46,967 nt of DNA from Pseudomonas sp. GTDB taxonomy: Bacteria > Pseudomonadota > Gammaproteobacteria > Pseudomonadales > Pseudomonadaceae. The notes under the pieces were generated by a model. It saw only the letters and a program-made list of their open reading frames with translations. It was not told the origin of the DNA and made no database searches. Below, one piece after another: positions 1 through 46,967 of the stretch. The stretch spans positions 1-46,967 of the forward strand of contig NZ_JAUYNP010000063.1 in NCBI RefSeq assembly GCF_030696055.1. The letters are read 5' to 3'. Position 1 is the stretch's first letter; each line of letters begins with the position of its first letter. Position numbers and translations under genes: made by a program.

Positions 1-1342
<1,342 letters not shown>

Positions 1343-1344
1343 GA

Positions 1345-3078
<1,734 letters not shown>

Positions 3079-3096
3079 CTCTAAAACGCCAGAAAA

Positions 3097-3114
3097 CCGT
3101 CCACAGGAGGACGG
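3097..3114 (-). terminator. Candidate attenuator terminator in the ilvI leader
   Basis: Minus strand CCGTCC-tcctgt-GGACGG followed by TTTTCT, about 20 nt upstream of the ilvI start codon. Confidence 0.45.
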
Positions 3115-3474
3115 CCTAAGATAGGTTTACTGCCAAGCAGAGCATGAGCGACGGTGGTCGCCGACTACGTCAGCTACTACTGAGCAAGTATTGGGAATTC
3201 CCCAAAGTGTTGCGGGGCTTTCCCACCCAGCGCGAGGTAACGCGTTGCGGGTGAAACAGGTCGGCGCGGGTGTGCACCTCATGTCTGCTGAGCTAAAGCC
3301 TGCTTGCGGCGGACTCCACTACAGCGAACGTGGAATTGTTCGGATTCGTAACGGCCAAGTCAAGTAATCCGTGATGTATTCTGCAATCTTCTGCTGTGAC
3401 GCAGCGCAGGATGACGATTCAAGCATTTTGGTTATAGTAGTTAGCAGGTATCGCAGCTCACATAAGGAAACAGC

Positions 3475-3918
3475 ATGCGCCGCATGATTATCACCAGTAG
3501 CTTGCTGCTCGCCATGAGCGCAACCGCTATGGCCAGCCAGGTGTACAAATGGGTAGACGCGCAAGGCGTCACCCATTTCAGCGCACAACCGCCGCAAGGC
3601 CAGCAAGCCACTAGCGTCAATACCTCCGTAGCACCGCCAAAGCCCGCGGAACCTGCGGAGCCAAAAGCCACACCGACCTTCGAAAGCATTGCCGACCCCG
3701 AGCAAGCGGCCATCGATGAGAAGGTCAAACAAGAAGTGGCCGCCAAAGAAGCCGAACGCAAGAAGTATTGCGAGGATGTGCGCACCAACCTGGCGCAACT
3801 GGAGAATAACCCGCGCCTGCGCACCGAGGTCGAGGGTGAAGTGCGCCGCCTAACCGAAGAAGAGCGCCAGCAACGCATCAGCGATGCCAAGAAGGCCATT
3901 ACCGAAAACTGCAAGTGA
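3475..3918 (+). CDS. DUF4124 domain-containing secreted protein
   Basis: 147 aa with signal peptide (MRRMIITSSLLLAMSATAMA) then QVYKWVDAQGVTHFSAQPP, the DUF4124 signature. Confidence 0.85.
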   Translation: MRRMIITSSLLLAMSATAMASQVYKWVDAQGVTHFSAQPPQGQQATSVNTSVAPPKPAEPAEPKATPTFESIADPEQAAIDEKVKQEVAAKEAERKKYCEDVRTNLAQLENNPRLRTEVEGEVRRLTEEERQQRISDAKKAITENCK

Positions 3919-3934
3919 CCCCGCTCGGCGCGAC

Positions 3935-4264
3935 TCAAGTCGCGCCAATGATCAACCGATCAAACTCCCCTAGCAGCTGGATCAGCCTTCTGGCTTTTTC
4001 AGCCTGGCCACCGTACACCTGCTCAGCCATGGGCTGAATGCCGGAAACCTTGGGTAGCGCCGCGCCGGTCTCCAGCAACTGTTTCATGCGCGGCAGAAAG
4101 ATCCACTGCAGCCACTGCTCGAATGCCAGGGTATCCACGCAGAACGGCTGTTGGCTGGAGAGCGCTTGCGCACTGGGTGCCTGCGCCTCCCACCAACCCT
4201 GCACGCGTAACTCCCGCTCGATCAGCAGCAGCTGTTCGGCCACAAGCGGCACACGCGCATCCAT
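3935..4264 (-). CDS. YqcC family protein
   Basis: 109 aa with FCVDTLAFEQWLQWIFLPRMKQLLE, YqcC/DUF446-like; start overlaps the end of the upstream gene. Confidence 0.8.
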   Translation of the reverse strand: MDARVPLVAEQLLLIERELRVQGWWEAQAPSAQALSSQQPFCVDTLAFEQWLQWIFLPRMKQLLETGAALPKVSGIQPMAEQVYGGQAEKARRLIQLLGEFDRLIIGAT

Positions 4265-4950
4265 CAGAGGCTGACTCGCGCCTGTTCGCGGGCCTGGGCG
4301 GCACCGACAGGATCGCCCTGACGCTCACGGGCCTGGGCGATCAGGTTCCACAGACTGGCCTGCAGCGCCGGACGGCCACTGGCGTAACTCAAACCGCGCC
4401 GGGCAAACTGCTCAGCCTGCGCCGCATCGCCTTGGGCCAAGCGCACCTCGGCCAGCCGATAGAGCACCTGCGGCTCACGCGGCGCAATGCGCTGAGCACG
4501 CTCCAGGCTGGAGGCTGCACCGTTCAAGTCGCCGCCACTCTGCTGTTGCTGGGCCGTGGTCAACAGGGCCAGAACCGGGCCATCCAGCTGCTCATCCAGG
4601 GCCAAACCACCACTGGGAGCCGGGGCCGGGGCCACATAGCCGCCTTGGCTCCCCGCGCCAGGCGCACTCCAGGGCTGACTGCCGCTGCTTTCAATCGGCG
4701 CGCTGCTCGCCGGAAAAGACTGAATCGGCGCGGAGCTCATACCCGCCCCCGGCACCATCACTACCACTCCGGAATCCTCCGGCAGACTCTGTGTCTGAGC
4801 CGACTGAGCGCCATAGCCGCCCTGCCCCGCTGGCTGCTGGCTAGACGCCGAGGAGCCCGCATCGACCACTGGAACCGAACCGCGGGGCACGCTGGCGCAA
4901 CCGCCAAGCACGAGCGAAGCCGTTAACGCTGGAATCAACCACTTATTCAC
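4264..4950 (-). CDS. Tetratricopeptide repeat lipoprotein
   Basis: 228 aa; lipobox LVLGGCAS; C-terminal TPR-like helices (LERAQRIAPREPQVLYRLAEVRLAQGDAAQAEQFARRGL). Confidence 0.8.
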   Translation of the reverse strand: MNKWLIPALTASLVLGGCASVPRGSVPVVDAGSSASSQQPAGQGGYGAQSAQTQSLPEDSGVVVMVPGAGMSSAPIQSFPASSAPIESSGSQPWSAPGAGSQGGYVAPAPAPSGGLALDEQLDGPVLALLTTAQQQQSGGDLNGAASSLERAQRIAPREPQVLYRLAEVRLAQGDAAQAEQFARRGLSYASGRPALQASLWNLIAQARERQGDPVGAAQAREQARVSL

Positions 4951-4966
4951 TGCACACCCTCTTCAC

Positions 4967-7285
4967 TTAATCCAACCAGCCACGAACCCAATCCATCACC
5001 TCATCGACCGGCGCCTGAATCCCACAAGCCGCACCGGCAACAGGTTCGCTACCACGAATATACGGCATCTGCACGGCATTCGGACAACTCGGATCAGAAC
5101 CCTGGCCGCTACTGGCATCGATCCAGGCCTGCACTATATTGTCGGGCACCGGCATATCCAGCGGCAGCGGATCGGCCTTGCGCATAAAGTCCGTCCACAC
5201 CTGCAGGGCACCGGTCGCGCCGGTCAAGGGGGTCGGGCCATTGTCATCGCGACCGAGCCAGACTACCGCCAACACATCCTGACTAAAACCGGCAAACCAG
5301 CTGTCGCGCGAGTCGTTACTGGTACCCGTCTTCCCCGCCAGCGCCAGCGAACGCGGCAACTGGGTGTAAACCGAGCGCCCGGTGCCCTCGAGCATGGTGC
5401 GCTGCATGGCATTCTGCAGCAGGTAGATGGCCCCGCTATCGAAACGTTGCTGAATCTGGAACGGGTAACGCTTGAGCGGCTCGCCCTCGGCAGTCAGAAC
5501 GTTGCGGATACCGCGCAACGGCGTGTTGAAGCCGCCATTGGCCAGGGTCTGGTACATATTGGCCACTTCCATCGGACTTAACGCCCCCGCCCCCAGCAGC
5601 ATCGACGGGTAGGCCGGCCACTTGCGCTCGACGCCCAGCCGTTCGAGGGTTTGCAGCACCGTAGGCACGCCCAGCTCAAGGCCGAGCTTGGCCGTGGACA
5701 GGTTGTAGGAGTTGACCAGGCCCTGGTACAGATAAATCGTACCGTGGGCCTTGCGATCATAGTTTTGCGGCTTCCAGACCTGGCCATCCTGGCCCTTGAT
5801 GGAGAAGGGTTGGTCTTCTAGCAAACTGGTCAGACTGTACTGGCTCGGGCGCTCCAGGGCGGTCAAGTAGATCGCCGGCTTGATCAGCGAGCCGATGGGC
5901 CGCACCGCATCCAGGGCCCGATTGAACCCGGCGAAACGCGGCTGGCGACTGCCGATCAGCGCCTGCACTTCGCCGCTTTCCGGATTGGTCACCACCATCC
6001 CCGCCTCGACCTCATCCACGCCCTTGCGCCCGGACAAGCGTTTCAGCGAGTCGGCCAAGGCGCTTTCGGCCTTGAGCTGCAGAATAGGATCGAAGCTGGT
6101 GAAGATCCGCAGCCCTTCTTCGGTCAGGTCTTGCTCCTGGTAGTCCTCGCGCAGCTGACGCTTGACCAGGTCCAGGAAGCCCGGGAACGAGCTGTCCGCC
6201 AAACTGCCGCGCGGCGTGACACCCAGCGGCTTCTGCTTGGCTGCCGCCACTTCCTCGACGCTGACCACGCCCTGCTCGGCCAGTACATCGAGTACCAGAT
6301 TACGCCGCTCCAGGGCACGTTCGGGGTTGCGCCTGGGGTTGTAGAAGGTCGGCCCCTTGACCATACCGACCAGCAACGCCACCTGGTCGAGTTTCAGCTC
6401 GGATAACGGCTGACTGAAGAAATACTGGCTGGCCAGACCGAAGCCATGCACCGCGCGCTGACCGTCCTGACCGAGGAATACTTCATTGAGGTAGGCCTCG
6501 AGAATGTCTTCCTTCTTGTAATGCAGCTCCAGCAGCACCGCCATCATGGCCTCGGTGGCCTTGCGCGACAGGCTGCGCTCGTTAGTCAGGTAGAAGTTTT
6601 TCACCAGCTGCTGGGTCAGGGTGCTGCCACCCTGGCGCAGTTGCCCGGCCGTGGCGTTGATCCACACCGCACGGGCGATGCCCTTGGGCGACACGCCGAA
6701 GTGATGGAAGAACTCGCGGTCCTCGATCGCCACCAGGGTTTCCACCAGATAGGGCGGCACCTGCTCCAGCTTGATCAGCACCCGATCTTCCTGATGCGCC
6801 GGGTACAGCCCGCCGATCAACAACGGCTCCAGCCGCGCAACCGCCAGATTGCCGCCATTGGCCTGGGTCAGGCCCGCGACGTAATCGCCGGAAAAGCGCA
6901 CCCGCACCCGTTGCGACGGCTCAGTGCTTTCATAGAACTGAAAGCCCCGCGAATGCAATTCGATGTTATTGCCGGCCACCGCTACCGCACCCGGCCCGGA
7001 CACCGTACTTTCGTGGCGATAGCCCAGGGCATCCAGTTCCTTGAGGAAATCAGCCTTGGCCAGCTTCTGCCCGACGAACAGTTCCAGCGGCCGTGCGTAG
7101 ACCTTGGCCGGCACAGTCCAGCGCTTGCCGGAGAACTTCTCCTGGACCACGGCATCGAGGTAAACCGCGAAGACAGCCAGCAGCACCAGGCCAACCAGGC
7201 CAAGCTTGATAAGCCAGCCCAACCAGGGACGGGTGCCGCCTGAGCGGCGTTTTGAACGGGGGCGAGAAGATCGGGTACGAGTCAT
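4967..7285 (-). CDS. mrcB: Penicillin-binding protein 1B, bifunctional glycosyltransferase/transpeptidase
   Basis: 772 aa; N-terminal TM, EDREFFHHFGVSPKGIARA (GT51), GKTGTSNDSRDSWFAGF (transpeptidase KTG). Confidence 0.95.
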   Translation of the reverse strand: MTRTRSSRPRSKRRSGGTRPWLGWLIKLGLVGLVLLAVFAVYLDAVVQEKFSGKRWTVPAKVYARPLELFVGQKLAKADFLKELDALGYRHESTVSGPGAVAVAGNNIELHSRGFQFYESTEPSQRVRVRFSGDYVAGLTQANGGNLAVARLEPLLIGGLYPAHQEDRVLIKLEQVPPYLVETLVAIEDREFFHHFGVSPKGIARAVWINATAGQLRQGGSTLTQQLVKNFYLTNERSLSRKATEAMMAVLLELHYKKEDILEAYLNEVFLGQDGQRAVHGFGLASQYFFSQPLSELKLDQVALLVGMVKGPTFYNPRRNPERALERRNLVLDVLAEQGVVSVEEVAAAKQKPLGVTPRGSLADSSFPGFLDLVKRQLREDYQEQDLTEEGLRIFTSFDPILQLKAESALADSLKRLSGRKGVDEVEAGMVVTNPESGEVQALIGSRQPRFAGFNRALDAVRPIGSLIKPAIYLTALERPSQYSLTSLLEDQPFSIKGQDGQVWKPQNYDRKAHGTIYLYQGLVNSYNLSTAKLGLELGVPTVLQTLERLGVERKWPAYPSMLLGAGALSPMEVANMYQTLANGGFNTPLRGIRNVLTAEGEPLKRYPFQIQQRFDSGAIYLLQNAMQRTMLEGTGRSVYTQLPRSLALAGKTGTSNDSRDSWFAGFSQDVLAVVWLGRDDNGPTPLTGATGALQVWTDFMRKADPLPLDMPVPDNIVQAWIDASSGQGSDPSCPNAVQMPYIRGSEPVAGAACGIQAPVDEVMDWVRGWLD

Positions 7286-7401
7286 GGCGCGGCATTATAC
7301 GCACTTTGCCTGACGTCAGCAGGCCGGCGCAGCGGTTTGCAGACAGCCCTCAAGCGGCCATAATGGCCGCTCTTATTTAGTACAAACGCCAAGGATCGCT
7401 C

Positions 7402-8964
7402 GTGAGCCAAGCCCTGATCGCCGCATTGCAGAACCCGGCCCTCTATCCGCATCCGGTGGACGGATTCCAGGTCATCGAAACCCATATTTCCTGGGTGCTA
7501 CTCACCGGCCCCTTCGCCTACAAGATCAAGAAAGCTGTCGATTTCGGCTTTCTCAACTTCACCGAGCTGAGCGCCCGCGAGCACTTCTGCCAGGAAGAGC
7601 TGCGCCTCAACCAGCGCCTGACCCAAGGCCTGTACCTCGAGGTACTGCCGATTGGCGGTAGCGCAAGTGCCCCGCAGCTGGGCGGTGCCGGCCCCGCCAT
7701 CGAATACGCACTGAAGATGCGCCAGTTCCCGCAGAGCCAGCTGCTCAGCGCAGTGCAGGCCCGTGGCGAACTGAGCGAGGCGCATATCGACGCCCTGGCC
7801 AAGCAGATCGCCGATTTCCACGCCCAGACCCCGGCCGTGCCGACCAGCCACCCGCTGTGCTCGCCCGCCGCCATAGTCGCGCCGATGCGGCAGAACTTCG
7901 CGCAGATCCGCCCACTGTTGACTGACAGCGCCGACCTGCCGCAACTCGACGCCCTGGAAGCCTGGACCGAGGCCAGCTTCGCCCGCCTGGAGCCGCTACT
8001 GGCTGAACGCGCGGCCAACGGCTCGATCCGCGAATGCCATGGCGACATTCACCTGGGCAACGCCACCCTGCTGGATGACCAGGTGGTGCTGTTCGACTGC
8101 ATCGAATTCAACGAGCCGTTCCGCCTGATCGACATCGCCTCGGACGCCGCCTTCCTCGCCATGGACCTGGAAGACCGTGGCCTCAAGGCCCATGCCTGGC
8201 GCTTCGTCAATGCCTGGCTGGAACACACTGGCGACTATGCGACGCTGGAACTGCTCAATTTCTATAAGGCCTACCGCGCCCTGGTACGCGCCAAGGTCGC
8301 GCTGTTCAGCCTGGCCCATCAGACCGATGCGGTGCAGAAAGCCGTGACCCTGCGCCAGTACCGCAACTACGCCAACCTGGCGGAGAGTTACAGCGCCATT
8401 CCGTCGCCCTTCCTGGCCATCACCCATGGCGTTTCCGCCGTCGGCAAGAGCCACGTGGCCATGCGCCTGGTCGAAGCCCTGGGCGCCATTCGCCTGCGCT
8501 CCGACGTCGAGCGCAAACGCCTGTTCGGCGAGCAGAAAGACGCCGATCTGGGCCAACTGAGTGCCGGCATCTACAGCCATGACGCCAGTGTGGCTACCTA
8601 TCAGCGCCTGCACCAGCTGGCCGATGTCGCCCTGCATGCAGGCTTCCCGGTGGTGATAGACGCCACCTACCTCAAGCGGGCGCAACGCCAAGCCGCCTGC
8701 GACGTGGCCGAGGCCAGCGGCGTACCCTTTCTGATCCTCGACTGCGCCGCCCCCGAGGAAATCATCGCCGGCTGGCTGGAACAGCGCAAAGCCGCCGGCC
8801 TCGATCCTTCCGATGCAACCCTGGACGTGGTGCATGCCCAGCAGACCAGCCGCGAAGCGCTGAGCGACGAGGAGCTGACCCACAGCAAACGCGTGGACAC
8901 CCATGAGAGTGCCAGCCTGGACAGCCTGATCGAGCGAATTCGTCAGCACCTGCCCGGACTCTAA
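7402..8964 (+). CDS. Two-domain putative kinase: APH-like N-terminus and P-loop AAA/zeta-like C-terminus
   Basis: 520 aa, GTG start; APH-like ECHGDIHLGNATLLDDQVVLFDCIEF and Walker A-like THGVSAVGKSHVAMRL. Confidence 0.8.
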   Translation: MSQALIAALQNPALYPHPVDGFQVIETHISWVLLTGPFAYKIKKAVDFGFLNFTELSAREHFCQEELRLNQRLTQGLYLEVLPIGGSASAPQLGGAGPAIEYALKMRQFPQSQLLSAVQARGELSEAHIDALAKQIADFHAQTPAVPTSHPLCSPAAIVAPMRQNFAQIRPLLTDSADLPQLDALEAWTEASFARLEPLLAERAANGSIRECHGDIHLGNATLLDDQVVLFDCIEFNEPFRLIDIASDAAFLAMDLEDRGLKAHAWRFVNAWLEHTGDYATLELLNFYKAYRALVRAKVALFSLAHQTDAVQKAVTLRQYRNYANLAESYSAIPSPFLAITHGVSAVGKSHVAMRLVEALGAIRLRSDVERKRLFGEQKDADLGQLSAGIYSHDASVATYQRLHQLADVALHAGFPVVIDATYLKRAQRQAACDVAEASGVPFLILDCAAPEEIIAGWLEQRKAAGLDPSDATLDVVHAQQTSREALSDEELTHSKRVDTHESASLDSLIERIRQHLPGL

Positions 8965-9040
8965 GCACATTCGGCCAAGGCGCGAGCAGCCCGCGCCTTG
9001 GCTTCTATACTGGCGTTGAACCCTTCAGTGGAAACGCCCC

Positions 9041-9385
9041 ATGAGCCAGCCGCGACAACTCGACAATCCGCTGTATCGCCTGATCCACGGCGAAAACATC
9101 TCCGCGTTCAACGCCCAGAAACCCAAGGGCGCCGAGGTCGATATGACCGACGGCGACTTTCGCGGCCTGGACTTGCGCGCGCTGGATGCCCAAGGCATCA
9201 ACTTCACCAACGCCTACTTCCGCGGCACCGACCTGCGCGGCCTCGACCTGCGCAACAGCCGCCTGGAAGGCGCCAGCCTGGCGCACGCGCAGATTTCCGG
9301 CACCTACTTCCCGGTGGAGCTGAGCGCGGACGAAATTCTGATGTCGGTCAATTTCGGCACCCGCCTGCGCTATCGCAGCAAATAA
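9041..9385 (+). CDS. Pentapeptide-repeat protein
   Basis: 114 aa with repeats such as DFRGLDLRALDAQGINFTNAYFRGTDLRGLDLRNSRLEGASLAHAQ. Confidence 0.85.
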   Translation: MSQPRQLDNPLYRLIHGENISAFNAQKPKGAEVDMTDGDFRGLDLRALDAQGINFTNAYFRGTDLRGLDLRNSRLEGASLAHAQISGTYFPVELSADEILMSVNFGTRLRYRSK

Positions 9386-9387
9386 GC

Positions 9388-10137
9388 ATGAGCGACGTCG
9401 CCCAACTCTTTGGTGCCCGCGCGGGCGCCTACGCCAGCTTTCGCCCGCACTACCCCGATGCCTTGTTCGCCTGGCTGGCGGCCAACAGCCCTGGGCGGCA
9501 ACGCGCGCTGGATATCGCCTGCGGTAGCGGCCAGGCCAGCCGGCCACTGCGCCAGCATTTCGCCCAAGTGCTGGCCTGCGATGCCAGCATCGAGCAACTT
9601 CGCGCCGCCACAGACCTCGCCGGCATCGAGCTGTTCGTCGCCAACGCCGAGGCCCAGCCGCTGGCCAGCGCCAGCCTCGACCTGATAGTGGTGGCGCAAG
9701 CCCTGCACTGGTTCGCCACCCCGGCATTCTTCAGTGAAGCCGCGCGCCTGCTCAAACCCGGCGGCCTGTTCTGCGCCTGGTGTTACGGCCTGCTGCGCAT
9801 CGACAGCCCGGTGGACGCGCTGATCGACCCGTTCTACTGGAACACCCTGGGCGGCTACTGGCCAGCAGGCCGGGCCAGTGTCGATGCGGGTTACCGAGAT
9901 ATAGCCAACCCCTTTACCCAGGTCAGCCCACCCGCCTGCGCCATCGAGACGACGTGGCAGCTCGACCAGCTACTGGGCTATCTGCGCACCTGGTCGGCAG
10001 TCCAGCGCTACGAGCAACAAAATGGGCACGACCCGGTGCGCCAATTGCGGCCGGCCCTGCGCCAGGCCTGGGGCGATGCCAATCGGCCACGCTTTGTCCA
10101 CTGGCCGCTACACTTCCTGGCAGGCACTCCGCATTGA
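9388..10137 (+). CDS. Class I SAM-dependent methyltransferase
   Basis: ATG at 9388 (MSDVAQLFGARAGAYASFRPHYPDALFAWLA; ALDIACGSGQASRPL motif I; ALHWF). The ORF listed from 8998 has an upstream extension overlapping the pentapeptide gene. Confidence 0.85.
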   Translation: MSDVAQLFGARAGAYASFRPHYPDALFAWLAANSPGRQRALDIACGSGQASRPLRQHFAQVLACDASIEQLRAATDLAGIELFVANAEAQPLASASLDLIVVAQALHWFATPAFFSEAARLLKPGGLFCAWCYGLLRIDSPVDALIDPFYWNTLGGYWPAGRASVDAGYRDIANPFTQVSPPACAIETTWQLDQLLGYLRTWSAVQRYEQQNGHDPVRQLRPALRQAWGDANRPRFVHWPLHFLAGTPH

Positions 10138-10177
10138 CTCCATTAGGCATCACCGGCCAGCAGCGCAAGGAGGCTTG

Positions 10178-10450
10178 ATGAAGGACGAGTTACAACATAT
10201 GAAGAATCTCGGAAAAACCTCAGCCCAATGGCTGCACGCCGCCGGCATCCACAGTGCCAACGATCTGCGCCGGCTAGGCGCCGTCAGCGCCTACCGGGCC
10301 GTGCGCGCCCGGGGTTTCAGGGTATCCAAGGTATTGCTGTATGCCATCGAAGGGGCGCTGCTGGATGTGCATTGGAATGAGCTGCCGCCGGCGCACAAGG
10401 CCGCATTGAATGGCCAACTCAATGAAGGCGTGCGACACAATAAGAGCTAG
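10178..10450 (+). CDS. TfoX C-terminal domain-like protein
   Basis: MKDELQHMKNLGKTSAQWLHAAGIHSANDLRRLGAVSAYRAVRARG, TfoX_C helix-hairpin-helix pattern without a TfoX N domain. Confidence 0.75.
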   Translation: MKDELQHMKNLGKTSAQWLHAAGIHSANDLRRLGAVSAYRAVRARGFRVSKVLLYAIEGALLDVHWNELPPAHKAALNGQLNEGVRHNKS

Positions 10451-10556
10451 CTCACAACCTCCAGCGACAATGATTTACCTGGGGGGCGCTGCCACCTATT
10501 GTTTTAGGGACGTTCGTGGGTTTTAGTATGCCCAGCCAGTTCAAGGAAATTCGCTC

Positions 10557-11357
10557 ATGTATTTACTCGGGGAGCAACCGGCTTACGCCGATCAGCTGAT
10601 CAACCGACTGCAAAGCATCCCCACCCAGCTGCTGGATGGGCTCGCCCCCATAGGTGCGCCCCTGCAACTGGAGCGGGTCGACGATCTGGCCGAAGTGCTT
10701 CCGGGCAATCAGTTGTTCATCATTGAAAATGGCCTGCTGCATGCCGTGGTCGACGAACGTCCCTTGTTCTACCTGCAGGAAGGCGATCTGGTCGGCCTGC
10801 GCCAGGGCTTGGAGATGCCCAGCTGCCGCTACAGCAGCGAAGAGCACCTGAGCCTGATTCCCTATTCACGCAGCGAAGTGTTCAAGCACATCTACGCCAG
10901 CGAGCAACGCCAGGAACTCTTTATCCAGTACCTGATCGGCCACACCGCCCTGCTTTCCGACGCCCTGGCGCGCCTGAAGCAGCCGGAAATTCGCCCCTCC
11001 ACCGGCTTCCAGCACTTTGCCGCGGGGGAAGAGCTGATCCACCAGGGTGATATCGCCGACAACGTCTTTATCATTATCGAAGGCCACGCCGAAGCCTATG
11101 TCGACGGGCACAAGGTCGGCGACGTGCAGAAAGACGAGATTTTCGGCGCCATGGCCGTGTTCACCCGGGAGAGACGCAGCGCCACCGTGCTGGCCAGCGA
11201 ACCCTGCACGGTGATGGTGATACCCAAGGAGCAGTTCCTCAGCCTGATGCAAAGCAACCCACGGATTGCCCACAGCCTGATCGAGAGCATGGCCAAACGC
11301 ATCGACCTGCTGAACAAGGAAGTCACCCAACTGCGCTTCCCCAGCGAAGCTTCCTGA
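10557..11357 (+). CDS. Cyclic nucleotide-binding domain protein (CbpA-like)
   Basis: 266 aa; cNMP-binding fold GEELIHQGDIADNVFIIIEGHAEAYVDGHKVGDVQKDEIFGAMAVFTRERRSATVLA; adjacent to the prrF locus as cbpA is in P. aeruginosa. Confidence 0.8.
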   Translation: MYLLGEQPAYADQLINRLQSIPTQLLDGLAPIGAPLQLERVDDLAEVLPGNQLFIIENGLLHAVVDERPLFYLQEGDLVGLRQGLEMPSCRYSSEEHLSLIPYSRSEVFKHIYASEQRQELFIQYLIGHTALLSDALARLKQPEIRPSTGFQHFAAGEELIHQGDIADNVFIIIEGHAEAYVDGHKVGDVQKDEIFGAMAVFTRERRSATVLASEPCTVMVIPKEQFLSLMQSNPRIAHSLIESMAKRIDLLNKEVTQLRFPSEAS

Positions 11358-11377
11358 GCGAGCCGCAGGCCGCACAA

Positions 11378-11407
11378 CGAACCCGACCTCGCGTCGGGTT
11401 CGCTTTT
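11378..11407 (+). terminator. Rho-independent terminator
   Basis: CGAACCCGAC-ctcgc-GTCGGGTTCG followed by CTTTTT. Confidence 0.85.
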
Positions 11408-11467
11408 TCAGGGGTTGCCCGGCCATTTCCCGCACGGTTGAGAAAGTTTAACAAGACCGTTGACATG

Positions 11468-11491
11468 GAAATGAGAATTGTTATTATTAGC
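11468..11491 (+). promoter_or_regulatory. Fur-box-like operator/promoter of the PrrF sRNA
   Basis: gaaatgagaattgttattattagc resembles GATAATGATAATCATTATC; lies directly before the sRNA. Confidence 0.7.
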
Positions 11492-11492
11492 G

Positions 11493-11608
11493 CAACTGAT
11501 CGCGAGATCAGCCGATAAGCTTAAGAGACCTTACAGTCGGCCTCTTCAGATTATCTCCTCATCAGGCTAATCACGGTTATTGACCCGGCTTTTGCCGGGT
11601 CTTTTTTT
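11493..11608 (+). ncRNA. prrF: PrrF iron-responsive sRNA (single copy here)
   Basis: Contains the conserved core cgagatcagcc...aagagaccttaca...ggcctcttcagattatctcctcatcaggctaatcacgg and ends in terminator GACCCGGCttttGCCGGGTCttttttt. Confidence 0.92.
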
Positions 11609-11633
11609 GCCGGTAGAAAAGGCTCGCTGGCTG

Positions 11634-12041
11634 TCAGTAATCCACCTGGGCCAACCAGTCCGGCAGGTTGAAGTGCTGGCTCACCCGGCAAATCTTGCCG
11701 TCGTGAATCTCGAAGAAGGTCGCGGCATTGAGCCGGTAAGACTGGCCGCAAGCATCCGGCAGACCATCGTCGGTGGCCAGGTATTCGCCACTCAGGGTGA
11801 ATTCGCAGGCGGCCCGCCGTCCGCTCGACTCGGTAAGAATCTGCAGATCATCCAGGCTTTCCCGGTAGCAACGCTGCATGCGCTGCAGATACTCGGCAAA
11901 GGCCTGCAGACCCTGCTCGCGGGGGCCCTGATTGATATCCAGCAATACATCGTCGCTGAGCAGCGCCAGGCAGGCTCGGCTGTCGCGGTCGTTAAGGGCA
12001 TTGAAGTAGCGGGTCAGCAGCTCGTGAGCAAGGGCGGGCAT
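11634..12041 (-). CDS. NTF2-like/SnoaL-like protein
   Basis: 135 aa MPALAHELLTRYFNALNDRDSRACLALLSDDVLLDINQG..., NTF2-like fold pattern. Confidence 0.75.
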   Translation of the reverse strand: MPALAHELLTRYFNALNDRDSRACLALLSDDVLLDINQGPREQGLQAFAEYLQRMQRCYRESLDDLQILTESSGRRAACEFTLSGEYLATDDGLPDACGQSYRLNAATFFEIHDGKICRVSQHFNLPDWLAQVDY

Positions 12042-12100
12042 GGCGCGATCTCCTGGTGAGAAAACCCGCAGACTACCCCGCCAGCCGCTGGCAAATCGGG

Positions 12101-13006
12101 CTAGGGTCGCAGTTTTGCGCAGTGGTCCTGCGCAGGTTGCGCCGGCGTGTACCAGAGGTAATCGGCGGCGTGGGCATCGACCGGCTCGCCCAGCTCGGCC
12201 AGTAGCAGCACCTGGGTACCCGCCGCCGCGCCCAGATCGGCCAGATGCAGCGGTACGCCGAGGTCGCGGCGCACATGAAAGGCGCCGGCAAGCAACAGGC
12301 TGGGTTCGGGCGCCGCCAGCATGGCCTCGGCCATCCGCCGGTCGCGCTGCTGCTGCACCGCCAGCATGGCCGGCAGCTGGCTTTCCGACAGCAAATTGCA
12401 ATGGGACTGGCGAATCTGCGCCAGCAAGGCCGCGCGCACCGGCTCTGCGGCGGCCAGCCCCTTAAGCTTTGGTACCTGGATATAGATCCGCCCGATCTCG
12501 GCGCGCTCAAGATTGGCCGCCAGCACGGGATAAGGCTGGCGCAAGGCATACTGCACCAGCGGCCCATACAGCGACCAAGCCCAACCGCGCTGCCAGGCCA
12601 GCTCAGCGAGAAGATCCTGCGGTAGCTGACCGGCGGCCATGGCTGCGCGCAGCCGATCGACCCCGGCCTGCTGGTCGGGGTTGAGCATTTCCAGCAGCAG
12701 GCTGCCCTGCCCTCGCTGCGTGGCCAAGGCGCGCAGCAACCAGAGTTGCAGGGCATGCTGATCCGGGTTGTCATGCCGCTCGCCGACCAACACCCGCGGC
12801 GCCTTGGCCAAGCGCTCGACCAGCTGCGCCGGCGTCAGCACAGCCCCAGTACGCAACTCGATAATCCGTCCCAGCTCGGCCTGTTCCAGTCCCACGGGGC
12901 TTTGCCAGGCGGGCAACGCCGGCAAGGACGCATGACAGCCACAGAGCAGCGCCAGCAGCAGGCTCAGCGCGACAAACAGTGAGCGCGGTCGAATAACGGG
13001 ATTCAT
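12101..13006 (-). CDS. ChaN family (PhuW-like) lipoprotein
   Basis: 301 aa; lipobox LLALLCGCHAS, RVLVGERHDNPDQHALQLWLL, GAFHVRRDLGVPLHL typical of ChaN. Confidence 0.85.
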   Translation of the reverse strand: MNPVIRPRSLFVALSLLLALLCGCHASLPALPAWQSPVGLEQAELGRIIELRTGAVLTPAQLVERLAKAPRVLVGERHDNPDQHALQLWLLRALATQRGQGSLLLEMLNPDQQAGVDRLRAAMAAGQLPQDLLAELAWQRGWAWSLYGPLVQYALRQPYPVLAANLERAEIGRIYIQVPKLKGLAAAEPVRAALLAQIRQSHCNLLSESQLPAMLAVQQQRDRRMAEAMLAAPEPSLLLAGAFHVRRDLGVPLHLADLGAAAGTQVLLLAELGEPVDAHAADYLWYTPAQPAQDHCAKLRP

Positions 13007-13202
13007 GGCGTGGACTTAGCTTCGGCAACCAGGGTTTGCCTGGCAGGATAAAAGGCGGCGGACAAGGCCGCCAGCCCAACGCATAAGCCCGCCCAGTAGA
13101 GCCGCGCCAAACCGGACTAAACCACGTCCGGCACCGCCGGTAGGACTGCCCTTCCACTTCTGTGGCAGAACGGGATAATGCCCACCTGTTGTGGAGATGC
13201 CT

Positions 13203-13529
13203 ATGTTGCGTTTATGTGCGCCGGATGAGTTGGCCGAAGGCCAGAGCCGGGGCTTTGAAATAGCCGGTGACAAGCTGTTTGCCGTGCGCAGGGACGGCCA
13301 GTGCTATGCCTACCGCAACCGCTGTCCGCACCGCGGCATCCCCCTGGAATGGTTGCCGGACCAGTTTCTCGATCACAGCGCCAGCCTGATCCAGTGCGCC
13401 ACCCACGGCGCGCTGTTTCTGATCGAGTCGGGCGAATGCGTGGCCGGCCCCTGCGCCGGGCAAGCGCTGCAGATGCTGAGCACTCGCGAAGATGCCGACG
13501 GGCTGTGGGTCAGCCTGACCAGCGAGTAA
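13203..13529 (+). CDS. Rieske (2Fe-2S) protein
   Basis: NRCPHRGIPLEW...IQCATHGALFLIESGECVAGPCAG: CxH-x(n)-CxxH-type Rieske ligands. Start at MLRLCAP preferred. Confidence 0.85.
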   Translation: MLRLCAPDELAEGQSRGFEIAGDKLFAVRRDGQCYAYRNRCPHRGIPLEWLPDQFLDHSASLIQCATHGALFLIESGECVAGPCAGQALQMLSTREDADGLWVSLTSE

Positions 13530-13562
13530 GTCGGCGATTGACCAGAGCCTAGGCTCAGCACC

Positions 13563-14453
13563 TCAGAGGCCGGCCGCCTGCAAGCGCTGCGCATGTTCGA
13601 CAAACAACCTGACCGGATCGGCCCCCTTGCCGACCAGGCCGAAGGTCTGATTGACGATGTCGAAGTGATCCAGCGGGTAGCTATCGCCGATCACAGTGCC
13701 CAGGTGCGAGCTATAGCGCCCGACCATACCGTCGCACTGCCCCGCCTCGCGGCGAAAGGTACGGGCGAACAGGCGGCAGGCGACATTCGGCCCGTCGAAG
13801 CGGTTGCCGTCTTTATCGGTGATACCGGCCTGCAAGGTGCCGGACCAGGAGTAGTAGCGCACGCCAGCCACCTCGGCCGCGCCCTCGCCGCCCCAACTCT
13901 CGGGTAGCCCTTGCGGGTACTGCGCATTGAAGGCGGCAACACCCGCGCTGGTCAGCGACTGCTGCGCGGCCGCCACATCCATCGGCAGGGGCGGGCCTGT
14001 ATAGCCACGTTCCAGCCAGGCCATGCAGCGGGCCACGGCACGCAGCAAGAAGGCCAGCAGTCGCTCGCGCAGGCTGCCGTGGGGTGCCTTGCGCTGGAGG
14101 AAATCGGCCAGCTCCGAGCCATGGTTGGGGCCGGCCACCGAGGTGACCGAAGCCACCCACTCGGGCCTGAGCGCCGCGACGTAACGGGCGGTCAACGCAC
14201 CCTGGCTATGGCCGATCAGATGCACCTTCTCGGCCCCGGTCTGCTGCAAGATTTCGCCGATGCGCAGCAGCAACTGCTCGCCGCGCACCTCGCTGGAATG
14301 CACCGACGACACCAGCACCGGAAACACCCTGGCACCGAGCCGGCGCAAGGCGCTGACTATGCCGTACCAGTAGGGATAACCGAGCAGGCTGATAAAGCCG
14401 AGCAAACCCGGCACCAACACCAGGGGATAACGGGGCGCAGCGGAAGACGACAT
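13563..14453 (-). CDS. Triacylglycerol lipase/alpha-beta hydrolase, family I-like
   Basis: 296 aa; YPLVLVPGLLGF (oxyanion hole), IGHSQGALTARYVA nucleophile elbow, DGMVGRYSSHLGTVIGDSYPLDHFDIVNQ. Confidence 0.85.
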   Translation of the reverse strand: MSSSAAPRYPLVLVPGLLGFISLLGYPYWYGIVSALRRLGARVFPVLVSSVHSSEVRGEQLLLRIGEILQQTGAEKVHLIGHSQGALTARYVAALRPEWVASVTSVAGPNHGSELADFLQRKAPHGSLRERLLAFLLRAVARCMAWLERGYTGPPLPMDVAAAQQSLTSAGVAAFNAQYPQGLPESWGGEGAAEVAGVRYYSWSGTLQAGITDKDGNRFDGPNVACRLFARTFRREAGQCDGMVGRYSSHLGTVIGDSYPLDHFDIVNQTFGLVGKGADPVRLFVEHAQRLQAAGL

Positions 14454-14580
14454 AGGCCAGCATCCTGGTTACAGAAAGTGCGATTAGTGAGTGCGGTTAA
14501 ACAAGCAGTCCAAGCGCCAAGAGTGGGCAAGGTGCACGGCCTGTCTTATAGTCCAGGCCCCACCCTGCGCTGCTGTGACC

Positions 14581-15303
14581 ATGCACACCATAGAACGGAT
14601 ATACCCCAAGGATCTCGATCCGCTCAGTCAGGATGACCAACACAGCCTGCGCATCCATATGCAACGTTACGAGTTCGCCGCCGCGCACCTGAGCGGCCAG
14701 CGCGTGCTCGACATGGCCTGCGGCTGTGGCTACGGCACCGCCCTGTTGGCCGAACGCAACCCGCAGATGCAGGTGCTGGGCGTGGATATAGACCCCGACG
14801 CCATCGCCTATGCGCAGCAGCATTACCGGCTGCCCAACCTGAGCTATCGGTGCGCCGATGCCGAGCAGTTCGCCAGCGAGTGCGGCTTCGACTGCATCGT
14901 CAGCCTGGAAACCATCGAACACCTGCCGCGCCCGCAACAACTGCTGGCCAACTATACGCGGCTGCTGGCCGTGGGCGGCAAGGTGATCGCCTCGGTACCC
15001 ATCACCCCGACCCTGGATGGCAACCCCCACCACCTGCACGATTTCAGCCGGCGCAGCTTCCATGCGCTGTTTCGCCAGCAGGGTCTGCACGCCCAGCAGC
15101 AGCTGGAGCAGATTCAGTGGTGGCAGTGCAAAGCCTTGTTCTCCAAGCAGGCCGATCGGCACAAGCAGCACCGCTCGGCAGGCGTCGGCAACGCCGTGCT
15201 GCAGTACTACCGGCGCCACCCGCTGTACCTGTTCAGTCGCCTGTATTCAATGCTGCGTTACGGTTTCAGCAACCGTTATCTAACCTGCGTATTCAGCAAA
15301 TAA
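14581..15303 (+). CDS. Class I SAM-dependent methyltransferase
   Basis: MHTIERIYPKDLDPLSQDDQHSLRIHMQRYEFAA...VLDMACGCGYGTALLAERNPQMQVLGVDID. Confidence 0.85.
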   Translation: MHTIERIYPKDLDPLSQDDQHSLRIHMQRYEFAAAHLSGQRVLDMACGCGYGTALLAERNPQMQVLGVDIDPDAIAYAQQHYRLPNLSYRCADAEQFASECGFDCIVSLETIEHLPRPQQLLANYTRLLAVGGKVIASVPITPTLDGNPHHLHDFSRRSFHALFRQQGLHAQQQLEQIQWWQCKALFSKQADRHKQHRSAGVGNAVLQYYRRHPLYLFSRLYSMLRYGFSNRYLTCVFSK

Positions 15304-15310
15304 CCGCATC

Positions 15311-15550
15311 TAGCAGGCTGTTGAAACGTAGGCGAGGCAGCCGAGACAAGGCGCTACGTTAGTAACAGCCTCCGGCTGGTCAAAACGGCGAGGAAGCGGA
15401 GTTTACGTGCAGTAAATGAGAATGACTCGCTTCGCTCGCCCTGCGGGCCGCGCTAAAGCGCGTTAGCCGCAAGCGGCTTGCCGAGCCTGTTTTTAACGCC
15501 CTTTTCTTTTATCCAGAGGGGCAACGCAGGTAGTTTTCAACAGGTTGCTA
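15311..15550. mobile_element. MITE-like repeat, copy A
   Basis: Near-perfect terminal inverted repeats TAGCAGGCTGTTGAAA / TTTCAACAGGTTGCTA; no coding capacity; interior shares motifs with copies B and C. Confidence 0.75.
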
Positions 15551-16613
15551 GCGGGGCGCGGCGATAGATCCAGATACGCCTAAGCACGGTGGCGAACTGG
15601 CGCCACAGGCTGCCGCAGTTGTAGACCTGGCCGTAACGTGCGGCGATCTCGCGCACCTCCACGGCCAGGGCCGCATAACGGCGGGCCGGCAGGTCGGGAA
15701 ACAGGTGATGCTCGATCTGGTGGCTGAGGTTGCCGGTGAGAATATGCAATAGCGGCCCGCCGCTAAGGTTGCTGGAGCCGCGTAGCTGACGCAGGTACCA
15801 ATGGCCGCGACTCTCGCCCAGCACCGACTCCTTGCTGAACACCGCGGCCTGCTCGGTAAAGTGGCCGCAGAAGATCACCACAAAGGTCCATAGATTGCGC
15901 AGCAAATTGGCCAGCACATTGCCGGCCAGCACCGCCAGGGCGTTGGCGCCGAGCAGCAACGCCAGCAACGGGAAGAACAGATAGTCCTTGCCCCACTGGC
16001 GCAGCACCTTGGCGTTGAACTGCTTGAGCAAGGGTGCCACCTCGGCGCGGCTGAGTTTGCCCTTGTAGACCTTGTCCAGACGCAGGTGCTGGATCGCTAT
16101 CGAGTACTGGAACAGCACGGCCTGAATCGTCACCCACAGCGGCTGCCAACGGTAGAAGGGCTTCCAGCGCTGTTCGGGAAACAACCGCACCAGGCCGTAA
16201 CCGACGTCGTCGTCCATGCCCAGCACATTGGTCCAGGTGTGGTGCACATGGTTGTGGGTATGCCGCCAGAAGTCGCCGGGCCCGGCTATATCCCACTCGT
16301 AGCTGCGCCCGGCAAACTCCGGGTCGTTCATCCAGTCGTACTGGCCGTGCATCACGTTATGCCCCAGCTCCATGTTTTCCAGAATCTTACCCAACCCCAG
16401 CAGCGCGCTGCCGAGCAGCCAGGTCGGCGGCAACCAGCCGAGCATCAGCAGCGCCCGCCCGCTCCAGCAGCAGAAGCGCACGGCGGCGCGGATACGGCGG
16501 ATATAGCGCGCATCGGCTTCGCCCAGATCGGCTAGCGTGCGCTGACGCAAGGCGTCCAGCTCGTGGCCAAAAGCATCCAGTTCCTCGACAGACAATTCGC
16601 GATCGCTACGCAT
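15537..16613 (-). CDS. desB: Membrane fatty acid desaturase (DesB-like)
   Basis: 358 aa; histidine boxes HNVMHGQYDW, HTHNHVHH, HQIEHHLFP. Confidence 0.85.
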   Translation of the reverse strand: MRSDRELSVEELDAFGHELDALRQRTLADLGEADARYIRRIRAAVRFCCWSGRALLMLGWLPPTWLLGSALLGLGKILENMELGHNVMHGQYDWMNDPEFAGRSYEWDIAGPGDFWRHTHNHVHHTWTNVLGMDDDVGYGLVRLFPEQRWKPFYRWQPLWVTIQAVLFQYSIAIQHLRLDKVYKGKLSRAEVAPLLKQFNAKVLRQWGKDYLFFPLLALLLGANALAVLAGNVLANLLRNLWTFVVIFCGHFTEQAAVFSKESVLGESRGHWYLRQLRGSSNLSGGPLLHILTGNLSHQIEHHLFPDLPARRYAALAVEVREIAARYGQVYNCGSLWRQFATVLRRIWIYRRAPLATC

Positions 16614-16628
16614 GGGCTTTCCTCGGAA

Positions 16629-17744
16629 TTAGAGATCGATCTCAACATCGCCATGGGGCGCGCTGACGCATAGGCGAATTGGCTGCCCCGGCTCGCTGAA
16701 CAGCGCACCGGAGCGCAGATCGCGCACCACGCCGCTGAGCAGGGTGCAGGTGCAACTGGCGCAGATACCCTGGCGGCAACCATGGGCCGGTTTCAGCCCC
16801 AGGGCTTCGGCCTGCTCCAGCAGGCTGCGCTGGTTATCCGCCTGGGCAACCTGACGGCTGCGGGCAAAGCCCAGGCGCACCGAGCGCAGGCTGATATCGG
16901 CGCTGAGCGCCGGCGGGGTAAAGGCTTCCACCTGCAGCTCGCCGTGCCCCCCGGCGCCCTGCCACCACTGCTGCACCTGCCCGACAAAACCGGCCGGGCC
17001 GCAACTGAGCACTGCGCGCTGACTCAAGTCGGCCACGGCTTGCAGATGCTCGGCACGGAAACGGCCCTGCAGTTCGGTATCAACCGCGTCTGCGCCGGTC
17101 AAAGCCCAACGCACCTGCAGGTTGCTGTACTGCCCCTGCAAGGCCTGCAGCTCGGCGACAAAGGCGCGCTGGCCCTGCTCGCGCACGTAATGCAGCAGGC
17201 TGATGGGCGCGCTGCAGCCCTGGGCCAGGGCCGCGCGCAGCAAGCCCAGCAGCGGCGTGATACCGCTACCGGCGGCCAGTAGCAGCACGCCCTGAGCGGC
17301 CGCTGGCCAACACAACTGACCATGGACCGGGCCCAGCTCCAGCAGCTCGCCCACTGCCAATTGCTCCAGCAGATAGGGCGAAACCCGCCCACCCGGCTGG
17401 CGCTTGATCGCAATCTCCAGGCTGCCGTCCGCATGGAGTGCGGTCAGGCTATAGCTGCGGCTTAGGCGCACGCCATTGCGCTGCAGATAGAGCTGCAGAT
17501 GCTGACCCGGCTGCGCGCCGCGCCAATTGCCGTTGGGCCGCAAGCACAGCGCCAGCATGTCGTCGGCGACCCACTGCCGCGCCACCACCCGCGCCATCAC
17601 CCGATTCAGGCGCAGGGCCGGATGCAACAACGCCAACCAGGTATCGACATCGCTCTCGCGCAGCCAGCCACGCGCCACCAAGCCACGCAAGGGCCGCAGC
17701 CACAGCGAGAGTCCACGCATCCAAGCAAAAGGCATCAGGGCCAT
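16629..17744 (-). CDS. desC: Ferredoxin reductase-type oxidoreductase with C-terminal 2Fe-2S domain (DesC-like)
   Basis: RSYSLTA flavin motif, GSGITPLLGLLRAAL, GCRQGICASCTC 2Fe-2S; adjacent to desB; start MALMPFAWMRG at 17744. Confidence 0.85.
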   Translation of the reverse strand: MALMPFAWMRGLSLWLRPLRGLVARGWLRESDVDTWLALLHPALRLNRVMARVVARQWVADDMLALCLRPNGNWRGAQPGQHLQLYLQRNGVRLSRSYSLTALHADGSLEIAIKRQPGGRVSPYLLEQLAVGELLELGPVHGQLCWPAAAQGVLLLAAGSGITPLLGLLRAALAQGCSAPISLLHYVREQGQRAFVAELQALQGQYSNLQVRWALTGADAVDTELQGRFRAEHLQAVADLSQRAVLSCGPAGFVGQVQQWWQGAGGHGELQVEAFTPPALSADISLRSVRLGFARSRQVAQADNQRSLLEQAEALGLKPAHGCRQGICASCTCTLLSGVVRDLRSGALFSEPGQPIRLCVSAPHGDVEIDL

Positions 17745-17757
17745 AACAGTCACTCCA

Positions 17758-17773
17758 GTGAACAACCGTTCAC
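17758..17773. promoter_or_regulatory. Candidate DesT operator 1
   Basis: Perfect inverted repeat GTGAAC-aacc-GTTCAC just upstream of the desC start. Confidence 0.6.
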
Positions 17774-17797
17774 CAGACTGGCAGAGCATGCCAACTC

Positions 17798-17815
17798 AGT
17801 CAACAGTCGTTCACT
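17798..17815. promoter_or_regulatory. Candidate DesT operator 2
   Basis: AGTCAACAGTCGTTCACT; reverse complement AGTGAACGACTGTTGACT, resembling the DesT palindrome as remembered. Confidence 0.6.
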
Positions 17816-17881
17816 CGATTTCATCGAACAACCTCGGTTCGACGCAGGCGAAGGCCATTTGCTAGAGTGCGGCGCTTATTG

Positions 17882-18550
17882 ATGGAGCCAGCCTTGATTG
17901 GAAGCCAGAAGCCGATGCAGCCGCGCGCCGAACAGAAACTGCAAACCCGCCACGCCCTGATGGAGGCTGCGCGCAGCCTGATGGACAGCGGCCGCGGTTT
18001 CGGCAGCCTGAGCCTGCGCGAGGTGGCGCGCAGCGCCGGTATAGTGCCGACCGGCTTCTACCGGCACTTTCAGGACATGGACGAACTCGGCCTGGCGCTG
18101 GTCGAGGAGGTCGGCGAGACCTTTCGCGAGACCATTCGCCAGGTGCGCCACCATGAGTTCGAATTGGGCGGGGTGATCGACGCCTCGGTGCGCATCTTCC
18201 TCGCGGCGGTGGCGGCCAATCGCTCGCAATTCCTCTTTCTCGCCCGCGAGCAGTACGGCGGCTCGCAGCTGGTACGCCAGGCCGTGGGCGCCCTGCGCGA
18301 ACGCATCACCGCCGACCTGGTGGCGGACCTGGCCGCCATGCCCAAGCTGCAGCACTTCGACGCACCGGCGCAGAATGTCATCGCCGACCTGGTGGTGAAG
18401 ACCGTATTCGCCACCCTGCCGGAACTGATCGACCCGCCTGCCCCCGCGCTGCCGGCCCACGCCACCCCCGAAGCCAAGATGATCGAGCAGCTGCGCTTTA
18501 TCTTTATCGGCGCCAAGCACTGGCAGGGCCTGGGCCAGCCCAGGGACTGA
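17882..18550 (+). CDS. desT: TetR family regulator (DesT-like); start uncertain
   Basis: QKLQTRHALMEAARSLMDSGRGFGSLSLREVARSAGIVPTGFYRHFQDMDELGLAL; divergent from desCB. ORF spans 17867-18550; start taken at the downstream ATG. Confidence 0.8.
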   Translation: MEPALIGSQKPMQPRAEQKLQTRHALMEAARSLMDSGRGFGSLSLREVARSAGIVPTGFYRHFQDMDELGLALVEEVGETFRETIRQVRHHEFELGGVIDASVRIFLAAVAANRSQFLFLAREQYGGSQLVRQAVGALRERITADLVADLAAMPKLQHFDAPAQNVIADLVVKTVFATLPELIDPPAPALPAHATPEAKMIEQLRFIFIGAKHWQGLGQPRD

Positions 18551-18668
18551 CCCGGATCGCACCCAAACGGCGCACCAAAGTCAGCCGCGCACCAAGTCGA
18601 CCCGGGCAACGCCCCAATTCCTGACACCGACTCAGCCCAGGCGCGGCCAGCGCGGCGCCGAAGCGGAT

Positions 18669-18684
18669 TGGCAAGCCCCTTGCT
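18669..18684 (+). promoter_or_regulatory. Candidate sigma-54 (-24/-12) promoter of ureEFGJ
   Basis: TGGCAAGCCCCTTGCT versus consensus TGGCACGNNNNTTGCW; GG-N10-GC spacing; 34 nt upstream of the ureE ATG. Confidence 0.6.
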
Positions 18685-18717
18685 CTAGTTCCGGCATAGC
18701 CCTGCCGGAAACTACCC

Positions 18718-19218
18718 ATGCTGGTCATTCACCACCGTATTGCCACCCAGGCGCACTGGGACGCCGAACTGGAACTGAGCTTCGACGCCCGCAGCAAAAG
18801 CCGCCTGCGCTGTTTCAGCCGCAGCGGCGAGGATGTCGGTCTGTTTCTCCCACGCGGCCAACCGGCGCTGCACGACGGTGAATGCCTGCAAGCCGAGGAC
18901 GGCCGCATCGTGCGCGTACGCGCCCGCGCCGAGCCGCTGCTGCATGTGACCTGCGCCAATCCCTTCGAGCTGATGCGCGCCGCCTACCACCTGGGCAACC
19001 GCCATGTCGCCCTGCAGCTGGGCGACGGCTGGCTGCGCCTGCCGGACGACTATGTGCTCAAGGCCATGCTCGAACAGCTGGGGGCGACGGTCACCAGCGT
19101 CGAAGCGCCCTACCAGCCCGAACAAGGTGCCTATGGCGGCGGCCACCATCACTCGCACGCCGGCGACGCCGAATTCAGCTATGCGCCGCGCCTGCACCAG
19201 TTTGGTGTGCGCTCGTGA
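18718..19218 (+). CDS. ureE: Urease accessory protein UreE
   Basis: 166 aa MLVIHHRIATQAHWDAELELSFDARSKSRLRCF...YHLGNRHVALQL, His-rich C-terminus GGGHHHSHA. Confidence 0.93.
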   Translation: MLVIHHRIATQAHWDAELELSFDARSKSRLRCFSRSGEDVGLFLPRGQPALHDGECLQAEDGRIVRVRARAEPLLHVTCANPFELMRAAYHLGNRHVALQLGDGWLRLPDDYVLKAMLEQLGATVTSVEAPYQPEQGAYGGGHHHSHAGDAEFSYAPRLHQFGVRS

Positions 19219-19334
19219 ACCCGGCTTGGCAGCTGCTCAGGCTCGCCAGCCCACAGCTGCCGAATAACAAGCTGGCTACAGCGCACTCGGCAACACAGTA
19301 CATAAGCTGCGGCTCGGAGCATCCCGGTGAATAA
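19215..19334 (+). pseudogene. Diverged remnant of the ureF 5' end, now a 39-aa bridging ORF
   Basis: [19 protein letters not shown]... parallels the true UreF start [22 protein letters not shown] overlaps the ureE stop and TAA overlaps the ureF start. Confidence 0.75.
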
Positions 19335-20001
19335 GGCCTGGGCGTTACTCAGACTGGCCAGCCCGCAGTTACCCATCGGTGGTTATAGCTATTCCCAGGG
19401 GCTGGAAATGGCCGTCGAACAAGGCCTGGTGCATAACGCCGCCAGCGCGAAAAGCTGGATCGCCGATCAGCTGCTGCTCAATCTGGCGCGCTTCGAAGCG
19501 CCGCTGTTGCTGGCTCACTGCCAGGCCGCCGCCGACAACGACTGGGCGCGCCTGCAGAGCCTGGCCGAGCAACAGCGCGCCAGCCGCGAAACCCGCGAGC
19601 TGCGCCTGGAAAGCCGGCAGATGGGCTATTCCCTGGAACAACTGCTGTGCGGCCTGCCCGAGCTGGATGCCCAGGCCCGCCAGCTGTTTAGCGAACTGGG
19701 GGAACCGGGCCTGGCAGTCGGTTGGGCCCTGGCCGCCCGCGCCTGGCAGATCGGCCCGCAGGACGCCCTGGCCGCCTGGCTGTGGGGCTGGCTGGAGAAC
19801 CAACTGGCAGTGCTGATGAAAACCCTGCCCCTGGGCCAGCAGGCCGCCCAGCGCCTGACCTCCGAACTCTTGCCCCTGCTCGAGCAGGCGCAGCAGCAGG
19901 CCAGCGCCATGCAACCCGAACACTGGGGCAGCGCCACCTTCGGCCTGGCCCTGGCGAGCATGGCGCACGAGCGCCAATACAGCCGTTTATTCCGCTCTTG
20001 A
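19327..20001 (+). CDS. ureF: Urease accessory protein UreF
   Basis: 224 aa [34 protein letters not shown] start. Confidence 0.93.
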
Positions 20002-20017
20002 TAAGGAAGACTCGAAG

Positions 20018-20632
20018 ATGAACAGCCAACCCCTGCGCATTGGCATCGGCGGCCCGGTCGGTTCCGGCAAGACCGCCCTGACCCTGGCCCTGTGCCTGGC
20101 CCTGCGCGAGCGCTACAACCTGGCGGTGGTCACCAACGATATCTACACCCAGGAAGACGCGCAGTTTCTGGTGCGCCATGAGGCCCTGGCGCCGGAGCGG
20201 ATCATCGGCGTGGAAACCGGCGGCTGCCCACACACGGCCATCCGCGAAGACGCCTCGATCAACCTGGAAGCGGTGGATCAGCTCAACCGGCGCTTTCCCG
20301 GCCTGGACCTGATCATCGTCGAGTCCGGCGGCGACAACCTGTCGGCCACCTTCAGCCCGGAGCTGTCGGACCTGACCCTCTATGTGATCGACGTGTCCGC
20401 CGGCGACAAGCTGCCGCGCAAGGGCGGCCCGGGCATCTGCAAATCCGACCTGCTGGTGATCAACAAGATCGACCTGGCGCCGCTGGTCGGCGCCTCCCTC
20501 GAGGTGATGGAGCGCGACACCCTGAAGATGCGCGGCGACAAGCCCTTCGTCTTCAGCAACCAGAAGATCGGCCAGGGCTTGGATGAAATCATCGCCTTTA
20601 TCGAACGACACGGCATGTTGACTGCCGCCTGA
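20018..20632 (+). CDS. ureG: Urease accessory GTPase UreG
   Basis: 204 aa [20 protein letters not shown]...[14 protein letters not shown]...[17 protein letters not shown]. Confidence 0.97.
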
Positions 20633-20652
20633 CTCAACGCAAGGAGCCTGTT

Positions 20653-21225
20653 ATGAACCTAGGTAAATCGCTGTTCGCCATTGCCCTGTTTCTCACCCCG
20701 GCCGCGGCCTTCGCCCATAGCGGCCACGACCACTCAGGGCTGATGGCCGGTCTGGCCCACCCGCTGTTCGGCCTCGACCATCTGCTGGCCATGCTCGCCG
20801 TCGGCCTGTGGGCCGCGCAGCAATCCGGCGCGGCGCGCTGGGCGCTGCCGCTGAGCTTTGTCGCCAGCATGCTGCTGGGCGGCCTGCTGGGTTTTAACGG
20901 CGTGCAACTGCCGTTGGTGGAAACCGGTATCGCCGCCTCGGTACTGGCCTTCGGCCTGTTGCTGGCCGTGGCCATACGTCTGCCGCTGGCGCTTTCCCTC
21001 GGCCTCACCGCGCTGTTCGCCCTTAGTCATGGCCTGGCCCACGGCCTGGAACTGCCGGAGCTGGCCAGCCCCTGGGGTTACGCCACAGGCTTCGTGGTTG
21101 CCACCGCCGCCCTGCATGCCAGCGGCTATGCCCTGGTGCGCCTGCTGCCACCAGCCGCCGCCCCTCTGCTGCGCCTGGCGGGTGCCGCCGCGGCGCTTAG
21201 CGGAGGCTGGCTGCTGGCCGGCTAA
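20653..21225 (+). CDS. ureJ: HupE/UreJ family protein (putative nickel permease)
   Basis: 190 aa; AFAHSGHDHSGLMAGLAHPLFGLDHLLAMLAVGLWAAQ typical of HupE/UreJ. Confidence 0.9.
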   Translation: MNLGKSLFAIALFLTPAAAFAHSGHDHSGLMAGLAHPLFGLDHLLAMLAVGLWAAQQSGAARWALPLSFVASMLLGGLLGFNGVQLPLVETGIAASVLAFGLLLAVAIRLPLALSLGLTALFALSHGLAHGLELPELASPWGYATGFVVATAALHASGYALVRLLPPAAAPLLRLAGAAAALSGGWLLAG

Positions 21226-21436
21226 GAGCGCATCTTTCTGGGTGCTGGACCAGCCGCGCGACGGCATGTCCAGCAAAAACCTTGCAACTGCGTAGGGCGA
21301 AGCCTTGTCCGCCCCCCTCTCCTAACTTGTCCGCAATCGTCTATTAGCTGTCGCTTTTCACCTCTCGCTCGGCGCAGCCTGCTTTGGCATAGTCGGCGCG
21401 CCTTACCGGACCCACCTTGCCCCTTTGGAAACCATC

Positions 21437-22348
21437 ATGCTGCGCCTCGCCCGCTTTCTGCTGATTCCCCTCGCACTGCTTGCCGTCACCCTGCTCGCCC
21501 TGGCCCAGACCAGCCGCCCGGCCAGCCAACCGGCGGTACTCGCCGCCTTCGGCGAACAGCCCCTGGTTATCGCCCATCGCGGCGGCCGGGGGCTGTGGCC
21601 GGAAAACAGTCTGTTGGCCTTCCAGCGCGCCAGCGACCTGGGTGTGGATATGTTGGAGATGGACCTGCGCCTGTCCAGTGACGGCGAGCTGATGGTGATC
21701 CACGACCGCACCCTGGGTCGCACCACCGATGGCCAAGGCCCGGTCGCCGCACTCAGCCGCGAGCAGTTGCAGGCCCTGGATGCGGGCTACCGCTGGAGCG
21801 CCGACGGTGGCCAGAGCTATCCCTATCGCGGCCAGGGCGTGCGCATTCCGACCTTCGCCGAGGTGCTCGAACGCTTCCCCGAGCAGGCCAAGGTGATAGA
21901 GATCAAGGTGCCGGATGTCGGCATGGAGGCGCAGCTGTGCGCGGCCCTAGAGGCGCACCAGCAGCGCGACCGGGTGATAGTCGGCAGCTTCTACGACCGC
22001 AGCCTGCAACTGTTCCGCGAACAGTGCCCGGGAGTGGCCACCTCGGCCGGCCCCGCCTCGGTACGCCTGCTGGTGGCGCTCAACTGGCTCGGCCTGGGCG
22101 GCCTGCTGTCGCCGTCCTACCAGGCACTGCAGATCCCCGAGCAACATGACGGCCTGCAGATCGCCAGCCCGCGCATGCTCCAGACCGCCCAGGAGCGCGG
22201 GCTTAACGTGCAGCTGTGGACCATCAACGAACAACCGAGCATGCGCCGCCTGTTCGACCTGGGCGCCCAGGCCCTGATCACCGACTACCCGGACCGCGCC
22301 CTGCAGGTGTTGGGGCGTTCGACCCGGATCGGCGCGCTGCCCGAATAA
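21437..22348 (+). CDS. Glycerophosphodiester phosphodiesterase
   Basis: LVIAHRGGRGLWPENSLLAFQRASDLGVDMLEMDLRLSSDGELMVIHDRTLGRTTDG, GDPD signature. Confidence 0.93.
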   Translation: MLRLARFLLIPLALLAVTLLALAQTSRPASQPAVLAAFGEQPLVIAHRGGRGLWPENSLLAFQRASDLGVDMLEMDLRLSSDGELMVIHDRTLGRTTDGQGPVAALSREQLQALDAGYRWSADGGQSYPYRGQGVRIPTFAEVLERFPEQAKVIEIKVPDVGMEAQLCAALEAHQQRDRVIVGSFYDRSLQLFREQCPGVATSAGPASVRLLVALNWLGLGGLLSPSYQALQIPEQHDGLQIASPRMLQTAQERGLNVQLWTINEQPSMRRLFDLGAQALITDYPDRALQVLGRSTRIGALPE

Positions 22349-22381
22349 GCCGCGCAAGTCTGGACAAAAAACCACCAACCA

Positions 22382-22412
22382 CGTTCAGGCCTTGCTAGGC
22401 ATGGCCTGAACG
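22382..22412. terminator. Perfect 10-bp-stem hairpin after the GDPD gene (no clear T-tract)
   Basis: CGTTCAGGCC-ttgctaggcat-GGCCTGAACG. Confidence 0.5.
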
Positions 22413-22426
22413 CAGGCGTACGCAGC

Positions 22427-22865
22427 TTATCCACAGAACGCTCCACAGCAATCCGGGATAAGTCTCCACTGCCCCTTCCTCATTCCTGACAATCCCTTGA
22501 AATACCTCGATTATTTCTTGACTCAGGGATGTCTGCATGCCGCCTCGGCCAGCCTAGCAAGACTGATCAAAAAGCAACCAGACAGCGCAAAAGCACGGCA
22601 TCCGGGGCCTCCAGCCAGGCATACCAGAGTTATCAACAGCTCTACCCACAATAGCCGTGGACAACTTCACGGCTACCCCATCCGATCCTGAATAACCAGA
22701 CTAACTTGCTGTTTTAACGATAAAAAATCGCCTGATCAAAAAACACACAGGTCGTGCAAAAAGCCGCAGGACTAGGGCCGCAAGCGCCTGCACCCACCTT
22801 ATCCACAGTTCGCTCCACAGTCTTTGTGCACAACTCCGTGACGTTAGCCGAAGGCCTGTGCACAA
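22427..22865. promoter_or_regulatory. DnaA-box-like cluster in a long non-coding region
   Basis: Perfect TTATCCACA at 22427 and 22799; TTATCAACA at 22630; TGTGCACAA at 22825 and 22857; CGTGGACAA at 22656. Confidence 0.5.
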
Positions 22866-23208
22866 CCCGGCCCCAGCCAGCGGCTATGGACCCCATCGAG
22901 ATAATCAACAGGCCAGTTGCGCTCGGCAGACGTAGCGTGGTGGACATCAATAACTGGAGAAGCCCCATGGCCATTAATGAACTGTTACGCCGCCTGCTCG
23001 CCGCCTACGCCAGTGGGGGCGCTGGCCGCAGCCACGACTGAGCGCGCCCCCGCCTCGCCGCTGCTCTCCGGCCCCCGCGCAAAAGCTCGCCGGCTGCCTA
23101 TGGCCGCGACCTGCGGACTCACGTATAAGTCTGCCGAACCGCCGCCAGGCTGCTCGGCGCCGGTTCCCTTCTGCATAAAGCTATAGAAATAGACAAGGAA
23201 CCTTCTCC

Positions 23209-24150
23209 ATGGCCGGCGCTAGCCTGTTAACCCTGCTCGATGACATCGCCACCGTACTCGACGACGTGGCGGTGATGACCAAAGTCGCGGCGAAGAAGAC
23301 CGCCGGTGTACTGGGCGACGATCTGGCGCTGAATGCCCAGCAGGTCAGCGGCATACGCGCCGAACGCGAGCTGCCGGTGGTGTTTGCGGTGGCCCTGGGC
23401 TCGTTGAAGAACAAACTGATTCTGGTGCCGGCCGCCCTGCTGATCAGCGCCCTCGCGCCTTGGGCGATCATCCCACTGCTGATGTTCGGCGGCGCCTTCC
23501 TCTGTTACGAGGGTTTCGAGAAACTCGCGCACAAGTTTCTCCACAGCAAAGCCGAAGATCAGGCGCAGCACGCAGAACTGCTGCACGCCATCGCCGACCC
23601 GCAGGTGGATATGCTGGCCTTCGAGAAGGACAAGATCCGCGGCGCGATCCGCACCGACTTTATCCTCTCTGCGGAAATCATCGCCATCACCCTGGGCACA
23701 GTGGCGGCCGCCAGCTTCACCCAGCAGGTGGTGGTGCTGTCCGGCATCGCCCTGGTGATGACCCTAGGCGTCTACGGCCTGGTGGCCGGCATAGTCAAAC
23801 TGGATGACGCCGGCCTGTATCTGAACCAGCGCAGCGGCGCGGGCCTGTTCGGCCGTCTGCAACGGGCCCTGGGCCGCGGTCTGCTGCTGACCGCCCCGCA
23901 CCTGATGAAAGGTCTGTCGATTCTCGGCACCGCGGCGATGTTTATGGTCGGTGGCGGTATCCTCACCCATGGCGTGCATGCCGCCCAGGAGTGGATTGAG
24001 CAACTGGCGCAGAGCGTCGCGGCCAATAGCGCCCTGCTGGCCGCCTTGCTACCGACCCTGGCCAATGCCCTGGTGGGCATAGCCGCCGGGGCCGTGGCCC
24101 TGGCCCTGGTCAGCCTGGCCACGCGCGTCTGGAAAGCCGTCAAAGGCTAA
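23209..24150 (+). CDS. DUF808 (YedI-like) inner membrane protein
   Basis: 313 aa [46 protein letters not shown], the DUF808 start. Confidence 0.92.
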
Positions 24151-24380
24151 GCCAAAGACTCAAGCGCCACCTGCAGAATCATGGCTGCCGCCGCGTATCA
24201 CCTCGCGCAGCGGCGACCCGCGGCAAAATCACAGTCCAGGCCTGGTTATGCAACTCAAGTAGCACCTAGGTATAAAAGCCAGACCCATCCGCCACCAGCC
24301 CGTCACCCCGAGTCACCGCCCGCCTACGCAGAGCCGCGCGCATCCGTTACCATCGCCGCACCCTTGCGAAGAGATGCGGC

Positions 24381-24557
24381 ATGTATATCTACCGATTGGT
24401 TCTGATCCTGGTGGTGGGGATCTACCTGTTCTCCCCGGCCATCATGGACTGGTGGATCGACCCCAATGGCGCCTGGTACCGGCCCTACCTGCTGTGGCTG
24501 ATCCTTATAGTCGTGACCTTTATCCTTCAGAGCCAACGCGATGCCGATGAACTCTAA
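24381..24557 (+). CDS. cbrX: Small membrane protein CbrX-like, 58 aa
   Basis: MYIYRLVLILVVGIYLFSPAIMDWWIDPNGAWYRPYLLWLILIVVTFILQSQRDADEL; lies directly upstream of cbrA; too short for the supplied ORF track in this frame. Confidence 0.8.
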   Translation: MYIYRLVLILVVGIYLFSPAIMDWWIDPNGAWYRPYLLWLILIVVTFILQSQRDADEL

Positions 24558-24630
24558 GCCGCAGCAGCGCAACCCCGTGACCGCTCTTTATCTTTATTCG
24601 CAGAGCCAGCGCGATGCCGACAAACTCTGA
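24541..24630 (+). CDS. Mini-ORF 1 of the tandem junction repeat, 29 aa
   Basis: MPMNSKPQQRNPVTALYLYSQSQRDADKL*; overlaps cbrX by 17 nt and mini-ORF 2 by 17 nt. Confidence 0.5.
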   Translation: MPMNSKPQQRNPVTALYLYSQSQRDADKL

Positions 24631-24703
24631 TCAGCACCGGCGCACCCCCGTGACCGCCCTCTATCTTTATTCGCAGAGCCAACGTGATGCTGACGAGCTT
24701 TAG
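24614..24703 (+). CDS. Mini-ORF 2 of the tandem junction repeat, 29 aa
   Basis: MPTNSDQHRRTPVTALYLYSQSQRDADEL*; overlaps mini-ORF 1 and the cbrA start by 17 nt each. Confidence 0.5.
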   Translation: MPTNSDQHRRTPVTALYLYSQSQRDADEL

Positions 24704-27641
24704 CCTGAGCCAGCTGATCCTGATCAGCGCCGCCTACCTGCTGGTGCTGTTCGGCGTGGCCTGGATCAGCGAACACGGCTTGATCCCGCGCTGGGTCATC
24801 CGCCACCCGCTGACCTACACCCTGTCGCTGGGCGTATATGCCAGCGCCTGGGCCTACTACGGCACAGTGGGCCTGGCCTACCAATACGGCTACGGCTTTC
24901 TCGCCAGTTACTTGGGGGTATCCGGGGCCTTTCTGCTGGCGCCGGTGCTGCTCTACCCGATTCTGCGCATCACCCGCACCTACCAGCTGTCGTCCCTGGC
25001 CGATCTGTTCGCCTTCCGCTTTCGCAGCACCTGGGCCGGCGCGCTGAGCACGGTGTTTATGCTGATCGGCGTGCTGCCGCTGCTGGCCCTGCAGATCCAG
25101 GCGGTGGCCGACTCCATCGGCATCCTCACCCGCGAGCCGGTGCAGGAACGGGTGGCCATGGCCTATTGCGGCCTGATCATCCTCTTCACCATCCTGTTCG
25201 GCGCCCGCCATATCGCCACCCGGGAGAAACACGAGGGCCTGGTGTTCGCCATCGCCTTCGAGTCGATCGTCAAGCTGGTGGCCATCAGCATCATCGGCCT
25301 CTATGCGCTGTATGGCGTATTCGATGGCCCGCAGGACCTGCAGCACTGGCTGGTGCAGAACCAGGACTCCCTGACCAGCCTGCACACCCCGCTGCAGGAA
25401 GGCCCCTGGCGCACCTTGCTGCTGGTGTTCTTCGCCTCGGCCATCGTCATGCCGCACATGTACCACATGACCTTTACCGAGAACCTCAACCCGCGCGCCA
25501 TGGTCAGCGCCAGCTGGGGTCTGCCGCTGTTCCTGCTGCTGATGAGCCTGGCGGTGCCGCTGATTCTCTGGGCCGGGCTCAAGCTGGGTGCCACCACCAA
25601 CCCGGAATACTTCACCCTCGGCGTCGGCATCGCGGTAAACAGCCAGACCCTGGCGCTGATCGCCTACGTCGGCGGCCTGTCGGCCTCCAGCGGGCTGATC
25701 ATAGTCAGCACCCTGGCGCTGTCGGGCATGGTGCTCAACCACGTGGTGCTGCCGCTGTACCAGCCGCCCGCCGAAGGCAATATCTACCGCTGGCTGAAGT
25801 GGACCCGGCGCGCGCTGATTTTGATGATCATCATGGCCGGCTATGGCTTCTACCTGCTGCTGGGGGCCGAACAGGACCTGGCCAACCTCGGCATAGTCGC
25901 CTTCGTCGCCACCCTGCAGTTCCTCCCCGGCGTACTCTCGGTGCTGTACTGGCCAACCGCCAACCGCAAAGGCTTTATCGCCGGCCTGCTGGCCGGTATC
26001 GGCGTCTGGGTGCTGAGCATGCTGTTGCCGATGATCGGCAACTTGCAGGGTTTCTACCTGCCCTGGTTCAACGTCATCTATGTGCTGGATGACAGCAGCT
26101 GGCACCTGGCTGCCATAGGTTCGCTGGCGGCCAACGTGCTGGTGTTCACCCTGGTCTCACTGTTCACCGAAGCCAGCGATGAAGAAAAAAGCGCCGCCGA
26201 AGCCTGCGCTGTAGATAACGTGCGCCGCCCGCAACGGCGTGAGCTGCTGGCGGCCTCGCCCCAGGAATTCGCCACCCAACTGGCCAAGCCCCTGGGCGCA
26301 CGGACCGCCCAGCATGAAATCGAGCAGGCCCTGCGCGACCTGCACCTGCCCTTCGATGAACGCCGCCCCTATGCCCTGCGCCGCCTGCGCGACCGCATCG
26401 AGGCCAACCTCTCCGGCCTGATGGGCCCCAGCGTGGCCCAGGACATAGTCGAGACCTTCCTGCCCTATAAGGCCGGCAGCGAAACCTATGTCACCGAAGA
26501 CATCCACTTTATCGAGAGCCGCCTAGAGGACTATCACTCGCGCCTCACGGGCCTGGCCGCCGAGCTCGACACCCTGCGCCGCTACCACCGCCAAACCCTG
26601 CAGGAGCTGCCCATGGGCGTCTGCTCCCTGGCCAAGGATCAGGAGATCCTGATGTGGAACAAGGCCATGGAAGAGCTCACCGAAATTCCCGCGCAGCACG
26701 TGGTCGGCTCGCGCCTGACCAGCCTCGGCGAACCCTGGCGCGGCCTGCTGCAGAATTTTATCGAGCTGCCCGACGAGCACCTGCACAAGCAACGCCTGGC
26801 CCTCGATGGCCAGACCCGCTGGCTCAACCTGCACAAGGCGGCCATCGACGAGCCCCTGGCGCCGGGCAATAGCGGCCTGGTGCTGCTGGTCGAGGACCTT
26901 ACCGAAACCCAGCTGCTGGAAGACAAGCTGGTGCACTCCGAGCGCCTGGCCAGCATTGGCCGACTGGCCGCCGGGGTGGCCCACGAGATCGGCAACCCCA
27001 TCACCGGCATCGCCTGCCTGGCGCAGAACCTGCGCGAGGAGCGCGAAGGCGACGGCGAACTGACCGAGATCAGCGAGCAGATCATCGAGCAGACCAAACG
27101 CGTCTCGCGCATCGTCCAGTCGCTGATGAGCTTCGCCCATTCCGGCAGCCATCAGAACAGCGAAGAGCCGGTGTGCCTGGCCGACGTGGCGCGTGACGCC
27201 ATCGCCCTGCTGGCGCTCAACCGGCGCAGCGTCGAGGTGCAATTCTTCAACCTGTGCGACCCCGAGCACTGGGCCTGCGGCGACTCGCAACGCCTGGCCC
27301 AGGTGCTGATCAACCTGCTGTCCAACGCCCGCGACGCCTCCCCGCCCGGGGCGGCGATCCGGGTCAAGAGCGAGGCCTTCGAGCACACCGTCGACCTGAT
27401 AGTCGAGGACGAAGGCAGCGGCATTCCCAAGGCCATCATCGATCGCCTGTTCGAACCCTTCTTCACCACCAAGGACCCGGGCAAAGGGACGGGGCTGGGC
27501 CTTGCACTGGTCTATTCGATCGTGGAAGAGCATTATGGACAGATAACAATCGACAGCCCGGCCGACCCCGAGCAACAGCGTGGCACCCGCATCCGGGTCA
27601 GCCTGCCGCGGCATGTCGAGGCGACGTCCATAGCGACTTAA
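24687..27641 (+). CDS. cbrA: Sensor histidine kinase CbrA (SLC5-like transporter domain plus PAS/HK)
   Basis: 984 aa; multi-TM SSSF-like N-terminus, LASIGRLAAGVAHEIGNPITGIACLAQNLREE H-box, GKGTGLGLALVYSIVEEHYG; followed by an NtrC-type regulator. Confidence 0.95.
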   Translation: MLTSFSLSQLILISAAYLLVLFGVAWISEHGLIPRWVIRHPLTYTLSLGVYASAWAYYGTVGLAYQYGYGFLASYLGVSGAFLLAPVLLYPILRITRTYQLSSLADLFAFRFRSTWAGALSTVFMLIGVLPLLALQIQAVADSIGILTREPVQERVAMAYCGLIILFTILFGARHIATREKHEGLVFAIAFESIVKLVAISIIGLYALYGVFDGPQDLQHWLVQNQDSLTSLHTPLQEGPWRTLLLVFFASAIVMPHMYHMTFTENLNPRAMVSASWGLPLFLLLMSLAVPLILWAGLKLGATTNPEYFTLGVGIAVNSQTLALIAYVGGLSASSGLIIVSTLALSGMVLNHVVLPLYQPPAEGNIYRWLKWTRRALILMIIMAGYGFYLLLGAEQDLANLGIVAFVATLQFLPGVLSVLYWPTANRKGFIAGLLAGIGVWVLSMLLPMIGNLQGFYLPWFNVIYVLDDSSWHLAAIGSLAANVLVFTLVSLFTEASDEEKSAAEACAVDNVRRPQRRELLAASPQEFATQLAKPLGARTAQHEIEQALRDLHLPFDERRPYALRRLRDRIEANLSGLMGPSVAQDIVETFLPYKAGSETYVTEDIHFIESRLEDYHSRLTGLAAELDTLRRYHRQTLQELPMGVCSLAKDQEILMWNKAMEELTEIPAQHVVGSRLTSLGEPWRGLLQNFIELPDEHLHKQRLALDGQTRWLNLHKAAIDEPLAPGNSGLVLLVEDLTETQLLEDKLVHSERLASIGRLAAGVAHEIGNPITGIACLAQNLREEREGDGELTEISEQIIEQTKRVSRIVQSLMSFAHSGSHQNSEEPVCLADVARDAIALLALNRRSVEVQFFNLCDPEHWACGDSQRLAQVLINLLSNARDASPPGAAIRVKSEAFEHTVDLIVEDEGSGIPKAIIDRLFEPFFTTKDPGKGTGLGLALVYSIVEEHYGQITIDSPADPEQQRGTRIRVSLPRHVEATSIAT

Positions 27642-27719
27642 ACCAGCTACTAGAGAACCCGCCAGCGAGGTCGAGACGACCCCGCTCAGGGCTTCCGAGA
27701 CCGTCGAGAGACCGAATTA

Positions 27720-29147
27720 ATGCCTCATATTTTGATCGTCGAAGACGAAACCATTATCCGCTCTGCCTTGCGTCGCCTGCTCGAACGCAACCAGTACCAG
27801 GTCAGCGAGGCCGGCTCGGTACAGGAAGCCCAGGAACGCTTCAGCATTCCCAGCTTCGACCTGATCGTCAGCGACCTGCGCCTGCCGGGCGCTCCCGGCA
27901 CCGAGCTGATCAAGCTGGCCCAGGGCGCCCCGGTGCTGATCATGACCAGCTACGCCAGCCTGCGTTCGGCGGTCGACTCGATGAAGATGGGCGCGGTGGA
28001 CTACATCGCCAAACCCTTCGACCATGACGAGATGCTGCAGACCGTGGCGCGCATCCTGCGCGATCACCAGCAGGCAAAAAACGCCCCCAGCGAACGCCCG
28101 GCCAGCGGCCGCAACGCCGCGGAAAAGGTCGTCGACAACAGCAACGGCGAGATCGGCATCATCGGCTCCTGCGCGGCCATGCAGGAGATGTACAGCAAGA
28201 TCCGCAAGGTCGCGCCGACCGACTCCAACGTACTGATCCAGGGCGAGTCCGGCACCGGTAAGGAGCTGGTGGCCCGCGCCCTGCACAACCTCTCGCGGCG
28301 CGCCAAGGCCCCGCTAATTTCGGTGAACTGCGCCGCCATCCCGGAAAGCCTGATCGAGTCGGAGCTGTTCGGCCATGAGAAAGGTGCCTTTACCGGTGCC
28401 AGCGCCGGCCGCGCCGGCCTGGTCGAAGCCGCCGACGGTGGCACGCTGTTTCTCGATGAAATCGGCGAGTTGCCACTGGAAGCCCAGGCGCGCCTGCTGC
28501 GCGTGCTACAGGAAGGCGAGATTCGCCGGGTCGGCTCGGTGCAGTCACAGAAGGTCGATGTGCGCCTGATCGCCGCGACCCACCGCGACCTCAAGAGCCT
28601 GGCGAAAGTCGGCCAGTTCCGCGAAGACCTGTATTACCGCCTGCACGTGATCGCCCTCAAGCTGCCCGCCCTGCGCGAGCGCGGCGCCGACGTGATAGAG
28701 ATCGCCCGCGCCTTTCTTATCCGCCAATGCAACCGCCAGGGCCGCAATGACCTGAGCTTCGCCGCGGATGCCGAGCAGGCGATCCGCCACTACCCCTGGC
28801 CGGGTAACGTGCGCGAACTGGAAAACGCCATAGAGCGCGCGGTGATTCTCTGCGAAGGCAACAGCATCTCGGCCGAACTGCTGGGCATAGATATCGAACT
28901 GGACGACCTGGAAGACGACTTCACCGGCCTGGCCGTCCAAGACGGCGGTTTGGGGCACGAGCCCAGCGAACCGACCGAGGACCTGTCCCTGGAAGACTAC
29001 TTCCAGCACTTCGTCCTCGAGCATCAGGACCATATGACCGAAACCGAACTGGCGCGCAAACTCGGCATCAGCCGCAAATGCCTGTGGGAACGCCGCCAGC
29101 GCCTGGGCATCCCGCGGCGCAAATCCTCGGGCGCCACCGCAGGTTAA
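27720..29147 (+). CDS. cbrB: NtrC-family sigma-54-dependent response regulator CbrB
   Basis: 475 aa; receiver [51 protein letters not shown]-terminal HTH. Confidence 0.95.
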
Positions 29148-29330
29148 GGCGGAAGTCGCATAGCGACACCATCCTTATGTCCTTCTCCCTCCGGGAGGCG
29201 GCTCCCGCTCCCGGAGGGATTGCCGCATTCGCCACATCCATGTGGGTCAAGGTGGCGCGCAGCGCCGGATGAGGGAGACGGGCATGCCCTGCGGCGGTGA
29301 CAAATGCCAGGGCGCAAGGTTCCCTCCGCC

Positions 29331-29356
29331 TGTTACCCATCCAACACTTAGTAACA
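29331..29356. promoter_or_regulatory. Candidate CbrB binding site upstream of crcZ
   Basis: Inverted repeat TGTTAC-N14-GTAACA about 100 bp upstream of the sigma-54 promoter; a further GTAAC half-site at 29373. Confidence 0.5.
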
Positions 29357-29359
29357 AAT

Positions 29360-29395
29360 GCCGGGTCTTATGGTAACGAGAACCCGGCTTTTTTA
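29360..29395 (+). terminator. Rho-independent terminator after cbrB
   Basis: GCCGGGT...ACCCGGC followed by TTTTTT. Confidence 0.8.
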
Positions 29396-29454
29396 TGCCA
29401 CCCCGCCACCCCACAAAACACACAAGCCCTTGTATTTAAAGGGTTTGCAAAAAC

Positions 29455-29470
29455 TGGCACGGCTTCTGCT
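29455..29470 (+). promoter_or_regulatory. Sigma-54 promoter of crcZ
   Basis: TGGCACGGCTTCTGCT, GG-N10-GC spacing, about 10 nt before the CA-rich sRNA. Confidence 0.8.
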
Positions 29471-29479
29471 TTATTGCTG

Positions 29480-29860
29480 GTACAACAACAATAACAAGCA
29501 CGATCCAAAGCTAATAAAAATAAGACGTACCGACTCCAGCACAATAAAAACAACAACGCGGAGGCGCAGCTAACTGATTCTTTTGGAAAGGAATTGCCTT
29601 TGGGGTTCGCCCCAAAACCGGGCCGAGAACAACAAAACTGCCTCAAGGCAGAGCCCGCACTGGTTGGGTCACTGTGTGATCATGGCAGCGTCAGCATCCA
29701 AAGCAATCCGTTTGCTATTAACTCCCAGCTTGGGAGGTTTTCCAAAGGTCTTTGACTGGATGGAACGGGTAAATCAACAAAAACAACTAGCCCGTCATAA
29801 TAATAAAAATAAAGCACGCACCAATTTGGGGGGGAGCTTCGGCTCCCCCAGTAGCTTCCG
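29480..29860 (+). ncRNA. crcZ: CrcZ sRNA (Crc/Hfq titrating); 3' end approximate
   Basis: Between cbrB and pcnB; starts gtacaacaacaataacaag and carries repeated AAnAAnAA motifs (aacaacaataac, aataaaaataag, caataaaaacaacaac, gaacaacaaaac, tcaacaaaaacaac, ataataataaaaataaag); 3' hairpin GGGGAGCttcgGCTCCCC. Confidence 0.9.
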
Positions 29861-29995
29861 CGCTGCGACTCTCCCCGCGTTTCCTGCCGCATTCCCCGAC
29901 TCTCCTACACCCCATCCCGACTCGATGCTAGAATCCGCGCCATTCCTGCGGCCGGCATATACTCTGGCCAGTCATTTCGTCAAACAGTGCCTCCC

Positions 29996-31390
29996 ATGCT
30001 GAAAAAGCTGTTCAAGTCCTTCCGTTCCCCCCTGCGTCGTGGCAAACACTCGCACAGCACTCCCGAAGTGCTGAGCAGCAGCCAGCATCCGATCGAGCGC
30101 CGGGAAATCAGCCGTTACGCCACCAGCGTGGTCGAACGTCTGCAACATGCCGGCTACCAGGCCTACCTGGTCGGCGGTTGCGTGCGCGACCTGCTGCTGG
30201 ATCTCGACCCCAAGGATTTCGACGTCGCCACCAGCGCCACGCCTGAACAGGTTCGCGCCGAGTTCCGCAATGCGCGGGTGATTGGCCGCCGTTTCAAGCT
30301 GGTGCATGTGCACTTCGGCCGCGAAATCATCGAGGTGGCAACCTTCCGCGCCAACCATCCGCAAGGCGATGAGGAAGAAAACAGCAACCTGGCCTCGCGC
30401 AACGAAAGCGGGCGCATCCTGCGCGACAACGTCTACGGCAGCCTGGAAGACGATGCCCAGCGCCGCGACTTCACCATCAATGCGCTGTATTACGACCCGG
30501 GCACCGAACGCATTCTCGATTACGCCAACGGCGTACATGATATTCGCAACCATCTGATCCGCCTGATCGGCGATCCGACCCAGCGTTACCAGGAAGACCC
30601 GGTGCGCATGCTGCGCGCCGTGCGCTTTGCCGCCAAGCTGGACTTCGACATCGAGAAACACAGCGCCGCGCCCATCTACAAACTGGCGCCGATGCTGCGG
30701 GAAATCCCCTCGGCACGCCTGTTCGAGGAAGTGCTCAAGCTGTTCCTCGCCGGTTACGCGCTCTACACCTACGAACTGCTGGTGGATTACGGTCTGTTTG
30801 GCGAGCTGTTCCCGGCCAGCGCCGAAGCCCTGAAGCACAACCCCGACTACACCGACCAATTGATCCGCAATGCCCTGGGCAGTACCGACCTGCGCATCCA
30901 GCAAGGCAAGACGGTGACGCCGGCCTTCTTGTTCGCCGCCCTGCTCTGGCCGGCGCTGCCGGCGCGGGTGCTCAAGCTGCAGGATCGCGGCATGCCGCCG
31001 ATACCGGCCATGCAGGAAGCCGCCCACGAGCTGATCAGCGAGCAATGCCTGCGCATCGCCGTGCCCAAGCGCTTCACCCTGCCAATCCGCGAGATCTGGG
31101 ACATGCAGGAGCGCCTGCCACGCCGTAGCGGCAAGCGCGCCGACACGCTGCTGGAGAACCCGCGCTTCCGCGCCGGCTACGACTTCCTCCTGCTGCGCGA
31201 AAGCGCGGGCGAGCAGACTGGTGGCCTGGGCGACTGGTGGACTGTCTACCAAGACGCCAGCGACAGCGACAGACGCGGCATGATCCGCGACCTCAGCAGC
31301 AAGGACGACGCCCCCGGCGCGCCGCGCAAGCGCAAGCGCAGCAGTAGCAAGCGTAAACGCAACCCCGCCGGCGATGCCGCCAGCGAATAA
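29996..31390 (+). CDS. pcnB: Poly(A) polymerase I
   Basis: MLKKLFKSFRSPLRRGKHSHSTPEVLSSSQHPIERREISRYATSVVERLQHAGYQAYLVGGCVRDLLLDLDPKDFDVATSATPEQV; basic C-terminal tail. Confidence 0.96.
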   Translation: MLKKLFKSFRSPLRRGKHSHSTPEVLSSSQHPIERREISRYATSVVERLQHAGYQAYLVGGCVRDLLLDLDPKDFDVATSATPEQVRAEFRNARVIGRRFKLVHVHFGREIIEVATFRANHPQGDEEENSNLASRNESGRILRDNVYGSLEDDAQRRDFTINALYYDPGTERILDYANGVHDIRNHLIRLIGDPTQRYQEDPVRMLRAVRFAAKLDFDIEKHSAAPIYKLAPMLREIPSARLFEEVLKLFLAGYALYTYELLVDYGLFGELFPASAEALKHNPDYTDQLIRNALGSTDLRIQQGKTVTPAFLFAALLWPALPARVLKLQDRGMPPIPAMQEAAHELISEQCLRIAVPKRFTLPIREIWDMQERLPRRSGKRADTLLENPRFRAGYDFLLLRESAGEQTGGLGDWWTVYQDASDSDRRGMIRDLSSKDDAPGAPRKRKRSSSKRKRNPAGDAASE

Positions 31391-31899
31391 TGGAACGCGT
31401 CTATATCGGCCTGGGCAGCAACCTCGCCAGCCCACTCGAGCAACTGCACAGCGCCCTGGCGGCGCTGGCGGCCATGCCGCAATCCAGCCTGTGCGCCCAC
31501 TCGTCCTTCTACGCCAGTGATCCGCTCGGCCCGGCGGATCAGCCGCGCTACGTCAATGCCGTGGCGGCGCTGGACACCGAACTCAGCCCACTGTGCCTGC
31601 TCGACGCCCTGCAAAACATCGAACTGGAGCAGGGGCGCACGCGCAAGGCCGAACGCTGGGGCCCGCGCACCCTGGATCTGGATATCCTGCTGTTCGGCGA
31701 ACGCCAATTGAATGAGCCGCGCCTGTGCGTGCCGCACTACCATATGCACGCCCGCGCCTTCGTCCTCTACCCGCTGGCGGAAATCGCCCCCGAGCTGAGC
31801 CTGCCGGACGGCCGCGCCCTCGGCGAGCTGCTCGCCGCCTGCCCCTTCGAAGGCCTGGAGCGGCTCACCACATCTGAAACCGTCACGAGCGAAGGTTAG
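31390..31899 (+). CDS. folK: 2-amino-4-hydroxy-6-hydroxymethyldihydropteridine pyrophosphokinase
   Basis: 169 aa VYIGLGSNLASPLEQLHSALAAL...RWGPRTLDLDILLFGE; start overlaps the pcnB stop. Confidence 0.95.
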   Translation: MERVYIGLGSNLASPLEQLHSALAALAAMPQSSLCAHSSFYASDPLGPADQPRYVNAVAALDTELSPLCLLDALQNIELEQGRTRKAERWGPRTLDLDILLFGERQLNEPRLCVPHYHMHARAFVLYPLAEIAPELSLPDGRALGELLAACPFEGLERLTTSETVTSEG

Positions 31900-32113
31900 G
31901 CAAGGCGCAACGCAGCGAAGCGGAGTAACAGCCGCAGGCTGGCCCGAAGGGCGAGCACGGCGAGTCAAAGCAGGCGAAAAAGCGGAGTGTACGTCTGTAC
32001 ATGAGCATTTGACTCGCTTCGCCCTCCCCTTCGGGGCCGCGCTAAAGCGCGTTCAGCTTATCGCTGTGAGCCTGCTTTTAACGCCGCATAACCGAGCGCA
32101 GTAGGTTTCATTG
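31872..32113. mobile_element. MITE-like repeat, copy B (ends diverged)
   Basis: Shares agcggagt-GTACgtctGTAC-atgagcat, gactcgcttcg and gggccgcgctaaagcgcgtt with copy A; residual ends TGAAACC / GGTTTCA. Confidence 0.6.
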
Positions 32114-32277
32114 GCGGTAACGCCAGTAACAGGCCGGTAACACCTGCAATTGACTTCGAGCCCCCCCATCAGGACTATAGGCGTCCCATTGCTCCGCACC
32201 GGTGCAAATCGAGGCCAATGCAGGCCAACCTGAAGCAGCACAACTGCCGACTGAATGCCTGAGCGAGGACAGTTTTC

Positions 32278-33078
32278 ATGCCAGATGTAACCCTGACCAC
32301 CCTGCAAAGCCTCAAGCAGAGCGGCGAGAAGATCGCCATGCTGACCTGCTATGACGCCACCTTCGCCCAGGCCGCCTGCCAGGCCGGTGTCGATGTGCTG
32401 TTGGTTGGCGATTCCCTCGGCATGGTCTTGCAGGGCCATGACAGCACCCTGCCTGTGAGTACCGCCGAGATGGCCTACCACACCGCCTGCGTCAAACGCG
32501 GCAACCAAGGCGCGCTGATCCTGGTCGACCTGCCCTTTATGGCCTATGCCACCAGCGAACAAGCCCTGAACAACAGCGCCGCCCTGATGCAGGCCGGTGC
32601 CCATATGGTCAAGCTGGAAGGCGCGGCCTGGCTGGCCGAGCCGATTCGCCTGCTGGCCGAGCGCGGCGTGCCGGTGTGCGCCCACCTGGGCCTGACCCCA
32701 CAGGCGGTGAACCTGCTTGGCGGTTACAAGGTGCAGGGCCGCCAGGAAGCCCAGGCGCGGCAGATGCGCGCCGACGCCATGGCCCTGGAGCAGGCCGGCG
32801 CGGCCATGCTGTTGCTCGAATGCGTACCCAGCGAACTGGCCGCGGAGATCAGCCAGGCGGTACGCATCCCGGTGATCGGCATAGGTGCCGGTAGCGCCAC
32901 CGACGGCCAGGTGCTGGTGCTGCACGATATGCTCGGCCTGTCCCTAAGCGGCCGCACGCCGAAGTTCGTGAAGAACTTTATGGCCGGCCAGAGCAGCATC
33001 CAGAACGCGCTCAGTGCCTATGTCAAAGCGGTCAAGGATCAGAGCTTCCCAGCAGCCGAACACGGGTTTTCTGCATGA
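32278..33078 (+). CDS. panB: 3-methyl-2-oxobutanoate hydroxymethyltransferase
   Basis: 266 aa [44 protein letters not shown]. Confidence 0.97.
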
Positions 33079-33935
33079 ATACAGTTAAAAGCGTGCGCGA
33101 GTTGCGCGCCGCCGTCGCCCAGGCCCGCGCCGAAGGCAAACAGATAGCGTTCGTGCCGACCATGGGCAACCTGCACGCCGGCCACGCCGCGCTGGTGGAG
33201 AAAGCCGCCCAGCGCGCCGACTTCGTGGTCGCCAGCATCTTCGTCAACCCGCTGCAGTTCGGCCCCAGCGAAGACCTCGACAAGTATCCGCGGACCCTGA
33301 TTGCCGACCAGGAAAAGCTGGTCGAAGCCGGCTGCCACCTGCTGTTCACCCCGGATGTCGAGGAGATGTACCCCCACGGCATGGACGGCCAGACCCGGGT
33401 CAGCGTGCCCGGGGTTTCCGAAGGCCTGTGCGGCGCCAGCCGTCCCGGGCATTTCGAGGGCGTCGCCACGGTGGTGAGCAAGCTGTTCAATATGGTCCAG
33501 CCGGACCTGGCGATCTTCGGCCAGAAGGACTTCCAGCAGCTGGCGGTGATCCGCACCCTGGTACGCGACCTGAATATGCCGATCCAGATCATCGGCGAGC
33601 CGACCGTGCGCGCCGAGGATGGCCTGGCGCTGTCCTCGCGCAATGGCTACCTCGACACCGAGCAGCGCGCCAGCGCGCCCGTGCTGTATCGCAGCCTGCA
33701 GCAGCTGGCCGCAGTCATCCAGGCCGGAGAACGCGATTACCCCAAGCTGATCGCCGCGGCCCAGCAGCAACAGCGCGAAGCCGGCTTTAAACCCGACTAT
33801 CTGGAGATCCGCGAGTCGAACAGCCTGCGCCCGGCCACTGCCGAGGACCGCCAACTGGTCATTCTGGTCGCGGCTTTTATCGGCAGCACCCGGCTGATCG
33901 ACAATCTGGCCTTCGACCTGGACACCGCGTCTTAG
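33075..33935 (+). CDS. panC: Pantothenate synthetase
   Basis: 286 aa [21 protein letters not shown]...[10 protein letters not shown]-type motif; ATGA overlap with panB. Confidence 0.97.
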
Positions 33936-34001
33936 CCAGCCGAGGCTATAGGCCCAGCCCTGTGCGGCTTGCCTAGCACCCGCCGCAGGCAGTTACACTC
34001 A

Positions 34002-34025
34002 AGGCCCGGACTGTTCCGGGCCTTT
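34002..34025 (+). terminator. Rho-independent terminator after panBC
   Basis: AGGCCCGGA-ctgt-TCCGGGCCTTTT. Confidence 0.8.
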
Positions 34026-34064
34026 TACCTTCTCACCGTACCCCCGGACAAGGAACACGCTGCA

Positions 34065-35729
34065 ATGGCCTATTACCAGCAACCGCACGCTGTCACTCAG
34101 CTTCCCGCCTGGCAGGCGCTGCGCCAGCACCGCGAGCAGATGAATGACTTCCGCATGCGCGAGGCCTTTGCCGCTGACCCGCAGCGTTTCAACCGTTTCT
34201 CCCTGAGCAACAGCGGCCTGCTGCTGGATTACTCGAAAAACCTGATCAGCGATAAGACCCTGGAGCTGCTGGTGCAACTGGCCGAGCAGGCCAAGCTGGA
34301 TGAGTCGATTCAGGCCCAGCTGCGCGGCGAGCAGGTCAACGCCTCGGAAGGCCGCGCCGCCTTGCACAACGCCCTGCGCAGCCCCATCGGCCGCACCTTG
34401 AAACTGGATGGGGTGGACCTGATCCCCCAGGTGCACCGCGTACTCAATCAGATGACCGAGCTGGTCAGCCGTATCCACAGCGGCCTGTGGCGCGGCTACA
34501 GCGACAAGCCGATCACCGAGGTGGTGAATATCGGTATCGGCGGCTCCTTCCTCGGCCCGCAACTGGTCTCCGAGGCCCTGCGCCCCTTTACCCAGCGCGG
34601 CGTGCGTTGCCATTACCTGGCCAATATCGACGGCAGCGAGTTCCGCGAGCTGACCGCCCGGCTGAACCCTGAGACCACCCTGTTTATCGTCTCCTCGAAG
34701 TCCTTCGGCACCCTGGAAACCCTGAAAAACGCCCTGGCCGCCCGTGACTGGTACCTGGCCCTGGGCGGCCCGGAAGCCGAGCTGCACAAGCACTTTATCG
34801 CGGTGACCAGCAACCCGAGCGCCGCCATCGAGTTCGGCATCAAGGCGGAAAACATCTTCCCCATGTGGGACTGGGTCGGCGGCCGTTATTCGCTGTGGTC
34901 GGCCATCGGCCTGCCGATCGCCCTGGCCATCGGCATTTCCAACTTCAAGGAACTGCTGGCTGGCGCCTATGCCATGGACCAGCACTTCACCCAGGCGCCG
35001 CTGGCCGAGAATATGCCGGTGCTGATGGCCCTGCTGGGCATCTGGTATGGCAACTTCTGGGGCGCCAAGAGCCAGGCGATCCTGCCCTACGACCATTACC
35101 TGCGTAACTTCACCAAGCACTTGCAGCAGCTGGACATGGAGTCCAACGGCAAGTCGGTGCGCCAGGATGGCAGCGCGGTGGACTTCAGCACCGGGCCGGT
35201 GATCTGGGGCGGCGTCGGCTGCAACGGCCAGCACGCCTACCACCAGCTGTTGCACCAGGGCACCCAACTGATCCCAGCCGACTTTATCGTGCCGGTGAAC
35301 AGCTTCAGCCCGCTGGCCGACCACCACCAATGGCTGTTCGCCAACTGCCTGTCGCAAGCCCAGGCGCTGATGCACGGCAAGACCCGCGCCGAGGCCGAGG
35401 CCGAACTGCGCGCCAAGGGCCTGGATGAGGCCGAAGTGCAGCGCCTGGCGCCGCACAAGGAAATCCCCGGCAACCGGCCGAGCAATATCCTCGTGCTGAC
35501 CCGCGTGGCGCCCTATAACCTGGGCGCCCTGGTGGCCCTGTACGAGCACAAGGTGTTCGTGCAGAGCGCCATCTGGGGCATCAACGCCTTCGATCAGTGG
35601 GGCGTGGAGCTGGGCAAGGAACTGGGCCTGGGCGTCTATCAGCGCTTGACCGGCCAGCTCGACACGCCTGCCGGCGATGCCTCGACCGAGGGCCTGATTC
35701 AGCATTTCCGCGAGCGCCATCGCGGGTAA
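34065..35729 (+). CDS. pgi: Glucose-6-phosphate isomerase
   Basis: 554 aa; [35 protein letters not shown]. Confidence 0.97.
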
Positions 35730-35735
35730 GCCGTC

Positions 35736-35806
35736 GTAGGGTGGGTTACGCGGCGCATGTCTACCGTTGTTGCCCTGCAAATCCAGCTCGGCGCCACCCA
35801 CCCTAC
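35736..35806. repeat. GTAG-flanked intergenic palindromic repeat
   Basis: GTAGGGTGGGTtacgcggcgc...gcgccACCCACCCTAC. Confidence 0.65.
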
Positions 35807-35914
35807 AAAAGCTTACGACCCCTACTGCTCCTTGAGCGGCATAGCCCCTTGAACCGAGCACCCGCTTGAGTGCACCCTTGGCGGCATCGCGGAACACAAC
35901 AACAAGGACCCGTC

Positions 35915-37852
35915 ATGTTCGAGATTACCCGCCACCCAGTCGCCGCTGCCGTGCGCCAGCGCGCCCACCTGAACGCCGACGATTACCAACGCCTGTATCG
36001 ACAGTCCGTCGAGCAACCGGAAATCTTCTGGGCCGAGCAGGCGAAGAGCTTTCTCGACTGGTCCAAGCCCTGGACCAGCGTCCAGCAAGGCGATCTGCTC
36101 AGCGGCCAGGGCTCCTGGTTCACCGGCGGGCAACTGAACGTCAGCTACAACTGCATCGACCGCCACCTGGCCCAACGCGGCGAGCAGATCGCCCTGATCT
36201 GGGAAGGCGACAACCCCAGCGAATCCGCCCATATCACCTACAACAAGCTGCACAGCCACGTCAGCCGCCTGGCCAACGTGCTGAAGAGCCGCGGGGTGAA
36301 GAAAGGCGACCGGGTGTGCATCTATATGCCGATGATCCCGGAAGCCGCCTACGCCATGCTCGCCTGCACGCGCATCGGCGCGGTGCATTCGGTGGTGTTC
36401 GGCGGTTTCTCCCCGGACGCCCTGCGCGACCGCATTCTGGATGCCGACTGCCGCACCGTGATCACCGCCGATGAAGGGGTGCGCGGCGGCAAGTACGTGG
36501 CGCTGAAAAACAACGTCGACCAGGCCCTGCAGAGCTGCCCGGCGGTGAGCACAGTGGTGGTGGTCGAGCGCACCCAGGGCGAGATCCACTGGACCCCCGG
36601 CCGCGATATCTGGTACCACCAGGCCCTGAGCGAAGTTTCCAGCGATTGCCCACCGGAGCCGATGGACGCCGAGGACCCGCTGTTTATCCTCTACACCTCA
36701 GGCTCAACCGGCAAGCCCAAGGGCGTGCTGCATAGCACCGGCGGCTATCTGCTGATGGCGGCCATGACCCACAAATACGTGTTCGACTACCACGAAGGCG
36801 ATATCTACTGGTGCACCGCCGACGTCGGCTGGGTCACCGGGCACAGCTATATCGTCTACGGCCCCCTGGCCAACGGCGCCACCAGCCTGATCTTCGAGGG
36901 CGTGCCGAACTACCCGGACGCCTCGCGCTTCTGGCAGGTGATCGACAAGCACCGGGTGAATATCTTCTACACCGCGCCGACCGCATTGCGCGCGCTGATG
37001 CGCGAAGGTGATGGCCCGGTGCAGCAAACCTCGCGCGCCAGCCTGCGCCTGCTCGGCACAGTGGGCGAGCCGATCAACCCCGAGGCCTGGGAGTGGTACT
37101 ACAACGTGGTCGGCGAAAAGCGCTGCCCGATAGTCGACACCTGGTGGCAAACCGAGACCGGCAGCATCATGATCACCCCGCTGCCCGGCGCCACCGACCT
37201 CAAGCCCGGCTCGGCGACCGTCCCCTTCTTCGGCGTGCAGCCGGTGCTGCTGGATGAGCAGGGCAAGGAAATAGAGGGCGCGGGCGCCGGTGTGCTGGCG
37301 ATCAAGGACAGCTGGCCGAGCCAGATCCGCAGCGTCTACGGCGACCACCCGCGGATGATCGACACCTACCTCAAGCCCTACCCCGGCTACTACGTCACCG
37401 GCGACGGCGCGCGCCGCGACGAGGACGGCTACTACTGGATCACCGGGCGGGTGGACGACGTGATCAACGTCTCCGGCCACCGCATCGGCACCGCCGAGGT
37501 GGAAAGCGCCCTGGTGCTGCACGACTCGGTGGCCGAAGCGGCGGTGGTTGGTTACCCCCACGACATCAAGGGTCAGGGCATCTACGCCTTCGTCACCCCG
37601 ATGAACGGCGTGGAGATCAGCGACCAGCTGAAGAAAGATCTGCTGGCCCTGGTCGGCAAGGAGATCGGCGGTTTTGCCCGCCCGGAGTTGCTGCAGTGGG
37701 CACCGGGCCTGCCCAAGACCCGTTCGGGCAAGATCATGCGGCGCATCCTGCGCAAGATCGCCTGCAACGAGCTGGACAACCTCGGCGATATCTCCACCCT
37801 GGCCGACCCCAGCGTGGTGGATAGCCTGATCGAGCAGCGCTTGAACCGCTGA
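35915..37852 (+). CDS. acs: Acetyl-CoA synthetase
   Basis: 645 aa [76 protein letters not shown]. Confidence 0.96.
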
Positions 37853-37861
37853 AAGCCAGGC

Positions 37862-37935
37862 GTAGGGTGGACATGGCATCGCCTTGTCCACCGTCCCCAT
37901 GGCGGACAAGCCGCACAGCGGCATGTCCGCCCTAC
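37862..37935. repeat. GTAG-flanked intergenic palindromic repeat
   Basis: GTAGGGTGGACATG...CATGTCCGCCCTAC with an inner palindrome (gccttgtccaccg...ggcggacaagccgc). Confidence 0.65.
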
Positions 37936-37954
37936 AACTGAGTTTTCTGCTTCC

Positions 37955-38836
37955 ATGGAATTTCTCCGCCGCCGCATCGAAAGCCAGGTGCTCAGCCTCA
38001 GCGGTACCGCCCTCGGCCAGATCGACCTGGAAAACCCCAAGGGCGATCCAGGGCTGTTCGGCCCGGATTCGGTGAGCTGGCAGGTGCACGGCGATTTCAC
38101 CAGCATGCTGATCGGCGGCATCAGCGCCCTGCTGCTGCAAGCCCTGCATCCCCTGGCCCTGGCCGGGGTGTGGGATCACTCGAACTTTCGCGAGGACCTG
38201 CTCGGCCGCCTGCGCCGCACCGGGCAGTTTATTTCCGGCACCACCTACGGCTCGCGCGCCGACGCCGACTGGCTGATCGACAAGGTCAAGCGCATTCACC
38301 TGCACGTCGTCGGCACCGCGCCGGATGGCCGCCCCTATGCCGCCAGCGACCCGGCCCTGCTGACCTGGGTGCATGTGGCCGAGGTGCACAGCTTCCTCCA
38401 GGCCCACCTGCGTTACCGCAACCCGCAGCTGTCCGGCGCCGACCAGGACAGTTACTACGCGGAAATCGCCCTGGTCGCCGAACGCCTGGGCGCCACCCAG
38501 GTGCCGCATTCGCGGGCCGAGGTGGCCGCCTATCTGGCGCAGGTACGCCCCGATCTGCGCTGCGAGGAGCGCTCCCTGGAAATCCTCCGTATCCTGCTCC
38601 ACGCCCCGGCCCCCAGCGCCCTGGCCAGGCCTGCGGCCAAGCTGCTGATGCAGGCCGGTATCGACCTGCTGCCGGACTGGGCGCAAAGCATGCTCGGCCA
38701 GCGCATAAGCCCGCTGCGCAGCCGTCTGCTCCATGCCGGCGTGCACTGCCTGGCCCCGCTATTGCGCTGGGCGGTGCACGGCGGCGCCATTCATCGCGCG
38801 CGCCGGCGCCTGAACCTGCCGCCTAGGGTCTGTTGA
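37955..38836 (+). CDS. Oxygenase MpaB family / DUF2236 protein
   Basis: 293 aa; VSWQVHGDFTSMLIGGISALLLQALHPLALAGVWDHSNF...GRLRRTGQFISGTTYG...VHVAEVHSFLQAHLRY. Confidence 0.85.
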   Translation: MEFLRRRIESQVLSLSGTALGQIDLENPKGDPGLFGPDSVSWQVHGDFTSMLIGGISALLLQALHPLALAGVWDHSNFREDLLGRLRRTGQFISGTTYGSRADADWLIDKVKRIHLHVVGTAPDGRPYAASDPALLTWVHVAEVHSFLQAHLRYRNPQLSGADQDSYYAEIALVAERLGATQVPHSRAEVAAYLAQVRPDLRCEERSLEILRILLHAPAPSALARPAAKLLMQAGIDLLPDWAQSMLGQRISPLRSRLLHAGVHCLAPLLRWAVHGGAIHRARRRLNLPPRVC

Positions 38837-38872
38837 CGTTTCGTCGCGGCCGCGACTGAGGTCAACAGACCC
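38826..38872. repeat. Compact 47-bp double palindrome
   Basis: Outer arms GGGTCTGTTGAC / GTCAACAGACCC (12 bp perfect), inner perfect palindrome GTCGCGGCCGCGAC. Confidence 0.8.
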
Positions 38873-38975
38873 TTGGGCTGACTGGTCGGTTCGCATGCTG
38901 GCCGTTGGCCGAGCCGGTATGCCACCATAGCGGCCTCTCGCGGCCCGCCGCGCCCCTTATGTGAGGATCGCAGTT

Positions 38976-40157
38976 ATGCAAGATGTCGTCATAGTCGCCG
39001 CCACCCGCACCGCCATCGGCAGCTTCCAGGGCTCGCTGGCGAGCATTCCAGCCCCCGAGTTGGGCGCCGCGGTGATCCGCCGCCTGCTGGAACAAACCGG
39101 CCTGGACGGCGCTCAGGTCGACGAAGTGATTCTCGGCCAGGTGCTCACCGCAGGCTCAGGGCAGAACCCGGCGCGTCAGGCCGCGATCCTCGCCGGCCTG
39201 CCCCATGCGGTGCCGGCCCTGACCCTGAACAAGGTCTGCGGCTCGGGCCTCAAAGCCCTGCACCTGGCGGCCCAGGCGATCCGCTGCGGCGACGCCGAGG
39301 TGATCATCGCCGGCGGCATGGAAAACATGAGCCTGGCCCCCTATGTGATGCCCGGCGCGCGCACCGGCCTGCGCATGGGCCACGCCAAGCTGGTCGACAC
39401 CGTGATCCAGGACGGCCTGTGGGACGCCTTCAATGACTACCATATGGGCATCACCGCCGAGAACCTGGTGGACAAGTACGGCATCAGCCGCGAAGCGCAG
39501 GACGCCTTCGCCGCCGCATCCCAGCAGAAGGCCTGCGCCGCCATCGAGTCCGGGCGCTTTGCCGATGAGATCACCCCTATCCTGATTCCCCAGCGCAAGG
39601 GCGAGCCCCTGGCCTTCGCCACCGACGAGCAACCCCGTGCCGGCACCACAGCCGAATCCCTGGGCAAGCTCAAGCCGGCGTTCAAGAAAGACGGCAGCGT
39701 CACCGCCGGCAACGCCTCCAGCCTCAACGACGGCGCCGCCGCGGTGCTGCTGATGAGCGCGGCCAAGGCCCAGGCCCTGGGACTGCCGGTGCTGGCGCGC
39801 ATCGCCGCTTACGCCAATGCCGGCGTCGACCCGGCCATCATGGGCATAGGCCCGGTCAGCGCGACTAAACGCTGCCTGGAAAAGGCTCAGTGGCAACTCG
39901 CCGACCTCGACCTGATCGAGGCTAACGAAGCCTTCGCCGCCCAGGCGCTGGCGGTGGGCCAGGAGCTGGGCTGGGATGCCAGCAAGGTCAACGTCAACGG
40001 CGGCGCCATCGCCCTCGGCCACCCCATCGGCGGCTCCGGTTGCCGAGTGCTGGTGAGCCTGCTGCACGAGATGATCAAGCGCGACGCCAAGAAAGGCCTG
40101 GCCACCCTGTGCATCGGCGGCGGTCAAGGCGTGGCCCTGGCCATCGAGCGCAACTAA
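38976..40157 (+). CDS. Acetyl-CoA C-acetyltransferase (thiolase)
   Basis: [22 protein letters not shown]...[18 protein letters not shown]...[28 protein letters not shown]. Confidence 0.95.
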
Positions 40158-40198
40158 TACAACCGCACTAGCCCTGCCCTAGCCTGGCAACTCAGAAC

Positions 40199-40265
40199 GT
40201 AGCCCGGATGCAATCCGGGAGCAGACTTTCAGGGAATAGCGCTCCCCGGATTTTATCCGGGCTAC
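40199..40265. repeat. GTAGCCCGGAT-type intergenic palindrome
   Basis: GTAGCCCGGATgcaATCCGGGAG...CTCCCCGGATtttATCCGGGCTAC. Confidence 0.7.
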
Positions 40266-40269
40266 AAAA

Positions 40270-40302
40270 AATGCCGTCCACTTGGCTTAAGTGAACGGCA
40301 TT
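40270..40302. terminator. Bidirectional terminator-like hairpin between convergent genes
   Basis: AATGCCGTcCACTT-ggctt-AAGTGaACGGCATT. Confidence 0.6.
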
Positions 40303-40322
40303 ACCGCCTAGCCGGGCCCAGG

Positions 40323-41231
40323 CTAAGCAGGCGCGCCCAACTGCTCCTTGCAGAACTCGACAAACAGCTGCGCCGGCTTGGTCAGCTGCGAGCGCTTCAG
40401 CCAGGCGGCGGCCAGCCCGGAGCTGGTCACCGGCTCGGCGATATCCAGCATCAGCACCTTCTTGCCGTCGTAGGTGCATTCCGAGTGCGGCCGGGTCACC
40501 AGCAGGGAGAAGCCGAAGCCCTGGCCGACCATGCCGCGCACCATCTCGATGGACGGCGAGCTGAAGACGATATTGGGCGTCAGGCCCAACTCCTCGAACA
40601 GGCTGACGAAGTAGGTGCGGCTCGGCTGCACGTCGAGCAGGATCATCGGCTCCAGACACAGGTCGCGCAGCGACACCTGGGCCTGGCCGCTAAAGCGGTG
40701 GCCCTCGGGCAATAGCGCATAGGGTTTCTGCGGAGCCATCAGCGCCTCGCTGTCGATGGTCGCATCCAGGTCGTGGTCGTAGAGGATCGCCAGGTCGAAA
40801 CGTCCGGCGGTCAGGCCCTGCACCAGCTCCTGCTGCTCGCCGTCGCGGATGCGAATCTCCACCCCGGGATAGCGCGCATTGAAGCCGGCGATCAGGCGCG
40901 GCAGATAGAGCGGCGCCACGGTCTCGAAACAGCCGATATCGATCTGCCCGGCCACCACGTCGTTGTCGGCCAGGGCGTTCTGCTCGAACTCGCGGGCCAT
41001 GCGGATCAGCTCCTGGGCCTTCTTGTAGAAGCGCGCGCCGCCCGGCGTCAGCGACACGCCCTGGGCGTGATGGCGGATAAACAGCTGCAGGCCGAAGCTC
41101 TCTTCCAGGCCCTTGATCGCCGTGGAGATCGATGGCTGGGCGATATACAGCTTGCGCGAGGCCTCGGCCACGCTGCCGCACTCCACTGTGGTGACGAAAT
41201 ACTTGAGCTGGCGCAAGGTATAGGCGGCCAT
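40323..41231 (-). CDS. LysR family transcriptional regulator
   Basis: MAAYTLRQLKYFVTTVECGSVAEASRKLYIAQPSISTAIKGLEESFGLQLFIRHHAQGVSLTPGG; divergent from the catabolic cluster. Confidence 0.92.
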   Translation of the reverse strand: MAAYTLRQLKYFVTTVECGSVAEASRKLYIAQPSISTAIKGLEESFGLQLFIRHHAQGVSLTPGGARFYKKAQELIRMAREFEQNALADNDVVAGQIDIGCFETVAPLYLPRLIAGFNARYPGVEIRIRDGEQQELVQGLTAGRFDLAILYDHDLDATIDSEALMAPQKPYALLPEGHRFSGQAQVSLRDLCLEPMILLDVQPSRTYFVSLFEELGLTPNIVFSSPSIEMVRGMVGQGFGFSLLVTRPHSECTYDGKKVLMLDIAEPVTSSGLAAAWLKRSQLTKPAQLFVEFCKEQLGAPA

Positions 41232-41440
41232 GCGGTACCTCTTCGATAGTGGCCTGCGCAGGCCATCTTGTTGTGGATTAGCGGTATTCAACATACCCCA
41301 GCGGGGGCTTTTCGCCTGCCCAGTTTTTTCATGGCCTGCGAGCATATATTTACTAATTTTCCTTAACGCCAGTCTGCGCCACCATCCGCCTCAACAACCA
41401 GGTGACGCCGCGTTTGGCGCTAGGTATGAGGATAAAGGCG

Positions 41441-42934
41441 ATGGTGCACTACAGCGATTGGCAACGGCGGGCGGCCGAGCAAGGCTTTATCACCCAGGCA
41501 CTGATAGACGGCCAGCTGCGCCCGGCCCAGAGCGGCGCGACCTTCGCCTCGATCAACCCGGCCACCACCCAGCTGCTGGCCGAAGTCGCCGCCTGCGACG
41601 CGGCGGATGTCGATACCGCCGTGCGCAGCGCCCGCAGCGCCTTCGACCAGGGTCCCTGGGCGCGCATGGCGCCGCGCGAGCGCAAGCAGGTATTGCTGCG
41701 CCTGGCCGAGCTGATCCTGGCCAATCGCGAGGAACTGGCCCTGCTCGACTCGCTGAATATGGGCAAGCCGGTGATGGATGCCTACAACCACGACGTTCCC
41801 GGCGCCGCCCAGGTCTTCGCCTGGTACGCCGAAGCCCTGGACAAGCTCTACGATCAGGTCGCCCCCACCGCCAGCGACGCCCTGGCCACCATCCGCCGCG
41901 AACCCCTGGGGGTGATAGGCGCCGTGGTGCCGTGGAACTTCCCCCTGGACCTGGCCGCCTGGAAACTGGCCCCGGCCCTGGCTGCCGGCAACTCGGTGGT
42001 GCTCAAGCCCGCCGAGCAGTCGCCCTTCTCCGCCCTGCGCCTGGCTCAGCTGGCCCTGGAGGCCGGCTTGCCGAAAGGGGTGCTGAATGTGGTGCCGGGC
42101 CTGGGCGAAAGCGCCGGCAAGGCCCTGGGCCTGCATAGGGATGTGGACTGCCTGGCCTTTACCGGCTCCACCGAGGTGGGCAAGTACTTTATGGCCTACG
42201 CGGCCCAGTCCAACCTCAAGCAGGTGTGGCTGGAGTGCGGCGGCAAGAGCGCCAATCTGGTGTTCGCCGACTGCCAGGACCTGGACCTGGCCGCGGAGAA
42301 GGCCGCCTTCGCCATCTTCTTCAACCAGGGCGAAGTCTGCTCGGCCAACTCGCGTCTGCTGGTGGAGCGCTCGATCCACGATGAGTTCGTCGAACGCCTG
42401 CTGGTCAAGGCCCGCGCCTGGCAACCGGGTGATCCACTGAACCCGGCCAGCCGCATGGGCGCCATAGTCGAGGCGCGCCAGGCCGAACGCATCATGGGCT
42501 TTATCGACCAGGCGCAGAACCAGGGCGCCACCCTGGCCTGCGGCGGCCAGCGCCTGCGCATCAACGGCTCGGACAACTTTATTCAGCCGACCATCTTCAC
42601 CGGCGTACGCCCGGACATGCAGCTGGCCCGCGAGGAAGTGTTCGGCCCGGTGCTGGCGGTGCTGCCCTTCGACAGCGAGGAAGAGGCCATAGCCCTGGCC
42701 AACGACAGCCCGTATGGCCTGGCCGCCTCGCTGTGGAGCGACGACCTCAACCGCGCTCACCGCGTGGCCAGGCGCCTGCGCGTCGGCACAGTGTCGGTGA
42801 ACACGGTGGACGCCCTGGATGTCTGCGTGCCCTTCGGCGGCTGCAAGCAGTCGGGCTTCGGCCGCGATCTGTCGCTGCAGGCCTTCGACAAATACAGCCA
42901 CCTGAAGACCACCTGGTTCCAGCTGCGCCCCTAA
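41441..42934 (+). CDS. Aldehyde dehydrogenase (PuuC/KauB-like)
   Basis: MVHYSDWQRRAAEQGFITQALIDGQLRPAQSGATF...GAVVPWNFPLDLAAWKLAPALAAGNSVVLKPAEQSP; FFNQGEVCSANSRL active site. Confidence 0.9.
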   Translation: MVHYSDWQRRAAEQGFITQALIDGQLRPAQSGATFASINPATTQLLAEVAACDAADVDTAVRSARSAFDQGPWARMAPRERKQVLLRLAELILANREELALLDSLNMGKPVMDAYNHDVPGAAQVFAWYAEALDKLYDQVAPTASDALATIRREPLGVIGAVVPWNFPLDLAAWKLAPALAAGNSVVLKPAEQSPFSALRLAQLALEAGLPKGVLNVVPGLGESAGKALGLHRDVDCLAFTGSTEVGKYFMAYAAQSNLKQVWLECGGKSANLVFADCQDLDLAAEKAAFAIFFNQGEVCSANSRLLVERSIHDEFVERLLVKARAWQPGDPLNPASRMGAIVEARQAERIMGFIDQAQNQGATLACGGQRLRINGSDNFIQPTIFTGVRPDMQLAREEVFGPVLAVLPFDSEEEAIALANDSPYGLAASLWSDDLNRAHRVARRLRVGTVSVNTVDALDVCVPFGGCKQSGFGRDLSLQAFDKYSHLKTTWFQLRP

Positions 42935-43083
42935 GCGCACGCGGCCTGCTGCTGGTCGCACTGTGGTGGTGCACGCGCGCGCTGCGCAGGTCACCGTCCC
43001 AGCTGGCGGCGCGCCAATAAAATTTCGCCTGGGGCTTGGGCCCCTGGCCATCCGCTAACACCTAAAGAGGCGAGGTCGTTGCC

Positions 43084-44466
43084 ATGACTGTTGTGCAGAA
43101 CCCCACCCGTACTACCCGTGACTACCAGGCCCTGGATGCGGCCCACCATATCCACGCCTTCGTCGACCAGAAGGCGCTGAACGCCGAGGGGCCGCGCGTA
43201 ATGGTGCGCGGCGAGGGCCTGCAGCTCTGGGACAACGACGGTAAGCGCTATCTGGATGGCATGTCCGGCCTGTGGTGCACCAACCTCGGCTACGGCCGCA
43301 AGGACCTGGCCGCCGCCGCCAGCCGTCAGCTGGAGCAGCTGCCGTACTACAACCTGTTCTTCCACACCACCCACCCGGCGGTGGTGGAGCTGTCCGAGCT
43401 GCTGTTCAGCCTGCTGCCCAGCCACTACAGCCACGCCATCTACACCAACTCCGGTTCCGAGGCCAACGAGGTGCTGATCCGCACCGTGCGCCGCTACTGG
43501 CAGATCCTCGGCAAGCCGCAGAAGAAGGTGATGATCGGCCGCTGGAACGGCTACCACGGCTCCACCCTGGGCAGCACCGCGCTCGGCGGCATGGGCTTTA
43601 TGCACGAGATGGGCGGCATGCTGCCGGACTTCGCCCATATCGACGAACCCTACTGGTATGTCCAGGGCGGTGAGCTGACGCCGGCCGAGTTCGGCCGGCG
43701 CTGCGCCCTGCAGCTGGAGGAGAAGATCCTCGAGCTGGGCGCCGAGAAGGTCGCCGCCTTCGTCGCCGAACCCTTCCAGGGCGCCGGCGGCATGATCTTC
43801 CCGCCAGAAAGCTACTGGCCGGAAATCCAGCGCATCTGCCGCCAGTACGACGTGCTGCTGTGCGCCGATGAGGTGATAGGTGGCTTCGGCCGCACCGGCG
43901 AGTGGTTCGCCCACCAGCACTTCGGCTTCCAGCCGGACACCCTGTCGATCGCCAAGGGCCTGACCAGCGGCTATATCCCCATGGGTGGCCTGGTGCTGAG
44001 CCAGCGCATGGCCGAGGTGCTGGTGCAGCAGGGCGGCCTGTTCGCCCACGGCCTGACCTACTCCGGCCACCCGGTGGCGGCCGCCGTGGCCATCGCCACT
44101 ATCAAGGCGCTGCGCGACGAAGGCGTGGTCGACCAGGTGAAGCACGACAGCGGCCCCTACCTGCAGCAGTGCCTGCGCCAAGTGTTCGACGGTCACCCGC
44201 TGGTCGGCGAAATCCAGGGCAGCGGCCTGGTCGCCGCCCTGCAGCTGTGCGAGGACAAGGCCAGCCGCACGCGCTTCGCCAACGAGACCGAGATCACCTG
44301 GCGCTGCCGCAGCATCGGCTTCGAGGAGGGCCTGATCATCCGCGCCACCGGCGGCCGCATGATCATGGCGCCGGCCCTGGTGGCCACCCGCGCCGACCTC
44401 GACGAGCTGGTGAGCAAGACCAAGCTGGCGCTGGACCGCACCGCCCAGGAGTTCGGCCGGATGTAA
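43084..44466 (+). CDS. Class III PLP-dependent aminotransferase (omega-amino acid/polyamine:pyruvate type)
   Basis: 460 aa; YLDGMSGLWCTNLGYGRKDLA...ADEVIGGFGRTGEWFAHQHFGFQPDTLSIAKGLTSGYIPMG. Confidence 0.9.
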   Translation: MTVVQNPTRTTRDYQALDAAHHIHAFVDQKALNAEGPRVMVRGEGLQLWDNDGKRYLDGMSGLWCTNLGYGRKDLAAAASRQLEQLPYYNLFFHTTHPAVVELSELLFSLLPSHYSHAIYTNSGSEANEVLIRTVRRYWQILGKPQKKVMIGRWNGYHGSTLGSTALGGMGFMHEMGGMLPDFAHIDEPYWYVQGGELTPAEFGRRCALQLEEKILELGAEKVAAFVAEPFQGAGGMIFPPESYWPEIQRICRQYDVLLCADEVIGGFGRTGEWFAHQHFGFQPDTLSIAKGLTSGYIPMGGLVLSQRMAEVLVQQGGLFAHGLTYSGHPVAAAVAIATIKALRDEGVVDQVKHDSGPYLQQCLRQVFDGHPLVGEIQGSGLVAALQLCEDKASRTRFANETEITWRCRSIGFEEGLIIRATGGRMIMAPALVATRADLDELVSKTKLALDRTAQEFGRM

Positions 44467-44484
44467 CGGCCACAGCTCCCCCTG

Positions 44485-44626
44485 AGAGCCTGTTTACGAT
44501 CTCGCGAGCTAGAGCCAGACAAGGCAAAACTGGCCGAGGGAGCGGAGTTTACGAGCTGTAAATGAGCATCCCGAGGCTAGTTTTAACGCGGTATGGCCGA
44601 CGCGCAGCAGATCGTAGACAGGTTCT
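44485..44626. mobile_element. MITE-like repeat, copy C
   Basis: 18-bp terminal inverted repeats AGAGCCTGTTTACGATCT / AGATCGTAGACAGGTTCT (2 mismatches); shares agcggagtTTACgagctGTAAatgagcat and ttttaacgc with copy A. Confidence 0.8.
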
Positions 44627-44739
44627 TAAACAACAACCATGCAGCGCTGCCCCTGGGGCGGCGCCAAGGATTGCTTTTGGCCGTTGGCCAGCCTGCCACA
44701 CAACTTAAACAACAAGCCGAAAGGCTGTGGGAGAGCTCC

Positions 44740-45723
44740 ATGAAGAAGACCTTGCACCCCCGTTTCACCCATTCCGTTGCGACACTGGCCCTGGCTACGG
44801 GGCTGGCGACCGGCGCCCAGGCCGGCACCCTGTCGATCGGCCATACCACCTGGGTCGGCTACGGCACCCTGTACCTGGCCCGCGACCTGGGTTACTTCAA
44901 GGAGCAGGGCCTCGACCTGCAACTGACCACCATGGAAGAGTCGTCCATGTATATGGCCGCCCAGGCCTCCGGGCAGCTGTCGGGCTCGGCCTCGACCATC
45001 GATGAAATCCTCAAGTACCGCCCGCAGTTCTGCTTCAAGGCGGTGGCCGCGCTGGACGACAGCTTCGGCGGCGACGGCGTGCTGGTGGGCAAGGAGGTGA
45101 CCAGCCTGAAGCAGCTCAAGGGCCAGCAAGTGGCGGTCAACGAGGGCTCGGTCTCGCAGTTCTGGCTGTCCTACCTGCTCAAGCGCAACGATATGCAGAT
45201 GAGCGACCTGGATATCCAGAATATGACCGCCGACGACGCGGCCACCGCCTTTATCGCCGGGCGCGTGCCGGCGGCCGTGACCTGGGAACCGCACCTGTCG
45301 ATGGTGCGGCAGAAGGGCCAGGGCAAGGTGCTGGTGGACAGCACCCAGACGCCTGGGGTGATAGTCGACGTGGTGGCGCTCAACTGCGAGGTCATCGAGC
45401 AGCAGCCGGAGGACGTCAAGGCCCTGGTCAACGGCCTGTATCGCGCCGTGCAGTACACCAAGGAGCACCCGCAGGAGGCCTACGCGATCATGGCCAAGGG
45501 CGTCGGCGGCTACCTGGCCGACCCGCTGGAAATGGCCAACGCGGCCAAGGGCGTACGCTTCTATGACCAGGCCATGAGCGAGCAACTGCTCGGCAGCGCC
45601 GACCAGGCCGGCGAGATCAAGGGCGTGATCCGCCTGGCCAACGAGACCTGGAGCGCGCTGCAAGGCAAACGCTTCGAGGTGCGCTACGACGAACTGGTCG
45701 ATAGCCGCTTCGTCACGCCATAA
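44740..45723 (+). CDS. ABC transporter substrate-binding protein, NitT/TauT (SsuA/TauA-like)
   Basis: Signal peptide MKKTLHPRFTHSVATLALATGLATGAQA, then GTLSIGHTTWVGYGTLYLARDLGYFKEQGLDLQLTTMEES; upstream extension to 44593 enters repeat C and is rejected. Confidence 0.9.
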   Translation: MKKTLHPRFTHSVATLALATGLATGAQAGTLSIGHTTWVGYGTLYLARDLGYFKEQGLDLQLTTMEESSMYMAAQASGQLSGSASTIDEILKYRPQFCFKAVAALDDSFGGDGVLVGKEVTSLKQLKGQQVAVNEGSVSQFWLSYLLKRNDMQMSDLDIQNMTADDAATAFIAGRVPAAVTWEPHLSMVRQKGQGKVLVDSTQTPGVIVDVVALNCEVIEQQPEDVKALVNGLYRAVQYTKEHPQEAYAIMAKGVGGYLADPLEMANAAKGVRFYDQAMSEQLLGSADQAGEIKGVIRLANETWSALQGKRFEVRYDELVDSRFVTP

Positions 45724-45787
45724 CCCCTGTCCGTCCCTTCCGCCGGGAGGGACTTACGTTCGCGCAACCTTACGACTGGAGGTGGCC

Positions 45788-46591
45788 ATGGCCACTCGCA
45801 CATCCTGGCTGCACCGCTGCCTGACCCCCAAGGTCGAGCTGCCGGCCCAGCTTCTCCTCGGCGCCAGCGTGCTCGGCTGGCTGCTGGTCATCGGCCTGTG
45901 GGCCGGACTCTCCTACGGCGGCGTGGTGCCGAGCATGTTCCTGCCCACCCCGGGCGCGGTGCTGCAAGCCGCCGCGCGCCTGGGCACCGACGGCACCCTG
46001 GCCAAACACATGTGGGCCAGCGTCGAGGTGGTGATGATCGGCTTCGTCGTCTCCTCACTGGTGGCGGTGCCGCTGGGGCTGCTGATGGGCAGCTTTCGCA
46101 TAGTCCAGGCGTTTCTCGAACCGCTGGTGAACTTTATCCGCTACCTGCCGGTGACCTCCTTCGTGCCGCTGTTCATCCTGTGGATCGGCATCGGCCTGGA
46201 GCAGCGGGTGACGGTGATCATCTTCGGTGTGTTCTTCCAGCAACTGGTGATGATCGCCGACGTGTCCAAGGGCGTCGCCAAGGACCTGGTCAACGCCTCC
46301 TACACCCTCGGCTCCAACCGCCGCGACGTGCTCTTCCACGTGCTCGGCCCGGCCTCGCTGCCGGGCGTGCTGGATTGCCTGCGGGTGACCATGGGCTGGG
46401 CCTGGACCTACCTGGTGGTGGCCGAACTGGTCGCCGCCAGCAGCGGCCTCGGCTACATCAGCCTGAAGGCCATGCGCGGCTTCCAGGTCGACGTGATCTT
46501 CCTCGCCATTGCCATCATCGGCCTGCTGGGCCTGGTGACCGATCAACTGTTTCGAGTCCTTCGACTCAAGGTGGCCTCATGGGCGCAGTAA
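45788..46591 (+). CDS. ABC transporter permease, NitT/TauT family
   Basis: TM protein with EAA-like loop VNASYTLGSNRRDVLFHVLGPASLPGVLDCLRVTMGWAWTYLVVAELVAASSGLGY. Confidence 0.9.
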   Translation: MATRTSWLHRCLTPKVELPAQLLLGASVLGWLLVIGLWAGLSYGGVVPSMFLPTPGAVLQAAARLGTDGTLAKHMWASVEVVMIGFVVSSLVAVPLGLLMGSFRIVQAFLEPLVNFIRYLPVTSFVPLFILWIGIGLEQRVTVIIFGVFFQQLVMIADVSKGVAKDLVNASYTLGSNRRDVLFHVLGPASLPGVLDCLRVTMGWAWTYLVVAELVAASSGLGYISLKAMRGFQVDVIFLAIAIIGLLGLVTDQLFRVLRLKVASWAQ

Positions 46592-46967
46592 CCGCTATGC
46601 AAGGTGCCAGCGCGCTGGCGCAACCCCTGCCGGCAACGGCGCCGGCGCGCCTGCGCGTCGAAGAAGTCAGCCTGCATTACCAGACGCCCAGTGGCGCCAC
46701 CTTCACCGCCCTGGACAAGGTCTCCTTCGAGGTGCCGGACCAGCAGTTCGCCGTGCTGGTCGGCCCCTCGGGCTGCGGCAAGTCGAGCCTGCTGTATCTC
46801 ACCGCCGGCCTGGCCGAGCCGAGTTCGGGGCGCATCCATGTCGGCGGCCAGCAGGTCGAGGGGCCGGGGGCGGACCGCGGCATGGTGTTCCAGAGCTACA
46901 CCCTGTTCCCCTGGCTGACGGTGCGGCAGAACATCGAGTTCGGCCTCAAGCGGCGCAATATGCCGGC
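46579..46967 (+). CDS. ABC transporter ATP-binding protein, NitT/TauT family (truncated by window end)
   Basis: ALDKVSFEVPDQQFAVLVGPSGCGKSSLLYLTAGLAEPSSGRIHVGGQQVEGPGADRGMVFQSYTLFPWLTVRQNIEFGLKRRN. Confidence 0.93.
   Translation, partial: MGAVTAMQGASALAQPLPATAPARLRVEEVSLHYQTPSGATFTALDKVSFEVPDQQFAVLVGPSGCGKSSLLYLTAGLAEPSSGRIHVGGQQVEGPGADRGMVFQSYTLFPWLTVRQNIEFGLKRRNMP

Follow-up and report, generated by a model that had tools for sequence, protein, structure and literature searches.

The overlapping junction between cbrX and cbrA has been duplicated in tandem in part of the genus Pseudomonas and, judging from the sequences, was probably kept functional as a termination-reinitiation relay, in which ribosomes finishing cbrX would be led through one or more mini-ORFs to the cbrA start. 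The example that we analysed lies in a stretch of 46,967 nt from Pseudomonas sp. (contig NZ_JAUYNP010000063.1), referred to here as the window, where cbrX, cbrA, cbrB, the mini-ORFs and the tandem repeat between cbrX and cbrA all lie on the forward strand. The upstream partner, cbrX (24381-24557), encodes 58 aa with the C-terminus QSQRDADEL and stands immediately 5' of cbrA (24687-27641), an SLC5 transporter domain-containing sensor kinase gene without a Shine-Dalgarno (SD) site. The response regulator gene cbrB is located at 27720-29147, and its translation and the gene order match the published cbrX-cbrA-cbrB-crcZ cluster (PMC6591292). Between the cbrX stop codon and the cbrA ATG there is an insertion of 129 nt (24558-24686), missing from species with a plain junction, which falls within a 73-bp tandem repeat (24528-24694). 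Mini-ORF 1 (MPMNSKPQQRNPVTALYLYSQSQRDADKL, 24541-24630, 29 aa) overlaps cbrX by 17 nt, and mini-ORF 2 (MPTNSDQHRRTPVTALYLYSQSQRDADEL, 24614-24703, 29 aa) overlaps both mini-ORF 1 and cbrA by the same length, producing three 17-nt overlaps at 24541-24557, 24614-24630 and 24687-24703. The ATG of the first overlap is retained in gapped species and is no longer the cbrA start. The coordinates, frames, peptides and overlaps of the original prediction were exact on recheck. It had also counted three copies of the stop/start module; the module is indeed repeated, but only two full 73-bp units are present (24528-24600 and 24601-24673) and the third copy is partial (24674-24694).

TRF identified this repeat as by far the top-scoring tandem repeat of the window (period 73, 2.3 copies, 85% matches, no indels, score 243). 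Units 1 and 2 have diverged (61/73 positions identical), which makes it unlikely that the assembly simply duplicated one copy, and the unit occurs at a single locus, with one match in the whole genome. A second 58-aa ORF (GAGATGCGGCATG) was observed in another frame at 24374-24550, starting 7 nt 5' of cbrX and ending just within the cbrX end. Elsewhere in the window, two short imperfect tandem repeats of 24 and 27 bp lie near each other at 41861-41993. No Hfq/Crc-type AANAANAA site was found at 24151-24420.

For P. putida, it is already published that cbrX and cbrA are coupled, that their overlap measures 17 nt and that the SD is absent; the inserted array is what is new. In that study (PMC6591292), the two genes were on a single transcript and no SD could be recognised before cbrA. 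Expression of a cbrA'-'lacZ fusion was nearly abolished when cbrX translation was prevented and was restored by a frame-shifted CbrX of equal length, indicating that the act of translation matters and the peptide does not; cbrX translation must also run up to cbrA. This experimental proof of coupling concerns the plain P. putida junction only. The relay reading, which we favour, extends it to the inserted array. Tandem duplication of the junction would separate two translationally coupled genes, and the duplicated overlap would supply its own start and stop codons, so that a ribosome ending cbrX could restart at the ATG within the cbrX 3' end. It would then translate the mini-ORF, stop beside the next start, restart and repeat these steps up to the SD-less cbrA start, the mini-peptides being by-products. 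The unbroken chain would be under selection because CbrA would be poorly translated without it. In published work, coupling is efficient at about -4 to +3 nt and, in one cited case, had disappeared at +89 nt (PMC12548453); since coupling declines with distance, a bare gap of 129 nt should uncouple the genes. One point against the relay is that 17-nt overlaps are less favourable for coupling than those of -4 or -1 nt. From the architecture and the P. putida experiments, we infer that the mini-ORFs are translated and pass ribosomes on. In a literature search that covered few subscription journals, no report of a repeat, array or relay at cbrX-cbrA was found in the accessible texts.

The original prediction had called for a comparison of the junction across Pseudomonas. 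We compared 399 genomes of the genus, together with named records and other families of the order Pseudomonadales, assigning junction classes by pattern match and inspection. A match to the first 200 residues of CbrA was present in 398 of the 399 genomes. The junction was plain in about 357 of them, showed an 11-nt overlap in five more (L180, L182, L183, L184 and, by its sequence, L192) and was unreadable in three. In 33 genomes (the P. anguilliseptica group and others), 45-352 nt separated cbrA from the cbrX stop, with varied unit lengths and frames; this count is possibly low by a few because G184 and G223 fit the plain pattern yet are gapped. The duplicated junction was inserted one to five times, depending on the species. 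With the named records included, 37 distinct gapped junctions were analysed, the nearest named records being P. anguilliseptica, P. borbori, P. taeanensis, P. xionganensis and relatives. One genome carried a cbrX-cbrA fusion (L181 and L234, G286), in which one A fewer in an A-run (CAAAAGATG) places both genes in one frame; the fusion could be real or an assembly error. CbrX had 58 aa in all readable unfused junctions, distant families alone having a 57/59-aa form. Because these families also show the 11- or 17-nt overlap (L198-L215), the plain overlap was taken as ancestral, which supports the proposal that an ancestral cbrX-cbrA junction was duplicated. As a separate observation, CbrX homologues overlapping a CbrA-like gene occurred in many families of Pseudomonadales outside Pseudomonadaceae (L198-L215; CbrX match in 41 of 57 genomes), in contrast to a review that calls the Cbr system unique to Pseudomonadaceae.

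Gapped junctions were distributed over several clades of the cbrX-cbrA tree. Nested within a gapped clade, Pseudomonas sp. 5P_3.1_Bac2 (L094) showed a plain 17-nt overlap, probably a reversal through unit deletion. Sister species differed greatly in gap length (352 nt in L029 vs 126 nt in L027; 345 nt in L012 vs 95 nt in L013), indicating that unit number changes fast.

We then asked how the gaps could be read from the cbrX end to the cbrA start if, at each stop, a restart was allowed at any ATG lying between -20 and +10 nt of it. An unbroken path was present in 36 of the 37 gapped junctions with ATG only and in all 37 when GTG was allowed (L027 needs one GTG), each stop lying within coupling distance of the next start. 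With tighter limits (+3 for restarts and -3 to +18 for the last stop), 36 of 37 still had a path. The expectation of a continuous, retained translation path is supported for every gapped species. The solutions were of three types: a single ORF whose end lay at +1 (TGATG), +7, +10, +11 or +17 of cbrA; two to four chained ORFs; or 72-bp units read through as one ORF of 68-102 aa. None of the single-ORF solutions was in the cbrA frame. The relay described originally as a chain of 73-bp, 3n+1 units fits the window, but elsewhere single ORFs or 72-bp read-through units can serve instead. Units in the +17 frame encode mini-peptides that repeat the CbrX end, SQSQRDADxL, while many species carry a mini-ORF in another frame, ending in FAEPT* or FAEPTRC*, and mini-ORF lengths ranged from 17 to 102 aa across gapped species. 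Given that unit lengths, frames and peptides all vary, what is conserved appears to be the act of translation, not a peptide.

The arrays might instead be a neutral leftover of slippage duplication, in which short, GC-rich and recent units would by themselves leave the frames open and basal CbrA would suffice whatever the gap. We consider this unlikely, although several points favour it. In P. putida, mutations that strongly reduced CbrA left crcZ activation unchanged (PMC6591292), and a cbrAB operon lacking CbrX brought back growth on histidine. Moreover, a 3n+1 tandem unit makes a relay automatic at birth. The 129-nt gap of the window alone had an open path in 43% of shuffles, which is not improbable by chance, so the case rests on the species comparison. 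The success of shuffles ranged from 0.1 to 0.9 per junction. With GC-rich gaps and, in cbrA, stops at about +7 and +17 in the two remaining frames, chance is likely to produce many of the single cases. Taken together, however, the 36-37 intact paths exceeded expectation: dinucleotide shuffles predicted 22 of 37, length-matched real DNA 24.2 (at most 31 in 1000 trials) and real DNA with the length free by ±1 19.2 (at most 28). Among the 22 single-unit gaps, the relay frame contained no stops in 383 codons vs 26 in 781 codons of the other two frames (Fisher p = 5e-5, relatedness ignored). When neutral decay was simulated on the cbrX-cbrA tree for this subset, the probability of finding 22/22 intact was 0.0007-0.07, varying with the root sequence and the substitution and indel rates and borderline (up to 0.07) for some roots. 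The median identity among gaps was only 57%, leaving ample time for decay. The significance of the path is cumulative and partly shared by descent and is, on this count alone, good but not overwhelming.

The start codon within cbrX also argues against a neutral leftover. All 37 gapped junctions had an ATG at position -17 or -11 relative to the cbrX end, even though it is not the cbrA start there. The Asp codon that creates the -17 ATG was GAT in 36 of the 37 gapped cbrX genes, whereas the other Asp codons of these genes, leaving out that of the -11 ATG, were GAC in 70 of 73. On the tree, the -17 Asp codon changed once, compared with 3-11 changes at 14 of 15 other T-ending two-fold sites of cbrX and cbrA, with the caveat that two other cbrX Asp sites, both C-ending, also change rarely (1-2 changes each). 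The exception among the 15 sites, likewise with one change, was a cbrA TTT within the TTTAG stop of the relay.

Alternatively, gapped cbrA might use its own start uncoupled from cbrX, or be transcribed from a promoter newly arisen within the repeat, as described for the senX3-regX3 MIRU region. The intergenic repeats of senX3-regX3 do show promoter activity (PMC4213456), and C-GAGCCAACG, at -13 to -4 before cbrA, varies less among gapped species than the remainder of the gap does, though it is not CbrX-coding in all frames; it is perhaps part of the initiation region. Against this, and as originally noted, no SD is present before cbrA or mini-ORF 1, and gapped species had gained none before cbrA: as a sequence proxy, the mean anti-SD duplex energy was -2.2 kcal/mol in gapped vs -2.3 kcal/mol in plain species, random 60%-GC sequence being stronger (-4.05). 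We found no burying of the start region in RNA structure, its accessibility being unchanged (0.41 unpaired in gapped vs 0.42 in plain species), and no sigma-70-like promoter at 24150-24800. In P. putida, RT-PCR revealed no significant internal promoter (PMC6591292). We consider this alternative very unlikely. Least plausible of all, and barely credible, is that the mini-peptides themselves act, e.g. by mimicking the CbrX C-terminus as decoys or by regulating CbrA. In its favour are the SQSQRDADxL repeats and a cryo-EM structure in a 2026 preprint (PMC13022988), where CbrX forms a membrane hairpin that binds CbrA. However, the peptides differ in frame and length as described above and lack the CbrX transmembrane helices, and the CbrX sequence is itself dispensable for coupling (PMC6591292).

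Returning to the relay, the unit itself points to the junction as its source. The cbrX origin of its 3' half is recognisable (mean z 3.2), while the half expected from cbrA is unrecognisable (mean z 0.3) and too decayed to assign. In plain species (e.g. L119, L018 and L030), the cbrX 3' end (LILI) and the cbrA 5' end (LILI) share (G)CTGATCCTGATC, a direct repeat of 12-13 nt and a likely site of slippage. It is the longest word common to both genes in plain species, and its copies are fixed 70 nt apart, a spacing that is 3n+1 by necessity because either copy follows the reading frame of the gene that holds it. Recombination or slippage at (G)CTGATCCTGATC would give birth to a relay-competent unit in one step, an attractive but unproved origin, because the cbrX half of the unit is recognisable and the cbrA half is not. 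The original proposal that CbrA or carbon-catabolite control is tuned by the number of units is speculation that nothing in our results supports, and crcZ activation in P. putida tolerated low CbrA. We tentatively suggest that coupling could be relayed through successive SD-less mini-ORFs over hundreds of nucleotides; because each step would lose some ribosomes, unit number might possibly attenuate a global carbon regulator in a heritable and rapidly evolving manner. Differences in CbrA level between Pseudomonas species may likewise stem from the array, and gene callers will miss or misread its mini-ORFs. The 33 genomes constitute a natural experiment in which DNA was placed between coupled genes and the ribosome path was kept each time with differing lengths and frames, which makes ribosome passage along a chain of SD-less mini-ORFs directly testable.

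As for known systems, P. putida cbrX-cbrA shares the genes, the 17-nt overlap, the lack of an SD before cbrA and the requirement for upstream translation, but has one direct overlap without insertion or mini-ORFs (PMC6591292). The closest known analogue is the mycobacterial MIRUs in senX3-regX3 (Supply et al. 1997, via PMC12548453 and PMC4213456), which are tandem units of ~77 bp, variable in number, within a two-component operon, carrying an ORF coupled to the downstream gene (PMC12548453). The cbrX-cbrA array has the same architecture, a short tandem unit with putatively coupled ORFs between genes of a two-component operon. MIRUs, however, are described there as dispersed, apparently mobile, inserted at start codons and coupled with -4 nt spacing, whereas the cbrX-cbrA unit is present once in the genome, takes its 3' half from cbrX and ends in a last overlap with cbrA of 0-17 nt. 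A MIRU-like dispersed element was rejected on the single genomic match. Being neither dispersed nor at -4 spacing, the unit is not a MIRU, though it may work alike, and the array can be viewed as a non-mobile counterpart of MIRUs. Short uORFs and minigenes (the axe-txe minigene, PMC8708949; the uORF concept, PMC12548453) are similar in that a short ORF translated in cis promotes the downstream gene and peptide identity is unimportant. They are, however, single leader ORFs or two-codon minigenes, while the cbrX-cbrA array comprises up to four SD-less overlapping ORFs behind a structural gene.
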